A stretch of 64,000 nt of DNA from Natronolimnohabitans sp. A-GB9 (GTDB lineage Archaea; Halobacteriota; Halobacteria; Halobacteriales; Natrialbaceae). The DNA lies in the NCBI RefSeq assembly GCF_030848565.1, contig NZ_JAVDDV010000002.1, forward strand, positions 1-64,000, written 5' to 3'. A program made the translations under genes and the position numbers. A model generated the notes under the pieces. It was not told the origin of the DNA and did no database searches. It saw only the letters and a list, made by a program, of their open reading frames with translations. Positions within the stretch are counted from its first letter, which is position 1, and each line of letters opens with the position of its first letter. Below are positions 1 to 64,000 of the stretch, in pieces.

Positions 1-857
1 AAGATGTACGTCTGGGCGTAGCCGGCATACTCCCCGCCCAGTCGCTCGCGGATCGCCCGTGAGGTGGCGGCGTAGGAACCCCGATCACAGTCGGGATAGT
101 ACTCCTCGACGGCCGACTTGAGCCAGGTATCGAGCGGGACGGCCTCGTCGAAGCCCAGCGAGAACAACAACACGCAGTCGGCGACCTTGTCGCCGACGCC
201 GACGAACTGGGAGAGATAGTCGCGTGCGGCCTCGTACTCGAGGTCGCGTGCGTCGGCTGGGTGGGCCTCCCCGCTCGCGACCATCTCTGCCGTCCGGACG
301 ACGTACGGGGCACGGTAGCCGAGACCGAGATCGCGCAGTTCGGCTTCGGTCGCAGCCGCCAACTCCGCCGGCGTCGGGAACGCGTGATAGGTCTCACCGT
401 CGAAATCGACCGGCTCGCCGTACTCGCGGGCCAACGTCGAGACCATCGTGTGAATGCGGCTCACCCGCATCTGCGTCGAGCAGATAAAGGCGATCAGACA
501 GCCGAAGGGCGGATCGTCGACCAGACGCATTCCGCGGTGGGCCGCGTACGCCTCCGTCAGTAGGGGGTCGTCGGGTGCGTTCTCGACGATCGCCTCGAGG
601 TCGTCCTCGAGACACAACAGCCTGCGAACGAGGGCGTCGGCGTCGGTCGTCGCCGCCCACTCGAGGGCGTCCTCGGTCTGGCGGACGCGGACGACCTCGC
701 CGTCGACGACGGTGTGATACCACGCCTCGGGTGCGGGCGTTCCGCTGTACATCTCGCCGTCGCTGCGTCGCCAGAGGTAGCTCTGGCCGCTCTCGAGGGT
801 TCGATACAGGTCGAGCCCGCCGGAGAGTTCGCCGAGAGGAATCGTCCCGGTTTCCAT
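1..857 (-). CDS. ogg: 8-oxoguanine DNA glycosylase (OGG/AlkA-type HhH-GPD), 3' end outside window
   Basis: Base-excision repair enzyme removing oxidised guanine from DNA. About 285 residues are visible from ATG at 857; the C-terminus runs off the left edge. An N-terminal OGG-N-like part contains the signature ESGQSYLWRR (residues 22-31). A helix-hairpin-helix GPD motif follows, with GVGDKVADC (about 220-228) holding the expected Schiff-base lysine K224, and the catalytic aspartate D243 in PLDTW. This K...D pair marks a bifunctional glycosylase/lyase. It is divergent from the DUF555 gene at 1016. An AlkA-type alkylbase glycosylase is the alternative, but the invariant lysine argues for Ogg. 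Confidence 0.85.
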   Translation of the reverse strand, partial: METGTIPLGELSGGLDLYRTLESGQSYLWRRSDGEMYSGTPAPEAWYHTVVDGEVVRVRQTEDALEWAATTDADALVRRLLCLEDDLEAIVENAPDDPLLTEAYAAHRGMRLVDDPPFGCLIAFICSTQMRVSRIHTMVSTLAREYGEPVDFDGETYHAFPTPAELAAATEAELRDLGLGYRAPYVVRTAEMVASGEAHPADARDLEYEAARDYLSQFVGVGDKVADCVLLFSLGFDEAVPLDTWLKSAVEEYYPDCDRGSYAATSRAIRERLGGEYAGYAQTYI

Positions 858-1015
858 TCGTGGGAGGCTTCGACGGCGCGGGCTTTTGCCTTTCGAAGCC
901 CCGTTCGGGTGGCGTCGGCGGTCGCGTTTCGACGGCGGATCGAACCTGTCTGCCAGCCCGTGAGTCCGTTCTAACGAGGCGAACTTTCATACTGGATGCG
1001 AAACAATACCAGTGT

Positions 1016-1501
1016 ATGAACTGCAGGGTTGTCGTCGAAGCCGCCGTGCCGGTGTTCGACGTTGAGACGCCAGACGAGGCGATTCGCATCGCCATTTCGA
1101 AGACGGGCGAGATGTTGAACCCTGATTTGAACTACGTCGAGATCAACATGGGCGAGCGCACCTCCCCATCCGGGGAAGAGCTGCCGCCCGCCTTCATCGC
1201 GGCCGACGAGGCACTGGTCGCACTCGAGTTGGAGATGACCGTCTTCAACGTCGAGCGCGAGGAACACGCCTCGCGGATCGCGCGCAAGGAGATCGGGCAG
1301 CGACTCGAGAACATCCCCCTCGAGGTCAAACAGGTCGAGGAACTCGAGGAAGAAGAGATCGAAGACGAGTCGGAGTCGGAGTCGGAGACGGAGTCGACGA
1401 ACGACCGAGAGTCGTCGGAACGCGATGAGACCTCGGCCGAGGGGAGCGATGAGTCCGACGACGAGGAGATCCTCCCCGAGTTCGAGGACCTCGTCGAATA
1501 A
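1016..1501 (+). CDS. DUF555 family protein (UPF0212-like)
   Basis: 161-residue conserved archaeal protein of unknown function. The N-terminal 110 residues (MNCRVVVEAAVPVFDVET onward, then ALVALELEMTVFNVE) match my recollection of the DUF555 family. The last 50 residues are an acidic Glu/Ser/Asp tail, a common haloarchaeal extension. ATG 1016 is chosen because upstream in-frame sequence is Arg-rich and unlike a haloarchaeal protein. It is divergent from ogg, with a 158 bp gap that would carry both promoters. Confidence 0.75.
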   Translation: MNCRVVVEAAVPVFDVETPDEAIRIAISKTGEMLNPDLNYVEINMGERTSPSGEELPPAFIAADEALVALELEMTVFNVEREEHASRIARKEIGQRLENIPLEVKQVEELEEEEIEDESESESETESTNDRESSERDETSAEGSDESDDEEILPEFEDLVE

Positions 1502-1690
1502 TCCCGATCGAACCACCGTTTTTCGGTCGTTCCCGACTCGGTGAAACAGTCGAAACGAAGCGAAACAGCAGTGAAATCGCCGACCCGATCCCACCCGGAC
1601 GGGGACGGCGGCAAGAACCGCAACAGGGGAGTCGAAACGACGAGTCTCGCCAGTCAGTAGCAGTAGTAGCCGAAGGAGTCGACGAGTTCC

Positions 1691-1933
1691 TCAGTCTGCA
1701 GTAGCGGCGACTGCTTCCTGCTCGCCCTCACGCATGTTCGTTGTGATCCCGCCGGCGAGTGCAAAAACGGCAGCCTTATGATCTGTTTTCGACTTGTGAA
1801 TCGACGTCGGTCGAATACCGAGCGACTCGTACTCCTCGAGGTCGATCTGACAGTCTTCCCACTCCGCACACTGGTTCGATACCTCCGCGAGAAGGCCGTG
1901 AAGGTGAATGAGCTCCTGCTTCTTCATAACCAT
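1691..1933 (-). CDS. UPF0058 family small protein
   Basis: 80-residue protein starting MVMKKQELIHLHGLLAEV, the hallmark of the haloarchaeal UPF0058 family (function unknown; sometimes annotated as metal binding). Two start codons are close together: ATG 1933 (MVMKKQ) and ATG 1927 (MKKQ). A TATA-like stretch centred near 1959 lies about 26 bp from 1933, so a leaderless transcript would begin at the upstream ATG. The acidic helix-rich body (AEWEDCQIDLEEYESLG) has a single Cys pair position only, so zinc binding is not evident. Confidence 0.75.
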   Translation of the reverse strand: MVMKKQELIHLHGLLAEVSNQCAEWEDCQIDLEEYESLGIRPTSIHKSKTDHKAAVFALAGGITTNMREGEQEAVAATAD

Positions 1934-1950
1934 GCATTCCTATCCACTGC

Positions 1951-1966
1951 AGGGTTATATTATTAT
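1951..1966 (-). promoter_or_regulatory. TATA element of the UPF0058 gene
   Basis: AT-only core TATATTATTAT at about 1956-1966 in GC-rich surroundings. Its centre is about 26 bp from ATG 1933, the normal spacing for a leaderless haloarchaeal promoter. The same AT core could serve the opposite strand. Confidence 0.55.
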
Positions 1967-1991
1967 CTTGAGTTGCGTTAGCACGCACCCT

Positions 1992-2096
1992 GTGTCGGAA
2001 ACCCGGGATATCACGGTCGAAGAACTCGAGCACGCCTGCTGTATCGATCCGAAACCGACCGCAGGGAGTGCCTGTAAGACGGTATTTCCAGAATAA
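1992..2096 (+). CDS. possible 34-residue Cys-containing small protein (GTG start)
   Basis: Short reading frame beginning GTG 1992, giving VSETRDITVEELEHACC and ending KTVFPE. The composition is acidic and compact as in real haloarchaeal proteins, with three cysteines (ACC and SACK). It lies downstream of the same AT-rich promoter core that would drive the divergent UPF0058 gene. I do not recognise a family; it could be a chance frame. Confidence 0.3.
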   Translation: MSETRDITVEELEHACCIDPKPTAGSACKTVFPE

Positions 2097-2244
2097 TCCG
2101 TGCTTTCGTCTCAGGTTTCGAAAGTCACACTCTCGAGAGGTAAACCGTCGCTACTGCTGGTATGCGCGTCGAAACGGCCGGCGGAATATCGATATTACCG
2201 GTCGGCCAATCGAAACGTCGACAAAAACGAGGAACGAGCCGTCG

Positions 2245-2424
2245 CTACCCGAGCTGTTTCAGCGTCTGGAGGTCACGATCCGTTCGAGTGAACTCTGCCA
2301 TTCGCCGGGTGGCATGGCAGTTCGGACAGTGAAACATATCGGCGGCTGCAGGAAGTTTACCCGGAGAAAGCTGCCAATCCTTCGCACATTCTGGACACAA
2401 CAGTTGCACGGTCGTTTCATCCAT
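2245..2424 (-). CDS. zinc-ribbon micro-protein (59 aa)
   Basis: Complete 59-residue protein with two CxxC knuckles: CPEC at residues 10-13 and CPNC at 33-36. It is thus a four-cysteine zinc ribbon of the small haloarchaeal zinc-finger micro-protein type. Start MDETTVQLLCPEC, stop TAG after TLKQLG. Function unknown; proteins of this class are generally proposed to act in protein or nucleic-acid contacts. It lies downstream of and in line with TFB (gap 108 bp). The ATG at 2424 is preferred because no in-frame ATG upstream gives a plausible protein. Confidence 0.75.
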   Translation of the reverse strand: MDETTVQLLCPECAKDWQLSPGKLPAAADMFHCPNCHATRRMAEFTRTDRDLQTLKQLG

Positions 2425-2532
2425 GGTACGTCATTTCACACCGCACCTCAAAAGTGTTGTCGCTCGTTCCGTCGGGAAACGTCCGCCCGCAGTCGCACCG
2501 ATACCGCCGATGACAGGGCCAGAAACGTCTCC

Positions 2533-3504
2533 TTACGCAGGGGCCGCCGTGTCCGAAGCCTCGAGTAGTTCCTTGTAGCGGTTGCGGATCGTGACCTCGG
2601 AGATGCTGGCGACCTCGCTGACGTCGTTTTGGGTCACCTTCTCGTTGGTCAGCAGGGCGGCGGCGTAGACGGCGGCGGCCGCGAGGCCGACCGGCGACTT
2701 GCCGCTGTGGACGCCTTCCTGGCGGGCCGACTCGAGCAGTTCGCGGGCCATCCGCTCGGTCTCGTCCGAGAGATCGAGGTCGCTGACGAACCGCGGGACG
2801 TAGTGTTCGGGGTCGGCCGGCTTGACCTCGAGGCCGAGTTCCCGGATGATGTACCGATAGGTTCGGGTCAGCTCCATCTTCTCGACGCGGCTGACCGCCG
2901 AGATTTCGTCGAGACTGCGCGGCGTGCCGGCCTGGCGGGCGGCGGCGTACAGCGACGCTGTCGCGACGCCCTCGATCGATCGGCCAGGGAGCAGGTCCTC
3001 CTCGAGTGCGCGACGGTAGATGACGCTTGCGGTCTCGCGGACGTTCTCCGGCAGCCCGAGCGCGGAGGCCATCCGGTCGATCTCGCCCAGCGCCTGTTTG
3101 AGGTTGCGCTCCTTGGAGTCACGCGTGCGGAACCGCTCGTTCCAGGTGCGCAGGCGCTGCATCTTCTGGCGCTGGCGACTCGAGAGCGCCCGGCCGTAGG
3201 CGTCTTTGTCCTGCCAGCCGATGTTCGTCGACAGCCCCTGGTCGTGCATCATCTTCGTCGTCGGAGCGCCGACACGCGACTTCTCGTCTTTCTCGGCGGC
3301 GTCGAACGCACGCCACTCTGGGCCGCGGTCGATCTCGTCTTCTTCGACGACGAGGCCACAGTCGTCACAGACCGTCTCGGCGTGTTCGGTGTCGGAGATG
3401 AGCCGGCCGCCACACTCGGGGCATTGCTCTTTCTCTCCGGCCTGTTCGGTCGTTTTTTCCTCTTCGGTCTCGCCTTCGTAGGTTCTGATGGTGGTGTCTG
3501 TCAT
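2533..3504 (-). CDS. tfb: transcription initiation factor IIB (TFB)
   Basis: 323-residue general transcription factor that bridges TBP-promoter DNA and RNA polymerase. Visible domains: N-terminal zinc ribbon (CPECGG and CDDCG, residues about 28-50), B-reader/linker (GPEWRAFDAAEKDEKSR), then two cyclin repeats (about 130-215 and 225-315, including GRSIEGVATASLYAAARQ and GKSPVGLAAAAVYAAALL). Full length. Haloarchaea carry several TFB paralogues with different promoter sets, and which one this is cannot be told here. The upstream 400 bp are AT-rich and gene-free. Confidence 0.95.
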   Translation of the reverse strand: MTDTTIRTYEGETEEEKTTEQAGEKEQCPECGGRLISDTEHAETVCDDCGLVVEEDEIDRGPEWRAFDAAEKDEKSRVGAPTTKMMHDQGLSTNIGWQDKDAYGRALSSRQRQKMQRLRTWNERFRTRDSKERNLKQALGEIDRMASALGLPENVRETASVIYRRALEEDLLPGRSIEGVATASLYAAARQAGTPRSLDEISAVSRVEKMELTRTYRYIIRELGLEVKPADPEHYVPRFVSDLDLSDETERMARELLESARQEGVHSGKSPVGLAAAAVYAAALLTNEKVTQNDVSEVASISEVTIRNRYKELLEASDTAAPA

Positions 3505-3911
3505 GGTGTATCGGACTCGTATCGGGTGCGTTACTCGGGACTCCCGGGTGGGGGAACCAGAAGAAACCCGGTCGCCTCAGCTAACATAGAGTAAGGCCGT
3601 AACGCATATAAGTGTTTCGCCTACCGTATAAACTAACCGGGTTTCCTGTTATATATGTTTCGGATATATACTTATTAATCATTTCGGTCCGCGTCCTCGG
3701 CGGCGCCCGGACGAGTCGCCGACCGACCGTCGTGGGAAACGTATCAAGGGCGGTGGGTGTCGCTCGGTGCACGTGAGTACCACCTACGTACGTCTATACG
3801 CTCCCATTACAGAAGCGTGGTGTCCATACAGATTGGCATCGCTATCCGAACTGTTCAACGATCGAACCGGTCGGATCGGCAGTTTCGACCGACGCCTCGA
3901 GCGGCCTCGGC
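3505..3911. other. gene-free AT-rich intergenic region upstream of tfb
   Basis: No convincing ORF. About 3590-3680 contains several overlapping TATA-like runs (CATATAAG near 3607, GTATAAACT near 3627, TATATATG near 3650, ATATATACTTATTAAT near 3664). This suggests a complex promoter with a long 5' leader for tfb, whose ATG is at 3504. Confidence 0.5.
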
Positions 3912-4196
3912 TCAAACCGTAAAGAGATGTCCCTCGGTCGGCACGTCGAAGAGGCCGACGCGGGCCCCTGCATCGAGCCACGCGTGCCCGTAGGAAAACG
4001 ACGCCAACGCGTTGACGAGGTCGTCCTCCTCGCGGAAGTGGCGGCCGTCCTCGAGATACGAAGTCGCCATCTCGTAACACTCCTCGGCCGCCTCGGCCAT
4101 CGGGGTCCCCGCCGGCGGCGCGATCGACGCCGCCTCGAGGGCCTCCGCGAGCAGTTCCCCGTAGCGATCCGTCTTCTCCTCGAGTTGTGCAGCCAT
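3912..4196 (-). CDS. DUF357 family protein
   Basis: 94-residue archaeal protein of unknown function. The C-terminal half carries the DUF357 signature: DLVNALASFSYGHAWLDAG followed by RVGLF (residues about 62-85), preceded by a helical YLEDGRHFREEDD segment. Start ATG 4196 gives MAAQLEEKTDRYGELL; the longer frame upstream is non-conserved in character. It is divergent from the glutaredoxin-TrxR fusion at 4322, with 125 bp between the starts. Confidence 0.7.
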   Translation of the reverse strand: MAAQLEEKTDRYGELLAEALEAASIAPPAGTPMAEAAEECYEMATSYLEDGRHFREEDDLVNALASFSYGHAWLDAGARVGLFDVPTEGHLFTV

Positions 4197-4321
4197 ATCG
4201 GAGTGTCCGCGGGCCCGTTCGTAAAGTCGTCGACCCGTCCGCGCTCGATATCGTCCGGAACGTCCCCATCGTTCTGCAGGGAACACAAGTCGTATACACC
4301 CCGTCTCCCATATACAGGGAC

Positions 4322-5647
4322 ATGAGCGACCAGCCACGCGTCGAGATCTATACGAAAGACGAGTGTCCGTACTGCGAGAAGGCCAAGGATCTCTTCGACA
4401 GCAAGGGCGTCGAGTACGAGGAGTACAACGTCTCCGGCGACGACGAGCTGTTCGAGGAGATGGTCGACCGCGCAGACGGACGCAAGACCGCTCCCGAGGT
4501 CTTCATCGACGACGAACTCGTCGGCGGCTGGGACGATACGAGCGCCCTCGACGAGACGGGTGAACTCGACGAGAAACTCGGGCTGGCGACCGACGGCGGC
4601 GAGGAGATCGTCGAACACCGACCGCTGCTCATCGCCGGCACGGGGATCGCCGGCCTCACTGCGGCGATCTACGCCGGTCGTTCGAACAACGATCCGCTGG
4701 TCATCGAAGGCGACGAGCCCGGCGGCCAGCTCACGCTGACGACCGACGTCGCCAACTACCCCGGCTTCCCCGAGGGGATCAGCGGCCCCGAACTGGTCAA
4801 CAACATGAAAGAGCAGGCTCGGAAGTTCGGTGCCGACCTCAAAAACGGCGTCATCGAGTCGGTCGACGACTCGACGCGGCCGTTCCGCGTCGAGTTGAAA
4901 AACGGCGACGTCTACACTGCCGACGCCGTGATCGCGGCCTCCGGGGCCAGCGCTCGGACGCTTGGCATTCCCGGCGAGGACGAACTGATGGGCTACGGTC
5001 TCTCGACGTGTGCGACCTGTGACGGCGCCTTCTTCCGTGGCGAGGATATGCTCGTCGTCGGTGGCGGCGACGCCGCCATGGAGGAAGCGACCTTCCTCAC
5101 GAAGTTCGCCGACACCGTCTACATCGCCCACCGCCGCGAGGAGTTCCGCGCGGAGGATCACTGGATCGACCGCGTCCACGAAAAGGTCGAGGACGGCGAG
5201 ATCGAGATCATGAAAAACACCGAACTGATCGAGGTCCACGGCTCCCAGAAGGACGGCGTCGACCACGTCACGCTCGTCGAAAACGAGATGGGCCATCCCA
5301 CGGATCGACTGGACGACCCCGAGACCAACGAGTTCGAGTTCGACGTCGGCGCCGTCTTCCTCGCGATCGGCCACACGCCCAATACGGCCTACCTCGAGGA
5401 CACCGGCGTCGAGATGGACGACGAAGGCTACCTCCGGACCCAGGGCGGCTCGGGCGGTGGCCAGACCGAGACCGACGTCCCCGGTATCTTCGGTGCCGGC
5501 GACGTCGTCGACTACCACTACCAGCAGGCCGTCACCGCGGCCGGCATGGGCTCGAAGGCGGCACTCGACGCCGACGAGTACTTAGAGGACGTCGAGCGCG
5601 CCGACTCTGGCGCCGAAGAGGCCAAAACCGCAGCGGCCGACGACTGA
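4322..5647 (+). CDS. glutaredoxin-thioredoxin reductase fusion protein
   Basis: 441-residue cytosolic flavoenzyme. Residues 1-85 form a glutaredoxin domain with redox motif CPYC (C15, C18), a cis-Pro region APEVFIDDE and GGWDD. After a short linker (about 86-100) comes a thioredoxin reductase: FAD motif GTGIAGLTAA (about 108), redox pair CATC (C230, C233), NADPH motif GGGDAAMEEA and HRREEFRAE, and C-terminal FAD motif GIFGAGDV. The fusion implies electron flow NADPH-FAD-CATC-glutaredoxin within one chain. Start ATG 4322 opens the glutaredoxin fold; upstream in-frame sequence is unrelated. The stop codon begins a half copy of the palindromic repeat. Exact substrate unknown; haloarchaea use gamma-glutamylcysteine rather than glutathione. 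Confidence 0.9.
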   Translation: MSDQPRVEIYTKDECPYCEKAKDLFDSKGVEYEEYNVSGDDELFEEMVDRADGRKTAPEVFIDDELVGGWDDTSALDETGELDEKLGLATDGGEEIVEHRPLLIAGTGIAGLTAAIYAGRSNNDPLVIEGDEPGGQLTLTTDVANYPGFPEGISGPELVNNMKEQARKFGADLKNGVIESVDDSTRPFRVELKNGDVYTADAVIAASGASARTLGIPGEDELMGYGLSTCATCDGAFFRGEDMLVVGGGDAAMEEATFLTKFADTVYIAHRREEFRAEDHWIDRVHEKVEDGEIEIMKNTELIEVHGSQKDGVDHVTLVENEMGHPTDRLDDPETNEFEFDVGAVFLAIGHTPNTAYLEDTGVEMDDEGYLRTQGGSGGGQTETDVPGIFGAGDVVDYHYQQAVTAAGMGSKAALDADEYLEDVERADSGAEEAKTAAADD

Positions 5648-5950
5648 GACGGACTGCGCTGTACCGCTGTCGCGCCGATTACGTAGTGGCGTCCGGTCTC
5701 GGTGACGCGACCGGTTCCACCCGAGGCGTCTGTAGAGCGAGTACAACGTTTTCGTTCCTTTTGTTGGCCGTGGCTACGCAGCGGACGCAAGCGCGCGATA
5801 AGCGGCCGTCAGACGGCTACGAGCGCATGGCACGCGACCGTTGACTTCCCCACGACTCGACTCAGGACGCGAGGTCGTCGAACCGGGCCTCGACGTCGAA
5901 TTCGGTCGGTCCTGTCCTCGAGAGTCGAAAAGCACAGCGGGCGGTCGGCG
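5645..5950. other. intergenic region with a half copy of the palindromic repeat
   Basis: The TGA stop of the fusion gene begins TGAGACGGACTGCGCTGTA (5645-5663), matching the end of the dispersed 82-86 bp element. No matching opposite end follows within 100 bp. The rest has no convincing gene. A minus-strand frame ending at 5862 has protein-like composition in its last 25 residues but no start codon of its own. Confidence 0.5.
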
Positions 5951-6256
5951 TTAACCATCGTTCGTCCTCCCCTCGCGGTCGTCCGGCCGATAGGGGATCG
6001 CCGCGTCCGGGCCGACGACACGAACCCCCAGCTGGCTCGCCTGCGCGCGGATCTCGAGGACGTGCCTGCGGGCCTGCTGTCGGGTTCGGGCGGTCGTCTC
6101 CTCGAAGGCCGTCCCCGTCGGATGCTGGATGTCCGCGAGGAGCGCCCGGGTCAGAGCGTCGAGTCGCTCGAGGCGGGTTTCGATAGGTCGGTCTCGAGTA
6201 GTCGGTTCGTCCTGTCGGTCGGGAGCGTTTCGATCCCGTGAATCGTCGTTCGACAT
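5951..6256 (-). CDS. hypothetical protein, 101 aa
   Basis: Unrecognised hydrophilic protein. Residues 1-25 are charged and disordered-looking (MSNDDSRDRNAPDRQDEP), and residues 25-80 are predicted helical (RLERLDALTRALLADI, then TRQQARRHVLEIRAQ), possibly a coiled coil. No signal peptide, cysteines or membrane segment. The acidic and helical character favours this frame over the Arg-rich frames on the other strand. A frame continuing to 5862 in a different phase could mean a frameshifted C-terminus, but I cannot show that. Confidence 0.45.
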   Translation of the reverse strand: MSNDDSRDRNAPDRQDEPTTRDRPIETRLERLDALTRALLADIQHPTGTAFEETTARTRQQARRHVLEIRAQASQLGVRVVGPDAAIPYRPDDREGRTNDG

Positions 6257-6586
6257 GGCTTCTGGAGGGTGTGACGGAAGCCCCTCGCGGACTCGGTGTC
6301 TCTAGATCGATCCGCTGTTGCTGATACTGTCGGCCAGCAGTCAGTGAGCCGGCGGTCGCGAACGCGCGGCCGTCACCGTCGGGACGGCCGCAGTCGCGTG
6401 ACGATCGTCGAATCGTGCTGTCCAACAGTATGACTCGCTGGCTTCGGACCCACGTGTAGCTTCCGTGATGCGAAGTCACGGCCCCAGGTACTTAATTTCT
6501 AGTGTATTTGTTCCGTATGTGGAGTATATACCTCAAACAGCGCTCGATCCGTTGCAGTTAATCACTACACAGTCGACCTGCGGGGT
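6257..6586. other. intergenic region between divergent genes
   Basis: No convincing gene. It contains TGATACTGTCGGCCAGCAG at about 6322-6340, resembling the ends of the second dispersed repeat family. An AT-rich promoter zone for the regulator at 6587 lies near 6490-6565 (TTAATTTCTAGTGTATTTG, GTATATACC). Confidence 0.45.
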
Positions 6587-6898
6587 ATGCGGGCCCGTGT
6601 CGCCTGGATGAACGAAGCCGACGACGCGATCCTCGAGTACCTACAGGAACTCGAGACCGAGACGGGCCACCGGATCGCGTTACCACCGACTGCAGTCTGG
6701 TACAACCTCGTCGAGGAACTCGCCGTGTTAGATCGGAGTCAGAACACGATTTCTCGCCGCATGAACGTGCTCTCGGATGCGGGATTACTCGAAAAAACCG
6801 ACGAAAAACGCGGCTACTACCGGCTGACGGATCGTGGCAGTTCGTATCTCGACGGTGACCTCGAGGCGAGTGCCCTCGAGGACCCCGACTCGAACTGA
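6587..6898 (+). CDS. winged-helix transcriptional regulator, phiH1-repressor-like (copy 1)
   Basis: 103-residue DNA-binding protein with one winged helix-turn-helix: helix 1 ADDAILEYLQELE, recognition region SQNTISRRMNVLSDAGLL, wing KRGYYRLTDRGSSYLDGDLE. This matches the haloarchaeal phiH1 repressor-like family. Start ATG 6587 gives M-R-x-R-x-x-W-M, the same N-terminus as the paralogue at 7137, so the shorter MNE start is less likely. It has an identical 38 bp 3' coding segment with copy 2. It probably regulates itself, its paralogue or the neighbouring S-layer gene (inference from position only). Confidence 0.8.
   Translation: MRARVAWMNEADDAILEYLQELETETGHRIALPPTAVWYNLVEELAVLDRSQNTISRRMNVLSDAGLLEKTDEKRGYYRLTDRGSSYLDGDLEASALEDPDSN
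6844..6881 (+). repeat. 38 bp perfect direct repeat, copy 1
   Basis: This stretch is identical to 7367-7404 and encodes the shared C-terminus YLDGDLEASALE of the two tandem regulators. Nucleotide identity across synonymous sites points to recent duplication or gene conversion. Confidence 0.85.
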
Positions 6899-7044
6899 CG
6901 AGTCGAAAAGCGGTGTTGGAGCGTGTCGAGAATCCATCGAGCGGCCGCAAACTCTCCTGGGGACTCGCGACTGTGGTCGCTGCGTTGGGGGTCGGAAGCG
7001 TCACGTCCGTGCAGTACACTACCAGCTCCTGTGTATTTATAGAT

Positions 7045-7060
7045 TAGCGTATTTACGCTA
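7045..7060. promoter_or_regulatory. perfect 16 bp palindrome, putative operator
   Basis: TAGCGTATTTACGCTA is two 7 bp arms around a TT centre, in the promoter region of the regulator at 7137. Dimeric winged-helix repressors bind sites like this, so autoregulation is a reasonable inference. A second partial match, AGTATACGCTATC, follows at about 7072-7084. Confidence 0.55.
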
Positions 7061-7136
7061 TTATTGGATACAGTATACGCTATCAAATCGACGAACCAAT
7101 TCAAGTTAATGTGCGTCGGTGGGACAACTGCGCCGA

Positions 7137-7415
7137 ATGCGACCCCGGCCAGAGTGGATGTCACTGAAAGACGGACTCATCCTCGAGTTCCTCGCAGAGC
7201 ACGACCTCGAGCTTCCAGCAAAGCCACTCTACCGAAATCTGAATCGACACGGCCACGAGATCGGCTACTCGACCGTTCGCCAGCGATTGGGCGAACTCGA
7301 GTCCCACGGCCTGCTCACGAACATCGACGACGCAGGGTATTACGAGATCACCGAGAAGGGACGTGCGTATCTCGACGGTGACCTCGAGGCGAGTGCCCTC
7401 GAGGGCGACGAATAG
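7137..7415 (+). CDS. winged-helix transcriptional regulator, phiH1-repressor-like (copy 2)
   Basis: 92-residue paralogue of the regulator at 6587. It has the same layout: helix LKDGLILEFLAEHDLELPAK, recognition helix region YSTVRQRLGELESHGLL, wing AGYYEITEKGRAYLDGDLE. Start ATG 7137 (MRPRPEWM) is chosen by analogy with copy 1; ATG 7119 adds six residues. A perfect palindrome lies 77 bp upstream. It ends 150 bp before the convergent S-layer gene. Target genes are unknown. Confidence 0.8.
   Translation: MRPRPEWMSLKDGLILEFLAEHDLELPAKPLYRNLNRHGHEIGYSTVRQRLGELESHGLLTNIDDAGYYEITEKGRAYLDGDLEASALEGDE
7367..7404 (+). repeat. 38 bp perfect direct repeat, copy 2
   Basis: Second copy of the 6844-6881 segment, at the 3' end of the downstream regulator gene. 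Confidence 0.85.
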
Positions 7416-7566
7416 GTTCGCCTCGACGCGCTGCTTTTGTATCCGATCGACGCTCGCTGAGATTTCGGACGCTACAGCTGTCGCTGGTCGGTGTAGCGGT
7501 CGAAAGAAATGGAATGTGCGTCGAAAGCCGGACGAAGTCCGGTGGTTCGGAAGCTGCGTGCGTCAG

Positions 7567-10095
7567 TTAGTTCTGACGGCGGAGCGCCAGCATGGCGGCG
7601 CCGATCAGAGCCGAGATGGCGACAGCGACACCGAAGCCGGGCGTACCGTCATCGTCGGCTTCGTCGTCATCGTCGTCGTCAGCTGCGTCGTCGTCAGCTG
7701 CGTCGTCGTCATCGTCGACGGGTGCGTCGTCGTCGCCGTCATCCTTCTCGGTGACGGTCAGCGTACCCTCATCGGTGGCGTCGTCGGCAGTGACCTTCCA
7801 GTCGTAGCTGTCAGCGTCAAGGCCGTCGACTTCGAAGGTGACCGTTGCGGAGTCGTCACCGTCGACCGTCAGGTCAGCGTCGTAGACCGAGCCGGCGATC
7901 TCGAGTTCGACCGTCGTGGTCACTTCGTCGGCGTCGTTGTTGGTGACCGTGGTGTCGAACTCAGCGGTTTCGCCTTCCTCGATGTCGTCGACGTCGACGT
8001 TAACGTCGAGACCCTCATCGTCGTCGACAGGCTCGTCACCGTCGACGAGCAGCGTCTCGATTTCGTCGTCATCTTCATCGAGGGAGTCTTCGACGAGCAG
8101 GTCAGCGTAGACGCCGGACTGCTCGTCACCGAGGTCGAACTCGGCCGTGAAGACGTTGTTGCCGTCCTCGTTCGCTTCGACGACAGCGTCCGTGGTGTCG
8201 ACGAAGCCACCTTCGTCAGACGGCGAGTCGATGTCAGCCGGGAGCTCCGTACCGGGTGCGACCGTCGTCGTACCCGTCACGGTTGCGCCGTCAACGGCTT
8301 CGATCTGGTCAGCGGAGTCGTCCCACTCGACCTCGCGCTCGTTGAGATCGTACGCGAACTCGAGTTCGATATCGTCATCGTCGTCTTCGTCAACGTAGTC
8401 GCTGTTGTAGTTGACGATGAACGTACCTTCGATCGAGTCAGTGTCGTCCTCGGTGATACCCTCGGTGACTTCGAAGATCAGGTTGCCTTCGTAGTCGTCC
8501 TCGTCGTCAGTGACGAGCGAGAGGGCGAGTTCTTCGTCACCGTGGTCGTCGACACTGTTGTTGGTGGCCCACGTGTACTCATCGTCGAACGGACCGTCAT
8601 CGTCGCCTTCCAGCTCAACGACGATGCCTTCCTCATCGTAGAGCTCGTCAACGTCGTACTCTGCGAGCTCGTCGATCATGCCGTCAGCACCGAAGTCCTC
8701 GACTTCGATGAAGACACCGTCGTCGTCAGCGATCTCGCTGGTCTCCGTGATCAGACCATCTTCCATCGCTTCCTGGTAGTCTTCGAAGTCGCTAACGGAT
8801 TCGTCTTCAGGTGCCGTGTAGACGTTGACGTCGCTGAAGTCAGCGCGGTCGCCAACGACGAGGCGGTCACGGTCGCCTTCAGTTTCCCACTCGAATTCTT
8901 CTTCGTCAGCATCCCAGGCGTCGTCGAAGTAAGCCTGAGCGTCAACGTCCTCGGTACTCTCTAGTTCACCGACAGACAGGTCCCAGTTGTACGCAGGGAG
9001 GGACTCGGTGTCGTCACCGTCGAGGAGGTTTTCATCTGCATCCTCCGGGATGTATTCGTCGGAGATCTCCGCATCATCGTAGTCGTCTGGGAGGACCCAG
9101 GTCGACGTGTGAGCGTTGAACTGGACGACAACTTCGTCGTCGTCGAGTTCGTCGAGATCGTAGACGGAGACCGCGGAGACGTAGCCGTCGTCCGCGTCAC
9201 CGAGGACGAGCGTCGCTTCGTCGGACTCCTCGGCGGTGAACGTGATGTTCGCGATGTCACCTTCGCTGACGGAGTCGACGTCAACGAACTCCCAGTCAGC
9301 ATCGTCGTCGGTCACCGTAACCGAGGCGGTGTCCTCTGCGAAGGAGTCAGTGACGTTGAAGGTGAACTCGTACTCGCCGGTGTCGATGTCAGCGTTGGTG
9401 AATTCGGCGTCGAATTCGAACTCGTCGTCACCCTCGTACTGGTCGTCACCGACGAGCAGGGAGACGACGTCGTCGTCGTCATCCACTTCGATGTTGTCGA
9501 ACTCGTTCTCGAAGAGCTCTTCGAGCTCGTCGTAATCGAGATCGTCCGCAGTGACGTTCACCCACTGCTCGTCACGGTCGGACTCGAATTCGACAACGGC
9601 GTCTTCGTCATCTTCGTTGACGGTGCTGCTGTCGAACTCAACGTCGAGGTCTTCTTCTTCAACCCAGAACTCGACCTCGTCGAGTCCCGTACTCTCGTCA
9701 GCGACCAAGTGGTACGGTTCGTCGATCTTGAGTTCAGTAGTGTCGAGTTCTGCCTCGTGGAGACCAGTGGTTTCGTTCTCCTCAATGCGGAGAGTGGTCT
9801 CACGCGTGTCCGAATCAGTATCTGACGAGGAGAGGCCCTCGTGGACCTCGATACCCGAGACGCCCTCGAGATCAACGTCCTCGTGAGCGTCGTTAATCGT
9901 GACTACTTGTCCTGCCCAAACGGGATCCAATTCAGCTGGGTCGCTCACCGTCGGACCGTCGTCGTCAGGGTCCGCAGGAGCGGTCGCCGCTGCGCCGCCC
10001 GCGAACGCTGCGGACATGGCGACAACGGACATGACCATAAGCGCGGCCAGGAACACTGCGCGTCCCTTTTCGCGATAAGTCGTGTTGTCTGTCAT
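7567..10095 (-). CDS. csg: S-layer glycoprotein with PGF-CTERM anchor
   Basis: 842-residue main surface-layer protein. N-terminus: MTDNTTYREKGRAVFLAALM with a long charged n-region and hydrophobic core ending near AFAGGAAATA, typical of the haloarchaeal surface glycoprotein signal peptide. The body is extremely acidic (many Asp/Glu runs) with beta-rich Ig-like repeats and several N-x-S/T sequons (such as NVT, NIT, NNS). The C-terminus has a Thr/Asp-rich linker, then TPGFGVAVAISALIG and ALRRQN. This is a PGF-CTERM tripartite tail, expected to be processed and lipid-anchored by the archaeosortase ArtA. Flanking regulators at 6587/7137 are convergent. Identification as the main S-layer protein is by architecture; another large surface glycoprotein is possible. 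Confidence 0.92.
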   Translation of the reverse strand: MTDNTTYREKGRAVFLAALMVMSVVAMSAAFAGGAAATAPADPDDDGPTVSDPAELDPVWAGQVVTINDAHEDVDLEGVSGIEVHEGLSSSDTDSDTRETTLRIEENETTGLHEAELDTTELKIDEPYHLVADESTGLDEVEFWVEEEDLDVEFDSSTVNEDDEDAVVEFESDRDEQWVNVTADDLDYDELEELFENEFDNIEVDDDDDVVSLLVGDDQYEGDDEFEFDAEFTNADIDTGEYEFTFNVTDSFAEDTASVTVTDDDADWEFVDVDSVSEGDIANITFTAEESDEATLVLGDADDGYVSAVSVYDLDELDDDEVVVQFNAHTSTWVLPDDYDDAEISDEYIPEDADENLLDGDDTESLPAYNWDLSVGELESTEDVDAQAYFDDAWDADEEEFEWETEGDRDRLVVGDRADFSDVNVYTAPEDESVSDFEDYQEAMEDGLITETSEIADDDGVFIEVEDFGADGMIDELAEYDVDELYDEEGIVVELEGDDDGPFDDEYTWATNNSVDDHGDEELALSLVTDDEDDYEGNLIFEVTEGITEDDTDSIEGTFIVNYNSDYVDEDDDDDIELEFAYDLNEREVEWDDSADQIEAVDGATVTGTTTVAPGTELPADIDSPSDEGGFVDTTDAVVEANEDGNNVFTAEFDLGDEQSGVYADLLVEDSLDEDDDEIETLLVDGDEPVDDDEGLDVNVDVDDIEEGETAEFDTTVTNNDADEVTTTVELEIAGSVYDADLTVDGDDSATVTFEVDGLDADSYDWKVTADDATDEGTLTVTEKDDGDDDAPVDDDDDAADDDAADDDDDDEADDDGTPGFGVAVAISALIGAAMLALRRQN

Positions 10096-10227
10096 TTGTT
10101 ATGTTAGTGTTTGATTTCGATTAGTTAGCGAGCTATTCACTGGAGGCGATTCCAGCACTCCACTGTCAGGTCATCGTCTTCCGACTCGACCTTCCGGGTA
10201 GGGGTATCTGAATCTATTTCCAGGCTC

Positions 10228-10258
10228 GGCATAAGTTTTGTGTTAGCGTATTTTCGGC
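10228..10258 (-). promoter_or_regulatory. candidate csg promoter
   Basis: On the minus strand this reads CGAAAATACGCTAAC followed by CACAAAACTTATGCC, two overlapping BRE/TATA-like elements. Initiation about 26 bp downstream (near 10205) would leave a 5' leader of about 110 nt before ATG 10095. Long leaders are known for S-layer mRNAs of other haloarchaea; the exact start here is inference. Confidence 0.4.
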
Positions 10259-10332
10259 AATCTGAAATGAGTTAATGGGAATATACCGACGAGAGCACGT
10301 CTCGAGCCGGTTGCCGATTTCGAAGCGAAACG

Positions 10333-10351
10333 ACCCCCAGAAAGAGGGGGT
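10333..10351. repeat. short GC-armed hairpin
   Basis: ACCCCC-AGAAAGA-GGGGGT: perfect 6 bp arms with a 7 nt loop between the csg promoter and the COG1361 operon promoter. It may be structural or regulatory; role unknown. Confidence 0.45.
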
Positions 10352-10609
10352 ATCGCAACGATAATATACGCCCGGTAACGAGCCGTTAGCGTCGACACTG
10401 ATCGACGAGACGACCACTCGAGGTCGGCGTGTCGCGTCGTGGGGGCCAGCTACCGAGTAGGGACCGTGGCTCGTTTTTCGCGCCCCCGATGCGTGCGTAC
10501 GATCAGATTACTGGTCGCGTCCCGACGCCGAATCACCGGCGCCGGACGCCCGCGGTCGAGCGTGCCATCGCGCGCTCGTCTCGGACTGACTGACTGTTCA
10601 GACACAAAA

Positions 10610-10616
10610 TTTATAA
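10610..10616 (+). promoter_or_regulatory. TATA box of the COG1361/RND operon
   Basis: TTTATAA preceded by an A-rich CACAAAA (BRE-like). The centre, about 10613, is 28 bp from ATG 10641, so transcription is expected to start at or next to that ATG. Confidence 0.6.
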
Positions 10617-10640
10617 CCGGATCGTACACCGGTCTAGCTA

Positions 10641-10742
10641 ATGACAGACTGCCCTCCCGCCAGCACTGCCGACTCGAGTCGAGTCGGTCCAGTGGTGGCG
10701 CGGTCGCTTGGAGACGTCCCGCGTGCGTGGTGGTCCCCGTGA
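10641..10742 (+). CDS. leaderless mini-ORF overlapping the COG1361 start
   Basis: 33-codon frame starting at the predicted transcription start (ATG 10641; MTDCPPASTADSS...PRAWWSP). Its stop TGA (10740-10742) overlaps the GTG start codon of the COG1361 gene at 10739 in the tetranucleotide GTGA. This is the standard layout for translational coupling. It could be an upstream regulatory ORF. Alternatively it could be the true N-terminus of the next protein, separated by a frameshift (natural or sequencing), since the encoded residues would extend the n-region of that signal peptide. Confidence 0.5.
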   Translation: MTDCPPASTADSSRVGPVVARSLGDVPRAWWSP

Positions 10743-12355
10743 TTCGTCGACGGCTCGCCGTGGTCGTATTCGTCGTGGTACTGACCGTGAGTGCGATGGT
10801 GGTCCCGGTCGGTGTGTTTGCTGAGGACCGGTCCCAGTCCTCGACCGCGAGTGGATCGCTAGACCGCGGTGAACCCGACCTCTCCGTCCACCTGCCCGAC
10901 GACGAGGTCACACCGGGGACGATCGACGAACTCGCCTTCGAGATCCGCAACGACGGCACCGTCATCACGGGCTCGGATAGCCGCGTCACCGACGCGACTG
11001 CCGTCACCGTCGAACTCGAGGACGCCGGTCCGTTCGAGGCGGAGACCGACGAGATCGCTATCGGTCCCGTCCAGGACGGCAGCGTCAGCGAGGCGCCCCT
11101 CCCGGTGAGCGTCCCCAAAGACATCGAGCCCGGCGAGTACGACGTCACCGTCGAGGTCAGTTACACGCACGTCTGGCAGGTCTCGAGCGACGGCAGCGTC
11201 GACCGCCAGAGCGAGACCGAGACCCACGACGTCACCGTCGAGGTTCCGGACGAACCTCGATTCGACGTGACAGACGTCTCGACGGCCGTCGAGCCCGGCG
11301 CAAGCGGTGACGCCGAAATCGAGATCACGAACACCGGCACCGAACCCGCAACCGAGACGCGGACCACGATCACCGCCGGTGGCGGCGTCGTCGTCGACGG
11401 CGGGACGGCCGAAGAGGTCCTCGGCGACCTCGATCCTGGCGAGTCGGCGACGGCGATCGTCTCGGCCCAGATCAGCGACGACGTCAGTGCCGGCGAGAAG
11501 CCACTCGACCTCGAGTTCACCTATCGGGACGGAAACGGCGTCCAGCAGACGGCCGAACCCGAAACGGCGAGTCTCGCACCCGCAGGCGAGCAGTCGTTCG
11601 CCATCGAGAAGCTCGAGGCCGATCTCTCGGTCGGCGCAGCCGGCACGGTCGAGGGCGACGTTCGCAACGAGGGGCCGCGGACGATCGACGACGCGGTGCT
11701 CGTCGTCGAGCCGATGAGCGACTCGCTGTTCGTCGAGGATACCCACTACGCTCTGCCGGAGCTGAAACCGGGCGAGACGGCCGCGTTCGACTACTCGACT
11801 GACGTAAGCGGGCAAGCCGACGCGGGCGCTCGCCAGCTGCAGTTCCACGTCGAGTACACCGGTGGCGACGAGACGCCGCTCCAGGACGGCCCTCATTCGG
11901 AACGCGTCGTCGTCGACGGCCAGGTCGACGAGTTCTCGATCGACGGGGTCGACACCACCGTCAGACAGGGCGAGACCGACGACCTCCTGCTCGAGATCAC
12001 CAACGAACGGTCCCAGACGCTGTCGAACATCGACGCGATGTTGTACACCGGAAGCGATCTCGCGACCGATAACGACGAGGCGTTCGTCGCCGAACTCGAG
12101 CCCGGCGAGTCGGCCGAGATTCCGTTCGACATCTCCGCTGCGGACACCGCCGCAGTCGAGACGCATCCGATCGAACTGGACTTCCAGTACGATACGGAGC
12201 GAGGCGAGACGGTCGTCTCGGATACGTATCAGCATCCGATCGACGTCGTCGACGGCGAGAACGACGACGGCGGCGGCTTCGGATCGATCGTCGGCGTCCT
12301 CGCCGTGCTCGCACTCTCCGGAATCGGGCTCGTAACCTGGCGCCAACGGGGATAA
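10739..12355 (+). CDS. COG1361-type secreted S-layer-like protein (CARDB/NEW3 domains)
   Basis: 538-residue envelope protein. From GTG 10739: a signal peptide (basic IRRRLA, hydrophobic VVVFVVVLTVSAMVV, cut near FAED). Next come repeated Ig-like modules in which the phrases 'LEPGE/LDPGESAT' and 'ITNTGTEP' mark CARDB/NEW3 folds (residues about 45-500). A C-terminal glycine-rich linker and one membrane helix (GSIVGVLAVLALSGIGLVTW) end in Arg/Gly. The next gene, an RND exporter, starts 4 bp after the stop. COG1361 proteins next to MMPL-like RND pumps are a recurring haloarchaeal pair, so a periplasm-like adaptor role is inferred. Earlier GTG codons at 10727 and 10730 are alternative starts. Confidence 0.8.
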   Translation: MIRRRLAVVVFVVVLTVSAMVVPVGVFAEDRSQSSTASGSLDRGEPDLSVHLPDDEVTPGTIDELAFEIRNDGTVITGSDSRVTDATAVTVELEDAGPFEAETDEIAIGPVQDGSVSEAPLPVSVPKDIEPGEYDVTVEVSYTHVWQVSSDGSVDRQSETETHDVTVEVPDEPRFDVTDVSTAVEPGASGDAEIEITNTGTEPATETRTTITAGGGVVVDGGTAEEVLGDLDPGESATAIVSAQISDDVSAGEKPLDLEFTYRDGNGVQQTAEPETASLAPAGEQSFAIEKLEADLSVGAAGTVEGDVRNEGPRTIDDAVLVVEPMSDSLFVEDTHYALPELKPGETAAFDYSTDVSGQADAGARQLQFHVEYTGGDETPLQDGPHSERVVVDGQVDEFSIDGVDTTVRQGETDDLLLEITNERSQTLSNIDAMLYTGSDLATDNDEAFVAELEPGESAEIPFDISAADTAAVETHPIELDFQYDTERGETVVSDTYQHPIDVVDGENDDGGGFGSIVGVLAVLALSGIGLVTWRQRG

Positions 12356-12359
12356 CCGA

Positions 12360-14996
12360 ATGAGCGACGCCGATCGCGTCGACGACCGGGAGCGTGAGGG
12401 CGAGTCCGCTGGTCGGTCCGACACCGCCTCGAGCGAGGCGTCGACGACTCGAGAGCGCGCCGGGACCAGCCTGTCCGAGCGACTCGCCGAGCGACTGCCC
12501 TCGAGGGGGAGTGATGGTGACCGTGAGAACCCGTTTACCCGTCGCGTCAACCCGCTGATCTCGAACCGGCCGTGGACGGTCGTCCTCGTGTTTCTGTTGG
12601 TGACCGGCGTCTTTATCGCCGGCGCCGGCATGGGCGGCGGGGAGCAAGAGGCAGGTGCCGACCAGTTCGCGGACGACACCGACGAAGCCGAGGCCTTCGA
12701 GAGCATCCAGGACGACTTCGGTCACACCGGCCACGACGACGGTGGGGCGACGGCCCAGCTGTTCTTCGAAGACGAACGAAACGTCCTCTCACAGCCGAAC
12801 CTGTTGCGGATGCTCGAGTTCCAGGACGAAGTCGAGACACGAGACGGGCTCCGCGTCGAATCGACCACGAGCCCGGCCTCTCTCGTCGCCGAACAGCTCG
12901 ATCCAGAGGCACAGACGCCCGAAGAGCAGTATCGGGCGGTCGAACGCGCCCCACAGCGACAGCTCGAGGATGCAATTGCCGAGGCCGACGAGGTCGCCGG
13001 CCTCCCTGTCAGCACCGACTTCACGCAGTCGTCCGCCCAGGCAGACGTCGCCCAGATCGCGATCACGTACGACACGGCGCCGATGTCGGAGACGAACGAT
13101 CACGCGGACCTGCAGTTCGAAACCGTTGAAATAGCGAACGATATCGAGGGATTCGACACGGACGAGAACGTCGTCATCTTCGGTGATGCGATCATCGAAG
13201 AGGAGACTCTCCAACTTCTCGGCGATACCTCGATCGTCGTCTTCCCGGCAGCGATGATTCTCATCCTCTTTTTCCTGCTTGTCGCCTACCGTGATCCGAT
13301 CGATCTCGGACTTGGACTCGTCGCGTTGCTGATGACGATGATCTGGACGTTCGGATTTATGGGATTCGCGAACATTCCGTTTTCGGACTCGCTGATCGTC
13401 GTCTTCCCGTTGTTGCTCGCCGTGGGGATCGACTTCGGCATCCACATCATCAATCGCTACCGCGAGGAGCGAGCCACGGGGACGCCTATCGGGGAGTCGA
13501 TGTCGATCACGGCGTCACAGCTGTCGACGGCGTTTTTGATCGTGACGCTGACGACCGTCTTCAGCTTCGCGGCGAACCTGGTCAGTTCGATGGATGGGCT
13601 CAGACACTTCGGCATCGTCGCCGCTGCGGGGATGATCTTCACGTTCCTCATTTTCGGTCTCTTCCTTCCGGCTGGGAAGGTCGGCTTCGACCGGCTTCGA
13701 GAGGGGACACGTTTCCCGCAGTTCGGAACGACACCGCTTGGCCGCGAGAACTCACGCCTTGGCGCGATACTCCCGGTCGGGGTCCGGATCGCCCGCGTCG
13801 CGCCGGCGATCTTTCTCGTCACGATGCTGATCTTTGGCGGCGCTGCTGCGGCGTACGGTACCGGCGTCGACACCGAGTTCGACGAGGAAGCGTTCTTCCC
13901 CGAGGAAGAGCGACTCGAACAGTACGAACACCTCCCCGGACCGCTGGCGCCGGGCGAGTATACGTTCATGACGGTCCTCGACTACCTGGAAGAGGATTTC
14001 GACCAGGGAATGGAAAGCACCATCACGATCTATATCGACGACGGGGAGTTACGCTCCGACACCGCGTTGCGCGATATCGAGCGCGCACTCGAGAATCCAC
14101 CCGAAGAGTTCGAGACCGATGGCAGACAGGCCGACGCCGAAAGCATCCTGTCGGTCATCGAACGCCACGCCGCCGAGGACCCAGAGTTCGACGCGGTCGT
14201 CACGCGCTACGATTCGAACGGTGACGGGACGCCGGATCGCGACGTCGACGCGGTCTACGACGAACTGTTCGACTCCGAGGCCAGCGACGAGGCGAGCCAG
14301 TGGCTCACGACCGACCGTGGGGCAACACAGATCGAGATTACGGTCGACGTCGACGCGGAACAAGACGACGCCGTTCTCGCGGCACAACAGACCGCCGACG
14401 AACTCCCGATGGACGCGACGGCGACCGGTCAGCTGGTCATCTTCGAGTCCGTAATCGACGAGACGACCGACGCATCGATCAATAGCCTCGCCATCGCGTT
14501 TCTCCTGACGGCAATCTTCCTCGTTCTAACCTACTGGTGGCTCGAGGGACGGGCGATATACGGCGTTCTCAACCTCGTGCCGGTGTTGTTGACCGTCGCG
14601 TTCCTCGCCGGTTCGATGCGATACTTCGACATCCCGCTGAGTCCGATCAACGCCCCGATTCTCTCGGTCTCGATCGGACTCGGCGTCGATTACACCGTCC
14701 ACTTCATGCATCGGTTCGTCGACGAGTTCGAAGACCGCCAGGACGTCCACGAGGCGCTTCTCGTAACCGTTCGCGGAACTGGCGGTGCGCTGACCGGCAG
14801 TATGCTGACGACCGTCTGTGGACTGGGCGTCCTGTACGCGGCGTTGATTCCGCTGATCATGGAGTTCGGACTGCTTCTTGCACTGGGGGTCTTCTATGCC
14901 TGTATTACGTCGATCCTCGTTCTTCCCTCGGTGATCGTCGTCTGGGACCGCCTCGAGTCGACCGATCGCTTGCCGACGATGGCGTCCTGGCGGTGA
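12360..14996 (+). CDS. RND superfamily exporter (MMPL type)
   Basis: 878-residue proton- or ion-driven membrane exporter. It has a cytosolic charged N-terminus (residues 1-60), TM1 (WTVVLVFLLVTGVFIAG), a large extracytoplasmic domain, then five TM helices (about 290-440) containing the RND motif VGIDFGIHIINRYREE. A second half repeats the pattern: TM, external domain, and five TMs with VGLGVDYTVHFMHRF-like sequence SIGLGVDYTVHFM. The acidic residues GIDFG and GVDYT are the usual ion-relay positions. It forms an operon with the COG1361 protein (4 bp gap). Substrate unknown; lipids, carotenoids or hydrophobic drugs are typical for the family. Confidence 0.88.
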   Translation: MSDADRVDDREREGESAGRSDTASSEASTTRERAGTSLSERLAERLPSRGSDGDRENPFTRRVNPLISNRPWTVVLVFLLVTGVFIAGAGMGGGEQEAGADQFADDTDEAEAFESIQDDFGHTGHDDGGATAQLFFEDERNVLSQPNLLRMLEFQDEVETRDGLRVESTTSPASLVAEQLDPEAQTPEEQYRAVERAPQRQLEDAIAEADEVAGLPVSTDFTQSSAQADVAQIAITYDTAPMSETNDHADLQFETVEIANDIEGFDTDENVVIFGDAIIEEETLQLLGDTSIVVFPAAMILILFFLLVAYRDPIDLGLGLVALLMTMIWTFGFMGFANIPFSDSLIVVFPLLLAVGIDFGIHIINRYREERATGTPIGESMSITASQLSTAFLIVTLTTVFSFAANLVSSMDGLRHFGIVAAAGMIFTFLIFGLFLPAGKVGFDRLREGTRFPQFGTTPLGRENSRLGAILPVGVRIARVAPAIFLVTMLIFGGAAAAYGTGVDTEFDEEAFFPEEERLEQYEHLPGPLAPGEYTFMTVLDYLEEDFDQGMESTITIYIDDGELRSDTALRDIERALENPPEEFETDGRQADAESILSVIERHAAEDPEFDAVVTRYDSNGDGTPDRDVDAVYDELFDSEASDEASQWLTTDRGATQIEITVDVDAEQDDAVLAAQQTADELPMDATATGQLVIFESVIDETTDASINSLAIAFLLTAIFLVLTYWWLEGRAIYGVLNLVPVLLTVAFLAGSMRYFDIPLSPINAPILSVSIGLGVDYTVHFMHRFVDEFEDRQDVHEALLVTVRGTGGALTGSMLTTVCGLGVLYAALIPLIMEFGLLLALGVFYACITSILVLPSVIVVWDRLESTDRLPTMASWR

Positions 14997-15097
14997 TCGA
15001 CATCGACTCAACCGTCAGTCTTCGTTTTTGTCCGGAAAACGTACAGAATCAAGTACGTGTAGTCAAAAGAAGTGGTACTCACGGTGGGTGAGAGATC

Positions 15098-15856
15098 ATG
15101 AACACATCTGCATCGGATGCCCTCGAGGCGTTCGAGCGACTCGGGTTGACGAGCTACGAGGCGAAGGTGTTTATCGCGCTCCAGCGTCTCGGTTCCGGAA
15201 CCGCACGCGACGTCTCCGACGTCGTCGACGTACCACGATCACAGGTCTACAGCGTCGCCGAAAACTTAGCCGAGCGTGGGCTGATCGAGGTACAGCAATC
15301 GAGCCCGATTCGCTATCGACCGGTAAGCGTCGACGAAGCTCGACAACTGCTCCGAAAGGACTTCGAGACCGAACAGGACCGTGCGTTTACGTACGTCGAA
15401 TCCGTTCGCGAGGAGGCAAAGGCCGACGACGAACAGGAGAGCGTCTGGACCGTTCGCGGCCGAGAACGCGTTACGGAGCGTCTTCGGAGTCTCGTCAGCG
15501 AGGCCGATCAGCGGATCGTCGTTGCGATATCGAATCCAGAGCTGATCGACGACGAATCGGTCTCCCTGCTCGAGGGACGTGCGGCCGACGGGATAACGGT
15601 TCGCGTGCTCACGGACAGCGACGACGTCGGCGCTCGGTTCGACTCCTGTGACGGAATCGACGTCACCGTACAACGACGTCAGTTCGTGGCCGACGATAGT
15701 TGGGGACGACTGATCGTCGTCGATACGGACACGATCCTCTTGAGCGTCGTCGACGCCGGAACCGAAACCGCCATCTGGAGTTCACAGTCTCCGCTCGCGT
15801 CGATTCTCGTCGAACTGGCCACGAGCAGGATCGAGCGATCGACGGTCGTCGCCTGA
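15098..15856 (+). CDS. TrmB family transcriptional regulator
   Basis: 252-residue regulator. Residues 8-75 are a TrmB winged helix (LGLTSYEAKVFIALQRLGSG, then DVPRSQVYSVAENLAERGLI). After a coiled segment comes the TrmB C-terminal effector domain (about 110-245, TVRGRERVTERLRSL through VVDTDTILLSVVDAG). This truncated type lacks the long sugar-binding extension. It lies 101 bp downstream of and in line with the RND exporter gene, so local control of that operon is a natural guess. In haloarchaea such short TrmB proteins often govern transport or metabolism genes. Confidence 0.85.
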   Translation: MNTSASDALEAFERLGLTSYEAKVFIALQRLGSGTARDVSDVVDVPRSQVYSVAENLAERGLIEVQQSSPIRYRPVSVDEARQLLRKDFETEQDRAFTYVESVREEAKADDEQESVWTVRGRERVTERLRSLVSEADQRIVVAISNPELIDDESVSLLEGRAADGITVRVLTDSDDVGARFDSCDGIDVTVQRRQFVADDSWGRLIVVDTDTILLSVVDAGTETAIWSSQSPLASILVELATSRIERSTVVA

Positions 15857-15883
15857 CCGCCGATAGCACTGACGTGGTGGAAG

Positions 15884-16678
15884 TTAGAACGGGAACAGCG
15901 AGTCGGCCTCGAGATCGCGTTCTAACAGTTCGATCTCGTGGCCGTCCTGGTCTTTCGTGAAGGCGTACATGTTGTCGTTGCTCTCCGGATCGCGGTAGTC
16001 GGGGGCCTCTCGCTCGAGGAGCGTCTCCCAGTCGTCGGTGAGGTCGTCGACGCGGATACAGAGATGGCCCCAGGCGTCGCCGAACTCGTAGGAGCGGCCG
16101 TCGTAGTTGTAGGTCAACTCGAGGGACATCGCCTCGGGGGCGGCGTCTTCGGGTTCGACGAAGTAGTTCGCGAAGGAGTCTGCCTCCCAGCGACGAGTCG
16201 GCTGGTACTCGAATTTTCGGGTCCAGAAGCCGAGTGCCTCGTCGGCGTCCTCGACACGGATCATGGTGTGGTCGAGCGACCACAGCGCCCCCTCGTCGGG
16301 GTCGCGCTGGACGATCTCGATCTCGTGGCCGTCGGGGTCTTTGACGAACGCGTAGCGGCCGCCACAGGATTCGGGGTCACGATAATCCGCGACGCCCTCG
16401 TCCATCAGCTGCTGGTAGTAGTCCTCGAGTTCGCCCTCGGGAACGCGGACCGCAATGTGGCCCCAGGCGTCGCCCGGTTCGACGTCCTCGCCTTCGTTGT
16501 GGGTGAGCTCGAGCATCGCACCCTCCTCGTGCATCTCCTCGGGACCCAGATAGACGATGGTGAAGCCGTCGCCCTCGAAGCGATCTTTCTCCTCGTACTC
16601 GAGGTGCGTCTGGTACCAGTCGAGTGACTCCTCGAGGTCCGAGACGCGGATCATCGTGTGGTCGAGCGTTCCGTCCAT
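15884..16678 (-). CDS. tandem VOC-domain protein (glyoxalase/dioxygenase-like)
   Basis: 264-residue protein made of two vicinal-oxygen-chelate modules. Module 1, residues 1-125: LDHTMIRVSDLEESLDWY ... GRYAFVKDPDGHEIEI. Module 2, 133-262: LDHTMIRVEDADEALGFW ... NMYAFTKDQDGHEIEL. Each has the His near its start and the E of HEIE as likely metal ligands. Two modules in one chain resemble fused glyoxalase I or extradiol dioxygenases. Substrate undetermined; a methylglyoxal lyase using gamma-glutamylcysteine is possible. ATG 16678 is preferred; 16705 adds nine residues. Confidence 0.78.
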   Translation of the reverse strand: MDGTLDHTMIRVSDLEESLDWYQTHLEYEEKDRFEGDGFTIVYLGPEEMHEEGAMLELTHNEGEDVEPGDAWGHIAVRVPEGELEDYYQQLMDEGVADYRDPESCGGRYAFVKDPDGHEIEIVQRDPDEGALWSLDHTMIRVEDADEALGFWTRKFEYQPTRRWEADSFANYFVEPEDAAPEAMSLELTYNYDGRSYEFGDAWGHLCIRVDDLTDDWETLLEREAPDYRDPESNDNMYAFTKDQDGHEIELLERDLEADSLFPF

Positions 16679-16726
16679 ACGCGAATCCTCGCTTGCGGAC
16701 GGCAAAAACGTGGCGAAGGCGGTGGT

Positions 16727-18430
16727 CTACTCGTCGGCCGACGGCTCCGAGCCGGTGGTTGCCCCGGCCGGATCGCGGTCGGTCGCGGACGCCTTCGGCT
16801 CGACTCCCTTGCGGCGGGCGTCGAGTTCGGAGAGGCCATAGACGAGGCCGATCAGGAGAACGGCACCCAGCGGCACGAAGATGTACCACGGGACGCCGAA
16901 GAAGCCATAGAGTGCATAACAGAGGATCACGACGAGCAGGACTGTCGTGGCGTAGTACAGCTGCGTCCGGATGTGGTCGATCAGGTCCGCACCGGTAAAC
17001 GTCGAGGAGAGCACCGACGTATCCGAGATCGGCGAGGCATGGTCACCGAAGATCGCCCCCGAGAAGACGGCGCCGACGATGACCGGCATGAGATCGAACG
17101 TGCCGGTGAGGTCGTACGCGACCGTGATCGCGATCGGCGTCACGATCCCCATCGTGGCCCACGACGACCCCATCGTAAACGCGACGAACGCAGCGACGAG
17201 GAGGACGACGATCGGAAGAACGGCCGGCGAGACGACCTCGCCGGCGATCCCGGCGACGTATTCGCCGGTCCCGAGGTCCTCGGCGACCGCACTGATCGAC
17301 CACGCGAGCACGAGGACGGTCACCGCGGTGAGCATGATGTTGAAGCCGTCCAGCACCGTCTCGACGCTGTCGCCGAGATCGAAGAGGTCGTAGAACAGAC
17401 CGATCGCGATCGCGGTGACGACCATCGCGAACGAACCCCAGACGAGCGCGGCCGCAAAGTCACCCGCACCGACGACGTCGACGAGTACCTGTAGCGTCCC
17501 CTCGTCGGCCATCGCTGCCTCGAGCGCCGTCGGGGCGCCTGCCTCGGCCTGTTCGTCGATCCACTCCTGATACCCCGTCCAGAACGCGCCGGCGAGTGTG
17601 ACGACGATCAGGACGACGATCGGCGCGAAGAAGGTCCGCAGCATCGGCCGATCGTCGATCGGTGCCCCGAGGTCTTTCTCGACCTCCTGGAGAGGTTGGG
17701 CGTCGTCACGGGTTACCTTCCCCGTCTGCCACGAGCGGTGCTCGGCGTCGAGCATCTCGCCGTAGTCCCGTCGCGAGAGGACGATGATCCCGACCATCAG
17801 GATCGCCAGCAGGGCGTAGGTGTTGAAGGGGATCGAGCCGACGAAGGTTTCGAAGACGCCGGGGACGTCCCCGGCTGCCACGTCGTACTCCTCGCTGTCG
17901 ATCAGTCCCTCGTAGGCTTCGTCGATCATCGACAGCTGGAACGCAACCCAACTCGAGAGCCCGATCGTCGCGACCGGCGCAGCCGTCGAGTCGACGATGT
18001 AAGAGAGCTTCTCGCGTGAGATCCGCATCTGGTCGGAGATCTCCCGCATCGTGGAGCCGACGATGGCCGTGTTGGCGTAGTCGTCGAAAAACAGGAGGAT
18101 CCCCAACACCCACGTCGTAACGCCGGTGTTGCGCTGGGTCTCGAGGCGAGCCGTCGCCCAGTTGCGGACGGCGGTCGCGCCGCCAAGTCGCCAGATCAGC
18201 GCCACACCCGAGCCCAAAAGCAGGGTGAACACGAGGATATTCGCGTGGAACACGTCGCCGATCGACTCGGTGACCCACGTAAATGTCTGTCCGATACCGA
18301 TACTTCCGGTCGCGATGACGCCGCCCGACCAGATACCAAGAAACAGCGAGAGGATCGGTCGCCGCGTTACGATCGCGAGGCCGATCGCGAGCAGCGGCGG
18401 CACGAGCGAAAGCGCTCCGAATTCAGACAT
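16727..18430 (-). CDS. nhaC: Na+/H+ antiporter, NhaC family
   Basis: 567-residue polytopic membrane antiporter. More than ten hydrophobic helices start with LVPPLLAIGLAIVTRRPIL. Family landmarks include FFDDYANTAIVGSTM (residues about 113-127) and GDHASPISDTSVLSS (about 470), both conserved in NhaC proteins. The central extracytosolic/cytosolic loop 230-300 is acidic. It exports sodium in exchange for protons to keep cytosolic Na+ low. A second, shorter NhaC is at 28876. It is transcribed alone; 156 bp separate it from the DRG gene, which runs in the same direction. Confidence 0.88.
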   Translation of the reverse strand: MSEFGALSLVPPLLAIGLAIVTRRPILSLFLGIWSGGVIATGSIGIGQTFTWVTESIGDVFHANILVFTLLLGSGVALIWRLGGATAVRNWATARLETQRNTGVTTWVLGILLFFDDYANTAIVGSTMREISDQMRISREKLSYIVDSTAAPVATIGLSSWVAFQLSMIDEAYEGLIDSEEYDVAAGDVPGVFETFVGSIPFNTYALLAILMVGIIVLSRRDYGEMLDAEHRSWQTGKVTRDDAQPLQEVEKDLGAPIDDRPMLRTFFAPIVVLIVVTLAGAFWTGYQEWIDEQAEAGAPTALEAAMADEGTLQVLVDVVGAGDFAAALVWGSFAMVVTAIAIGLFYDLFDLGDSVETVLDGFNIMLTAVTVLVLAWSISAVAEDLGTGEYVAGIAGEVVSPAVLPIVVLLVAAFVAFTMGSSWATMGIVTPIAITVAYDLTGTFDLMPVIVGAVFSGAIFGDHASPISDTSVLSSTFTGADLIDHIRTQLYYATTVLLVVILCYALYGFFGVPWYIFVPLGAVLLIGLVYGLSELDARRKGVEPKASATDRDPAGATTGSEPSADE

Positions 18431-18586
18431 AAGTGATTACTTGGAAGGCGACCTGATAACGGTACTGATTACGCTTCTCTCGAAGAATAATCAAACTTTT
18501 ATAAAAAAGTCACGTCGGCGGTCGACTCGAGGCGACGGCGCTCGACCGTCACTCGATCGGTCACGAAAATCGGGGAAGCGCCGGAT

Positions 18587-19699
18587 TCAGCGGCGCAGAA
18601 TCAGTTTCAACACGTCCTCGTCCTCGAGCACGTGGTCGGTACCGACCTGCTGTTCGTCGTGGGTCGCGCTCGGGCCGGTGACGCGGGCAAAGCGGAACCG
18701 CTCTTCCATCTCGCCGCCGAGTTTCTCGACGGCGTCGCCGACGGTCGCGCCCTCCTCGACGACCAGTGGCTCCTCCCAGTCGATGCCGCGACCGGGTTTG
18801 TTCATGTAGACTCGGATCAGTCCGAGGTTCTCCCAGATACGGTCTTTCAGGACGTCGAGTCCCTTCTCGGCCTCGGCACTGATGAAGGTGACCTCCTCGG
18901 GATCTAAGTCGCGCTCTCGCAACTGCTCGTCTACCGTTTCCTTGTAGTCGGGCTCGATGAGGTCGACTTTGTTGACGCAGGTGATCGAGGGGATGTACTC
19001 GCGGTTGTCCATCAGACCGTCGATCAGTCGGTCGATCGTCACCGTCTCCTGGAGGTTGAGGTCGGCGTTGACATACCCCTGGTCGCGGAGGACGTCTTTG
19101 ATCGTCCCTTCGTCTAACTCCTGTTCGGTACTCGAGGTGATCTTGATGCCGTCCTTGTGCTTCGGGCGGACGGTGACCCGCGGGGGCTCCTGGTCGACGC
19201 GGATGTTGATGTCGTAGAGCTCCTCTCGCAGACGGTCGTACTGGTCGATCTCGAACACGGAGAGGACAAAGAGGATCAGGTCGGCGTTGCGCACGACCGC
19301 AAGCACCTGCTGGCCGTCACCCCGTCCCGCGGCGGCGCCCTCGATCAGTCCGGGAACGTCGAGCAGCTGGATGTTCGCCCCCCGATGGTTGAGCATCCCG
19401 GGATTGACGTCCAGCGTCGTAAACTCGTAGGACCCGGTCTCGCTCTCGGCGTTGGTCAGTGAGTTCAGCAGCGAGGACTTGCCGACGCTGGGGAAGCCGA
19501 CCAGCGCGACCGTCGCATCGCCGTGTTTCTCGACCGAGTAGCCGCCACCGCCGCCCGAGCCCGACTGCTGTTTCTCGAGTTGCTCTTTTTTCTCCGCGAG
19601 CTTGGACTTCAGCCGGCCGATGTGGGCCTCGGTCGACTTGTTGTAGGGCGTGTTGGCGATTTCCTCTTCGATCTCCTCGATCTCCTCCTCGAGCCCCAT
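18587..19699 (-). CDS. DRG-family GTP-binding protein
   Basis: 370-residue Obg/DRG GTPase. It has an N-terminal coiled coil (residues 1-55), then the G domain: P-loop GFPSVGKSS, G3 DVPGLIEG, G4 motif NKVD (CVNKVDLIE), and an S5D2L2-like insertion. A C-terminal TGS domain (about 290-370) ends VLEDEDVLKLILRR. It is near-universal in archaea and eukaryotes and linked to ribosome and translation function. Full length and intact. Confidence 0.92.
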   Translation of the reverse strand: MGLEEEIEEIEEEIANTPYNKSTEAHIGRLKSKLAEKKEQLEKQQSGSGGGGGYSVEKHGDATVALVGFPSVGKSSLLNSLTNAESETGSYEFTTLDVNPGMLNHRGANIQLLDVPGLIEGAAAGRGDGQQVLAVVRNADLILFVLSVFEIDQYDRLREELYDINIRVDQEPPRVTVRPKHKDGIKITSSTEQELDEGTIKDVLRDQGYVNADLNLQETVTIDRLIDGLMDNREYIPSITCVNKVDLIEPDYKETVDEQLRERDLDPEEVTFISAEAEKGLDVLKDRIWENLGLIRVYMNKPGRGIDWEEPLVVEEGATVGDAVEKLGGEMEERFRFARVTGPSATHDEQQVGTDHVLEDEDVLKLILRR

Positions 19700-19801
19700 T
19701 TGTCAGTATCCAACCGCCGGTCCCGAAAAACACTTTCGACCCCGCCACGGGAGCGTGACATCGCTGCTGTGTCCGGGGATCGAAGCGTCTCGCCGGCAAT
19801 C

Positions 19802-19887
19802 TCATACGGACTGCTGTAGTCAATTACCGCCGATCGCCGACCCCGGATCTGGCGATCGGCGGTAAATCGTTACAGCGATCCGTATCA
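19802..19887. repeat. dispersed palindromic repeat, family 1, copy A
   Basis: 86 bp element. Ends TCATACGGACTGCTGTA and TACAGCGATCCGTATCA are inverted repeats (14 of 17 match). An inner 15 bp perfect inverted repeat (TTACCGCCGATCGCC) encloses a 12 nt loop. Its right-most TCA is, on the minus strand, the TGA stop of the PRC-barrel gene. Confidence 0.85.
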
Positions 19888-20130
19888 GTTGTCGACGACG
19901 ATCGTATCGTTGACGACCGCCACGCGGTCCAGAGGGATGAGCAAGCGATCGTCCGCATTGGTTTCGAAGTCGACCGACCGCGATCGGAATCGCCGCGCGG
20001 GCTCGACGACGAGATCGACGAGCTCGCCGGAGGTCGGGTGTAGCGTTACGTCGTGGATCGTTCCGAACTCGACGCCGTCGTTGCCGACGACGGCCTTCCT
20101 CGTGAGGGCGCTGGCGAATACGTCGCTCAT
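19885..20130 (-). CDS. PRC-barrel domain protein
   Basis: 81-residue protein consisting of a single PRC barrel: MSDVFASALTRKAVVGNDG, then GTIHDVTLHPTSGELVDLVVEP, then DRLLIPLDRVAVVNDTIVV. Haloarchaeal PRC-barrel proteins of this size include CdpB-type cell-division partners of SepF, but nothing here proves that role. ATG 20130 is chosen over 20157 because the conserved fold begins directly there. The stop codon TGA forms the end of palindromic element A. Confidence 0.75.
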   Translation of the reverse strand: MSDVFASALTRKAVVGNDGVEFGTIHDVTLHPTSGELVDLVVEPARRFRSRSVDFETNADDRLLIPLDRVAVVNDTIVVDN

Positions 20131-20465
20131 GGCCCCCGGTCCACGACTCTCCCTCATAAAACTCCGGACGGTTGCGATCCTGCAACGGTTACAGACGACC
20201 GTTTCGCTCGTCGAAAGGAACGTAGGCAGTTGGTATCTTCCCGAGTCGTCGCCGAAACGGTTTCAGGCGAATCGCTGTCCGTCTCACACCACGTAGCGCC
20301 GACGAGATCGACGTGAGCGACTCGAGTGTTGCGATCGGGATCCGTCAGTCATACTACCGGACAAAAGTCAGTAAACACCCGATCGCACTCGAGACACGAT
20401 CGGATGGGTAGTGACTGCTGTCCGGTAGTATAAGTTGCGTGGCCGACCGCATCGTATCGAGTTGA
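20131..20465. other. intergenic region with family 2 palindromic element
   Basis: No convincing ORF. It contains the 81 bp element at 20351-20431 (listed separately) between the PRC-barrel start and the TiaS stop. Confidence 0.5.
20351..20431. repeat. dispersed palindromic repeat, family 2
   Basis: Perfect 13 bp terminal inverted repeats, ATACTACCGGACA and TGTCCGGTAGTAT. An inner inverted pair ACCCGATCG / CGATCGGATGGGT surrounds CACTCGAGACA. The architecture is like family 1 but with different end sequences. Confidence 0.75.
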
Positions 20466-21764
20466 CTACTGCTCCGGATGGATCGGCGCGTCGAACCCGC
20501 CACGTACCAGTGGCTTCGCGATGTGGCGTCGGGCACACGGCGGAACCTCGTACCAGCCGACCTCGAGGTCGCGCTCGAGGGACCGTTCCGCCTTTCCGGG
20601 CGCGTCGGTCTCACAGTCTCGACACCGATACCCCTGATTTCGCCCGGCGCTTTTCATCGTCCGCCCGCAGTCGGGACAGGTCGGCGTCACGCGCTCGGTC
20701 GTCACCAGGTCACGGACGGCGAACTTCTCGAGTTTGAGCGTTCCTTGTGAGCACTCGCCACAGGCAGTGATTCGGTCACCGACACGGAGTGTGCGGACGC
20801 GGTCGCGAAAGCGCTTCGTTGGCTCGAAAGCAGCACACGCGAGGCGGGCTGGCTCGTCGCCCGTACTATCGTCACCGTCGGCGACGCTCTCGAGGTCGAC
20901 GAACACGTGGCCGCCGCGGCGCGTCTCGGGCTCGCTTGCGACCCGACCGTCGACGCGATAGGCGCGACCGTCGACGACCGACTCGAGCGTTCCCTCGCGC
21001 AGATGGACGTCCGTTCCCTGGTTGGTCACGAACAGCTGGCTCGAGACGACGGGTTCGCTCTCGATACGGGCGGCGACCTCGCGGACGACGTCGGGGTCGT
21101 CGCCGCGGATTCCGTGGAGGATCGGCCCCGGCGTGTGGGGGACACAGACGGGTTCGTCCTCGCCGCGGTCGACCGTGTCCCAGACGGTGGGGTAGCCCCA
21201 GTCGGCCGCCGCGAAGACGCTCTCGTCGTCGACCGTCCGCGGGGTTCCCCATCGCTCGGGCGCGCGATAGGAAATGTACTCGTAGGTCCACTCCTCGAGA
21301 GTCGGCCAGGCACCGACGGCGGCCACGGCGCCGATCCGTCCGCGACCGTCGCCGACGTGCCAGGAGCGGTAGCCGTGTCGGTCGAGCAGGGCCGTCGCGT
21401 CGTCGATCTCGAGGTGGTCACGGATCGCCAGCCGAGTGAACGCCTGGACGTCGTCGGGGACGGCCGCCGGCTCGTCCGCGGCCACTGCGAGCCCCGGGTT
21501 CGTCCGCTCGTCCGTCGCTTCTGCGAGGGTCTCGAGTCGCTCGCGGGCGACATCGAACGCCAGGTCGGGATCGGCGTCGGTGTGGATCGCCAGCGCGGCG
21601 TTGCCCCGTGTCTTGTACTTCACGGCGGGGTTGAGACGGACGAGCAGCAGCCGCGAGACGGTCGCGCCCGCCCGACGCAGTCGCTTGCCGATCTCCGCGG
21701 CGACGTAGGTCGTACACATCCCGCGCTCGCGTGAGTCCGTATCGTCCAGGCCGACGACGGTCAT
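20466..21764 (-). CDS. tiaS: tRNA(Ile2) 2-agmatinylcytidine synthetase TiaS
   Basis: 432-residue enzyme that attaches agmatine to C34 of tRNA-Ile2, so the CAU anticodon reads AUA; essential in archaea. It starts MTVVGLDDTDSRERGMCTTY, the TiaS nucleotide-binding signature (GxDDTDS). A ferredoxin-like and central catalytic region follow, then an OB-fold, and a C-terminal zinc ribbon with CGEC and CPDC plus CRDC cysteines (about residues 340-400). Length and domain order fit the family. It is transcribed alone. Confidence 0.92.
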   Translation of the reverse strand: MTVVGLDDTDSRERGMCTTYVAAEIGKRLRRAGATVSRLLLVRLNPAVKYKTRGNAALAIHTDADPDLAFDVARERLETLAEATDERTNPGLAVAADEPAAVPDDVQAFTRLAIRDHLEIDDATALLDRHGYRSWHVGDGRGRIGAVAAVGAWPTLEEWTYEYISYRAPERWGTPRTVDDESVFAAADWGYPTVWDTVDRGEDEPVCVPHTPGPILHGIRGDDPDVVREVAARIESEPVVSSQLFVTNQGTDVHLREGTLESVVDGRAYRVDGRVASEPETRRGGHVFVDLESVADGDDSTGDEPARLACAAFEPTKRFRDRVRTLRVGDRITACGECSQGTLKLEKFAVRDLVTTERVTPTCPDCGRTMKSAGRNQGYRCRDCETDAPGKAERSLERDLEVGWYEVPPCARRHIAKPLVRGGFDAPIHPEQ

Positions 21765-21975
21765 CGTCCGTGGTTGGGCAAGCGGCGAGTAACCCCTTTC
21801 GGGACGTCGCCGTCACCGCCTCGGGCTGGATTCGATCCGTCGTCGGGGACGAACGTTCATATTCGGAGACGATAACCGGTATATAAGTATACTGCCGGTA
21901 CAGAAACGAACCGCGACACGGCATCCGAATCCCCGGGGGAAAGCGTCTTATACGAGGAATAGCTTACATGCCATT

Positions 21976-22950
21976 ATGTCCCGCTCCGCACTGGTCGGCA
22001 ATGTGACCGCGATGTTAGAGGACGCGGGGTTCGTGGTCAGCGACCGGTGTGCGATCCGACCGAAGAGTTTCGACGTTGCTGCTCGCCGGGGACAGGACCT
22101 CATTCTGGTCAAGATCCTCGGTAACATCGACGCGTTCAACGAGGCGACGGGCCACGAGATGCGCCGCCTGGGTACCTATCTCGAGGCGACGCCGCTCGTC
22201 ATCGGCCTGCGCAGCCGCGACGAGGATCTCAAACCGGACGTGGTCTACTTCCGACACGGCGTCCCCGTCCTCAGTCCCGACACGGCGTACAACCTGTTCA
22301 TCGAGGGCGTTCCGCCGCTGATCTACGCGGCTCCGGGCGGCCTCTACGTCAACATCGACGGCGACCTGCTGGCTGACGAACGACAGGACAGAGACTGGAG
22401 TCTCGGCCAACTGGCGACCGAACTCGGCGTCTCCCGTCGAACCGTCTCGAAATACGAGGACGGCATGAACGCCTCCGTCGAGGTCGCGATGGAACTCGAG
22501 GAGTTGTTCGACGCGCCACTGACCAGTCCGGTCGACGTTCTCGAAGGGGCCGACGAGGTCCACGAGACCGAGTCGACGCCGGACGATCCCGACGCGGACC
22601 CCGACGACCAGCAGGTCGTCGCCGTCCTCACGCGGGCCGGCTACGAGGTCCACCCGACGCTGCGCTCGCCGTTCAAGGCCGTCAGCCGCGACGAGGAGGA
22701 CGACGATGACGAAGACGTCGTGCTCACCGGCCACTCCGAGTTCACGAAGGCCGCCGAGAAACGCGCCCGAATCATGAGTTCGATCGGCCACGTCACCCAC
22801 ACACACTCGGTGTACGTCGTCGACCGCGCCAAACAGGAGGCCGTCGACGGCACCGCGTTAGTCGAACGCGGCGAACTCGAGCAACTCGACGACGCCGCGG
22901 AGCTCCGAAAGGTCATCCGCGAACGCGCCGAACACGAGGAAGCGGCCTGA
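21976..22950 (+). CDS. archaeal HTH-type transcriptional regulator
   Basis: 324-residue regulator of the archaeal family with an N-terminal restriction-endonuclease-like domain and a central HTH. Residues 1-125 form the alpha/beta domain ([19 protein letters not shown], then [23 protein letters not shown]). The Cro/CI-type HTH is at 141-163 ([21 protein letters not shown]). A C-terminal domain at about 205-320 follows an acidic linker. Targets unknown; related genes are universal in Euryarchaeota. The promoter region holds CCGGTATATAAGTATAC about 90 bp upstream. It is convergent with the glutaredoxin gene, 45 bp apart. Confidence 0.82.
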
Positions 22951-22983
22951 GCCGCCACATCTCACGGTCGCGTCCTGTTTTTA

Positions 22984-22998
22984 TAGCAGTCCGTATCA
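22984..22998. repeat. half copy of family 1 palindromic repeat
   Basis: TAGCAGTCCGTATCA between two convergent genes. Read on the minus strand it starts TGATACGGACTGCTA, and the TGA is the glutaredoxin stop codon. The partner end is missing. Confidence 0.65.
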
Positions 22999-23253
22999 GG
23001 CCGTCTCCTCACCGTACGTCTCCTCTAGATACTCGACGATATCGTCGCTCTCGGCCATCCCCTCGACGCCGTTGGCTTCGTCGGTGATGACGGGAACGCC
23101 GGTCTGTCCGCTGACTTCCTCGACGTCCGTTCGCTCGGCGTGAGAGCGAGGCACCTCGATCACGTCGTACTCGAGGTCGAGTTCGTCGAGCTTCGATCGA
23201 ACCTTCATACAGTACGGACAGCCGGGCAGATCGTACATCGTGATGTCAGCCAT
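22996..23253 (-). CDS. glutaredoxin (dithiol, CPYC)
   Basis: 85-residue thioredoxin-fold protein with redox motif GCPYC (C12, C15), the TGVPVI cis-proline segment and a GMAESDDIVEYL C-terminal helix. It would reduce mixed disulfides using low-molecular-weight thiol (gamma-glutamylcysteine in haloarchaea) or a TrxR. Start ATG 23253 opens the fold; longer frames upstream are Arg-rich. The stop codon lies inside a half palindromic repeat. Confidence 0.88.
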   Translation of the reverse strand: MADITMYDLPGCPYCMKVRSKLDELDLEYDVIEVPRSHAERTDVEEVSGQTGVPVITDEANGVEGMAESDDIVEYLEETYGEETA

Positions 23254-23345
23254 GGGCGCGACTAGCCGAGTCACACCTAAGAGGTCACTGGTCAGCCGGC
23301 ACGTTGCCGGAAACGCGGTTACAGGTGTGTGGCGGTCGAAGTAGT

Positions 23346-24794
23346 CTAGAACGTGACTTCGCCCGCCTGAACGCCGAAGTAGATGACGAAGTAGGCGATG
23401 AACGAGAGTGCGAGCACCCACTGTCCGAGCGAGACGTCGTGGCGTTCGCCCATTGCGGCTTTGATCAGCGGATAGCTGATGATACCGGCCGCGAGGCCGT
23501 TCGCGATCGACATCGTCAACGGCATGATCGTGATCGTCAGCCCGCCGGCGATCCCCCACGCGGGATCCTGCCAGTCGATGTCGGCGACGCCCTGGAGCAT
23601 GATGATCCCGACGACGACCAGCGCGAGGTAGCTCGCGTACGTCGGAATAGCGGTGATCAGCGGAATAAACGCGAGCGAGAGCAGGAAACAGCCACCGACG
23701 ACGAGTGCGGTGAAGCCGGTACGACCGCCTTCTTCGATTCCTGTCGAGGACTCGACGAACGTCGTCACGGTCGAGGTGCCGATCATCGCTCCCGCGGTGG
23801 TACCGACTGCGTCGGCCATCAGCGGCTTTTCGATGTCGGGGAGATCGCCTTTCTCGTCGAGGAAGCCAGCGATCTGTGAGACGCCGATGAGCGTCCCCGC
23901 AGTGTCGAAGAAGTCCACGAAGAAGAACGTGAACACGACCAGCAAGAAGACGAGCGGCTCCTCACCGATCATACTGAGCCCGTCGACGAAGCCCCAAAAC
24001 AGCGGCGTGAAATCGTACTGGGCGCCCTCGATTCCCTGTTCGGGCGTGATGGTGCCTCGCTCGACGAAGCCGGCGAGTGTCACGACCCACGCCGCGATAG
24101 CGGTCACCAGAATGCCGATCACGATCGATCCGCGGATCCCACGGGCGTAGAGCAACAGCGTCAGCACCAATCCGGCGAGCGAGAACGCCGCGATCGGACT
24201 CTCCAGGACGTTACCGAGTGTGACGAGGGTGCTCTCGTCGGCGACCACGAGCTGGATCTCCTGTACGCCCAGAAAGAGCAGGAATACACCGATACCAGCA
24301 CCGACAGCGAACTTCACCGGTTCGGGAAACAGCTGGATGATGTACTCGCGGGCACCCACGGCGGTCAGCGCGATGAAGATGAGCCCCTCCACGAAGACGG
24401 CCGCGAGCGCGACCTGCCACGGAACGCCGAGGATCAGGACGACGGTAAAGGTAAAGAAGGCGTTCAGCCCCATCCCGGGCGCCAGTCCGAACGGCCGCTT
24501 GGCGTAGAACGCCATCACGGCGATTGCGATGATCGACGCGAGGATCGTGACGACCGCGAGCATCTGTTCGACCTGCACGAGCGTGTACGTCTCGCCGGCG
24601 ATCTCGGTGGTCGAACCGGGGTCGAGCTCCCCCGGTGGCTGCCCGAAGATCGCCGGTGCGATGATCGTCGGATTGACGACGATGATATACGCCATCGCCA
24701 GGAACGTCGTCACCCCCGCGACCGTTTCCGTTCGATAATTCGTATTGTGTTCGTCGAAATCGAAATAGTCAGCGATCGTGTCTAAAGCCCCCAT
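23346..24794 (-). CDS. NCS2 family purine permease (AzgA-like)
   Basis: 482-residue membrane permease. It starts MGALDTIADYFDFDEHNTNYRTE, with the AzgA-type motif ETVAGVTTFLAMAYIIVVNPTI. About 12 hydrophobic helices follow, with PGMGLNAFFTF and the FVDFFDTAGTLIG signature plus STVTTFVESSTGIEEGGRTG. These mark the guanine/hypoxanthine/adenine branch rather than uracil permeases. The adenine deaminase at 42596 could use adenine it imports, although the genes are 18 kb apart. ATG 24794 is chosen because the long upstream frame is Arg-rich. Confidence 0.87.
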   Translation of the reverse strand: MGALDTIADYFDFDEHNTNYRTETVAGVTTFLAMAYIIVVNPTIIAPAIFGQPPGELDPGSTTEIAGETYTLVQVEQMLAVVTILASIIAIAVMAFYAKRPFGLAPGMGLNAFFTFTVVLILGVPWQVALAAVFVEGLIFIALTAVGAREYIIQLFPEPVKFAVGAGIGVFLLFLGVQEIQLVVADESTLVTLGNVLESPIAAFSLAGLVLTLLLYARGIRGSIVIGILVTAIAAWVVTLAGFVERGTITPEQGIEGAQYDFTPLFWGFVDGLSMIGEEPLVFLLVVFTFFFVDFFDTAGTLIGVSQIAGFLDEKGDLPDIEKPLMADAVGTTAGAMIGTSTVTTFVESSTGIEEGGRTGFTALVVGGCFLLSLAFIPLITAIPTYASYLALVVVGIIMLQGVADIDWQDPAWGIAGGLTITIMPLTMSIANGLAAGIISYPLIKAAMGERHDVSLGQWVLALSFIAYFVIYFGVQAGEVTF

Positions 24795-25075
24795 CTTGGA
24801 CGCTCGAGCATAGCAAGACCGTTCAGTTAAGCGTTCTCGTCCGGATCGAGTAGTCGAATAGACACGTTCGTGCAATACGGGGGACTCGTCGGGTCGATTC
24901 GAACGGGCGACGGACACGACGATCCAGCCGGTGTCCGAACCCGTTACCTTTGTCGTGAGCGAGAGAAACGCCTCGCTATGGGACACGCGGAGTCTACGCC
25001 ACCCGCGATTGGTTCGACCGCCAGAATCCCGGACGAAACGGCTCGAGTAAGCGCCGATCGATCGGGTGACAGGAT

Positions 25076-26419
25076 ATGATCGAAGACGACGAGGCACTCG
25101 CGACGACCGACGCCCGCGACACGGTGCGTTCCTGTCTCGAGGCGGGAATCGAGGCTGGCCACCCGCGACGAGTGATTCGTGACGCGGTCGCCCTCGACGG
25201 AGACACTCTCTACGTTGCCGACGCGACGTACGATCTGACATCGTACGACGAACTCGTCGTCCTCGGAGGCGGGAACGCCGCTGGGCACGTCGCCGCGGCG
25301 CTCGAGGACGTCCTCGGCGACCGCATCGACGACGGCGTCGTGGTGACGGACGATCCGGTCGAGACCGACACGATTGCGGTCCGCGAAGGCGACCACCCCG
25401 TTCCGAGCGAGCGTGGCGTCGAGAGCACGCGAGAACTGCTCGCGACTGCCGACGCAGCCGACGAGGGAACACTCGTGCTGGCGGCGATCACCGGCGGTGG
25501 GAGCGCCCTCATGCCCGCGCCGGCGGACGAAATCTCGCTTGCAGCCCTCCAGGAGACGACCGACGCGTTGCTCGCAAGCGGCGCCGACATCGGCGAAATC
25601 AACGCCGTCCGAAAACACTGTTCGGCGCTGAAAGGCGGCCGGCTAGCCAGGCATGTGGCCCCGGCGACGGTCGGCACCGTGATCCTGAGCGACGTCGTCG
25701 GCAACGATCTGAGCGTGATCGCAAGCGGCCCCCTCGCCCCCGACGAGTCGACGTTCGAGGACGCGCTGGCGGTCGTCGACCGGTACGGGATCGGCGTCCC
25801 CGATGCCGTCGCCGATCGCCTCGAGTGTGGCGCCGCCGGCGAGGTTCCCGAGACACCCGCGCCCGGTGATCCCGTCTTCGAACGCGTCTCGAACCACGTC
25901 GTCGCCGACGGGATGACCGTCCTCGAGGCGGCCCGCGAGGTTGCCAACGAACGCGGATACGAGTCGCTCGTGCTCTCCTCACGGGTCCGGGGGGAGGCCC
26001 GCGAGGCGGCCACGACCCACGTCGCGGTCGCGGAAGAGATCCTGGCGACGGAGACACCGATTTCGCCGCCGGCCGTGGTCCTCTCGGGGGGTGAGACGAC
26101 CGTAACCGTCACCGGCGACGGTACCGGCGGCCCGAACCAGGAGTTCGCGACGAGCGCAGCCATCGAACTCGTCGGCACGGACACAGACCCGGATGCGATC
26201 ACCGTCGCCGCAGTCGATACTGACGGGATCGACGGCGCGACCGACGTCGCGGGTGCGATCGTCGACGCGACGACCGTCGACGACGTCGAAGCGGCCCGGG
26301 ACGCACTGGCCGACAACGACGTCTGTCCGTATCTCGCCGACAGGAACGCGATCGTTCACACCGGTCCGACCGGGACGAACCTGAACGATCTACGGGTCGT
26401 CGTCGTCGAACCGGCGTAA
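25076..26419 (+). CDS. glycerate 2-kinase (MOFRL/GckA family)
   Basis: 447-residue kinase of the DUF4147-MOFRL type, producing 2-phosphoglycerate from D-glycerate. N-terminal domain: VVLGGGNAAGHVAAALE, EGDHPVPSERG, ITGGGSALMPAP, INAVRKHCSALKGG, LSDVVGNDLSVIASGP. C-terminal MOFRL domain: LSGGETTVTVTG, GGPNQEFA, DTDGIDGATDVAGA and HTGPTGTNLNDL. All diagnostic motifs are present. It is followed at 50 bp by the TrkA protein on the same strand. Role: entry of glycerate into lower glycolysis. Confidence 0.9.
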   Translation: MIEDDEALATTDARDTVRSCLEAGIEAGHPRRVIRDAVALDGDTLYVADATYDLTSYDELVVLGGGNAAGHVAAALEDVLGDRIDDGVVVTDDPVETDTIAVREGDHPVPSERGVESTRELLATADAADEGTLVLAAITGGGSALMPAPADEISLAALQETTDALLASGADIGEINAVRKHCSALKGGRLARHVAPATVGTVILSDVVGNDLSVIASGPLAPDESTFEDALAVVDRYGIGVPDAVADRLECGAAGEVPETPAPGDPVFERVSNHVVADGMTVLEAAREVANERGYESLVLSSRVRGEAREAATTHVAVAEEILATETPISPPAVVLSGGETTVTVTGDGTGGPNQEFATSAAIELVGTDTDPDAITVAAVDTDGIDGATDVAGAIVDATTVDDVEAARDALADNDVCPYLADRNAIVHTGPTGTNLNDLRVVVVEPA

Positions 26420-26469
26420 CGTCGGTCGGCGAGCGAACGTATTTCACTCAGGCCGTGCATTCGTCACCC

Positions 26470-27132
26470 ATGGAGTTCGTTATCGTAGGGTACGGACGAG
26501 TCGGCTCGCGGACCGCCCGGATCATGGCCCAGGAAGGCCACGACGTCGTGGTCGTCGACGACGATCCCGATCGCGTCGATCGAGCAGCAGACGACGGGTT
26601 CGAGACGGTCCTCGGTGACGGCGCCGACGAATCAGTACTCGTCGACGCGGGAATCGAGTCCGCCGCCGCGATCGGCGCCTTTACGCCCGATCTGAACGCC
26701 AACTTCGCGGCCTGTATGGTCGGTACTCACCACGACTGTCGCACCGTCCTCCGGATCGACGAGGACTACCGCGAGGACATCTACGAGAAGTACGCCGAAG
26801 ACGTCGACGAGATCGTCTATCCCGAACGGCTGGGCGCTGCCGGCGCGAAGACGGCCTTGCTCGGCGGCGACTTCAACGTCGTCGCCGACCTCGCGACGAA
26901 TCTCCAGTTGACCGTCCTCGAAATCGGCGCCGACTCGCCCGCCGTCGGCAAGCGGATGAGCGAACTCGACCTCCCCGGCGACGCACGGATCTACGCCCAC
27001 GGCCGGCAACGCGAGTCACTGACGATCCCGCTGCCGGGAACCGAACTCGAGGCCGGTGACGAGGTCGCGATCATCGCCGAGACCGAACGCGCAGACGAGG
27101 TTCGTGAGACGCTGGCGCCCGCGAGGGCCTGA
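26470..27132 (+). CDS. TrkA-type K+ channel/transporter regulatory protein
   Basis: 220-residue cytosolic regulator. The Rossmann RCK_N domain starts MEFVIVGYGRVGSRTA (GxGxxG, residues 7-12), with the acidic loop DDDPDRVDRA and ends near 125. The RCK_C domain is at about 140-215 (LTVLEIGADSPAVGKRMSE ... PGTELEAGDEVAIIAE). It controls a potassium channel or Trk system according to NAD(H) or nucleotide. No membrane partner is adjacent. ATG 26470 is preferred over 26455. The stop TGA begins TGAGACGGACCGCTGTCA, a half palindromic repeat end. Confidence 0.87.
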   Translation: MEFVIVGYGRVGSRTARIMAQEGHDVVVVDDDPDRVDRAADDGFETVLGDGADESVLVDAGIESAAAIGAFTPDLNANFAACMVGTHHDCRTVLRIDEDYREDIYEKYAEDVDEIVYPERLGAAGAKTALLGGDFNVVADLATNLQLTVLEIGADSPAVGKRMSELDLPGDARIYAHGRQRESLTIPLPGTELEAGDEVAIIAETERADEVRETLAPARA

Positions 27133-27156
27133 GACGGACCGCTGTCAGACCGTCTC
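27130..27156. repeat. half copy of family 1 repeat at the trkA stop codon
   Basis: TGAGACGGACCGCTGTCA starts with the stop codon and continues into GACCGTCTC, so AGACGG and CCGTCT form a small dyad. It resembles the end of the 82-86 bp elements without the second half. Confidence 0.5.
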
Positions 27157-27314
27157 TTCGTCCTTCGAAGCGATCGAGTGAAAAGCGGGAGTGGACGGAA
27201 CTGGCGCGCGGATGGGGTGGGAGTGGGTGGGGAGATTGCAGCGCGCCACCCGAATTGATGCGTTGCTGATCCATAAAACCGCGTCAGACGCCTGAATGAC
27301 GGAGATGAGCGAGC

Positions 27315-28442
27315 TTATCCGTCGGCCTCGGGTCGAAAGACGAGCACGTTCTGGTGGACCATCGACGGGACAAACGAGAACGGGTAGCCGTAGACGTGGA
27401 GATCCTTGGTTGGATCGTACCAGATCAGGTTCGCGACGAGGGTTACCGGCGCAGTCGACTCGATGGCGCGTGCGAGATCCGCCGAGAGAAACTCGTAGGA
27501 CTGTTCGCGGTACATATCGCCGATGAAGACGACGAGGTGGCCGTCGGGCGCAACCGCGTCGGTAAAGCGGTCGAACTTCGCGGCCATGTCCTCGAGCCAC
27601 TCGGCTTTCGACCGTGTATTCGTTTCGTCGTCTTCGTCGACTCTTCCTCCGTCGCCGTCAGTATCACCACGCCGGCTATCGCCGCCGTCTTCCGACTCCG
27701 AACCGCGGTCGTCCCCGCCACCGCCCCCATCACAGCCTCCATCGCCGTCGAAGGAGCCGAGCTTGCTCTCGCGGATCGCGCGTTCGTTGCGCGTCTGCTC
27801 GAGTTCGTCCATGTTCCAGTAGGGGACGTCGGTCAACAGGAGGTCGACCGAGTCGTCGGGAACGTCCGCGATCAGATCCGCACAGTCGCCGTGGCGCAGT
27901 TCCTGGGGAGCCAGCGTCGGCTCACCGCGCTCGCGGCGCTGCTCGTTTTCTCGCTCGAGGACGGTCTCGTAGATTTCGACCCACCGTCGGGTCCGTTCGA
28001 AGCCGATGGCCTCCCGGAGTCCGGTGCCCTCGTGTTCACAGAGGCTCGCGCCCAGTAAGGTGCCGCCGACGCCCGCAAACGGGTCGAGGACGGTGTCACC
28101 GGCCTTACTGAACCGGCCGATCAGTTCCGCACAGAGCCGCGGGGGCTTTTGTCCGCCGTGTTCGCTGCGCAGGTCGTGTTGGAGATCCGGGGGATACCCC
28201 TCCGCGATCACCGACTTCGTCGCGTACTTCCACTCCTTCCCTGTGAGGTCGTTGACTCGGTTGCGCTCGTCGTAGATCCCCCGCCCCTCGACGTATCGCT
28301 GGTGGTCGGCCAGTTCGTCGGTGTCGATCACCTCGCCGTCCTCGACCGGCAGCGACTCGTCCCGGGCGCGTTCGACGTCGAACTCCCCCTCGTCGTCCGT
28401 GAACAGCCGACACTGGCGGTGGCGATCCCCGTCCTCGGTCAT
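27315..28442 (-). CDS. SAM-dependent DNA (or RNA) N-methyltransferase with acidic-glycine insertion
   Basis: 375-residue methyltransferase. HGGQKPPRLCAELI (about 95-108) resembles motif X, LDPFAGVGGT (119-128) is SAM motif I, and TDVPYWNM (204-211) is the motif IV catalytic loop. The order is X-I-IV. Residues about 230-275 are a Gly/Asp-rich low-complexity insertion following motif IV. The C-terminus contains DGHLVVFIGDMYREQ and ends FVPSMVHQNVLVFR. No restriction nuclease is adjacent, so it would be an orphan enzyme. The DVPY variant leaves open an RNA substrate. Confidence 0.72.
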   Translation of the reverse strand: MTEDGDRHRQCRLFTDDEGEFDVERARDESLPVEDGEVIDTDELADHQRYVEGRGIYDERNRVNDLTGKEWKYATKSVIAEGYPPDLQHDLRSEHGGQKPPRLCAELIGRFSKAGDTVLDPFAGVGGTLLGASLCEHEGTGLREAIGFERTRRWVEIYETVLERENEQRRERGEPTLAPQELRHGDCADLIADVPDDSVDLLLTDVPYWNMDELEQTRNERAIRESKLGSFDGDGGCDGGGGGDDRGSESEDGGDSRRGDTDGDGGRVDEDDETNTRSKAEWLEDMAAKFDRFTDAVAPDGHLVVFIGDMYREQSYEFLSADLARAIESTAPVTLVANLIWYDPTKDLHVYGYPFSFVPSMVHQNVLVFRPEADG

Positions 28443-28603
28443 GGTAGTTCTCGAGTGGGTGCCACGATAACATAAATTGCCACCTCTCGATCGGTTCCAG
28501 TATCGATCAGCGAAACGAAGTCGGGAGTCGAAGCGTTACCTGTGGTCCGCCGGTCTCTCGTGAGACGGTCGGCTGTCGTATCGAACCCGGCGTTGCGGCG
28601 TTG

Positions 28604-28879
28604 CTATCCCGTATAGGAGCTTTCGCCGACGACCTCGAGGAACTCGCCGCGGGCCGTGGCGTCGGTCTCGTCGAAGGCAGTAACGCGAACCCTGACGCGC
28701 TTCTCGACGGTGTCGGGTCCGGCGCCCTCGATACGTAACTCGGTGTCGCCGATGTAGGCGAGTCCTTCGTCAGTGCCGTTCGTCTCGGCGACGAAGACGT
28801 TGATCTCGTCGCCCGTCTCGAGCGACGGCGTCGTACTCCTGAATCGCCAGCCTTTGAGGTATTTTGTCAAGAGACTCAT
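28604..28879 (-). CDS. small beta-rich haloarchaeal protein, downstream partner of NhaC
   Basis: 91-residue acidic protein of a haloarchaeal family without known function. MSLLTKYLKGWRFRSTTPSL is followed by a TRAM/OB-like beta pattern (GDEINVFVAETNGTDEGLAYIGDTELRIEGAG ... VRVRVTAF, read in parts). Its ATG overlaps the NhaC stop by 4 bp, so the two are translated as an operon. A role in antiporter function or a simple nucleic-acid-binding OB fold are both possible. Confidence 0.6.
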   Translation of the reverse strand: MSLLTKYLKGWRFRSTTPSLETGDEINVFVAETNGTDEGLAYIGDTELRIEGAGPDTVEKRVRVRVTAFDETDATARGEFLEVVGESSYTG

Positions 28880-30447
28880 AGTCGTGCCACCTCCTCGCTT
28901 TCGCGGTCGATGAGATACTCACGGCCGAAACCGGTGATGGCCGCCACCACGAAGACGGCGACCAGCAGCCAGCCCTGGAAGACGAAGGGGACGACGTCGA
29001 TCGGCGTCACGAGCATCCCCGGCTCGAACCAGTCGTATTCGCCCGGCAGGTCCTGCATCGCAGTGTAACCGGCGAGGACGCCGCCGGACCACGGGAAGAT
29101 ATAGCCAAGCGCCGCGGTCTGGGCGTCTAAGATGTTCGCGCGCCGGTAGCCGTTCAGGTTGAACCGCTCGCCGATCTTCGAGATGTACGGCCCGATCGCG
29201 ACCTCTGCGGCCGTGTTGATGGTAATCACGGCGTTGATCAGCGCCGAGGAGCCGACCATCGTGAGCTCGGCGTTGCGGACGTTCGTCGCGAGGTTCTCGA
29301 TCGACCAGTCGAGGATCGCCTGGAACGCGCCGCCGCGGATCATGATCTGGGCCGCAGCGATGATCAGCAAGACGAGGATCGCGAGCTCGAAGAACCCTGC
29401 CGCCCCTTCGATCAGGCTGCCGCCGACGCCGACTGCATCGGCGTCCTCGACGATGGTGAGGACCGGCAGGAACTCGAGCGGTTCGGCAACCGGTGCGTCC
29501 TCCGGTGCGTTGAAGGAGACGATGTCGCCGACGTTCATCAGGCCAAGCGCGAGGCTGAACGCGATCGCGACGACGATCCCCCACGAGATGGCCTCGACGA
29601 TGTGCCGGCCGGCGACCGCCGCACCGATCACGACGCCCATCGAGACGAGGTGTACGAGGCCGATGGGTTCGCTCTCGGCGACGAAGATCTCCTGGGCGTC
29701 GCCGGCGATCTCGAGGCCGCCCATGAACTGGCCGGCGACGAGGTAGCCGACGAACGCCACGACGGCGGCGATGATCACGTACTTGAATCGTGAGGCGACG
29801 ACGCCGCCGATGTCGGAGTCCTGCGTGACGGCGCTGACGATCGTGGTGTCACTGACGGGCGCGAGGTTGTCGCCGAAGATCGCCCCCGACAGGATCGCCC
29901 CGAACAGCAAGATCGGGTTCGCGCCGAGCAAAATCCCGGCCGGGAAAAACAGCGTGACGAAGGCGATAGCCGCGCCGTAGCCGGTTCCGATGCCGGTCGT
30001 AAACAGTGCTGCGAGCACGAACGTGAGCGCGGGGAACAGCGCCGCGCCGATCCCGCCGACGTCGGCGAGCCAGACTAACCCGTCGACGAAGCCGCCGTCC
30101 TGGAGGACCTCGGCGAACATGCCGGCCCAGATCCAGGCGACGATGGCCGTCACCGCGACGGGCTGGGTCATCCCCTCGAAGATCGTGTTCGCGTAGGTCT
30201 TCCAGTCACCGCGAACGAAGAACATCCCGAGGATGAGCCCGATCAGGATTCCCACGACCAGACCGCTCGTATCGGAGATGCGCCACAGCGCCGTCTGTGC
30301 GATGGCCCAGACGATGAAAAACGCGATCGGCAGCGCGCTCATCCCACGGCCGCCGTAAAACGTTATTCGTGGCTCGTCGCTTCCGGTCCCCTGGGCGAAC
30401 GAGTCGGTCGGATCGCCCTCGGGCGAGTCGTCGCTAGCATCACTCAT
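28876..30447 (-). CDS. nhaC: Na+/H+ antiporter, NhaC family (second copy)
   Basis: 523-residue polytopic antiporter. Acidic N-terminus, then about 11 helices. NhaC-type motifs: GDNLAPVSDTTIVSA (about residue 195), NTAAEVAIGPYISKIGERF and the helix-breaking FFPAGILLGANPILLFGA. It differs clearly from the copy at 16727, so it is not a recent duplicate. It shares an operon with the small protein at 28604. It is divergent from the glutathione-transferase-like gene at 30645. Confidence 0.87.
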   Translation of the reverse strand: MSDASDDSPEGDPTDSFAQGTGSDEPRITFYGGRGMSALPIAFFIVWAIAQTALWRISDTSGLVVGILIGLILGMFFVRGDWKTYANTIFEGMTQPVAVTAIVAWIWAGMFAEVLQDGGFVDGLVWLADVGGIGAALFPALTFVLAALFTTGIGTGYGAAIAFVTLFFPAGILLGANPILLFGAILSGAIFGDNLAPVSDTTIVSAVTQDSDIGGVVASRFKYVIIAAVVAFVGYLVAGQFMGGLEIAGDAQEIFVAESEPIGLVHLVSMGVVIGAAVAGRHIVEAISWGIVVAIAFSLALGLMNVGDIVSFNAPEDAPVAEPLEFLPVLTIVEDADAVGVGGSLIEGAAGFFELAILVLLIIAAAQIMIRGGAFQAILDWSIENLATNVRNAELTMVGSSALINAVITINTAAEVAIGPYISKIGERFNLNGYRRANILDAQTAALGYIFPWSGGVLAGYTAMQDLPGEYDWFEPGMLVTPIDVVPFVFQGWLLVAVFVVAAITGFGREYLIDRESEEVARL

Positions 30448-30644
30448 CGTACAACACGATCGTTATAATCAAATTGGCGTTCATAAACGTTCTCACTGAT
30501 CGACTGTCAGCTCGTGGAATTACAATCGGTTTTATGTGGGCTCTGGTCGAAACGAACGGCTGTAACTACCGACGAATTATCTTCTCCGCCGCGGTAACAT
30601 CGGTGTTAGCGAGTGCCTTTGAGCCTCGAGTCCTTTCCCCGTGT

Positions 30645-31652
30645 ATGAACATGCTCGTCGACGGCGAGTGGCGAACCGACGCATACGAGGTCACGGGCGA
30701 CGGCGGCGCGTTCGAACGCCAGGAGACGCCGTTTCGCGATCGGATCCGTGACGATCCCGACGCCCGATTTCGACCCGAAACGGACCGGTATCATCTCTAC
30801 GTCTCCGCCGCCTGTCCGTGGGCCCACCGGACGCTCGTGGTCCGGTCGCTGTTGGGCCTCGAGGACGCGATTTCGGTGTCAGTCGTCGATCCGTACCGTG
30901 ACGAGGACGGATGGCAGTTCATGCCAGCGAAGGAGGGTTGTACGCGCGATCACGTCCACGACGCCGACTACCTGCGGGAGCTATACGTAAAAGCAGACCC
31001 GGACGCGACCTGTCGCGTGACGGTCCCCGTCCTGTGGGATCGCAAGGAAGACACCATCGTCAACAACGAATCCAGGGAGATCATGCGGATGTTCGATACC
31101 GAATTCGGAGACCTCGCCTCCCGCGACGTCGATCTCTACCCCGAGGGCTACCGCGAGACGGTCGACCGTATCGTAGACGAGATCTACGAACCGATCAACA
31201 ACGGCGTCTATCGGGCCGGCTTCGCGACGGAACAGGACCCCTACGACGAGGCCGTCGACGAACTCTTCGCAGCGCTCGATCACTGGGACGAGGTGTTAGC
31301 CGACCAGCGATATCTCGCTGGCGATCGATTGACGGAAGCCGACGTCGCTATGTTCACGACGCTCATTCGGTTCGATAACGTCTACCATACACATTTCATG
31401 TGTAACGTCCAGTACATCCGTGAGTACGAGAACCTCTGGCCGTACCTGCGCGATCTCTACGGGACGCCCGGCATCGCCGAGACGGTCAACATGGACCACA
31501 TCACGGAACACTACTACACGACCCACCCTGACGTAAACCCACACCGGATCGTCGCCCGTGGTCCCGATCTGGATCTCGAGGCTCCCCACGACCGCGACGA
31601 ACTCCCGGGCGGACCGCCAGCGGAGCTGGCTGTGGCCAGTGTCGACGACTGA
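30645..31652 (+). CDS. glutathione S-transferase omega/Ecm4-like reductase
   Basis: 335-residue thioredoxin-fold plus all-helical protein of the glutathionyl-hydroquinone reductase type. The N-terminal catalytic motif AACPWAHRT carries C57. Downstream LVVRSLLGLEDAISVSVVDP and VPVLWD...IVNNESREIMRMF are family hallmarks, and the C-terminal helical domain contains AGDRLTEADVAMFTTLIRFD. In haloarchaea the thiol co-substrate would be gamma-glutamylcysteine. Start 30645 (MNMLVDGEW) is preferred over the long upstream extension. Its TGA stop opens a palindromic TGATACTGTCGG element. Confidence 0.88.
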   Translation: MNMLVDGEWRTDAYEVTGDGGAFERQETPFRDRIRDDPDARFRPETDRYHLYVSAACPWAHRTLVVRSLLGLEDAISVSVVDPYRDEDGWQFMPAKEGCTRDHVHDADYLRELYVKADPDATCRVTVPVLWDRKEDTIVNNESREIMRMFDTEFGDLASRDVDLYPEGYRETVDRIVDEIYEPINNGVYRAGFATEQDPYDEAVDELFAALDHWDEVLADQRYLAGDRLTEADVAMFTTLIRFDNVYHTHFMCNVQYIREYENLWPYLRDLYGTPGIAETVNMDHITEHYYTTHPDVNPHRIVARGPDLDLEAPHDRDELPGGPPAELAVASVDD

Positions 31653-31697
31653 TACTGTCGGACGAAAATCCTGACAGATGTTCGCCCGTCAGTATCG
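31650..31697. repeat. short palindromic element, family 2-like, at a stop codon
   Basis: TGATACTGTCGGACG ... CGCCCGTCAGTATCG: arms match at 12 of 14 inner positions. The first TGA is the stop of the preceding gene. It is a likely hairpin terminator or repeat remnant. Confidence 0.6.
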
Positions 31698-31790
31698 AAC
31701 ACGGTGTTTCAGACGGACTGCTGTCCGTCAAAAGAGCGCATCTCGAGGGCGACCCCGGGTCGAGAGGGCACATCGACCCCACCGATTCCC

Positions 31791-32006
31791 TTACGTTCCA
31801 CTCGGCGGTCGTCCCTCACGGCGCCACGATTCGAAACTGTGCTCGGCCTCGTCCGCGAAGAACAGCCGCCAGATGACGTAGGCCGGAACGAGCACCGGTA
31901 GCAACGGGAGCAAGACGATCACGAGGAGGGCCGCCATGATGTACCCGAACGCAGACATCTGGAAGTTCGGGCCGTACCCCGTGGAGTCGGCGACGTCTGT
32001 AGCCAT
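31791..32006 (-). CDS. small single-helix membrane protein
   Basis: 71-residue protein with one long hydrophobic segment (residues 18-48, FGYIMAALLVIVLLPLLPVL then VPAYVIWRLFF) flanked by a polar N-terminus and a charged C-terminus (EAEHSFESWRREGR). It belongs to a type seen often in haloarchaeal genomes (DUF7535-like, from memory). Function unknown. A promoter lies near 32010 (ATATATGG). Confidence 0.6.
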   Translation of the reverse strand: MATDVADSTGYGPNFQMSAFGYIMAALLVIVLLPLLPVLVPAYVIWRLFFADEAEHSFESWRREGRPPSGT

Positions 32007-32115
32007 ATATATGGATACGTACCTGTCGCTATTCGGTCTTACGGTCCCATGACGACCGATCGCCGCCCCGTCACCGACCGAGACGCGCTCGAGTCGACGC
32101 GAGACCGTCTACCTA

Positions 32116-32889
32116 CTAGCCGTCTAACACGTCGGCCGAGTCGTCTTGCGGTCGATAGCCCAACTCGAGCATCGTCTCCGACAGTGAGAGGAACCGCTCG
32201 GAGTTGTCTGAGATGCCGTGGGCGGTCACCGGCGTCGACTCGAGAGTCGCCATCGACGCGTCGTAGAGGACGCGCTGGCAGTCATCGGGGCTGAGCCACA
32301 TCGCGCGGGCGTACCGCTCGCCGGCCCCGTCCCGGTCTGTGACTTCGTCTTCGAGTTCGGCCTCCGTGAGCAGCCAGCCGATACGGAGGTTGACTACGTC
32401 GATCCCGTGGCGCTTCGCGTAGTAGTAGCCCATCGCCTCGCCGAAGACTTTCGTGACGCCGTAGTAGGTGTCGGGATCCATCTCGTCGCTCGTCCTGACG
32501 ACGTCGGGCTTCCCGACGGTCGACTCCGGTCGAATCGGCGAGACCGTGTTACCCATGTTAACCGCGTGGTTCGAACTCGCGAAGACGACTCGCTGTACGT
32601 CGTTCTCGACGGCGGCCGCGTAGGCGTTGTAAACGCCCTCGACGTTTGGATCCGACAGTGCGTCCCACTCGGCTCGAGGATCCGGGTTCGCCGCGAGATG
32701 AATCAACACGTCCTGGCCCTCGAGGGCGTCGACGAACGCCTCACGATTGGCGATCTCGAGGGTTTCGGTGTCCAAATCCTCGGTCTCGCTATGAGAGAAG
32801 AGTGTCAGCTCCACATCCGTCTCCGAAAACGCTTCGATGGCCTCGCGACCGACGCTCCCCGATGCGCCGGTGATAGCGATGTTGGTCAT
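32116..32889 (-). CDS. NAD-dependent epimerase/dehydratase (uronate dehydrogenase / Azf-like)
   Basis: 257-residue extended-type short-chain dehydrogenase. It has the N-terminal Rossmann motif TGASGSVGREAI, the central VFASSNHAVNMG and the catalytic YYGVTKVFGE (Tyr-x-x-x-Lys). The closest relatives I know with this pattern are uronate dehydrogenases and the haloarchaeal NAD+-dependent glucose-6-phosphate dehydrogenase Azf. If Azf-like, it opens the oxidative pentose phosphate pathway, but the substrate cannot be settled from sequence. It is divergent from the ferredoxin with a 440 bp gap. Confidence 0.75.
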   Translation of the reverse strand: MTNIAITGASGSVGREAIEAFSETDVELTLFSHSETEDLDTETLEIANREAFVDALEGQDVLIHLAANPDPRAEWDALSDPNVEGVYNAYAAAVENDVQRVVFASSNHAVNMGNTVSPIRPESTVGKPDVVRTSDEMDPDTYYGVTKVFGEAMGYYYAKRHGIDVVNLRIGWLLTEAELEDEVTDRDGAGERYARAMWLSPDDCQRVLYDASMATLESTPVTAHGISDNSERFLSLSETMLELGYRPQDDSADVLDG

Positions 32890-33333
32890 AGGCGGTAGAC
32901 ACCGAAGCGAGGGAAATAGGTCGGGCCAGCGTTTCCCTGCCGGTGTCGGTTACGGCTCGCATCGGTTGGCGTCCCGACCGCCAGCGCAAAGACCGTGGGG
33001 GCGACCGTAGTCGCCAAGCGAACCCCGGACCGAATCGCTACCGGTCCGCTGGAACTGGCGTCCCGTGTTCCGTCGCTACGTCGACGACCTCCTACGGGTA
33101 CGCGTTCGGTGGCACCCTGCCGAACTCCCAACGCCGATGGACGGAAACGAGGTCGATTCCAGAGGTCTCGAGAACGAGAACGAGGACGAGGACATCCTCG
33201 AGGCCGAGCGCTGTGCCGTTCGAACGAGAGGGATCCGACACACTGTACTCGACGAACAACCGATTCAGTGGGAGCCTCAGCCTGCACGCAACAGGCTTTT
33301 CGCCTCCCGCTTCGAACCCCATACGTTCCATTC
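32890..33333. other. intergenic region, no convincing gene
   Basis: The best frame (plus strand, 33140-33337, starting MDGNEVDSRGLENENEDED) is acidic at first, then turns Arg-rich without a recognisable fold. I regard it as a chance ORF. The ferredoxin promoter should lie near its right end, but I see no clear TATA. Confidence 0.4.
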
Positions 33334-33705
33334 GTGACCACTTCGACGACCTGGTCGGTCGAACTTCGCGTTCCCGAAGACGCCGGCCTCGACGACGCCG
33401 GCGAAACGCACACGATCGAGGTCCGCGAGGACGAGTCGATTCTGTCGGCGGCACGCAGCGCCGGGCTCTGGCTGTCCGCGGACTGCCAGCAGGGCTGGTG
33501 TATCACCTGCGGCGCGAAACTCCTCGAGGGCGAGGTCGACCACAGCAACGCGAAACGATACTACCCCGAAGACGAGGAGGCGGGGTTCGTGCTCACTTGT
33601 GTCGCCCAACCACGCTCCGATGTCGTCCTCGAGGTCGAGCGGTACGACGAACTGCTCCAGCACCGTGCCGACCACGACAGGCCACCGGGCCGATCGAAAC
33701 TGTAG
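33334..33705 (+). CDS. [2Fe-2S] plant-type ferredoxin
   Basis: 123-residue electron carrier. GTG 33334 starts VTTSTTWSVELRVPEDAG. Cluster cysteines follow the plant-type pattern DCQQGWCITCG (C-x4-C-x2-C) with a fourth Cys in LTCVAQP. It is shorter than the main haloarchaeal ferredoxin (about 128 residues with an inserted N-terminal acidic domain) and lacks that insertion, so it is a paralogue. It is followed 56 bp later by a DCC-type thiol oxidoreductase. Confidence 0.85.
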   Translation: MTTSTTWSVELRVPEDAGLDDAGETHTIEVREDESILSAARSAGLWLSADCQQGWCITCGAKLLEGEVDHSNAKRYYPEDEEAGFVLTCVAQPRSDVVLEVERYDELLQHRADHDRPPGRSKL

Positions 33706-33761
33706 TATCAGGGGCATACTGATATGACGGGCCGTCGAACGACCGACAACACAGCCACACG

Positions 33762-34244
33762 ATGACATCGACAGCCGACGAACACGAGCCGCTTACGGGT
33801 GTGTTGCTCTACGACGGCGACTGTCCGTTCTGTTCGGCCGCCTCGACGGCGATGCGCCAACTCGAGTCCGTCGGCGTCGTCTCCTGGGATGATCCGACCG
33901 CACAGGCGTTTCTCGAGGCCCAGTTCGACGAGGCGCCGTTCGCGCTCTTTTTCGTCGACCGTGAAGCCGAACGCATCTGGGCTGGCCGGTCGGCTGCGAG
34001 CGAACTCTGTCATCGGGCGGGGATGCCAGTTCTGATTCAGGACATCGTCGACGAGAGCTACGAGCGAATGGCCGATGCGATCCGGTTCGTCTCCGGCGTC
34101 GACCGCGAGATCGATCCCTACCACGACGATTACCCACTTTCGGACGAGGCCGCGGCGCTGTTCGACGATCTCGTGGCAAACGCCGAGCGAACGCACGTTC
34201 GGACCGGGACCGGGTCCGGCTCCGGTTCCCACAGCGGCAGGTGA
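33762..34244 (+). CDS. DCC family thiol-disulfide oxidoreductase (DUF393)
   Basis: 160-residue protein with the DCC motif YDGDCPFCSA (D20-C21, C24) near the N-terminus. The typical RSAASELCHRAGMPV segment follows, and a Gly/Ser/Thr-rich tail ends the chain. Predicted thioredoxin-like redox protein of unknown substrate, cytosolic. It lies 56 bp downstream of the ferredoxin gene, so the two may be co-transcribed. Confidence 0.83.
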   Translation: MTSTADEHEPLTGVLLYDGDCPFCSAASTAMRQLESVGVVSWDDPTAQAFLEAQFDEAPFALFFVDREAERIWAGRSAASELCHRAGMPVLIQDIVDESYERMADAIRFVSGVDREIDPYHDDYPLSDEAAALFDDLVANAERTHVRTGTGSGSGSHSGR

Positions 34245-34297
34245 CGGACGACTCGAGAGCCCACTATCGCCACTATCGTCGAATACCGCCGGTGTCG

Positions 34298-35530
34298 TTA
34301 CTCGACGAACTGATCCAGCGTCGCGTCGAGACCGTCGCGGACCTCGGTAACTAACGCCCCTTCGATGTCGAGTCCCAGGACGTCGACGGCCGTTCGGCCG
34401 ACGCGCTCGCGCATCTCCGGTGGTGAGTAGACGCCGAAGCGCCACTGTGAGTACTGGGCCGCTCGCAGCGCCTCGACCAGCGGAGACTGCTGTCCGAGCT
34501 GGCGAATATCGCCGTTGACGACCACTCGAGACGTCGACTCGGTCATCGATGGGCGGCTCGGGACGTCGACGATGACACAGTCCGGATCGACGTCTGCATC
34601 GTCGGCGATCTCGCGTTCGAACTCCCGGATCGTCTCGTGATCGGCCTCGATGATCCCGCCGGGAACGTCGTCGATCTCGGCCCACACTGCCCGTTTGAAG
34701 AGGTCCCGGTGGTCGAGTCGACGCGAGAACTCGCTGGTCGCTTCACACGAGCGAAGGGCGGCGATCAGATCGTGGTCGTCCATCCGCTGGAGCCGTGTCG
34801 CGTCGACGTCGGTCTCGGGTGCGTCGAGCAGTCGCTCGGCCGCCCGGCGTAGCATCGCCTTGCTGATCCGAGCGACGCTGTGGCTGTAGACGGCGGGGTT
34901 CATCAGCGCCCGCGCGACCAGCAGGCTCTCGGCGGTCTGGACGTTTCCCTCTTCCAGGACGAGTTCGCCGTCGACGAACGTCAGTTGGCGGACGAGTCGC
35001 CCGTGGTCGATCGTCCCGTAGGGAACACCCGTGTGGTGGGCGTCCCGAACAAGGTAGTCCATCCGGTCGACGTCGAGTTCCCCCGAGACGAGCTGTCCGA
35101 ACCGGCCCTCGCCGGCGATCAGGTCCGCGACTCGCTCGGGCTCGAGGTCGTGCTCGCGCAGGACCGTTCCGACGTCGCCGTTCTCAAGTACGTCGTGGAC
35201 GTCGTCGTGGTATCGTCCCGTCCGACGGTAGGTGAGCGACTCTAAGTTGTGACTGAACGGCCCGTGCCCGATATCGTGGAGGAGCGCGGCGGCGTGGACG
35301 CGTTCGGCTTGCCGACCGGAGACGCCGAGATACTCGAGCGCCTCACAGGCGAGGTGGTAGACGCCGAGGCTGTGCTCGAACCGCGTGTGGTTGGCCGAGG
35401 GGTAGACCAGCGAGACCGTGCCGAGCTGGCGGACGTTTCGCAGCCGCTGGAGTGCGGGCGTATCGAGGAGGTCCTCGGCGACCCCGTCGATACGAATGTG
35501 GTCGTGGACGCTGTCCTTGATGGTCGTCAT
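34298..35530 (-). CDS. HD-domain phosphohydrolase (dNTPase-like)
   Basis: 410-residue metal-dependent phosphohydrolase. N-terminal HD domain: RLRNVRQLGTVSLVYPSANHTRFEHSLGV (His), HAAALLHDIGHGPFSHN (HD), and a downstream LDVDRMDYLVRD (Asp), the residues that bind metal in the dGTPase/SAMHD-like family. The long C-terminal half is helical. Substrate uncertain: deoxynucleotide triphosphates or another phosphoester. It is convergent with the DCC gene. Confidence 0.87.
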   Translation of the reverse strand: MTTIKDSVHDHIRIDGVAEDLLDTPALQRLRNVRQLGTVSLVYPSANHTRFEHSLGVYHLACEALEYLGVSGRQAERVHAAALLHDIGHGPFSHNLESLTYRRTGRYHDDVHDVLENGDVGTVLREHDLEPERVADLIAGEGRFGQLVSGELDVDRMDYLVRDAHHTGVPYGTIDHGRLVRQLTFVDGELVLEEGNVQTAESLLVARALMNPAVYSHSVARISKAMLRRAAERLLDAPETDVDATRLQRMDDHDLIAALRSCEATSEFSRRLDHRDLFKRAVWAEIDDVPGGIIEADHETIREFEREIADDADVDPDCVIVDVPSRPSMTESTSRVVVNGDIRQLGQQSPLVEALRAAQYSQWRFGVYSPPEMRERVGRTAVDVLGLDIEGALVTEVRDGLDATLDQFVE

Positions 35531-35662
35531 ATCCCCGCTTTGACTCTCTCACACTAAAACGCTCGAGTTGCAGGGGAAATCGAACTACGGAGTCGGCCAC
35601 GCGTACAAAAGCGGCCGTCACCTGACGCGCGGACACTTACCGGAATCGCCGCCGTGTTCCGC

Positions 35663-35917
35663 ATGCATATGACCGAACTCGACGTTCCTCCGGACGCAGA
35701 CCAGGACGAAGCCGCAGCGCTCGTCCGCGAACACGTAGACGTCGGCGACGTCGTCCAGATCTGGGAGCGCGATCGAACTGACGACGGAGACCACGACGTG
35801 ACGGGGAAGGTGACCGGAATCGAGCCGGGCTATCTCGAACTCGAGGGACAATCTCCCGAAAGCGGGAGCGTACGCTACGACGAGATCGGGACGGTGATCA
35901 GGGTCGAAGGCCAGTAG
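35663..35917 (+). CDS. hypothetical acidic beta-rich protein, 84 aa
   Basis: MHMTELDVPPDADQDEAAAL is followed by a compact beta pattern (VDVGDVVQIWERDR, TGKVTGIEPGYLELEG, GSVRYDEIGTVIRVEG) resembling an SH3- or Sm-like small barrel. No cysteines or membrane segments. Start 35663 or 35669 (two ATGs six bases apart). I do not recognise the family; the composition is clearly haloarchaeal and coding. Confidence 0.6.
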   Translation: MHMTELDVPPDADQDEAAALVREHVDVGDVVQIWERDRTDDGDHDVTGKVTGIEPGYLELEGQSPESGSVRYDEIGTVIRVEGQ

Positions 35918-35928
35918 CGTACGCGTCA

Positions 35929-36375
35929 TCACTCTCGCTCTCGCTCCCGTTCGCGTCGGTCGATCCCGTACTCGCGGTCCGCAACCGAACCGTCGCGCGA
36001 ACCGGCGTCGAAGACGTCGTCGGGGAGGTTCTCGACGGCGACGAGGCGCTCGAGGCGACGCTCGAACTCCGCGTCGTCGATCTCGCCGGCCGCGTAGCGG
36101 CGTTTGAGTTCCTCGAGTGCGTCTGGCTTCGCTGTCGGTTCGGATTCGGCGCCGCGCCCGTGTGCTACCGCCGGCTCCTCGTCGAACAGCAGCGTCGCCA
36201 GTTCCTCGCCCCAGAACAGAAAGATCGGCGTCAACAGGACCAGACCGAGTATCGAGATCGCGCCCGCGAGTCCCTCGAGTCCGGCGGCTCCGGCAAGAGC
36301 CGTCAGCGCGACCGTCACGATCGCGATCAACAGCCAGAGCTCCTCCGCCACGAACTCCCGTTTCGTGTCCGTCAT
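35929..36375 (-). CDS. SHOCT-domain membrane protein
   Basis: 148-residue protein with two TM helices near the N-terminus (LWLLIAIVTVALTALAGAAG and ISILGLVLLTPIFLFWG). An acidic linker and a C-terminal SHOCT motif (DALEELKRRYAAGEIDDAEFERRLERL, read in parts, about residues 93-119) follow, then a charged repeat tail (RRERERERE). SHOCT modules are short oligomerisation segments. Function unknown. It starts 10 bp after the stop of the convergently oriented thiolase operon strand, both on the minus strand, so it may be the downstream gene of thiolase. Confidence 0.7.
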   Translation of the reverse strand: MTDTKREFVAEELWLLIAIVTVALTALAGAAGLEGLAGAISILGLVLLTPIFLFWGEELATLLFDEEPAVAHGRGAESEPTAKPDALEELKRRYAAGEIDDAEFERRLERLVAVENLPDDVFDAGSRDGSVADREYGIDRRERERERE

Positions 36376-36385
36376 CGTGGGCACC

Positions 36386-37555
36386 TCAGAGTCGCTCGAC
36401 GATCGTCGCGATTCCCTGTCCGAAGCCGATACACATCGTCGAGAGCGCTCGCTTCCCACCCGTGCGCTCGAGTTCGTGGGCCAGTTTCGTCAGGAGCGCG
36501 CCACCGGTCGCGCCCAGGGGATGACCGTGGGCGATCGCGCCGCCGTTGACGTTGACCCGCTCCCAGGAGACGCCGGTCTCTGCGAGCCAGGCGGCGACGA
36601 CCGAGGCGAACGCTTCGTTGACCTCGAAGTAATCGATGTCCGCGAGCTCGAGGTCGGCCTTCTCGAGGACCCGTTCGGTCGCCGGGATCGGGCCGGTGAG
36701 CATCGTCACGGGATCGACACCGACGACTTCGGTCTCGACGATCCGGGCCATCGGCTCCCAGCCGTGTTCGGCAGCCGCCTTCTCGCTTGCGACGAGCAGG
36801 GCCGCCGACCCGTCGACGATTCCCGAGGAGTTGCCGGGATGGTGGACGCCGTCGCCCTCCTCGCGAAACGAGAGCGGAAGGGACGAGAGGCTCTCGAGAT
36901 CCGTTTCGGGTCGGGGATGTTCGTCCCGCTCGACGGTGATCGATTCGCCCTCGAGTTCGGTCTCGACGGGGACGATCTGGTCGTCGTACCGGCCGTCGTC
37001 CCAGGCTGTCTTCCAGCGGCGCTGTGAGTCGACGGCGAGCTCGTCGAGTTCCGTCCGGGAGAAGCCATACTCCTCGGCGATGCGTTCGGCCCCTTCGCCC
37101 TGGTGGGTCAGCTCGTCGAACTGTTCGAAGTAGGTGTCGGTGACGGCATCCGTGCCGGCGACGCCGTCGGCACCGTCCGACCCGATCGGTACGCGGCTCA
37201 TATGCTCGACACCGCCGGCGACGAGGACGTCGTGCTGGCCGGCCATGACGTTCGTCGCCGCGAAGGTGACCGCCTGCTGGCCGGAGCCACACATACGGTT
37301 GAGCTGGACGCCCGGGACGCCGTCGCCCCAGCCGGCGACCATCGGCGCGATTCGGCCGATGTTGAGCCCTTGCTCGTCGACCGGCGTCACACAGCCGTAG
37401 ATCACGTCCTCGACCGTCTCCGGATCGAAGCCGTTCCGTTCCTCGAGGGCCTCGAGGGGTTTCGCCGCCAGATCCTGTGGATGCATCTCACGAAGCGACC
37501 CGTTTCGTTTCCCGAACGGCGTCCGGACCGCATCGACGATGACTGCATCGTTCAT
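36386..37555 (-). CDS. acetyl-CoA C-acyltransferase (thiolase)
   Basis: 389-residue thiolase. Acyl-binding Cys in NRMCGSGQQA (C89), catalytic His in GHPLGATGGALL, and second Cys in CIGFGQGIA near the C-terminus, all present. It catalyses condensation of acetyl-CoA or thiolysis of 3-ketoacyl-CoA; the bacterial-type full-length sequence (without the archaeal DUF35 partner gene nearby) suggests fatty-acid or PHA metabolism rather than the mevalonate pathway. ATG 37555 is chosen (MNDAVIVDAVRTPFGK). It is upstream of the SHOCT protein on the same strand. Confidence 0.92.
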   Translation of the reverse strand: MNDAVIVDAVRTPFGKRNGSLREMHPQDLAAKPLEALEERNGFDPETVEDVIYGCVTPVDEQGLNIGRIAPMVAGWGDGVPGVQLNRMCGSGQQAVTFAATNVMAGQHDVLVAGGVEHMSRVPIGSDGADGVAGTDAVTDTYFEQFDELTHQGEGAERIAEEYGFSRTELDELAVDSQRRWKTAWDDGRYDDQIVPVETELEGESITVERDEHPRPETDLESLSSLPLSFREEGDGVHHPGNSSGIVDGSAALLVASEKAAAEHGWEPMARIVETEVVGVDPVTMLTGPIPATERVLEKADLELADIDYFEVNEAFASVVAAWLAETGVSWERVNVNGGAIAHGHPLGATGGALLTKLAHELERTGGKRALSTMCIGFGQGIATIVERL

Positions 37556-37788
37556 GCGATGCAGTACCAGAGAGTGTCCGATAGTCGTTCCGCCCGTGTC
37601 GGTCGCCACAGGGCTGGATACTCGGTGTCGACTCCGGTTCACTCGACCCGGTTTGCCGGCGGAACGATCGACGAGAACCGTGAGCCGGAGTTCGAAGGTC
37701 GGTGCTCGCTACCGAACCGACTGTCGGTAGCTGTCGAACAATGCTGGCACTCTAGTTAATGATCGTTCGGAACTATTGGTTACGTGGG

Positions 37789-37932
37789 ATGGGGATGGTG
37801 ACCAGACTCCGGCTGCTCATCGACGACGATGGGGAGCTCTACGAGTGTCGCAACTGCGGGTCGAAGTTCGATTACGATCCCGTCGTCTGTCCGACCTGTG
37901 ACGCGACCGAGATCGCACATTACGAGTTCTGA
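37789..37932 (+). CDS. zinc-ribbon micro-protein (47 aa)
   Basis: MGMVTRLRLLIDDDGELYEC begins the chain, with knuckles CRNC (about 20-23) and CPTC (about 35-38) and the tail ATEIAHYEF. It is a rubredoxin-like or zinc-ribbon fold. Two starts (37789 and 37795) are possible. It is divergent from thiolase. Function unknown. Confidence 0.72.
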   Translation: MGMVTRLRLLIDDDGELYECRNCGSKFDYDPVVCPTCDATEIAHYEF

Positions 37933-38041
37933 ACGTCTCAGGCGGCAGTTCAGCGTCGTTCGTGAACGCAACTCGATCGTCACGGACGGTGCAGGGCGGA
38001 GACAGCGACAAGTCCATCCGACCGCGGCCCGTCGATTCGCT

Positions 38042-38710
38042 ATGGACCGTTCGAGCCGGGATCGACCGTGGCCGTCGGCACTCGAGTCGGACGTGGGCGC
38101 GCTTCCGCCAGGCGAGACGGCGACAGCCACGTTCGGTATGGGCTGTTTCTGGGGCCCCGACGCGTTGTTCGGAGCACGGTCGGGCGTCGTTCGAACGCGG
38201 GTCGGATACGCAGGTGGGACGACACCCGAGCCGAGCTATCACTCGCTGGGCGATCACACCGAGGTCGTCCAGTTCGAGTACGATCCGGACGCACTCCGCT
38301 ACGAGGACGTCCTCGAGTGGTTCTGGGCGAACCATGACTGGGCGTCGCCTGCACCGAAGCGACAGTACCGCAGCGTCGTCCTCGCTCACGACGACACACA
38401 GTACGAGACGGCCAGACAATCGCGGACCGCTCGCGAGGAGCGCGCCGGTCGATCGGCCGCGACCGACATCGAACGCCTCGAGGCGTTCACTCGAGCCGAG
38501 GACTACCACCAGAAGTACGAACTCCGATCGACGCCGGTCGCGGGCGACGAACTCGCGGCCCGCTGTGGCGACGCGTTCGTCGATTCGACGGTCGTCGCAC
38601 GACTCAACGGATTCGTCGCCGGCCACGGAGAGCCGGACCACCGCGAAGAGCTGGTGGCGGCGCTCGAACTCCCACCGACCGTCCGCTCGGAACTCGAGCG
38701 TCGGTTTTGA
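38042..38710 (+). CDS. msrA: peptide-methionine (S)-S-oxide reductase MsrA
   Basis: 222-residue repair enzyme reducing methionine-S-sulfoxide. Catalytic motif GMGCFWGPD (C35), then TRVGYAGGTTPEPSYHSLGDHTE and a FEYDPDALRYEDVLEWFW segment, all typical. The resolving cysteine is less clear; one Cys lies at AARCGDAF. It draws reducing power from thioredoxin-like proteins, of which this window encodes several. ATG 38042 is chosen; the upstream part is non-conserved. Confidence 0.92.
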   Translation: MDRSSRDRPWPSALESDVGALPPGETATATFGMGCFWGPDALFGARSGVVRTRVGYAGGTTPEPSYHSLGDHTEVVQFEYDPDALRYEDVLEWFWANHDWASPAPKRQYRSVVLAHDDTQYETARQSRTAREERAGRSAATDIERLEAFTRAEDYHQKYELRSTPVAGDELAARCGDAFVDSTVVARLNGFVAGHGEPDHREELVAALELPPTVRSELERRF

Positions 38711-38738
38711 TTAGTGGCTCTGGCTCGAACGTGAGAGT

Positions 38739-39155
38739 ATGACCGGTGACGATCGATACAAGCTGTTCGGCGTCTACCTCTCGCGGCCGGTCGCCGACGC
38801 TCTCGGCGACACTCTGTACGAGACGGCTGGCGTCGTCGACCTCGAGACGTACTTCGACGAGACCGCGGATGCGGTCCCCCAGGGCGATCCGGGCGCGGAG
38901 GCGACCGACGCGTTCGTCGCGGACGTGCTTGCGGAGTTCGCCGGCCTCTACGATCGGGCCGATTTCGAGGCTGCAGACGCCGTCGCGCCGGACGAGTTCG
39001 TCCTCGTTCAGTTGGCCGCAACACCCCAGCGCGTCTCCGAGATCCGCGAACGGTTTCGGGCCGCGGAGACGATCCAGGAGACGGACCTGCGGACGGTCCA
39101 GACCGCGATCCTCGCGGCCGCGCTCGGCGTCTCTCCGACGGCCGAAGCCGAGTGA
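38739..39155 (+). CDS. conserved haloarchaeal protein of unknown function
   Basis: 138-residue acidic, mostly helical protein (MTGDDRYKLFGVYLSRPVAD, then LAEFAGLYDRADFEAADAV, and C-terminal RTVQTAILAAALGVSP). No cysteines, metal motifs or membrane segments. I associate it with a haloarchaea-specific DUF but cannot name a function. It starts 29 bp after msrA, so they may form an operon. The stop TGA is the first three bases of palindromic element B. Confidence 0.65.
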   Translation: MTGDDRYKLFGVYLSRPVADALGDTLYETAGVVDLETYFDETADAVPQGDPGAEATDAFVADVLAEFAGLYDRADFEAADAVAPDEFVLVQLAATPQRVSEIRERFRAAETIQETDLRTVQTAILAAALGVSPTAEAE

Positions 39156-39235
39156 TACGGTCTGCTGTCGTCACGTCCCACGATCGCCAGGATGGGTCAG
39201 TGATCGACGGAACATCGGTCCAGGGGTCCGTATCA
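39153..39235. repeat. dispersed palindromic repeat, family 1, copy B
   Basis: 83 bp between convergent genes. The left end TGATACGGTCTGCTGTCG supplies the TGA stop of the gene on its left. The right end GGGGTCCGTATCA reads TGATACGG on the minus strand and supplies the TGA stop of the 46-residue gene on its right. The inner stem is less perfect than in other copies. Confidence 0.85.
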
Positions 39236-39373
39236 GGCCTCCTGCAGTTCGTGGATGGTCACCCAGTGGTCGGGATACGCGGCCTCGTGGTCGCTGGCTC
39301 GCCGGTTGGCTTCCGGCCAGTCCGGACACTCGCTGTCGAGGTCGCAGCTATCACAGCGAAGTAGGTATGCCAT
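39233..39373 (-). CDS. zinc-finger-like micro-protein (46 aa)
   Basis: MAYLLRCDSCDLDSECPDWP (C7, C10, C16) is followed by a helix with several His residues (DHEAAYPDHWVTIHELQ). It is a plausible C2-C-H type zinc site. ATG 39373, stop TGA inside palindromic element B. Function unknown. TATA-like bases are not obvious upstream. Confidence 0.65.
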   Translation of the reverse strand: MAYLLRCDSCDLDSECPDWPEANRRASDHEAAYPDHWVTIHELQEA

Positions 39374-39405
39374 ATGCTGCCATACTACGTCCGACAGCTT
39401 AACTC

Positions 39406-39615
39406 TTGCAGGCTAGAGTAACGACTGAAACGGTTCCCACACCGATCGTACAGCCCTCGTGCGATCGGGTGTGCACTGACTGTCAGTGGCTACTATACTG
39501 CGCCGACGACGGCGGTCGGTGCACTCACGCGACACCCGCCGTCGGCGGATTCACAGTACGTTCTGCTCGTTTTCGAACTCGGCTTTTTCCTCGTCGGACT
39601 CGACGACCGTCGTGA
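39406..39615 (+). CDS. possible small Cys-rich protein
   Basis: A 69-residue frame with a clustered Cys pattern in residues 19-40 (CDRVCTDCQWLLYC, then GGRCTH) that could bind zinc. The last 20 residues are Arg-rich and overlap the convergent secreted-protein gene, which argues against the full frame. Either a short real micro-protein or chance. Confidence 0.25.
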   Translation: MQARVTTETVPTPIVQPSCDRVCTDCQWLLYCADDGGRCTHATPAVGGFTVRSARFRTRLFPRRTRRPS

Positions 39616-39982
39616 CATCGACGTCCCCGTCGTTGGCCCGCACCCGTGCCGCGTCACGGTAGCCGAGGTCGACACGCTCCTCTCTCGTCACCGTGTCGCC
39701 GGCCTCGAGCGTGCCGATGTCCTCCTCGCTCTCCCAGACGTCGGTCCCATCGGCGCTGACGGTTACGGAGACGGTGACGTCGCTCGCGTCGTCGTCGCCG
39801 TCGTTGGCCAACTCGGCAGTCGCGTCCCGGCAGGTAGTTCCACATTCGACGATTTCGTAGTCAGAGAGTTCGAACGCCACGTCCGCCTCGTCCGAACCGT
39901 CGTCACTCGAGGCGACGGGACTCACGGCAATCGATGCGATTCCGGCACCGGCGAGGACGCTGATGGCTGTTCGTCGGTTCAT
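39551..39982 (-). CDS. secreted haloarchaeal protein with signal peptide
   Basis: 143-residue exported protein. It has an RR-containing signal (MNRRTAISVLAGAGIASIAVSPV, read in two parts), resembling a Tat signal with a SPVASS cleavage region. An acidic beta-rich mature domain follows (FELSDYEIVECGTTCRDA, then DVTVSVTVSADGTDVWES), containing a Cys pair. The fold resembles a CARDB/FxLYD Ig-like domain. Surface role unknown. Confidence 0.7.
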   Translation of the reverse strand: MNRRTAISVLAGAGIASIAVSPVASSDDGSDEADVAFELSDYEIVECGTTCRDATAELANDGDDDASDVTVSVTVSADGTDVWESEEDIGTLEAGDTVTREERVDLGYRDAARVRANDGDVDVTTVVESDEEKAEFENEQNVL

Positions 39983-40473
39983 GGTCACTGTATGACAGCG
40001 GACGCGCCGGTCCTCCGGCGCGACGCGCAGCGTCATTCCGGACAGGTTTCGTGATGATATGTGTTGACCTTCCACTTGCAAGTGGGTGGAACCGATTCGA
40101 ACGACGCCAAGACGGAGACTCCCTCTGCGGGAACGAACGTCTCGTTTCGCTGTGCGGGCGGATTTTCCGACGACGAGTGAAGAGACAGCAGAAACAGTGG
40201 CAGAGATCACCGTCGTCTCTCCCGCGACAGGTGCGTTCGGCTGTGCGAAACCGATCAAGAATGCTGTAAGTTCACTAACGGAGTGTGATCCTTGGGAGTT
40301 GCGTCCAGTATATACGACGATAGATCCAGAACCGTTGGACGGGCTGTGTGAGTCACAGCAGAATGGGACAGGATGGATACTGATTCGGATTGGATGAGAC
40401 GCTCGAGGAGGATGTTCATCGTACAAGATAGCTGGAAAAAACTTCTTTCGAATTGGAGTCCGTATTCGTATTC
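39983..40473. other. intergenic region without a convincing gene
   Basis: 490 bp. Two overlapping plus-strand frames (40051-40269 and 40086-40397) are Arg- or mixed-composition and show no recognisable domain. It may be decayed coding sequence at the edge of the tRNA-proximal accessory segment. The A-rich GGAAAAAACTTCTTTCG near 40434-40450 probably belongs to the promoter of the Lrp-type regulator. Confidence 0.4.
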
Positions 40474-40944
40474 ATGGTCCACAACCTCGACGATGTTGAC
40501 CGAGGTATTCTCCACCTTCTCCAGAAGAATGCACGGGGAGCTACAGCCGCGGAGATGGCCGATATGGTCGGAACCTCGGCCAGCACAGTGCGAAACCGCA
40601 TCGAATACCTCGAGGAGGGCGTGATTCGTGGCTATCTCCCCGAGATCGACTACGAGGAGGCGGGATTCGAACTCCATCTGTTCATCGTGTGTCGAGCGCC
40701 GGTTGCAAAACGAGCCGAACTGGCCCAGAAGGCGTTAGATCTCCCTGGCGTGATCAACGTTCGTGAGATGACAACTGGCACCCACAATGTCCATATTGAG
40801 TCGGTAGCCGTCGATTCCGAGATGGCAGATGAGACCCTCACGGGAATCGAAGATCTCGGCCTCGAAATCGTCTCCAGCCAGATCATCAATGAGTACCACG
40901 TTCAACCGTTCAATCACTTCGGAGAGGATCTCTTCGAGGACTGA
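40474..40944 (+). CDS. Lrp/AsnC family transcriptional regulator
   Basis: 156-residue regulator: winged HTH (residues 5-60, LDDVDRGILHLLQKNARGAT, then MADMVGTSASTVRNRIEYLEEGV). A short linker leads to an altered effector domain (about 70-145) with an alpha/beta ferredoxin-like pattern (HLFIVCRAPVAKRAELAQKA, INVREMTTGTHNVHI). It could sense an amino acid or be constitutive. ATG 40474 (MVHNLDDVD) is favoured; 40453 adds seven residues. Confidence 0.82.
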   Translation: MVHNLDDVDRGILHLLQKNARGATAAEMADMVGTSASTVRNRIEYLEEGVIRGYLPEIDYEEAGFELHLFIVCRAPVAKRAELAQKALDLPGVINVREMTTGTHNVHIESVAVDSEMADETLTGIEDLGLEIVSSQIINEYHVQPFNHFGEDLFED

Positions 40945-41311
40945 TCTCCCGGTGCGTATATTCTGCCGTATCCTTCTGGGCGTATCTCTTCTCCGAGTAT
41001 CGTGACAGAACACGCCACGAGTACGTCTCGTTGAGAGGCCCGGAGACAGACGTATCGAGGAACAGCCCCCTGTGGGCACGGAAAGCGTTGAGTGAGACGG
41101 TCTCCTGTCGTCACTGGCCGCCGATCGCCAGAACGGTGTCGGCAATCGGCGGGAACTCGGTACAGCAGTCATGAGTGGATGGTGCCGAAAGATCGTGATC
41201 ATCAGTCTACTGTTCTTTCCCGCACCTCCCGGCCGTAGCCTGTTTAATCCGAAGCGCATGTAACTGTGGACGTAACAGGAACCCTTCCGTGAGTGGCACG
41301 TAATAGCATAC
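40945..41311. other. intergenic region holding palindromic copy F
   Basis: Only the repeat at 41093-41174 is recognisable. Around 41200-41300 the sequence is AT-richer with no TATA clearly assignable to the gene at 41312. Confidence 0.45.
41093..41174. repeat. dispersed palindromic repeat, family 1, copy F (diverged)
   Basis: 82 bp: TGAGACGGTCTCCTGTCGTCA ends (read in parts) with TACAGCAGTCATGA, and an inner GCCGCCGATCGCC / GGCAATCGGCGG pair. The CCGT of the right end is missing, so this copy is decayed. Confidence 0.65.
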
Positions 41312-41731
41312 ATGATTGCGCATTCCTCAGATCAGCATCTCCGAGGCGAAGTGATAGAAGACGACGACGTATTCGATGCATTGGCAGACGGACAGCGGCG
41401 GCAACTGCTCGTCGACTTACTGGACAGCGATCTGCGACGGGTATCAGAACTCTCCGACACGTCCCAGGAATTGATCGAAGCCCACGACGCACTCCTCGAT
41501 CAGTTTTTATCGGGGCAGTTGGAGATACCCGAAGCAGACATGGAACTCATCCAGAACCATCACGTTCACCTTCCTAAGCTGGCAGAGTATGGATTTATCG
41601 AATGGAATCCAGAGGACTGTCTTGTCGCGAGAGGTCCCCGGTTCGACGAACTAAAACCGGTTCTCAACCGGATGGAAAACCAGCGAACGAATCGCCCCGT
41701 CACCGATCGATTTACCGATTTCCGCCAGTAG
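41312..41731 (+). CDS. haloarchaeal HTH protein (DUF7344-like)
   Basis: 139-residue protein. After an 18-residue lead, VIEDDDVFDALADGQRRQLLVDLLD matches the ArsR-like first helices of the haloarchaeal DUF7344 family. A long central helical part and LPKLAEYGFIEWNPEDCLVARG form a winged-helix wing. DNA-binding role likely; targets unknown. It is isolated in the gene-poor segment before tRNA-Val. Confidence 0.65.
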   Translation: MIAHSSDQHLRGEVIEDDDVFDALADGQRRQLLVDLLDSDLRRVSELSDTSQELIEAHDALLDQFLSGQLEIPEADMELIQNHHVHLPKLAEYGFIEWNPEDCLVARGPRFDELKPVLNRMENQRTNRPVTDRFTDFRQ

Positions 41732-42030
41732 AGACCCTTCAGCGCGATACTGTGCACGGTGTGGTACCTGTAGACCTGCTAACCTCGGTAACGAATTCGA
41801 GTTCGACGACGGAATACAGCGAGTCCTCAGGTGGTAAGTACCGGGAGATATCCTATCGTATACCGGTATTTATTTCTGATATGATATATACACGGACCCC
41901 CGGTGGAGATGATCTCCGTGAAATGACTGAGCGAGTTCGAGATCCCGAACGCCTACCCAAAACGACGGTCCTGCCGCTACAAGGCCTGAGGAGCGCGAAG
42001 ATGTATGGTTACAAACCGTGCGTAGTTCTA
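41732..42030. other. gene-poor stretch before the tRNA-tail hairpin chain
   Basis: AT-richer sequence with promoter-like ATCGTATACCGGTATTTATT near 41855-41875, and one low-confidence ORF at 41881. Confidence 0.4.
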
Positions 42031-42042
42031 TGGTTGGGGTAG
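41881..42042 (+). CDS. possible truncated ORF ending in a tRNA-tail repeat
   Basis: 53-residue frame (MIYTRTPGGDDLREMTERVR ... KMYGYKPCVVLWLG) whose last codons and TAG stop lie in the first tRNA-tail copy. It may be the N-terminal remnant of a gene truncated at an attachment site; no family recognised. Confidence 0.25.
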   Translation: MIYTRTPGGDDLREMTERVRDPERLPKTTVLPLQGLRSAKMYGYKPCVVLWLG

Positions 42043-42227
42043 ATTTGAACGACGCCCGAGAACCCGCGCCTGCAATGCAGAACCTCGGTCTCGTTCAAAT
42101 CTGCCCGACGTCACAATCTTGTCGCTCGCGAGTTTGTTCGCGACAGAAGTAGTGGGTTGGGGCAGATTTAAACCACGCCGAGACGAGCTCGCTGTGCGCG
42201 CCTCGTCTGGTCCAAACTGCCGACCAC
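42031..42227. repeat. two tRNA-Val 3'-tail repeats forming long hairpins
   Basis: Copies of the tRNA-Val 3' end (GGTTGGGGyAGATTTrAAC core) occur at 42031-42050 and 42154-42173, besides the genuine one at 42281-42300. Each copy is the left arm of an imperfect inverted repeat. Copy 1's AGATTTGAACGA pairs with TCGTTCAAATCT at 42091-42102. Copy 2's GTGGGTTGGGGCAG... pairs with ...CTGCCGACCAC up to 42227. A third small hairpin (TTGTCGC / GCGACA, 42119-42145) sits between them. Confidence 0.75.
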
Positions 42228-42282
42228 TTTTGACGACACGGACTCGTCGCTACGCTCCTCGTAATTGTGTCGTCAAAAGTGG
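42224..42282. repeat. 16 bp perfect inverted repeat abutting tRNA-Val
   Basis: CCACTTTTGACGACAC (42224-42239) pairs perfectly with GTGTCGTCAAAAGTGG (42267-42282), loop 27 nt. The right arm overlaps the last bases of the tRNA gene. It may act in tRNA 3' processing or termination, or be a remnant of an integration junction. Confidence 0.75.
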
Positions 42283-42354
42283 GTTGGGGCAGATTTGAAC
42301 TGCCGACTTCCTCCGTGTGAAGGAGGTATCATAACCGGACTAGATCACCAACCC
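42280..42354 (-). tRNA. tRNA-Val (anticodon CAC)
   Basis: Full cloverleaf on the minus strand: acceptor arms GGGTTGG / CCAACCC, anticodon stem CCTCC / GGAGG around loop TTCACAC (anticodon CAC, reads GUG), T arm GGCAG-TTCAAAT-CTGCC, discriminator A at 42280. No CCA encoded. No intron. A weak TATA (CTTAAG, 42381-42386) lies 27-32 bp upstream of the 5' end. Confidence 0.93.
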
Positions 42355-42595
42355 GCAGGAGAGTGTATCGGATCGTCCGACTTAAGACTTCCTTTCAGCG
42401 CTCGTCGGTGTCGGTTCGTGAGCGCGATCCTCGAGTACTCCCGGTCGCTGCCGAACCCGTCCCTCGGCGGTCCGCATTAGGCCGCCAGCGATTCGCGGGC
42501 CGCCTCGAGACGGATTGGCTCCGGCTCTCCTTTGGCCCCGGCAGAATCGTTCGCGATCGGATGACATACGACGGTGGACACGAATTACCACGGCT

Positions 42596-44371
42596 ATGAA
42601 CGAGTTACAGCCGGTCGCTCTCGAGCGAGCGGACGGAATCGCGGAGCTTGTCGTCACAGGCGGGCGGGTCTACTGTTCGAATCGCCGGGAGTTCCTCGAA
42701 CGCGACGTCGCCGTCGTCGGCGACCGCATCGCAGCGCTACTCGAAGACGCCGATTCCGTGACCGGCCCCGAGACGACAGTCGTCGACGCGACCGACCGCG
42801 TCGTCTTGCCGGGGCTGATCGACGCCCACACCCACGCCGACCTCCAGCTGGTACCCGAGCGAATCGTCCCCGGGATCCTCGCGGGCGGGACGACCGCGAT
42901 CGTCACCGAAACCTCCGGACTCGGGCTCCATTTCGGTGCTCGAGGCGTCGAGACGACCCTCGAGCGCACCGCCGACCTGCCGGTGACTGCCTACCTCACC
43001 CTGCCACCACAGCCGTTCGTCGACACGTTCGAACCGGCCCGCGGGGACGACGCCGAACTCGAGGCGTATGCCGACCTGCTCGGCCGGGAGCGCGTGGTCG
43101 GCGTCGGCGAGATCGACTGGATCCACGTCGTCGACCGTGACACGACACTCGAGGCACTCGTCGATCAGGCCCGCGAGGCCGGCGCCGTCGTTGTCGGCCA
43201 CGGGGCTGGCTGTCGGGGCGACGCGCTCCGGGCCTTTGCGACCGTCGTGGACAACGATCACGAGGCGATCACCGCCGACGGAGTGTGTGAGCGTGGTACA
43301 AACGGCCTCCACGTCGTCGGTCGCTGTGGCTCGAACCGCGACGATCTTCCGGCGCTAGCAGCGGCGTTTCCCGACCTCGACGGGGGAAGCGTTTCGCTCT
43401 CGACCGACGGCGTCTGGCCGAACGACCTCCGCGACGGGTTCGGGATGGCCGACGTCGTTCGCCGCGCGATCGAGGCCGGGATCCCGACACGCGATGCGAT
43501 CGACGCGGCGACGCGCAACCCCGCCGAACACTTCGGGCTCGAGGGGCGGGGCCGAATCGCCCCGGGTGCGTACGCGGACGTGATCGTCGTCGACGACCTC
43601 GAGTCGATGACCGTCGAGACGGTGCTCACGAACGGCGAACAGGTCGTCTCTGAGGGCACGCCGAACGTCGAACCGCGAGCGGAGCCGTATCCCGACTACG
43701 TCTACGAGCAGGTGTCGGTCGACCTCGAGCGCGATCGGTTCACGGCGCCACTCGAGGCCGCAGTCGGCGGCGTCGTTCGCGCGATGGCAGTCGATCGCGG
43801 GCTCGTGACGACCGAGACGACCGCCGAGCCCGCCGTCGTGGGTGGCACGGACTCGAGCAACGCTCCCGACGAGGGTCGACTCGGTCCCGACCCCGAAGCC
43901 GACGTCCTCACGGCGACGCTGCTCGACCGCGAGCCGGGGACCGACGAGCGCGGCTTCACCGGCTTCCTGACCGGGTTCGGCCTCGAGGATGGCGCGGTCG
44001 CGACGAGCCTGACCTGGGAGGCGATCGGGCTGGCAGTCGTCGCCGCCGACACGGACGACGCCGTCGTCGCCGCTCGACGGGTCGCCGAGCTAGGCGGGGG
44101 CTTTGCAGTCGCTCGAGACGGCGCCGTCGTCGCCGACCTCGAACTGCCAGTCGGTGGGGTCGCGACCGAAGCGCCGGTCGAAGACGTCGTCCGTGGGTAC
44201 GACGACCTCGAGGACGCGCTACGAGCGGCCGGCGTCGAGATCGATCGGCCGCTTCTGACGCTCCAGACGCTGACGTTCCCCGGCGTCCCCGCGCTGAAGC
44301 TCACGCCGTCGGGGTACGCGGACGTGCTCGGACAGCGACTGGTTGGCGTAGAGCCCGAACGGGAGGCGTAG
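42596..44371 (+). CDS. ade: adenine deaminase
   Basis: 591-residue amidohydrolase converting adenine to hypoxanthine. Metal site motif VLPGLIDAHTHADLQL (His-x-His at about 81-83). Further ligands are in VVGVGEIDW and VVGHGAGC, and the Asp is in SLSTDGVWPNDL. The C-terminal Ade domain (about 400-590) includes GLEDGAVATSLTWEAIGLAVV. Length and order match Ade. ATG 42596 (MNELQPVALERADG) is chosen. Partner for the purine permease at 23346 in salvage. It is convergent with the cobalamin adenosyltransferase (3 bp apart). Confidence 0.9.
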   Translation: MNELQPVALERADGIAELVVTGGRVYCSNRREFLERDVAVVGDRIAALLEDADSVTGPETTVVDATDRVVLPGLIDAHTHADLQLVPERIVPGILAGGTTAIVTETSGLGLHFGARGVETTLERTADLPVTAYLTLPPQPFVDTFEPARGDDAELEAYADLLGRERVVGVGEIDWIHVVDRDTTLEALVDQAREAGAVVVGHGAGCRGDALRAFATVVDNDHEAITADGVCERGTNGLHVVGRCGSNRDDLPALAAAFPDLDGGSVSLSTDGVWPNDLRDGFGMADVVRRAIEAGIPTRDAIDAATRNPAEHFGLEGRGRIAPGAYADVIVVDDLESMTVETVLTNGEQVVSEGTPNVEPRAEPYPDYVYEQVSVDLERDRFTAPLEAAVGGVVRAMAVDRGLVTTETTAEPAVVGGTDSSNAPDEGRLGPDPEADVLTATLLDREPGTDERGFTGFLTGFGLEDGAVATSLTWEAIGLAVVAADTDDAVVAARRVAELGGGFAVARDGAVVADLELPVGGVATEAPVEDVVRGYDDLEDALRAAGVEIDRPLLTLQTLTFPGVPALKLTPSGYADVLGQRLVGVEPEREA

Positions 44372-44374
44372 CCG

Positions 44375-44908
44375 TCAGTACTGCGGCGACTCCTCGGGTT
44401 CGCCGTCGCGTTTGTTGACGACGCGGGCGAACGTGAACAGGCCGTCGGAGAGGCGGTTGAGATACTGCACGGCCTGTTCGTTGATCCGGTCTTCGGAGGC
44501 AAGAGCGACGGCGCGGCGTTCGGCGCGCCGGCAAACCGTTCGGGCGTGGTGGAGTGCTGCGCCGTCCTCGCTTCCCGTCGGCAGAATAAACGACGTCAGC
44601 GGCTCGAGTTCCTCGTCGTACTCGTCGATCCAGTCCTCGATAGTCTCGACGTGTTCGGCCCGGACGACGGGATCGTCCTCGTCGGGATCGGGGTTCGCGA
44701 AATCCGCCTGAACGACGTGAAGGTGGTTTTGGACCGTCCGCAGCCGGTCGTTGACGTCGTCGTGGTCCGTCGGTCGGATCGTTCCAAGAAGGGCGTTGAG
44801 TTCGTCGACGGTCCCGTAGGCTTCGATTCGCGCGCTCGTCTTGGAGACGCGGCTCATGTCCCGGAGATCGGTCTTTCCATCGTCACCGCGTCCAGTGTAG
44901 ATCGACAT
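44375..44908 (-). CDS. pduO: cob(I)alamin adenosyltransferase, PduO type
   Basis: 177-residue ATP:corrinoid adenosyltransferase producing adenosylcobalamin. N-terminal YTGRGDDGKTDL ATP-binding motif, KTSARIEAYGTVDELNALLG, and the C-terminal ARTVCRRAERRAV and LNRLSDGLFTFARVVN are all family signatures. Five-helix bundle, active as a trimer. Serves B12-dependent enzymes such as methylmalonyl-CoA mutase or ribonucleotide reductase. Convergent with ade. Confidence 0.93.
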   Translation of the reverse strand: MSIYTGRGDDGKTDLRDMSRVSKTSARIEAYGTVDELNALLGTIRPTDHDDVNDRLRTVQNHLHVVQADFANPDPDEDDPVVRAEHVETIEDWIDEYDEELEPLTSFILPTGSEDGAALHHARTVCRRAERRAVALASEDRINEQAVQYLNRLSDGLFTFARVVNKRDGEPEESPQY

Positions 44909-45057
44909 GCCCGAGTCGACGGCCGGTAAACACTTAATTACTAGCCGACAGCTGGATGCAAACGGTCGACGGCGGAGACCGAACCGATCGTAGCTACTGA
45001 CCGTCACTGCACACCCGTTCGCACGAGTGGAGCGCGGGTTGGAGCGAGCGGCGTACA

Positions 45058-45141
45058 TGATACGGTCTACTGTAATCAATTCCCGCCGATCGCCGACCCG
45101 TCCTGGCGATCGGCGAGACAGCGGGACAGCAGTCCGTATGA
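45058..45141. repeat. dispersed palindromic repeat, family 1, copy C
   Basis: 84 bp: left end TGATACGGTCTACTGTAATCA, read to 45078; right end ACAGCAGTCCGTATGA. The inner perfect stem CGCCGATCGCC / GGCGATCGGCG has a 10 nt loop. It lies between divergently transcribed genes, so it is not limited to 3' ends. Confidence 0.85.
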
Positions 45142-45285
45142 GGCCAGCGACGCGACCGGAGACCGACGTGATCTGGGAGCGAGTGCGATCGGAGGAACAT
45201 CGTTTCAGTTGTTACTGTAGCGCCGTCGAACGCCGATGTCGCCTGAATCGGTACGTTAAACACGTGGCGTACCCAAGCCCCGCTC

Positions 45286-45465
45286 ATGGCGATGGAACTC
45301 GAGCACGAGTGTCCGAACTGCGGCGGAGAGAAGACGTTTTATCGCGCCGCGAGCACGACGCTGCACCTGGGCGAGAAGGTCAAGTGGCACTGTCCGGACT
45401 GTGATTACGGCTTCGTCCAGATCGGTAACAACGGGACGGCCGTCGACTCGAGCGCCGAAGCGTAA
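45286..45465 (+). CDS. zinc-ribbon micro-protein (59 aa)
   Basis: MAMELEHECPNCGGEKTFYR, then HCPDCDYGFVQIGNN: two CPxC knuckles (C9, C12, C36, C39) forming a zinc ribbon, followed by an acidic tail. The pattern resembles a widespread haloarchaeal DUF (I recall DUF7838, unverified). ATG 45286 or 45292. Function unknown. Confidence 0.75.
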   Translation: MAMELEHECPNCGGEKTFYRAASTTLHLGEKVKWHCPDCDYGFVQIGNNGTAVDSSAEA

Positions 45466-45612
45466 CGCTCCCGATCCACCGTTTCGCCCGTCTGATACAC
45501 CGTCGGACAGATGCGTTGATACACCGTCATCGGGGACGCATCCGGTGAAGGTATCACCCGTTCTGTCCGACGGTATACGATCACCCGGGTTGACTCCAGT
45601 TTACTAATCGTC

Positions 45613-46053
45613 TCACAGATCCGTCGCGGACCGTTCGTACGCCGGTGACACCGCACGGATCGTGTTCGCGACGTGTTGGAGCTCCATTCCCAGCAGAACC
45701 ACGACGTCGCTCAGCGAGACGATTCCGACGAGGTCACCGTCGTCGACCACGGGAAGACGGCGGACGCCGGTGTCGGACATGAGATCGACGAGATCGTAGA
45801 CACCCGTGTCCGCCGATACCGTCCGGATCTCGCCCGTGATGATATCGGAGACCGGCGTCTCCTCGTTTGCTCCCTCTCCGTCGAGGACCTCGAGGGCAAG
45901 ATCGCGATCGGAGACGAGCCCGATCGGTTCGCTTTCCTCGACGACGACGACGCTCCCGACCCGGTTCGATCGCATCGTCCGGACGACGTCGGACAACGCC
46001 GCGTCCGGCTCGACGGTGACGACCGTCTCCCGTGCGATATCGATGACAGACAT
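45613..46053 (-). CDS. tandem CBS-domain protein
   Basis: 146-residue protein of two CBS modules: 8-62 (ETVVTVEPDAALSDVVRTMR ... PIGLVSDRDLALEVL) and 72-125 (VSADTGVYDLVDLMSDTGVR ... LVGIVSLSDVVVLL). Such standalone pairs bind AMP, ATP or SAM and act as energy sensors on unknown partners. It is divergent from the NAD kinase fusion gene, with 141 bp between the starts. Confidence 0.87.
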   Translation of the reverse strand: MSVIDIARETVVTVEPDAALSDVVRTMRSNRVGSVVVVEESEPIGLVSDRDLALEVLDGEGANEETPVSDIITGEIRTVSADTGVYDLVDLMSDTGVRRLPVVDDGDLVGIVSLSDVVVLLGMELQHVANTIRAVSPAYERSATDL

Positions 46054-46194
46054 ACAACACGTATATCCCCGTCGAGGATTACAAGTGTTACCCCATGTCT
46101 CCCGGAATCGACGACGTATTCCGTCCCCAGAACGAACAGGCGGCTGATAACACCATTTATCACGATCTGTGGTGCAATGTGGGACGGTAACAGT

Positions 46195-47907
46195 ATGCAA
46201 GGACGGAGGCTGGCCACTACGGACGAACTCATCGCGATCGTCAGTCCGGACAGCGACGAGACCCTCGAGCGACTCGCCGACTGGACCGACGAACACGGAA
46301 TCGAACTCTCGACCGTCGACGTCGGCGACGACATCGGCGGCGTCTACGACGAGAACCGGGCGACACTCGGCGTCACGCTCGGCGGCGACGGGACGTTCCT
46401 CGAGGGAATCAAGACGTTCGCTCCTCGGAACGTTCCACAGCTGGGTGTCAACACGGGGACGCTCGCGTTTCTCGCTCGCGTCGAGCCGGAGGACCTCGAG
46501 GACGCCTTAGACGAGACGTTACGCGGGCGCGCCGAGGTCGACAGCCGCCAGCAGATCCACGTCGACGCTCCGGGTGTGGACGCGACCGGGATCAACGACG
46601 TGATGGTCCAGCAGGTCCCCCCGGAGAACCCGATCGACCGGAAAGTGACTCGACTCGACGTCTACGCGGACGACGAGTACGTCGGCGAGTTCGAGGGGAC
46701 TGGACTCGCCGTCTCGACGCCGACCGGCTCGACGGGGATTTCGCTGTCGGCCAACGGGCCAGTCCACTACCCCGTGAACAACCACACGCTCCAGATCGTC
46801 CCGCTGCATACACACAAACTCGGCGTCCGGCCGATCGTCGTCTCACCGGAGACCGAACTGCGGATCGTCACGCAAGGACAGGCGAGCCTGCTGGTCGACG
46901 GCGGCCGCGCCCACACTATCTTGAGCGGCGACGACGAGATCGTCGTGACGGGGGCCGACAAACTGGCTCACGTCGTCCGCACAAGCTACGACGACCACTT
47001 CTTTACCGCGATCACGAAGAAACTCGGCTGGGACATCCGCGACGCCGAGGTGCCGCCGGAAAAGCGCCTCGAGCAACGGTCGACGGCGAAATCGTCGCGC
47101 CGGGAGTCGAAGGGGTTCGTCGAACGTGCACTCACCGTCGCGACGGAGGCCGCCGAAGCCGCTGGCGAACCGCTGTGTGAACTCCACGGACAGGTCGAGT
47201 CGATAGATCAAAAGACTGACAAGTCGGACATCGTCACCGAGGCCGACCACCAGGCCGACCGGATCATCACGACCGTCATCCGCAACGAGTACCCAAACCA
47301 CGCGGTCTTCTCCGAGGAGAGCACTCGTCAGTACGGGACCGACACCGACTACACATGGGTAGTCGACCCCCTCGACGGGACCGGAAACTTCGCCCACGGC
47401 AATCCCAACTATTCAGTCTCGATCGGCCTCGTCGAGAACGGAGAGCCGATCATCGGTGTCGTCTACGTCCCCGAGACCGGCGAGCTGTTTACCGGTATCG
47501 CCGGCGAGGGTGCCTGGCGTGATGGCGATCCGATCGCGACGACCGACCGCGACCGACTCGACGAGAGCATGCTCATCTCGGGGTACGATCCCGACGGACT
47601 CTTCCTCTCACATTTCTACCAGGAATCCCGCGGCGTCCGCCGTCTGGGCTCGGCCGCACTCAATCTCTGTTATCTCGCCAGCGGTAGCGCCGACGCCGTC
47701 TGGGAGCACGACACCTACCCCTGGGACATCGCCGCCGGCCTCGTGATCGCTCGCGAAGCCGGCGCGACGATCTCCGACGAGAACGGCGATCCCTTCACGT
47801 TTTCCCTCGAGACGGGCGATCGCTCGGCGCTGCTTGGCTCGAACGGCACGCTCCATCCGGCCTTGCTCGAGCACATGGAAGACGGGATCCAGTCTCCGAC
47901 CCAGTAG
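46195..47907 (+). CDS. NAD kinase fused to inositol-monophosphatase-family phosphatase
   Basis: 570-residue bifunctional protein. Residues 1-285 are an ATP-NAD kinase: GGDGTFLEG (63-71), NTGTLAFLA (86-94), TGINDVMVQ, TPTGSTGISLSANGP. Residues 305-570 are an IMPase-family domain with metal ligands in VFSEES (371-376) and VVDPLDGTGNFAHG (389-402), and C-terminal YPWDIAAGLVIAREAGA. The phosphatase half probably removes 2'-phosphate from NADP or acts as fructose-1,6-bisphosphatase/IMPase. Linked kinase and phosphatase would set the NAD/NADP ratio. Start 46195 (MQGRR) or 46177 (MWDGNSMQGRR). Confidence 0.9.
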   Translation: MQGRRLATTDELIAIVSPDSDETLERLADWTDEHGIELSTVDVGDDIGGVYDENRATLGVTLGGDGTFLEGIKTFAPRNVPQLGVNTGTLAFLARVEPEDLEDALDETLRGRAEVDSRQQIHVDAPGVDATGINDVMVQQVPPENPIDRKVTRLDVYADDEYVGEFEGTGLAVSTPTGSTGISLSANGPVHYPVNNHTLQIVPLHTHKLGVRPIVVSPETELRIVTQGQASLLVDGGRAHTILSGDDEIVVTGADKLAHVVRTSYDDHFFTAITKKLGWDIRDAEVPPEKRLEQRSTAKSSRRESKGFVERALTVATEAAEAAGEPLCELHGQVESIDQKTDKSDIVTEADHQADRIITTVIRNEYPNHAVFSEESTRQYGTDTDYTWVVDPLDGTGNFAHGNPNYSVSIGLVENGEPIIGVVYVPETGELFTGIAGEGAWRDGDPIATTDRDRLDESMLISGYDPDGLFLSHFYQESRGVRRLGSAALNLCYLASGSADAVWEHDTYPWDIAAGLVIAREAGATISDENGDPFTFSLETGDRSALLGSNGTLHPALLEHMEDGIQSPTQ

Positions 47908-47963
47908 ATGGGCTAGCCCGCTGGAAGCGTCCGAAGAACAGTCCGTGACCGTCCGCCGACGTC

Positions 47964-49457
47964 CTACTCCTCGCCGTCCTCGAGTGCGTGCCAGGACAGC
48001 CGCGGGTTTCGCGCGGCGCTGGTCTGATCGATCCGTCGGGCGGTGGTGCGTTCGGGCGAGCTCTCGAGTGTTCCGTCGTCTTCGTCCGCGACGGCGTTGA
48101 ACGCGGCTGCGAGTCGGTCGAGGGTCTCCTTGCTCTCGACCTCCGTCGGCTCGGTCATCAGCGCCTCGGGGACGATCTCAGGCCACTTGGTCGTCGGCGG
48201 GTGGACGCCGTAGTCGAGCATCCGTTTCGCGACGTCGGCGGCGTCCTGGTCGCCCGCGCTGGCGACGAACTCGTGGTGGAACGGTTCGTAAGGAACGTCG
48301 TACTCGATCCGGCTCGCGAGGTAGTTCGCGTTGAGGACGGCCTTCGCACTGGCGTCGGTCAGCCCCTCGTCGCCCAGTCGAGCGATGTAGGCGAAGGTCT
48401 TGATCAACACGAGCCAGTTGCCCTGATAGCCGTGGACCTTGCCGATGGTGTGTTCGGGGTCGAACAGTTCGTAGGTCGTTTCGGTGTCGGTCGAGTCGGC
48501 TTCCCGTACACGAGGGGACGGCAGGAACGGCGCCAGCTCGTCGACGACGCCGACGGGACCAGCACCCGGCCCACCCCCTCCGTGGGGCGTCGCGAACGTC
48601 TTGTGGACGTTGTAGTGCATCACGTCGAATCCCATGTCACCCGGCCGCGCACGGCCGAGTAGGGCGTTGAGGTTGGCCCCGTCGTAGTACAACAGTCCGC
48701 CGACGTCGTGGACCATGTCGGCGATCTCCTCGATGTCGCGTTCGAACAGTCCCAGCGTGTTCGGGTTCGTAAGCATCAGTGCCGCCGTATTCTCGGAGAG
48801 GGCGGCCTCGAGCGCCTCGAGATCGACTCGACCGGCGTCGTCGCTTGGCAGCGAGACGACGTCGTAGCCGCCCAGCGCGGCGCTGGCGAAGTTCGTTCCG
48901 TGGGCACTTTCGGGGACGATGACCTCGTCGCGGCCTTCCTCGCCGTTGTGCTCGTGGTAGGCCGCAGCGACGCGGATCCCGACGAACTCGCCGGCGGCGC
49001 CGGCGGGTGGCTGGAGCGTCACGGCGTCCATGCCACCGATCCGTCCCAGGTAATCCTGTAGCCGGTACATGAGCTCGAGCGTGCCCTGGACCGACTTCTC
49101 CGAGCGATCGGGATGGACCGCACCCGAGGGAAGTGCAGCCACGTCCTCGGTGAACTTGGGGTTGTACTTCATCGTACACGAGCCAAGCGGGTACGGTCCG
49201 CTGTCGATCCCGTAGACCATCTGGGAGAGACGCGTGTAGTGGCGCGCCAGTTCGGGCTCGGAGAGAGACGGGAGCTCGATCGAATCGCGAGTGAGGTCGT
49301 CGGGAAGCGGCGAGTCGTCGCCACCGACCTCGACGCGCGTTTGGTCTTTCTCCGATAGTAGTGGCTCGTACTGTCCGTTCTCGACGTAGCGAGCCTGGTC
49401 GTAACGGGCCTGTTCGTCTGCGCTGGCGTGGTCGGCGGCGTCAGGTTCGTCGCTCAT
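47964..49457 (-). CDS. gcvPB: glycine dehydrogenase (decarboxylating) subunit 2
   Basis: 497-residue PLP-dependent P-protein subunit. PLP-lysine in [18 protein letters not shown] (K286), upstream [12 protein letters not shown] (D259) and [11 protein letters not shown] fit the family. It decarboxylates glycine and passes the aminomethyl group to lipoyl H-protein. The ATG overlaps the gcvPA stop by 4 bp. The H and T protein genes are not in this window. Confidence 0.95.
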
Positions 49458-50791
49458 CGAACCACCTCCTCGAGGGCCGCGACGAACGCATCGAGTCGTT
49501 CGTCGGAGACGCCGGCGACGCAGAGCTGTATCTCGTCTTCGCCGACGACGTGGACCGCGAAGCCGCGATCCTCGAGGTCGTCGGCGACCGCCCGCGCCGG
49601 CCGATCGACCCGGGCGACGAACTCCCTGAGGTGGTGGCGGTCGTGAACCGGCGCGTCGACGCCCTCGAGATCGTCGACTCGGGCGGCGAGATTCTGAGCG
49701 CGGGTGACACCGCGGTTCGCGAGGTCGACCAGCCCGTCGGGGCCGAGGGACGCGGCGTGCATCGCCGTTCGCAACGCGACCCAGGCCTGGTTGGTACAGA
49801 TGTTACTCGTCGCCCGTTCCCGGCGGATGTGTTGTTCGCGGGTCTGGAGCGTCAGCGTGAACGCCCGCCGGTCGGTCGCGTCCTCGCTGGCGCCGACGAG
49901 TCGGCCGGGGACCTGTCGGAGGTAGTCCTCGCGACACGCGAACAGGCCGAGCCCCATCCCGTAGCTCGTCGGCAAGCCGAGTACGCTCGCGTCGCCGACG
50001 ACGACGTCGGCGCCGACGTCGGCCGGTCGCTGGAGCACCGAGAGCGCGATCGGATCCGAGCCGAGGACGAACAGCGCGTCGTTTTCGGCGGCGAACTCGC
50101 CGATCGACGCGAGCCCTTCCTCGATCGTCCCCCGTACTGTCGGATTCTCCGCGTAAACCATGACGACGTCCTCGCCGACGGCTTCCTCGAGAGCCGCCAG
50201 ATCGGCGTTTCCGTCGTCGGTCGGGTACTCTTCGATCGCGAGATCGGTGCCGGCGACGTAGTTCTCGAGCGTCGAGCGCCGTCCCTCGAGCAAGCGGTCG
50301 GGGACGAGCACTCGATGGCCGCTCGTCGTGCGGACGCGTTCGGCCAGCGTCGCGGCCTCGCCGAGTGCCGTCGCAGCGTCGTACATCGAGCAGTTGGCGA
50401 CGTCGAGTCCCGTCAACTCGACCAGAAGCGACTGGTACTCGAACAGCGCCTGCAGGAACCCCTGTGAGACCTCCGGCTGGTACTGCGTATACGAGGTGAG
50501 AAACTCCGAGCGATCCGCGAGGTGATCGACCAGCGACGGCACGTAGTAGCCGTAGTGGCCCCGACCCAGAAGCTCGGTCAGGTCGTCGTTGCGACGTAAA
50601 ATCGAGCGGACGAGCCGCCGTGTCTCCCGTTCCGATCTCGCGTCGATCCCGAACGTCCCGTCGAACCCGACCGCGTCGGGGATATCGAAGAGGTCATCGA
50701 TCGACTCCGCGCCGATCGTCTCGAGCATCCGCGACTGTTCCGTCTCCGTGTGGGGAGCGTACGGGCTCCCCGTGGCGTCTGATCCGTGCAT
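49454..50791 (-). CDS. gcvPA: glycine dehydrogenase (decarboxylating) subunit 1
   Basis: 445-residue N-terminal half of the split P-protein. [17 protein letters not shown] is a variant of the usual GAGxYxHxxP motif, [20 protein letters not shown] is diagnostic, and [14 protein letters not shown] is close to the common NICTNQ signature. PLP is held by subunit 2. It heads a two-gene operon (gcvPA-gcvPB). The upstream 200 bp to the next gene show no riboswitch I can recognise. Confidence 0.94.
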
Positions 50792-50992
50792 GGCTTAGTC
50801 GTCCCGGTCCCGATCGTGCGCGTCTGTCCATCCCCACCCGCGTCGGTTGCGGGCGCCGATCCGAGACATGATACCCGAGCATAACGGACAGAGGGTAATG
50901 AACGCACCCCTTCGATTCGGCAGCGGATAGACACGAGAGGGGGTACCCCACCCCGCTCCACGTCGCCCCACCTCGCCCCGTCCGGACGGCGA

Positions 50993-52258
50993 TCACCCCG
51001 ATCGATCCGCCTCGGTGTCGGCCGGCGTCCCCGAACGCGAGTCCAGTCCGTCCCGGGTTTCGCTGTCGGTGCTCTCGTCGCCGGTATCCGACTCCGACAC
51101 GCCGTCGCGCCCGGACGCTTCCGACGGCTGCTCGTCCGCTTCGACGGCACCCACCGTATCCGCGTCGTTACTGTCGTCTTCCTCGGCGCCGGCCTCGGAT
51201 TCGGGCTCGACTCGAGCGGACGAGTCGAGGTCGGCGGTCCGTTCTCGAGCGAAGGCGTCGAGGGTGACTTTCGCACCGCCGAGGACGACGGGGCCGATAA
51301 AGAGGCCGACCGCGCCGAAGACGACGATCCCGCCGAAGATCCCGACGACGACGATAGCGGAGTTGAAGGCACTCGTCCGACCGATGAGAGCGGGCCGAAG
51401 GTAGGTATCGGAGGCGCTGACGAGCGAACCGTAGGCCGCGATCGCGACGGCACCGACGAGATCGTTGGTAGCGGCGAGATAGACGGCGACGGGCAGCCAG
51501 ACGCCGAAGGCACCGATCAGCGGGAGCAGGGCCAATACGAACGTCGTCACGGTGAGCAAGACGACGGCAGGAATGCCAAGCACCGCCAGCGCGAGTCCGA
51601 GCGCGATCGCCTGGATCGCCGCGACGGCGACGTTCCCGACCACGGAAGCCCACATGAGCTGATCGAGCTCGGCCAGCAGCTCTCGCTGGATCTCGTCGTC
51701 GATCGGTAACACGGTTTGCGTCCAGGCGACGAGCCGATCGCCGTCGCGCAACAGCGCAAAGAGCACGAACACTGTCACTGTCAGCCCGATCAGTATCGCC
51801 GGGAGGCCGCTGACGAGTTCGATGCCGCTGGTCGCGAGTCCCTGCAACGCGGTTCCGATCGGCTCCTGGTAGGTGTCATAGAGATCGGAGAGATCGATCC
51901 CGTGGCCGTCCTCGAGTTGCGCTTCGACGTCTGCCATGCCGAGTGACCCCTCCTGGATCGCCGTCAACACCTCGAGCGCTTGGCCGAGTGCGATCGCGAG
52001 CACGTACGTGACCGGGAGGAGGATCGCCAACACGGCAATCGTGACGAGGACGAGCGCGGCCAGCATCGAGCCGAGGGTGCGCTCGAGGCGCCGCTGAGCC
52101 GGCATGAGGATATACGCGAGGACGATTCCGAGCAACACGTACTGGAGATATGGCAGGAGGATAAGCGTCGCGAGGAAGACGCTGAGGGCCGCCAGAATCG
52201 TCATCCCGGTTCGGTTAGAGAGCCATCCCGGCCCTGGCGGGTCGGATCGGTCGGCCAT
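50993..52258 (-). CDS. AI-2E family transporter (PerM/YdiK-like)
   Basis: 421-residue polytopic membrane protein with about eight helices. Landmarks: N-terminal LLPYLQYVLLGIVLAYILMPAQRRLE, central helix pair VLFALLRDGDRLVAW, and C-terminal LPLIGAFGVWLPVAVYL and GGIVVFGAVGLFIGPVVLGG typical of AI-2E exporters (PF01594). Residues 345-421 form an acidic Ser/Asp/Glu tail. Real substrate in archaea unknown; some relatives are Na+(Li+)/H+ antiporters. Confidence 0.87.
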   Translation of the reverse strand: MADRSDPPGPGWLSNRTGMTILAALSVFLATLILLPYLQYVLLGIVLAYILMPAQRRLERTLGSMLAALVLVTIAVLAILLPVTYVLAIALGQALEVLTAIQEGSLGMADVEAQLEDGHGIDLSDLYDTYQEPIGTALQGLATSGIELVSGLPAILIGLTVTVFVLFALLRDGDRLVAWTQTVLPIDDEIQRELLAELDQLMWASVVGNVAVAAIQAIALGLALAVLGIPAVVLLTVTTFVLALLPLIGAFGVWLPVAVYLAATNDLVGAVAIAAYGSLVSASDTYLRPALIGRTSAFNSAIVVVGIFGGIVVFGAVGLFIGPVVLGGAKVTLDAFARERTADLDSSARVEPESEAGAEEDDSNDADTVGAVEADEQPSEASGRDGVSESDTGDESTDSETRDGLDSRSGTPADTEADRSG

Positions 52259-52315
52259 GGGCCGTGTTACGAGCCCCCGACAGATGATTGCACTGGCGAC
52301 TTTCAGTTCGGTGAC

Positions 52316-52333
52316 GTACAGCGGTCCGTATTA
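52316..52333. repeat. half copy of family 1 repeat at the copper ATPase stop codon
   Basis: On the minus strand TAATACGGACCGCTGTA starts with the TAA stop of the ATPase gene, matching the family 1 end except for TAA in place of TGA. Confidence 0.55.
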
Positions 52334-54772
52334 ATCGTCGAGCAGCGACCGCGAGGAGTTGGTGACGACCAGGAGGCTGCTCAGTCCCATCGCGATCGCA
52401 GCAAACAGCGGGTTGAGCAGGCTCGTCACGGCAAGTGGGATCGCGATCCCGTTGTAACAGAACGCCCAGCCGATGTTGCCTTTCACGCGGCGGTCGGTCG
52501 CGCGTGCGAGTTCGAAGACGGTGTCGACCGACGAGAGGTCGTCGTCGACGAGAGCGACGTCGGCCGCGTCGGCAGCCATCGCAGTCCCGCCGCCGAGCGC
52601 GATGCCGAGATCGGCGGCAGCGAGTGCCGGCGCGTCGTTGGTCCCATCGCCGATCATGACGGTCTGGCCCTGCTGGCCGAGTCGCTCGACGGTCTCGGCT
52701 TTCCCCTCCGGCGGGACGCCTGCAAACACTTGATCGATGGCTGCGTGCTCACGGAAGCGACTCGCAGCGCGGGCGTCGTCGCCCGTGAGGACGACGACGT
52801 CGGTGTCGGTCTCGGCGATCGCCGACAGCGTCTCGTCCCACCCCTCGCGGAGGTCGTCGCCGACGACGACGACACCATCAGCGGACCCGTCACGGCCAAC
52901 GGCGACCGGGACGCGACCGGTCTCGCGGTGCTCGTGGACTGTCTCGAGGATCTCCTCGGACACCGTCCAGCCACGGTCGCGCAACAGGTCCGGGTGACCG
53001 ACGACGATCTCTTCGCCGTCGACGACGCCCGTGACGCCGTTGCGGTGGCTCTCGAAGGACTCGATGCGCTCGTCGGCAGTCGTGTCGGATTCGGCATCGG
53101 CTGTGGCGGCCGTCTCCGATTCGACTGCGCCGCCGTCGGCGACCGGTCGCTCGGCCGCGATCGCCTCGCCGACGGGATGAGCGGACCGCCCCTCGAGTGT
53201 CGCCGCCTTCTCGAGGAGGTCGTCGTCGACGTCGGCGTCGACGACCGTCATATCGCCGGTAGTCAGCGTTCCGGTCTTGTCGAAGACGACGGTATCGGCG
53301 TCGCGGATACGTTCGAAGACGCTGTCGTCGAAGACGACGATCGAACGCTCTAAGGCGTCGCGGATCCCGGCAGCGACGGCAAGCGGCGTCGCCAGCCCGA
53401 GCGCGCAGGGACAGGAGACGATCAGCACGGTCAGTCCGACGAGCAACGCGTCGCCGATACCCGAGCCAAGCAGAAGGTAGATGGTCGTGACGACGACTGC
53501 GAGGACGAGGACGAGTGGGACGAAGATCGTCGCCAACTTGTCCGCGAGCTTCTGGATGCCGTGGGTGCCACTCTGGAGGTCCCAGACGAGTTCGCTGATC
53601 CGATCTAAGGTGCTCGTCGCGTCTTCGCCGACGCGAATCGTGAGTGCGCCATCCGAGACTGTCGATCCGCCGACGACGTCGTCGCCGTCGGTCTTCGTGA
53701 CCGGCAGCGATTCGCCGGTGACGACCGCCTCGTCGACCGCGGCCTCACCGTCGACGACCGTCCCGTCGATCGGGATCCGTTCGCCACCACGGACCAGTAC
53801 ACGGTCGCCAGCCGTCAGCCCGTCGACAGTTACTTCTTCGGTGTCACCGTCTTCGCGGACGCGTCGGGCCTCGTCGACCTGAACGGCCGTCAGATCCGAG
53901 AGCCGTTCGGTTGCCTTCCGCTTGATCTCGGACTCGTAGTAGCTCCCGACGGTGACGATGACGATGATCGCGACCGTGACGTCGTAGTAGAGGTGGACTT
54001 CGTCGGCGATGGCGATCGAAATCGTACTGTAGAGCCACGCGCTGACGGCGGCGATCGACACGAGCAGGTCCATGTTCGGCGACCGCGTTTTGACCGCGAC
54101 GTAAGCACCCTGCAGGATCGGCTTTCCGGTTATGACCAGGATGATCGTCGTCAGCGCTCCGATCCCGAGGAAAAACGGTGTCGCGATGTCGCTTGCAAGC
54201 GCCTCCGAGAAGAACTCGGCTGTCCGCTCGTCGTAGAACGCCCCGTCGAAGTAAGTGGGGTAGATGATGACGACGTACTGTAACATCACCATCATTCCCA
54301 TGAGAACGCCGACGGCGATCCGGCCCATCTCCCAGTTGTCTGCCCGTCGGCGGCTGATCGCGTCCTTGCGGTCGTACGCACTGTAGCCCAGTTGGCTGAT
54401 GTCGTCTTTGAGCGTCTCGACGGGGGCGACGTCGGGGTCGTGGTCGACTCTGACCGTGTCCGTGACGTAACTCGAGCTGACGTTGCTCACGCCGTCGGTC
54501 TCGCTTGCGACCGTCTCGATAAACGCCTCGCAGGTCGCACAGTACATCCCGTCGACCTCGAGGAACGTCGTCTCGTGGTCCGGCGGCACCGTCCGGTCCT
54601 CGTCGCGTTCGGCTCGGGTCTCGCGGACGTCGTCGGCGTCGACGGTGTCGATGTCGCCGAGCGCGTCGTACACGTCGCGACAGCCCTGACAACAGAACGC
54701 GTTTCCGTCCGCCGTGACGCCGCTCTCCTCGACGGGCAGCTCACACAGCGTACAGGAGTTCGAACTCGACAT
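52331..54772 (-). CDS. copA: copper-translocating P1B-type ATPase with extra N-terminal Cys cluster
   Basis: 813-residue membrane pump. It has an N-terminal metal-binding knuckle (C7-x2-C10 and CC-x2-C at 27-31) as found in FixI/CcoI-type ATPases. The HMA domain carries MYCATC (C78, C81). Eight TM helices include the ion motif VSCPCALGLATP; phosphorylation motif FDKTGTLTTG, nucleotide-binding SAHPVGEAI and hinge GDGTNDAPAL are intact. An acidic insertion (about 540-570) lies in the N domain. Coupled 9 bp downstream of a TauE/SafE-like membrane protein, it probably supplies Cu to cytochrome oxidase or exports it. Confidence 0.9.
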   Translation of the reverse strand: MSSSNSCTLCELPVEESGVTADGNAFCCQGCRDVYDALGDIDTVDADDVRETRAERDEDRTVPPDHETTFLEVDGMYCATCEAFIETVASETDGVSNVSSSYVTDTVRVDHDPDVAPVETLKDDISQLGYSAYDRKDAISRRRADNWEMGRIAVGVLMGMMVMLQYVVIIYPTYFDGAFYDERTAEFFSEALASDIATPFFLGIGALTTIILVITGKPILQGAYVAVKTRSPNMDLLVSIAAVSAWLYSTISIAIADEVHLYYDVTVAIIVIVTVGSYYESEIKRKATERLSDLTAVQVDEARRVREDGDTEEVTVDGLTAGDRVLVRGGERIPIDGTVVDGEAAVDEAVVTGESLPVTKTDGDDVVGGSTVSDGALTIRVGEDATSTLDRISELVWDLQSGTHGIQKLADKLATIFVPLVLVLAVVVTTIYLLLGSGIGDALLVGLTVLIVSCPCALGLATPLAVAAGIRDALERSIVVFDDSVFERIRDADTVVFDKTGTLTTGDMTVVDADVDDDLLEKAATLEGRSAHPVGEAIAAERPVADGGAVESETAATADAESDTTADERIESFESHRNGVTGVVDGEEIVVGHPDLLRDRGWTVSEEILETVHEHRETGRVPVAVGRDGSADGVVVVGDDLREGWDETLSAIAETDTDVVVLTGDDARAASRFREHAAIDQVFAGVPPEGKAETVERLGQQGQTVMIGDGTNDAPALAAADLGIALGGGTAMAADAADVALVDDDLSSVDTVFELARATDRRVKGNIGWAFCYNGIAIPLAVTSLLNPLFAAIAMGLSSLLVVTNSSRSLLDD

Positions 54773-54781
54773 GACTGATCG

Positions 54782-55591
54782 TTAGTGGTGGTCGTGGCCC
54801 CCAGGCGCGTCCAGGCCGTCGTAGAACGGCAGCTCCGGATGCGGGAGGTGGATCCCCAGGCTCATCAATCCGTGTGTTAGCAGGACGTAGCCGAGGACGA
54901 CGAACGCGACCCCGAGCAATCGGTGGACGCGCCGTCGGTGGGTCGCATCGACCGCGTCGATGACGGTCCCGTAGGCGAAGACGGCAGGCACCGTTCCGAT
55001 CCCGAGTGCGGCGAGTGCGAGGGCGCCGCTGGTCGGCGACCCGGTCGTAAACGCGTAGAGGAACGCGGGATAGAGGACCGGACACGGCAACAGCCCGTGA
55101 ACCGCACCTAATCCGACGATTCCCGGCCCGTTCGCGAGTCGATCGACGTGTGCCGTCAGCCAGCCGGTGACTCGCTGTAGACCAGGTATCTGGATCCCGC
55201 CGGTCGTCCGCCCCAGCGCGTAGTAGACGCCAGTCGCGATGACGAACGCGCCGATGACGAGGCCGAGACCGCCACGGACGACGTCGACGACCGGCGTGAG
55301 CTGCTCGGTCGTGACGAACAACAGTCCGCCAAGCGCGCCGAAGGCGGCCCCGAGGAGAGTGTAACTCGCCGTCCGACCCAGATTGAACAGTGCGTGCTGG
55401 CGGACCTCGTAGGTCGAGAGATGACCCGTCCGTCGGGTCGCAGCGGTCGCTCCGTCCTCGGTCCCGTCGTCCATCCGATTGGCATACACCGTCACGAGCG
55501 GCCCACACATCCCGATACAGTGGGCACCGGCGAGCAGACCGATGACCAGAAACAGCGCGACGTCGACACCGAGGAACGTAAGCGGGTCCAT
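54782..55591 (-). CDS. sulfite exporter TauE/SafE-like (UreH/COG2836) membrane protein
   Basis: 269-residue membrane protein with about six helices. It starts MDPLTFLGVDVALFLVIGLL, then AGAHCIGMCGPLV (conserved Cys pair) and VHGLLPCPVLYPAFLYAF, signatures of the COG2836/UreH-like family often beside CcoI-type copper ATPases. His-rich C-terminus GGHDHH. Conserved Cys residues suggest metal or thiol passage. It precedes copA in the same operon. Confidence 0.83.
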   Translation of the reverse strand: MDPLTFLGVDVALFLVIGLLAGAHCIGMCGPLVTVYANRMDDGTEDGATAATRRTGHLSTYEVRQHALFNLGRTASYTLLGAAFGALGGLLFVTTEQLTPVVDVVRGGLGLVIGAFVIATGVYYALGRTTGGIQIPGLQRVTGWLTAHVDRLANGPGIVGLGAVHGLLPCPVLYPAFLYAFTTGSPTSGALALAALGIGTVPAVFAYGTVIDAVDATHRRRVHRLLGVAFVVLGYVLLTHGLMSLGIHLPHPELPFYDGLDAPGGHDHH

Positions 55592-55797
55592 AGTTGAGTG
55601 ATTCTCGAATCCCCGTTGATCGACCTAGTTAGCCGACGGTGTAGTGCGTTTCGCTCGAGTCGCGGCTTTCGACGATCGTACCACTACACGCGACGATAGG
55701 AGCCTCCCTCAGAGATCGTCCCGCTCACCGGATTCGTCCCGCGAAAATAGCTCTCGGTAACCGTTATCTGACAGATACTGGCTCGTATCCGACAGTA
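55592..55797. other. intergenic region with family 2-like repeat at the HMG-CoA synthase stop
   Basis: The minus strand at 55800 reads TGATACTGTCGGATACGAG, beginning with the HMG-CoA synthase stop codon; CAGATACTGG nearby (about 55770) forms a partial dyad with it. No gene seen. Confidence 0.45.
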
Positions 55798-57135
55798 TCA
55801 CTCGACGTAGCGGTACTTCCGCTCGCCCATTCGACCCCAGCCGTCGAAGACGAACTCGGATTCGGGCGTCGTGAACTCCTCGACGTCGACGTCCATGTCG
55901 TGGTTGTGTGCGTCGTGGATCTCCTCGTAGTCCTCCCAGGACATATCGTATCGGTCCTCGAGTTGCTCTTCGACGTTCAGCGCCTCGATCTCCGCTTCCC
56001 AGCCGTCCTGGACGGTCTCGGCGTGGATTTCCGCCTGGGCACCGCTGCCGTAGGAGCCGACCAGCAGCATCTCGTCGGTCATCTCGCGGCCGTCCTCGAG
56101 TGCTCGTTTGAGCGCGCTCACGCGGGCGATGTGGACGGAGCCGGTGTACCAGTTACCGACCTCACGGGAGATCGACAGCGTCGGATCGATCGTCGCGTCG
56201 TACCACTCCTGATAGGCCGCGGTCTCTTTGAGCGCATCCATATACTCCCGCATGGCGTCGCGGTACGCTTCGTCGGAATCGAACGCCTCTGGACGGGGCT
56301 GGCGACCGATCTCCTCGGCGAGTTCGTCCTCGATGCTCGTATCGCGGATAACGTGTCGATAGGCGAGCATGGCCGCCTTCCGAACCATCCCCGGGAACGG
56401 CGTGTGGAACGGCACGAACGCGACGTCGTCTGGATGAACGTCGCCGGCGACGCTCTCGTAATCCTCCAGGGCCTCCCGCATCCGGGCGAGATACACCTGC
56501 ACGGAACGTTTCCCGTCGACGGAAGGGAACTGCTGGTTGGGCTTGAGGAAGTCGGTCTCGTCGGCCGAGCCATAGCCCTGTCCGGTCGAGAGTTCCACGA
56601 GGTCGGGATCCTCGCTGATGTACATCGCGACGGCGCCGGCACCTTGGGTCGCCTCGCCGGCGTCACCGCGGGCGTAAAGCGCCGTGTCGGTCGCGATCAC
56701 GAGCGCGCCGCGACCACGGTTGCGTCCCGCACGGATCCAGTTGCAGGCGTCGTCTAAGCTCTGGGTGCCCGCGATGCAGGCGAACTTCCGTTCGCCTTTG
56801 TTGGCGTGGTGGAAGTCGCCGTCGAAGACCTGCTCGAGACAGCCGGCGACGTACGTCGAAACCGGCTTCGAGTTGTCGAAAGCGCTCTCGGTCGCGACGT
56901 CGATTCGACCGATATCGTCGGGCGCTAAGCCTTTCCGCTCCATCAGCCGGTGGGCGGCGTTTGCCCCCATCGTGACGATGTCTTCGTAGCTGTCGGGGAA
57001 CGAACTGGCGTTCAGGCCGAGCCCTTTGGTGTATTTCTCGGGGTCTTCACCCTTCTGCGGGGCGAACGTGCCAGGAAGGTCGAGTTTGAGGTTCCCGGTC
57101 CAGATCTCGACGGCGTCGATACCGACTGCGGTCAT
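55798..57135 (-). CDS. hmgB: hydroxymethylglutaryl-CoA synthase
   Basis: 445-residue enzyme condensing acetyl-CoA with acetoacetyl-CoA in the mevalonate pathway, which feeds archaeal isoprenoid lipids and carotenoids. Catalytic E83 in ATESAFDNSKP, acyl-Cys C120 in FACIAGTQSL, and NWYTGSVHIARVSAL region near the active-site His area. The length agrees with haloarchaeal enzymes. ATG 57135 (MTAVGIDAVEIWTG). The stop codon sits in a TGATACTGTCGG motif. Confidence 0.93.
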   Translation of the reverse strand: MTAVGIDAVEIWTGNLKLDLPGTFAPQKGEDPEKYTKGLGLNASSFPDSYEDIVTMGANAAHRLMERKGLAPDDIGRIDVATESAFDNSKPVSTYVAGCLEQVFDGDFHHANKGERKFACIAGTQSLDDACNWIRAGRNRGRGALVIATDTALYARGDAGEATQGAGAVAMYISEDPDLVELSTGQGYGSADETDFLKPNQQFPSVDGKRSVQVYLARMREALEDYESVAGDVHPDDVAFVPFHTPFPGMVRKAAMLAYRHVIRDTSIEDELAEEIGRQPRPEAFDSDEAYRDAMREYMDALKETAAYQEWYDATIDPTLSISREVGNWYTGSVHIARVSALKRALEDGREMTDEMLLVGSYGSGAQAEIHAETVQDGWEAEIEALNVEEQLEDRYDMSWEDYEEIHDAHNHDMDVDVEEFTTPESEFVFDGWGRMGERKYRYVE

Positions 57136-57770
57136 ACATTCGTATTCGGAAAGCGCACATATGGTACTGTCGATGAATATTTCGACGACTGTCGAATTAG
57201 GTCGACAGTTCGGGCGGTCCCGAGTCGAACTGAACGCTCACGCGGTCGACTCGACCGCCACCCATCGTGATACCGCCTTGCTCCCGCCGGTGGGCGCGTG
57301 TCGGAATCCTCCCGACGATCGACCCGAAACCGCGTCGAGGTGCTCGATCAACGTCGGTTTCCGATCGGATCGCGGACCGTCTCTCGACAGTCGGAGTTAT
57401 ATTCGTCCGTTCACACACCCAACTTTTCATAAGAGAACCAAACTACTTATTAACAGATCGCTCGTAATGTCGAATGGTCGGGATCCAGCCCGGCAGCTCG
57501 AACCTCCCGACCAGTGTGCCCGACTCCTGGTTCGACCGGCAGCCCGCCCGCTTTCGGTCGAGTCAGTGCCCGGATTCGTTCGTCGACTCGAGCGTTGTCC
57601 GCCTTCGCGGGCAACTCTTGATTTACTCGTGCCAGGGATCGACGCCGGTGGCCGTACTCGAGCCACATTATCGATCCCGTCACCCTGACACTGACACGCA
57701 GCAGTCCGTATGACACTTCGTCCACGAAAGCCGCTAGTAACAGCTGCGCTGGCGATCCCGTTGATGGGAC
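57136..57770. other. gene-poor interval between HMG-CoA synthase and DUF gene
   Basis: It contains an AT-rich promoter-like segment (TTTTCATAAGAG and ACTTATTAAC, 57424-57455) and two overlapping plus-strand ORFs starting at 57467 and 57474; only the latter is listed. It ends in a half repeat GCAGCAGTCCGTATGA (57698-57713). Confidence 0.45.
57474..57713 (+). CDS. possible small protein whose stop lies in a half repeat
   Basis: 79-residue frame (MVGIQPGSSNLPTSVPDSWF ...) starting about 25 bp after the AT-rich box ACTTATTAA. Its last codons CAG-CAG-TCC-GTA-TGA are the end of the family 1 repeat. The composition is not strongly haloarchaeal, and an overlapping frame at 57467 (73 residues, Arg-rich) competes. 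No family recognised. Confidence 0.25.
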   Translation: MVGIQPGSSNLPTSVPDSWFDRQPARFRSSQCPDSFVDSSVVRLRGQLLIYSCQGSTPVAVLEPHYRSRHPDTDTQQSV

Positions 57771-57856
57771 TGATACGGACTACTGTACGTCGGTACCGGC
57801 GCAACCGCGACCCGGGCTGCGGTTGCACCGGTACATCGGTACAGCAATCCGTATGA
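57771..57856. repeat. dispersed palindromic repeat, family 1, copy D (different inner stem)
   Basis: 86 bp with conserved ends TGATACGGACTACTGTA and TACAGCAATCCGTATGA. The inner stem is different in sequence (GTACCGGCGCAACCGC / GCGGTTGCACCGGTAC, one mismatch) but equal in form. Confidence 0.85.
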
Positions 57857-57941
57857 GACGGCATCGAAACCGAGATAGAGCCGACGAGACGCGACAGCGC
57901 TGCCGCTGGATCGTGGGTCGGCTCCGAAGAAACGAGACCGC

Positions 57942-58523
57942 TTAGTCCGAGATGAACTTGTTGTCCCGCCAGTTGACACCGCCCTGGCCGGAGTCGTGGT
58001 CTCGAGGCCCTTCGACGACCTCGATGTTGGCTGGCCGCGGTTCGCCTTCGACGATCTGGGTCGCCTCGAGGTCGCCCTCACGCTCGGAGATCGCCGTCAG
58101 GGTCCCCTTCTCGGCTGCTTCGGCGATGCCACAGAGAACGAGGAACATCTGGTACTGAAGCAGTGAGTTCTGGAGGACCGTCTCGCGGTCGCCTTTAAAC
58201 GCCGCGAACTCGACCAGTTCGGATTCGATCTCCTCTTCTTCTTCTTCGTCCCAGCGGAACGCGTTGCGCCGTTCGTCGGGGTCTTCCTCGTAGACCCGGT
58301 TCTCGGTGACGCTGGCTTTTAGCTGGGCCGTCGGGGTGTACTTGCTGACCGACTCATCCTCGGCGACGGCTTTGAGAATGAGCGTGTTGTTTCGCCGCGT
58401 TATCTCCACGTCGGCGATTCCGTCGGGGAACGTCGCCTCTTCGATGTGTTCCCGAAGGTCTTCGAGTGGTAGTTCGAGGGTTGAATGCAGCCGATATACG
58501 TGTCTGGATTCCTCTGTTGACAT
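57942..58523 (-). CDS. conserved haloarchaeal protein of unknown function (DUF7110-like)
   Basis: 193-residue acidic cytosolic protein: HVYRLHSTLELPLEDLREHI, ADVEITRRNNTLILKAVAED, a Glu-rich segment (WDEEEEEEIESELVEFAAFK) and LLQYQMFLVLCGIAEAAEKG. It is similar to a protein seen in nearly all haloarchaea (DUF7110, from memory). Function unknown; no metal or membrane motif. A TATA-like TTATATG near 58575-58581 lies about 50 bp from the start. Confidence 0.68.
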   Translation of the reverse strand: MSTEESRHVYRLHSTLELPLEDLREHIEEATFPDGIADVEITRRNNTLILKAVAEDESVSKYTPTAQLKASVTENRVYEEDPDERRNAFRWDEEEEEEIESELVEFAAFKGDRETVLQNSLLQYQMFLVLCGIAEAAEKGTLTAISEREGDLEATQIVEGEPRPANIEVVEGPRDHDSGQGGVNWRDNKFISD

Positions 58524-58644
58524 AGTGGGATGATCTGCGGCGATAGTCGCTCAGTGCCTAGTACGGGTGCGTGACTTATATGACCTGCTATTGAATACGT
58601 GCTCGACCCGGTCGGATGAATTCGATCGGGAGTCCGGTGTCGGA

Positions 58645-58989
58645 CTACTCGGCGTTTAGCGTCTCGGCCAGTTCGTCGCGCTCCTCGAGTTCCTCTAAGA
58701 CGTCCGAGCCGCCGACGAACTCGCCGTCGACGAACGTCTGTGGGATCGTCTCCCACCCACTGTGGCGTTCGAGGGCAGCACGATACTCGTCTAACGACTC
58801 GAGAACGTCGACGGTCTCGTACTCCTCACGGTGGCTGTCGATGAGACCGAGCGCCTTCCGCGAGTAGCCACACTGGGGCATCAGCGCGGTCCCCTTCATG
58901 AAGAGGACGACGTCGTTGTTCTCGATGACGTCGTCGACCTGGTCGTTGACCTCGTCCTGATCGAGTCCCTGGTTCGGTGGGAAGTCCAT
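58645..58989 (-). CDS. monothiol glutaredoxin (Grx4/GrxD-like)
   Basis: 114-residue protein. VVLFMKGTALMPQCGYSRKA (C40) is a Grx4-type motif with CGYS in place of the usual CGFS. WETIPQTFVDGEFVGGSDVL supplies the TIPQ and GGSD parts of the fold. Monothiol glutaredoxins of this class carry or deliver [2Fe-2S] clusters with a thiol cofactor. It follows the YeeE/YedE genes on the same strand (75 bp gap). Confidence 0.9.
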   Translation of the reverse strand: MDFPPNQGLDQDEVNDQVDDVIENNDVVLFMKGTALMPQCGYSRKALGLIDSHREEYETVDVLESLDEYRAALERHSGWETIPQTFVDGEFVGGSDVLEELEERDELAETLNAE

Positions 58990-59064
58990 ATCCGTTCATA
59001 TGACGGTGCGAGGGGATAGGCCTTGCGTCGTCTTCCGTCCTGAAACTCGAGGAAGGGGCTGCGA

Positions 59065-59532
59065 TCAGTCTGCCGCCGTCGGAGACGTCCCACTCTCCTC
59101 GCCGGCCGAACGCCAGTACCCCTGGAGATACGCGCCGACGAACATACCGGCGATACCGTAGAGGATGACGACGTTGCCGATACCGAGACTGGCGTAGGCC
59201 GCGCCAGGACAGATCCCCGAGAGCCCCCAGCCGACGCCGAAGATGCCACCACCGAGGATCACGTTTCTGTCCAGCTGCTTCAGGCGTCGCGTGTAGACCG
59301 CACCCGTAAGTGGCGCCTCACTACGGACCCGTTTGATACCGAAGACGGTGATGCCGGTCACGACTGCGGCGCCGAACATTACGAACAGCAGGCCGAAGTC
59401 CTCGAACTGCAGGAAGTTCAGAACGATCTCGGGCTGGGCCATGTGGCTGAAACCGAGGCCGAAGCCGAAGATCAGCCCACCGACGAACACCAGCGGCAGG
59501 AACAGCGGGTGTTGCTCGTGTTCGGCGGTCAT
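59065..59532 (-). CDS. YeeE/YedE family (DUF6691) membrane protein, second half
   Basis: 155-residue membrane protein with four helices (LVFVGGLIFGFGLGFSHM, FGLLFVMFGAAVVTGITVFG, VILGGGIFGVGWGLSGICPG, NVVILYGIAGMFVGAYLQGY). GxGWGLSGICPGAA carries the Cys expected in thiosulfate/sulfur-carrying YeeE proteins. With the gene upstream (1 bp gap) it forms a split transporter. Confidence 0.85.
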   Translation of the reverse strand: MTAEHEQHPLFLPLVFVGGLIFGFGLGFSHMAQPEIVLNFLQFEDFGLLFVMFGAAVVTGITVFGIKRVRSEAPLTGAVYTRRLKQLDRNVILGGGIFGVGWGLSGICPGAAYASLGIGNVVILYGIAGMFVGAYLQGYWRSAGEESGTSPTAAD

Positions 59533-59533
59533 A

Positions 59534-60088
59534 CTACGGATTCACCCCCACTGCCTGGACCAGCTGTGCGACCCCGATCGCGACGAGCAGGAACGTCGCG
59601 ACGCCGACGAACGACGCACTCGAGGCGGAGCCGACGCCACAGACGCCATGGCCGGACGTACAGCCCTTGCCGAGACGAGTACCGATCCCGACGAGGATCC
59701 CGCCGAGGAACAGCCGCCAGGGCTGGACCTCGGTCAGCCAGATCGTCAGCCCGCCGACCTCCCGCAGTTCGCCGGTCGTCGCTGGCTGGTGGAGTGAACT
59801 CGAGACGAATCCGGACTGGAACGTCAGCGCGTAGACGGCCGCTCCCGCGACGATGCCGAGCGTGAAGACGACCCGCCAGTCACGCGAGGCGCGATACTGC
59901 TGGAAGCGCGACCGGTCCGAGACGTACGACAGCGTCGACTCGAGAAAGGTACTCGCGCCGGCCGGGATCGCGGTCCCGAGATAGATCACCGCGACCCCGA
60001 GACCCACGAGCAGGCCGCCGATCGCGTAGTGGCTGATCCCGGTGGGGAACAGCTCCGCGACCATCGCGACGTGAAGTGTCGTGATCAT
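59534..60088 (-). CDS. YeeE/YedE family sulfur transporter, first half
   Basis: 184-residue membrane protein with about five helices. Cys motif GTRLGKGCTSGHGVCGVG (two Cys) is the YeeE/YedE hallmark; YeeE proteins import thiosulfate by handing it between cysteines. ATG 60088 or 60064. It is co-transcribed with the partner at 59065. It lies next to the tnpB element, whose left side begins about 30 bp upstream. Confidence 0.87.
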   Translation of the reverse strand: MITTLHVAMVAELFPTGISHYAIGGLLVGLGVAVIYLGTAIPAGASTFLESTLSYVSDRSRFQQYRASRDWRVVFTLGIVAGAAVYALTFQSGFVSSSLHQPATTGELREVGGLTIWLTEVQPWRLFLGGILVGIGTRLGKGCTSGHGVCGVGSASSASFVGVATFLLVAIGVAQLVQAVGVNP

Positions 60089-60146
60089 TAGTTGTAGGAA
60101 GGAAACGCCCGCGTATCAAAGCTACCTTTCAACAGCGAGAGAGTCC

Positions 60147-60266
60147 CGCCGTTCACGGCGTTCGCAAGACCTGTGGTCTTGCGCGCACACCGGAATTCGT
60201 CGAGTTCCGGGGACGCTGACGAGAGCAAAAGCTCTCGTTCGCACACCAGAACGCAAAGCGTTCTGG
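60147..60266. repeat. tandem hairpin array with alternating constant linkers
   Basis: Five hairpins in 120 bp: CGCCGttcaCGGCG (60147-60160), GCAAGACctgtgGTCTTGC (60164-60182), CCGGAATTCgtcGAGTTCCGG (60190-60210), GAGAGCaaaaGCTCTC (60221-60236) and CCAGAACGCaaaGCGTTCTGG (60246-60266). Linkers CGCACACC (60184, 60240) and GGGGACG recur with a 56 bp period, so it is a two-unit tandem structure. Confidence 0.8.
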
Positions 60267-60309
60267 GGACGGGTGTCAATCGCGTGCGCTCCGGTGGGAA
60301 ACCGTCGTA

Positions 60310-60453
60310 TTACTGCTGGTCCTGAGTCTCCAACGCTTCCAGACCTGCTTCTAACACCTCTGTATACGCTTCCGAGAGGTCCAAATCGTTCGCTTCTGCG
60401 TAGTCTTTGACTCGGCCACCGAGCGTGTGTGAAATGTCGATGTTGGGCCGCAT
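60310..60453 (-). CDS. ribbon-helix-helix-like small protein divergent from tnpB
   Basis: 47-residue protein (MRPNIDISHTLGGRVKDYAE ... EAGLEALETQDQQ). A beta strand (NIDIS) followed by two helices (LGGRVKDYAEANDLDLSEAY, TEVLEAGLEALE) fits the ribbon-helix-helix DNA-binding pattern of antitoxins and copy-number repressors. I recall similar small genes beside haloarchaeal tnpB. ATG 60453 is about 25 bp from the AT-rich box shared with tnpB, so it could control both transcripts. Function inferred only. Confidence 0.65.
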   Translation of the reverse strand: MRPNIDISHTLGGRVKDYAEANDLDLSEAYTEVLEAGLEALETQDQQ

Positions 60454-60470
60454 GACGAAAGGACTTTCAG

Positions 60471-60486
60471 ACTAAATGTATAATAA
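60471..60486. promoter_or_regulatory. shared divergent promoter of tnpB and the RHH-like gene
   Basis: ACTAAATGTATAATAA gives an AT core about 25 bp from tnpB GTG 60496 (ACTAAAT side) and about 25 bp from the RHH-like ATG 60453 (TATTATACATTT read on minus). Overlap implies mutual interference or joint repression. Confidence 0.5.
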
Positions 60487-60495
60487 TCTGTTGTC

Positions 60496-61836
60496 GTGAA
60501 GCGCACCAACACGTTCGCCGTGCGGCCACTCTCCGATACCGGAGAGCAACTGCTACGAGACCTGTTGGACGCTTCCGCCGCTCTCTGGAACGAGGTCAAC
60601 TACGAACGCCTCATGCGGTACAACGACGAGGACGGCTACGAAGACGAAGACGTGTGGGACGCCGATACAGGCAGTCTCGAAGGCAAATACAAAGGCATGC
60701 TCGGTACGTCCACCGCTCAACAGGTGATACGGAAGAACTCCGAAGCATGGCGCGGATTCTTCGAGAACAAGAAAGCGTATCACGACGAGTCGGATACGTC
60801 AGTCACTGAACACCCGGAACCACCGGGATTCTGGGGCAACAAAGACGACGGACGCAAACTCCATACCGTCATCCGCAACACGTCGTATACCGTCAAATGG
60901 GGCGACCGCTCCCGGCTCGAAATACTGGTCGGGAGCGGGTTGAAAGACCGATACGACCACACCGGGCGTCTCCGGCTGGAAATCGCTGGCAACCCGAATT
61001 GGCCCGACTACGAGAAACAGGGCCGGTTGGACCTGTGGTACGACGAGACAGGCAGCACCTTCCGAGCTTCGCAACCCGTGACTGTTTCTGACGATATACG
61101 GGACACTCCACTGGCCGACGAGAAGGCCGCTCTGGACATCGGTGCGAACAATCTCGTTGCCTGCACCACCACGACCGGTGAGCAATATCTGTATGAGGGC
61201 CGTGAGTTGTTCCAGCGATTCCGCGAGACGACGCGAGAAATCGCCCGGTTACAGTCGAAACTCGAAGAAGACCGATACAGTAGCGAGCGTATCCGGCGGC
61301 TGTACCAAAAACGGACTCGTCGCCGGGACCACGCTCAGGAAGCGTTGTGTCGTGACCTGCTGGAACGACTGTACGCCGAAGGCGTGGATACACTGTATAT
61401 CGGTGGCTTGACCGACGTGCTGGACACGCACTGGTCGGTCGAGACGAATGCCAAAACCCACAACTTCTGGGCGTTCAAGCAGTTTACCGAGCGACTGGCC
61501 TGTACCGCCGAGGAATACGGTATCTCGGTAGAAGTCCGGTCAGAGGCGTGGACCAGTCAGGAGTGCCCGCAGTGTGGCGGCACAGACCGAACGACACGGC
61601 ATCAGGATACACTCACCTGTCCGTGTGGGTTCGAGGGGCACGCCGACCTTACAGCGTCGGAAACGTTCCTAAAGCGGCACACGGAAGAAGCAGTCAGGCC
61701 GATGGCACGGCCCGTGCGGTTCGAGTGGGACGACCACGAATGGTCGGAGTCACCACACTCTCACCGTCCCAAAGAACAGCGCACAGACCCGAGTACCGTC
61801 CACCATGACGGGAATGTTGCCTCCGGCGAGTCGTAG
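60496..61836 (+). CDS. tnpB: RNA-guided endonuclease TnpB (IS1341-type)
   Basis: 446-residue transposon-encoded nuclease, GTG start at 60496. RuvC-I Asp in [10 protein letters not shown] (D214); RuvC-III Asp in [11 protein letters not shown] (D384); zinc ribbon CPQC and CPC (C357, C360, C375, C377). The RuvC-II acidic residue is expected near [10 protein letters not shown] (301-310), where the usual E/D position shows glycines. N-terminal part holds the REC/WED region and [10 protein letters not shown]. It normally cuts DNA at the vacated site with a guide RNA from the right end. Possibly catalytically impaired. Confidence 0.9.
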
Positions 61837-61891
61837 ACCGGCTGAGACTCCCACGGAGGAAACCGCGCCGTTCACGGCGCGGAGGATGTCA
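61780..61891 (+). ncRNA. right-end (omega/sot) guide RNA scaffold of tnpB
   Basis: In this group the 3' end of tnpB and the right end encode an overlapping RNA whose scaffold ends at the element boundary; the guide is the flanking DNA. Here the terminal hairpin 61863-61882 and GAGGATGTCA (61882-61891) fit; the 5' boundary is a guess. Sense-overlapping transcripts of this kind are known in Halobacterium. Confidence 0.5.
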
Positions 61892-61941
61892 TTCACGCGG
61901 GGAAACTTGTGTCTATCCCGGATCGTCACAGCTCCGGACAG

Positions 61942-62025
61942 TCATGCGGTCTCCTGTCGTCAATTACCGCCGGTTGCCGGGATAGGACGGCAATCGGCAG
62001 GACATCGGGACAGGGGTCCGTATCA
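61942..62025. repeat. dispersed palindromic repeat, family 1, copy E
   Basis: 84 bp: ends TCATGCGGTCTCCTGTCG and CAGGGGTCCGTATCA, inner stem ACCGCCGGTTGCCG / CGGCAATCGGC with some mismatches. It lies between the tnpB element and the 3' end of the zinc-ribbon gene at 62044. Confidence 0.8.
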
Positions 62026-62043
62026 GACTGACTACTGCCCGCC

Positions 62044-62172
62044 TCAGGCGCTTGCCGTCTCGAGGTCCGCTTTCTCGTACCGTCGCGCACAGTTGTGACA
62101 CTGGTAGCCACCCTCGATATGCGCATAGAGGCGCTCTCCACAGTCCTGACACCGCCAGACGGGGTGGTTCAT
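62044..62172 (-). CDS. zinc-ribbon micro-protein (42 aa)
   Basis: MNHPVWRCQDCGERLYAHIE, then CHNCARRYEKADLE: two CxxC knuckles (C8, C11, C25, C28) of a tiny zinc ribbon with basic flanks, so DNA or RNA contact is plausible. Function unknown. Start ATG 62172; a longer upstream start is not seen. Confidence 0.75.
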   Translation of the reverse strand: MNHPVWRCQDCGERLYAHIEGGYQCHNCARRYEKADLETASA

Positions 62173-62325
62173 CTAGTCGGGTTGGGGAGCCGAACACGAA
62201 TAAAAACTCGGGTGAACTGCTTAGCCCTACTCGTCCGACGAGTCAGTTCGTTGTGGACTGTAAACGGCAAATCGGACGACTAGACGAACGACGACGTTTA
62301 CCCGTTCGTCGGTCCAAAGGGGAGT

Positions 62326-62817
62326 ATGGACGACCACACCAGCGACCCGACGGTCGCGCCGCCGCCGGATTCGACGACGCCGACGGGCTGGCGCCCCGAC
62401 GTGGGGCGCTGGGAGCACGCGACGCTCCGTCGCGCGACGGTTCACGGCGTCCGACTGTTCAACGCCGCCGCCTACCACGAGAGCCACGACTGCTTCGAAC
62501 TCGAGTGGTACAACTACGGACGCGGGACGACCGAGAGCGCGTTCCTCCACGGAATGGTCCAGGTCGCCGCGGGCGCGTACAAACGCGTCGACTTCGAGGA
62601 CGACGGCGGGATGCGTTCGTTGTTTCGGACCGCACTCCAGTATCTGCGGGACGTTCCCCGGGATTACTACGGAGTCGACGTCCTCACGGTTCGGACGACG
62701 CTTACGAACGCACTCGAGGAGCCGAGTCGCATCGACGACTGGGCAATTCCACTCGACGGCGAACGACCGACCGCCCGGTCGGTCGATTTCGAGTACGCCG
62801 AAGGCCTCGAGGAGTGA
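62326..62817 (+). CDS. DUF309 family protein
   Basis: 163-residue helical protein. [20 protein letters not shown] and HDCFELEW match the DUF309 signature (F-N-x-x-x-Y-x-x-x-H-x-x-x-E-x-x-W). [13 protein letters not shown] and [16 protein letters not shown] complete the fold. The N-terminal 25 residues are a Pro/Thr/Asp-rich lead. Function unknown; metal binding by the His/Glu pair is possible. Confidence 0.83.
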
Positions 62818-63008
62818 TCCGATCCGACGGAACGACCGTCTGGATATCGGACCGATTCGAACCGTGACAGCTGTCGACTGATCGTCGCTCGAGTGGATGG
62901 GTCACCACCACACGTAATCGTGGTACCTCCCCACATGCACAGATATCTGACAGGTCACCGTCGTGAGAGACCGAATCGCCTTTGGCTTCAGAGCCCAACT
63001 ATCACGTA

Positions 63009-63806
63009 ATGAGAGTTGCACAGCTCGGGTCGGGAACGCCGGAGATCGCAGTCGTCGCGGGTATTCACGGCGACGAACCCTGCGGCGTCCGGGCCGTCGA
63101 GCGGCTGCTCGACGAGCGACCGTCCGTCGAGCGGCCCGTCAAGCTCATCGTTGCCAACGAAAAAGCCCTCGAGCGACGGGTTCGGTTCGTCGACGAGGAT
63201 CTGAACCGTGCGTTCCCGGGCGACCCGAACGCGAAGACCCACGAAGCCCAACTCGCCGATCGACTCGTCGACGAACTCGAGGACTGTCTGGCGTTCTCGA
63301 TGCACTCGACCCAGAGCCACGGTGAGCCGTTTGCGATCGTCAACGGGATCAGCGAGACCGCCAAGAAACTGGCACCACGGCTCCCGGTCTCCGCGATGGT
63401 CGAAACGAGCGACTTCGCGGAGGGACGGCTCTTCGCCGAAATCAAGACGCTCGAAGTCGAGTGTGGGCTCCAGGGGTCCGAGACTGCCGCCCAGAACGCG
63501 GATCGGCTGACTCGAGCGTTCCTGACGGCCGTCGGCGCACTGCCCGGCGATACGATGCGACGCGATCTCCCGGTCTATCGACTGACCGACGTCATCCACA
63601 AACAGGAGGCCGACACCTACGAGGTCTTCGTCGAGAACTTCACCGAGGTCGAGGCCGGCGACCCCTTCGCAGCCGCCGACGGCAACACGCAGATCGCCGA
63701 CGAATCGTTCTATCCGGTCCTCATGTCCCCGAACGGCTACCGGAACGTCTTCGGCTACGCCGCCGAGAAAATAGACGTTTTGACGGCACCGCCAGCCGCC
63801 GACTAG
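63009..63806 (+). CDS. succinylglutamate desuccinylase/aspartoacylase-like zinc carboxypeptidase
   Basis: 265-residue M14-type hydrolase. Zinc ligands in AGIHGDEPCG (His and Glu), ERRVRFVDEDLNRAFPG (substrate Arg/Asn-like region) and SMHSTQSHGEPFA (His). Likely catalytic Glu in LEVECGLQG. It cleaves an N-acyl amino acid; exact substrate unknown. ATG 63009 (MRVAQLGSGTPEIAVV) is preferred; 62982 adds nine residues. No partner gene is adjacent. Confidence 0.87.
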   Translation: MRVAQLGSGTPEIAVVAGIHGDEPCGVRAVERLLDERPSVERPVKLIVANEKALERRVRFVDEDLNRAFPGDPNAKTHEAQLADRLVDELEDCLAFSMHSTQSHGEPFAIVNGISETAKKLAPRLPVSAMVETSDFAEGRLFAEIKTLEVECGLQGSETAAQNADRLTRAFLTAVGALPGDTMRRDLPVYRLTDVIHKQEADTYEVFVENFTEVEAGDPFAAADGNTQIADESFYPVLMSPNGYRNVFGYAAEKIDVLTAPPAAD

Positions 63807-63911
63807 CCGTCACTCGTTCGATTCTCGTACGGTCCGCTGTACCGATGTCCCGACGAACCTGGGACCCCCTCCCCCTGTAGCGTCGCCAGTACTGGCGGAC
63901 AGCGATCGGTC

Positions 63912-64000
63912 TCACACGGAATCGTATACCATGTCGTCGGGCGGCCACTGCTCGAGTTCGTCGGCCGCCTCGAACAGGTCGTCGACGGCTTCGGTGTCCG
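63912..64000 (-). CDS. C-terminal fragment of an unidentified protein
   Basis: Only the last 28 complete codons are in the window (ending ELEQWPPDDMVYDSV then TGA). Acidic and helix-forming. Too short to assign. Confidence 0.5.
   Translation of the reverse strand, partial: DTEAVDDLFEAADELEQWPPDDMVYDSV

Follow-up and report, generated by a model that had tools for sequence, protein, structure and literature searches.

Copy B and the genes that flank it

The stretch of DNA analysed here (64,000 nucleotides in all, referred to as the window) contains two convergent genes that meet at a short dispersed repeat, which we call copy B. The left gene encodes P138 and the right gene, on the opposite strand, encodes a small zinc-finger-like protein; the repeat occupies everything between their coding sequences and overlaps both stop codons (Table 1). 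The limits given in the original prediction, 39153-39235, are exact. The first TGA follows ...GCC GAA GCC GAG in frame and closes the P138 ORF, while the terminal TCA, read on the minus strand, is a TGA following ...CTG CAG GAG GCC and closes the zinc-finger ORF. The R1 model matched copy B over 39141-39251 (3.3e-22), and end typing on the plus strand gave R/L.

Table 1. Positions of the genes, of copy B and its parts, and of the other family copies in the window
Feature	Position	Strand	Remarks
P138, conserved 138-aa protein of unknown function	38739..39155	+	tblastn; third-position bias
TGA stop of the 138-aa gene	39153..39155	+	left terminal triplet of copy B
Copy B, MITE-like element	39153..39235	- (canonical orientation)	83 bp including both terminal triplets; aligned with 28 other copies
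Copy B core	39156-39232		77 bp; alignment with 28 other copies
Left terminal inverted repeat of copy B	39156..39168	+	TACGGTCTGCTGT; R-type
Right terminal inverted repeat of copy B	39220..39232	-	TACGGACCCCTGG (minus strand); L-type, diverged
TGA stop of the zinc-finger gene (TCA on +)	39233..39235	-	right triplet of copy B
46-aa zinc-finger-like protein (CDSC...CPDW)	39233..39373	-	orthologues; third-position bias
Family copy	19802..19887	-	TCA/TCA ends; a minus-strand gene stops at the right TCA
Decayed family copy	41093..41177 (end approximate)	-	triplet lost at right end
Family copy	45058..45141	-	TGA/TGA ends on + strand; off stop codon
Second-subfamily copy	57771..57856	-	core GGCGCAACCGC; same terminal inverted repeats and triplet rule; off stop
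Family copy	61942..62025	-	TCA/TCA ends; off any called stop

Neither P138 nor the zinc-finger protein matched a Pfam or NCBIfam family above the cut-off. By tblastn, P138 was found in nine relatives (60-74% identity) and orthologues of the zinc-finger protein in three (G005, G009, and G001; 70-76% identity), and in these three genomes both ORFs are kept, at 66-76% amino-acid identity. Differences from G005 are concentrated in the third codon position, with 5, 6, and 17 changes by position in the zinc-finger gene and 19, 22, and 53 in P138. Judged from these sequence comparisons, the ORFs on both sides of copy B are real genes. Just upstream of the zinc-finger gene, at 39413-39497, is a dispersed repeat of another kind, about 85 bp long (CGACTGAAACGGTTCCCACACCGATCG...CGATCGGGTGTGCACTGACTGTCAGTGGCTACTATA); copies 81-91% identical to it occur in many of the relatives searched, many per genome.

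The family to which copy B belongs consists of elements of about 83-85 bp, with the canonical form TSA-TACGGACTGCTGTaccGATgTCCCGCCGATCGCC...GGCGATCGGCGGgacGTGACGACAGGAGACCGTA-TSA and a terminal inverted repeat (TIR) of TACGGACTGCTGT (reverse complement TACGGTCTCCTGT; 104 ends counted). The element is short and without coding capacity, and at least 150 copies were detected in this genome with a covariance model. The window holds five of these besides copy B, and its copies align end to end. A second subfamily has the same TIRs as the first and the core listed in Table 1; fewer of the weak matches, most of which belong to it, lie at stop codons (5 of 15). The family is present in 88 of the 121 genomes sampled from the Natrialbaceae, the family of the host itself, and exact matches in named records come from two genera, Natronorubrum and Natronolimnohabitans, both Natrialbaceae. 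The element was not found in phage records; two plasmid records matched, both from N. bangense.

Target duplication and the preference for stop codons

We classified 95 full copies, taken from 1.17 Mb of the genome together with 20 further loci. Identical triplets bound 71 of them (36 TGA/TGA and 35 TCA/TCA, as read on the plus strand). Each kind is found with the element in either polarity, so the triplet is part of the target and becomes duplicated. An empty site was located in a relative: the sequence GACGG-TCA-GTG in G105 corresponds to GACGG-TCA-[element]-TCA-GTG in G098, and in each genome a minus-strand gene ends at this TCA. Insertion duplicates 3 bp, TGA or TCA, as this clean empty site confirms. 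A second candidate for an empty site (L186) had no counterpart in congeners. One TAA/TAA copy was observed in G098 beside the TGA and TCA kinds, and the decay of one triplet by a single base was seen in other copies. Insertion, one of the origins that the original prediction had offered for copy B, is thus borne out by the TIRs, the 3-bp target duplication, and the empty site.

Genes were called with an independent, home-made codon-usage caller (1093 genes in 1.17 Mb). In 45 of 73 full copies in this sequence the duplicated triplet falls exactly on a TGA stop, compared with an expectation of 10.6% (p 9e-26) calculated over every TSA site located at a stop or in noncoding DNA. With copies placed in canonical orientation, the strongly coding flanks running into the TGA/TCA end all do so in the stop frame (28 of 28 on the left, 15 of 15 on the right), never in either of the other two. 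Most of the orthologous proteins of G001, a genome without the element at these sites, stop at the same residue, among them proteins of 508 aa (95% identity), 256 aa (85%), and 197 aa (90%). The two N. bangense plasmid copies start exactly at annotated CDS ends. The enrichment at stops, the agreement in frame, and the orthologous stops together indicate that the family lands in existing stop codons and seldom creates them. To say that the element provides the stop codons of its neighbors, as had been proposed, is therefore misleading: pre-existing stops are targeted, and the duplicated triplet regenerates the stop.

The target motif, GWC-TSA-GWC, is visible in off-stop copies as well; it matches the common gene end GAC-TGA and accounts for part of the stop enrichment. 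A model based on the motif places 25-32% of copies at stops (with bootstrap values reaching 42%), as against 57-62% observed, so that the observed share is still about twofold above the model. The remaining enrichment would most likely come from selection acting against copies inserted in promoters or coding sequence. Active targeting of translation stop sites by the transposition machinery, perhaps through gene 3' ends or a bound factor in addition to the DNA motif, seems improbable to us; if true, it would make the element a transposon directed at stop codons, one whose duplicated triplet is the stop.

Stop-codon use was also tallied in other samples. The bias is weaker in 390 kb of G014, where copies belong mostly to the second subfamily and 5 of 22 are at stops (p 0.1); it is seen again in G098, with 5 of 8. 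Among 22 further copies in short loci of this genome, where the locus ends cut gene calling, 7 are at stops. Of 50 copies placed at stops, 36 have their L end toward the gene (p 0.003). At their downstream end most copies (e.g. L003, L007) read GGAG-ACCGT-ATG-A. This was considered as a Shine-Dalgarno sequence and start codon for the next gene, a reading rejected because the downstream flank is coding in that frame in only 1 of 73 copies.

Mismatched ends and a probable loss of the spacer at copy B

Only three of the 95 copies have TGA..TCA ends: copy B, C34:112518, and C12:366337. The same three are the only copies with stops on both sides (Fisher test against the 71 identical-end copies, 1.5e-5). 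With TGA on its left and TCA on its right, copy B does not carry an intact target duplication.

The locus was compared with its counterparts in relatives. G001 and G005 have no element there; the zinc-finger gene stops at the same codon, and the gap of about 550 bp between the convergent genes contains a MaoC-like gene (named from reading its sequence, without a family search). G009 has neither the element nor the MaoC gene at this locus, and its spacer measures about 85 bp. No orthologue of the MaoC-like gene was found in this genome at E 1e-20. By this alignment the zinc-finger stop is ancestral, and the element did not supply it, because the same codon serves as the stop in relatives without the element; the right triplet of copy B is probably its original target. 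The C-terminus of P138 is within the normal range of length here and varies among relatives, which counts against fixing the old position of its stop, although its TGA would, in our reconstruction, be the old one. The alignment with element-free relatives that had been proposed for finding the ancestral stop thus gave an answer on the zinc-finger side and, with a variable C-terminus, not on the P138 side.

The two other copies with mismatched ends also bear on the history of such sites. At C12:366337 both stops are at the codon positions found in G001, the G001 spacer of about 45 bp is gone, and the element alone lies between the genes; this copy carries two L-type ends, as expected from the joining of two copies. 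At C34:112518, where G001 has a gap of about 330 bp, the left stop is in register with its G001 counterpart. For all three mismatched copies, loss of the spacer following insertion is the shared interpretation. When copy B itself was divided into halves in a test for mosaic structure, the half on the zinc-finger side was more diverged than the other, a result that is suggestive only.

The order of events would be as follows. A transposase supplied in trans would recognize the TIRs of about 13 bp, and the element would enter a TSA triplet (TGA or TCA), preferably within a GWC-TSA-GWC palindrome, and duplicate it. Because genes of haloarchaea frequently end in GAC-TGA or something close to it, and because insertion regenerates the stop, stop codons would be favored and harmless landing sites. 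Copy B would have entered the stop codon of the zinc-finger gene. Later, the DNA between it and the convergent neighbor would have been deleted, exactly up to the neighbor's own TGA, either by recombination with a second copy at the neighbor's stop or by an adjacent deletion made by the transposase. The outcome would be a single element between two older stops, with triplets that do not match.

Insertion followed by deletion of the spacer is probably how copy B came to its present form, and it is the non-matching ends together with the missing spacer and its MaoC gene that point to a deletion after insertion. Selection for the shortest intergenic spacing, also proposed originally, is unneeded for the same reason. 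Both two-copy recombination and adjacent deletion are documented causes of missing target duplications in insertion sequences (PMC11708052). In no convergent gene pair did we see two copies lying close together, one at each stop. Chance alone would give just 0.4 double hits in 1.17 Mb; three collapsed pairs would therefore exceed chance, and adjacent deletion is somewhat favored over recombination between two copies. Repeats of this sort can become gene boundaries and can remove an intervening gene, here apparently a MaoC-like gene lost to the lineage.

The same arrangement could have been reached by a single insertion at the zinc-finger stop, with TCA at both ends, followed by a change of C to G in the left triplet that gave P138, by then reading into the element, a new TGA. 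One base would suffice, and single-base decay of the kind noted above has precedent in the family; with TCA on the left, the P138 frame would continue for 16 residues into the element and stop there. This route is nevertheless rather unlikely. It needs a P138 frame that already abutted or overlapped the zinc-finger stop, whereas in relatives the two genes are about 85-550 bp apart, and it leaves unexplained both the missing MaoC gene and C12:366337, with its two stops in ancestral position and its spacer gone. Pure chance, by which an intergenic repeat with TGA and TCA ends merely abuts two ORFs, might be entertained since stop triplets are common and a home-made caller produced the gene calls. 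It is scarcely credible in view of the excess of copies at stops over expectation, the placement of every strongly coding flank in the stop frame, the conservation of orthologous stops, and the N. bangense records, in which the database annotation is independent of our calls. Spacer deletion after insertion thus remains our preferred account.

Function of the element and its relation to known repeats

Copy B had also been viewed as a possible bidirectional terminator. Such a terminator of transcription, or a 3'-end module, maintained by selection where genes converge, would fit the enrichment of the family in that setting (40 of 95 copies) and its palindromic sequence; in Haloferax volcanii, transcription can be ended by a hairpin (PMC7237163). 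However, the main intergenic termination motif in Haloferax is a T-tract (PMC7237163), and the element has neither a T-tract nor a 3' T stretch. No terminator-like site was found within 38700-39700, and copy B folds no better than shuffled sequences (z -0.44). Across 29 copies no compensatory stem changes were detected (covariation score 0.095 versus 0.092 shuffled; 154 of 500 shuffles as high); column composition accounts for the pairing across copies, which does not exceed that of column-shuffled alignments. Enrichment between convergent genes is, moreover, shared by pneumococcal repeats that are presumed to be parasitic (PMC3049150). A terminator kept by selection is thus very unlikely, the idea having found no positive support, and the best-supported conclusion is that the element has no role for the host. 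For a parasite in a compact genome, copying the stop codon in which it landed would be a simple, harmless route. Given how widespread the family is in the Natrialbaceae, stop-codon use, 3' UTRs, and the annotation of gene ends would be affected in many haloarchaea.

Copy B is best explained, from its sequence features, as a short non-autonomous transposable element of the MITE type. Like MITEs, the family is under 100 bp in length, non-coding, bounded by TIRs and a target-site duplication, high in copy number, and divided into subfamilies that share TIRs. It differs in being G+C-rich, in its unusually strong preference for stop codons, and in that no parent insertion sequence was found in our search. 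Elements of the IS1031 group of the IS5 family make a TNA-type 3-bp target duplication. The triplets duplicated here (TGA, TCA, and in one case TAA) agree with the rule known for that group, but neither a TIR match nor a link to a transposase emerged here. A scan of the 1.17 Mb for TIRs paired 0.1-3.5 kb apart gave chance pairs only, none around a transposase. A lone TIR pair around a single gene was examined as an autonomous parent and rejected; the gene encodes a DHH-family protein. PF01609 genes are present in this genome, and one DDE transposase region (PF01609) examined in G098 did not carry these TIRs.

The BOX, RUP, and SPRITE repeats of pneumococcus are likewise small, presumably parasitic, and enriched between convergent genes, and in 36 genes the stop codon lies within BOX, with no clear sign that the protein is truncated (PMC3049150). 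BOX appears to us the closest behavioral precedent, although these repeats have no known sequence relation to the present family, in which the whole stop is the duplicated target triplet, hit to the base. Among haloarchaea, the SMR and PATE repeats of Haloquadratum walsbyi are also mobile without a transposase, and SMRs have a similar form, at 80-110 bp with inverted terminal repeats (PMC3119063). SMRs, however, are directed at other mobile elements and do not duplicate their target, and PATEs have no terminal inverted repeats (PMC3119063), unlike the family described here, which duplicates 3 bp and targets gene ends. The lack of a target duplication in SMRs means that the family is not the Haloquadratum SMR. 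A literature search found no paper describing this repeat family, which does not in itself prove novelty.

Several related arrangements were noted. Hybrid copies with the same end twice occur at C34:152438 (L-L ends, identical TCA triplets retained) and at C12:133942 (which looks R-R), and suggest recombination through the palindromic core. In G105 a copy of the element (C30:96255, L190) is followed directly by another repeat of about 100 bp, of which the genome holds further copies at 95-96%; the two form an insertion of about 199 bp that is absent from G116. Finally, about 68 palindromes of 22 bp like TACTGACTGCTGTCCGACAGTA, resembling two fused TIRs, were counted in the 1.17 Mb (e.g. C1:12819, C1:272377); nearly all are intergenic (4 in coding DNA), often 25-225 bp upstream of genes.

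Follow-up and report, generated by a model that had tools for sequence, protein, structure and literature searches.

Hairpins at the left end of a tnpB element

The window, a 64,000-nucleotide stretch of the haloarchaeon Natronolimnohabitans sp. A-GB9, carries an IS1341-type (tnpB-only) element with a tandem hairpin array in its left end. All five hairpins reported by the first-pass annotation are found by direct reading of the window sequence at 60147-60266, which confirms the array as real. The features of the element are as follows, with the repeat unit that each of two hairpin pairs forms called the module.

60122-60158, plus strand: left tip of the IS1341-type element and left portion of its near-terminal palindrome, CTACCTTTCAACAGCGAGAGAGTCCCGCCGTTCACGG
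60147-60160: hairpin 1, CGCCG-TTCA-CGGCG, core of the palindrome at the IS left end, interrupted by insertion
60159-60215, plus strand: module 1, double-hairpin unit with stems GCAAGACC / CCGGAATTC; covariance model 59.2 bits, E 1.2e-15
60163-60183: hairpin 2 (hairpin B of module 1), 9-bp stem, 3-nt loop
60190-60210: hairpin 3 (hairpin A of module 1), 9-bp stem with one T.G pair
60214-60271, plus strand: module 2, double-hairpin unit with stems ACGAGAGC / CCAGAACGC; covariance model 65.9 bits, E 6.5e-18
60219-60238: hairpin 4 (hairpin B of module 2), 8-bp stem, 4-nt loop
60246-60266: hairpin 5 (hairpin A of module 2), 9-bp stem, 3-nt loop
60272-60284, plus strand: remainder of the left-end palindrome and its conserved continuation, GGTGTCAATCGCG (consensus GGCGTGAATCGCG)
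60310-60453, minus strand: 47-codon ORF; sub-threshold Pfam match only (TraM, E 0.058)
60496-61836, plus strand: tnpB of the IS1341-type element, 446 aa; Pfam OrfB_IS605 1.2e-30, Cas12f1-like_TNB 6.9e-14
61791-61898, plus strand: right end, presumed to hold the 3' part of the omega RNA; Rfam gives archaeal HgcC weakly and below threshold (E 0.037)
61863-61882: right-end palindrome, repeating the core of hairpin 1

The array folds strongly: against 200 dinucleotide shuffles, 60130-60290 comes out 6.6 sd lower and no shuffle is as stable (0/200), and the minus strand of the region gives a z of -5.9. The constant linkers noticed at first pass, CGCACACC and GGGGACG, are each present twice, and the module follows the layout CG-TTGAC-[hairpin B]-TTCGCACA-[hairpin A]-GGGA-CG over 56-59 bp. 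The proposed 56-bp period stands as a spacing, with direct repeats of 39 nt starting 56 apart at 72% identity, but it rests on two units rather than five; it arises because modules 1 and 2 lie head-to-tail and overlap by the common CG at 60214-60215. Tandem Repeats Finder at score 30 does not list the array, as expected for units that are only 64% identical.

Hairpin 1 stands apart from this scheme. Its last two bases, CG, are common to module 1, and it shares CGCCGTTCACGGCG with the right-end palindrome at 61863-61882, bearing out the common core noticed at first pass. In 45 left ends without a module the same core forms an intact palindrome, CCCGCCGTTCACGGCGGGCGTGAATCGCG (or its form with GTTTAC). 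On sequence comparison hairpin 1 is a remnant of the element's near-terminal palindrome and lies outside the repeat unit. The CTACCTTTCAACAGCGAGAGAGTCCCGCCGTTCACGG sequence also opens the empty left ends L038, L041 and L042, and positions 3-42 of the left-end query match at 100% in G090.

The rest of the element has features of its own. The 47-codon ORF, on the strand opposite to tnpB, occupies the gap between that gene and the left end. By eye it seems conserved next to further examples of the same left end (such as L019, L022, L025); its match is weak and below cut-off, and it possibly encodes a small ribbon-helix-helix-like DNA-binding protein or regulator. Aligned to PDB chains, the window TnpB has Gly (LYIGGLTD) at the position that is Glu in RuvC motif two (MEDLT) of solved TnpB/Cas12f-type proteins. 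This Glu is catalytic, and the Gly-bearing clade may be without nuclease activity. Among the TnpB-like ORFs of the examined loci, a redundant set, 28 read GDL or GGL and 39 EDL, ENL or EGL, with 17 unreadable. In the region 59534-60122, the left tip stands ~33 bp upstream of where a YeeE/YedE-like sulphur transport gene (Sulf_transp) has its start codon, a proximity at which the element may affect that gene's promoter. Elsewhere in the window's genome, a short PATE-like element (L003:1430-1535, C56) joins a left tip of the same type to the right tip GGAGGATGTCA around one hairpin, and near modules there is also a double hairpin of another kind, GTCGTT-[hairpin]-TGAYC-[hairpin]-GGACGAC (L002:1413-1468, L005:1716-1771).

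A dispersed double-hairpin unit

Is the array a fixed part of this kind of left end? Exact-consensus flanks in the 125 genomes of the family, which leave out the window's own left end with its altered letters, enclose 45 empty left ends in 28 genomes, 16 with a single insert of 50-64 nt in 15 genomes, and 1 with an insert of 100-128 nt, so that 45/62 are without a module. The array therefore exceeds a normal left end, as had been supposed at first pass, and its being a fixed part of the IS1341/IS605 left end is ruled out by these counts; the outcome named there as refuting, an array fixed in all members of the IS, was not found, and the family loci that we read carry zero (L038, L041, L042), one or two modules. 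Each of the 16 single inserts is the module; all occupy one and the same CG in the palindrome, and both orientations are represented by 8. The eight reverse insertions have one stem type and are preceded by CCCG rather than GRCG; they may represent one inherited event.

Beyond this site, 159 copies define the unit. They begin with CGTT (154/159) and end with GACG (155/159), and the net insert is 54-60 nt in every copy and 57 nt in 128, a share that selection by a 59-position model favours. A joined-flank search against all examined loci returned an unfilled homologue for 103/157 queries, which are not independent, since several share one target and a few are tandem copies (the tandem filter dropped only 2/159, and some are still counted). 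The best unfilled homologue has two extra nucleotides in 80/103 cases, one in 11, three in 9 and another number in 3, and the two are CG in 78 of the 80. Comparison of filled and empty homologues thus shows a discrete unit of 56-59 bp with CG at both ends, present at many unrelated sites, the insertion of which turns CG into CG-module-CG in unrelated targets. The CG on both sides fits either a target duplication or a CG borne by the element. Transposition is in this way deduced from empty and filled homologues rather than from excision or insertion events caught as they happen; on that footing the module is almost certainly a mobile element.

Its targets include the IS1341 left end, left and right ends of other tnpB elements, tnpB genes (at L166:783 and in L081) and a gene for an IS6-like transposase (L034, L039; the kind judged partly by translation). 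Copies occur in both orientations, and the sites inside the tnpB and IS6-type genes are among those unrelated to the left end. Within 500 bp of a tnpA or tnpB ORF lie 86/159 copies, a set chosen by best score in which neither this fraction nor the 57-nt share represents a random sample. In L051, L167, L189 and L247, modules sit within right-end palindromes immediately upstream of GGAGGATGTCA, where they would join the omega RNA scaffold; L189 and L247 are from Haloquadratum itself. In L064 and L081 the tnpB reading frames stay open through the inserted module, the 59-nt form adding 57 nt, a multiple of three.

Around the target CG the preference is one-sided. Among 39 non-redundant sites, obtained by home-made clustering that leaves a few relatives in and counts tandem copies (5) by a rough rule, G stands at -2 in 29 (p 2e-6; background around CG in the examined loci 37%) and R at -1 in 34 (background 45%). 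On the other side, Y at +1 is raised (28/39, p 0.001) and C at +2 is at background level; the asymmetry, 29/39 against 15/39, has p 0.003. As the element itself ends in GACG, GRCG is found at both junctions on one strand.

The module is widespread in one order of archaea. A DNA search of the family gave matches in 105/125 genomes, and in the window's own genome the covariance model, made from 13 copies, picks up the two window units plus five other copies, with an eighth, weak match overlapping one of those. Across the order this model (R1) matches 345/392 genomes and 87/96 genera; at most 6 (family) or 14 (order) candidates were scored per genome, and copy numbers are lower bounds. In a draw from the phylum 77/392 genomes match. 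Of these, 76 are in the order, from which 5 more genomes appear in the list as negatives; outside it the figure is 1 of ~311 (G551, best E 2.8e-6). That figure takes 295 unlisted negatives as non-members of the order, since the list runs by kinship. Forty-four plasmid records match, every one haloarchaeal by name, and an exact pattern scan of named genomes gave at least 119 stretches, the 80 listed being all haloarchaeal except for one Euryarchaeota MAG. A search of the phage collection returned no match, and phage carriage was discarded on that ground. In searches of the open-licence PMC literature we found no prior description of the double-hairpin module, and the excerpts of PMC12306157, PMC3403918, PMC10544981 and PMC12558985 contain nothing on it.

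Against this background the array can be read as the left-end palindrome of the IS1341-type tnpB element plus two successive insertions of a dispersed mobile module, a reading to which we assign a probability of about 0.8. The repeat array of the first-pass annotation becomes two units of one module, both matching a covariance model derived from copies at other loci. The two modules share 64% identity with one another, whereas the nearest relative of module 1 (L017:1572) stands at 93%, as do copies in other genomes (L062, L065 and others) for module 2; this argues that two variants arrived successively and rules out a simple tandem duplication. A CRISPR-like array was rejected by inspection: the repeated parts are linkers of 7-8 nt, and what varies is palindromic, unlike spacers.

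Stem covariation, movement and rival explanations

The stems vary freely in letters and keep their pairing. In 102 distinct copies, aligned by fitting to the model and so leaning towards structure, 98.7% of pair cells are paired against 89.5% in shuffles, and double-change cells number 155 against 28 in shuffles and at most 25 in slid controls; 0/500 shuffles reach the observed pairing or double-change count. With the outer pairs and pair 5-32 left out, 140 cells are Watson-Crick double changes and 15 are G.U, and strong covariation with so few G.U pairs favours DNA hairpins over RNA. The covariation would then reflect maintenance of the hairpin in DNA, whether through selection or through template-switch correction. 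Loops are 3 nt long in 226/244 measured hairpins, with GAA/TTC, GGA/TCC and AAA/TTT making up 153 of the 226; these triplets come as reverse-complement pairs (48/30, 16/23 and 25/11, respectively), as if hairpins flip. Hairpin A opens with C.G or T.A pairs followed by C.G, and the module ends share only CGT/ACG.

How might such a unit move? We favour, tentatively and at somewhat less than even odds, a single-strand, HUH-like route. The module would move as a folded single strand, recognised by a putative enzyme that reads the hairpins and fixed linkers and not the letters of the stems. That enzyme would cut 3' of a GRCG-like target and 3' of the element's terminal GACG, as do IS200/IS605 (Y1) and REP-type HUH enzymes, and such cutting would leave CG on either side without a filled-in duplication. 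Palindromic transposon ends would be preferred because they fold when single-stranded. Independently of the route, the sequences show that a second module can occupy the terminal GACG of the first, whence the 56-bp period. There is precedent in the TnpA-REP systems of E. coli and Stenotrophomonas, described as cutting at a dinucleotide (CT) beside hairpins, the Stenotrophomonas hairpin being a perfect palindrome of 8 bp closed by a 3-nt loop (PMC8266576). A Y1 transposase as the present-day mover from within the window's genome is unsupported, as PF01797 has no match there. The domain is also absent from 106/345 module-bearing genomes of the order; it occurs in 239/345 of these against 20/47 module-free genomes (odds ratio 3.0, p 5e-4), a modest association read off two lists and confounded by genome content.

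The same mobile module could instead be moved double-stranded, by a serine recombinase (IS607-like) or another enzyme that makes a 2-bp crossover or target-site duplication at CG. The palindromic nature of CG, its presence on both sides of the module and the finding of both orientations at one site all suit this route, but the one-sided target bias favours a single-strand cut 3' of the motif over a symmetric 2-bp duplication, the ends lack a long terminal inverted repeat, and a double-strand substrate gives no reason to expect perfect stems whose letters are free; we consider it unlikely. More improbable is a module that serves as a host or rival weapon for inactivating IS605-type elements, a role put forward for other small repeats (see below), although insertion does split the end palindrome and about half of the copies lie close to tnpA/tnpB. 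In G214 a 1582-bp tnpB element with a left-end module is present twice (L062/L092), the copies 98.3% identical with both flanks different, which suggests that the module does not end IS transposition; separate insertion into both copies, the site being a hot spot, keeps a small residual chance. A left end with a module also precedes annotated tnpA and tnpB in Halorientalis.

The multi-hairpin RNA envisaged by the first-pass annotation has lost most of its ground. Strong folding and stem covariation would both be expected of a functional RNA of the IS left end, but most exact-consensus left ends do without a module, copies lie in either orientation at unrelated sites, almost every stem change is a Watson-Crick double change, which suits DNA hairpins better, and no Rfam family matches within 60122-60290 even at a cut-off of E 5. 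We regard an RNA fixed to the left end as mostly refuted and very improbable; structured RNA or omega RNA as the identity of the array was set aside on the Rfam result and the few G.U pairs. Hairpins provoke template switching, and tandem growth in the IS end by slippage or template switching, with no mobile element, would also suit the flipped loop triplets. It is the least probable account of all, since the two modules differ by 36% with close relatives of each elsewhere, and lone modules at unrelated CG sites with empty homologues exclude it as a full explanation; slippage may still shape stems and loops. The first-pass interpretation is thus partly supported, and successive insertion of a mobile module is the reading that we carry forward.

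Relation to known small mobile elements

Among the closest counterparts are the SMR-A repeats of Haloquadratum walsbyi (HqIRS42, HqIRS43, HqIRS55), small mobile repeats whose movement was called enigmatic in 2011 and whose proposed role is the inactivation of IS605-type elements (PMC3119063). Both SMR-A and the module are short, frequent, transposase-free and found within near-terminal palindromes of PATEs or IS605-type elements (PMC3119063), the module in 16/16 cases at the CG of the left-end palindrome and in L167, L189 and L247 in right-end palindromes. SMR-A is ~110 bp long with prominent inverted terminal repeats (PMC3119063), whereas the module has 56-59 bp, two side-by-side hairpins and ends sharing CGT/ACG only. 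SMR-A insertion duplicates no target, while the CG on either side of the module fits a duplicated target as well as a CG of the element's own.

The head-to-head dimers of CGTC-tagged REPs, reported from five bacterial phyla (PMC3733652), likewise pair two hairpins with outward tags and unlike partners, on stems of 8-9 bp; these families are without a dedicated transposase and some dimers lie inside palindromes, as the module does (PMC3733652). The module's right hairpin is CGTC-tagged on the bottom strand in 155/159 copies, but its left tag is CGTT, not CGTC, in 154/159. The REPs have loops of 4-5 nt, A.T first pairs and an unpaired CCA tail (PMC3733652), whereas the module has 3-nt loops and neither other trait; the dimers are bacterial and the module is haloarchaeal. 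REPINs share the logic of the doublet as unit (PMC3116915), but for the accompanying gene of a RAYT-type Y1 transposase there is no PF01797 match in the window's genome, nor in 106/345 module-bearing genomes. With IS200/IS605 ends, PATEs and TnpA-REP the module has in common hairpin ends, no long duplication and, on the favoured route, dinucleotide cutting beside a hairpin (PMC8266576, PMC6006769), but it has no IS tip and its stem sequence is not conserved. The long terminal inverted repeats that a MITE shares with its transposon are missing from the module. Mobile hairpin elements are also known from mitochondria, as double-hairpin elements and GC clusters (PMC2800124). They resemble the module in their double hairpins, tandem insertion and complementary stem changes, a likeness of structure between organellar and haloarchaeal elements.

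We class the module under none of SMR-A, CGTC REP dimers or REPINs; it works like them. It is possible, if rather doubtful, that it represents an archaeal counterpart of REPINs not described before: an element of <60 bp that moves as a folded single strand, is recognised by its constant linkers and the shape of its two hairpins, the stems being free to drift provided that a change in one arm is matched in the other, is cut at GRCG by a putative enzyme, and spreads among haloarchaea as a parasite of tnpB elements, through their palindromic ends and so through their omega RNA scaffolds. Recombination between transposon ends could also spread single hairpins or whole modules. Where it lies in a right end, the module would alter the omega RNA that serves an RNA-guided nuclease.

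The unit has sharp boundaries and occurs across the order; with its empty sites mapped, a target motif on one side only and a site at which it lands by preference, it makes the question of its mobilisation testable in culturable haloarchaea. For the enigmatic mobilisation of SMR-type repeats, and for CGTC-type REPs, which have no known enzyme, the module gives a way to study how minimal elements move.
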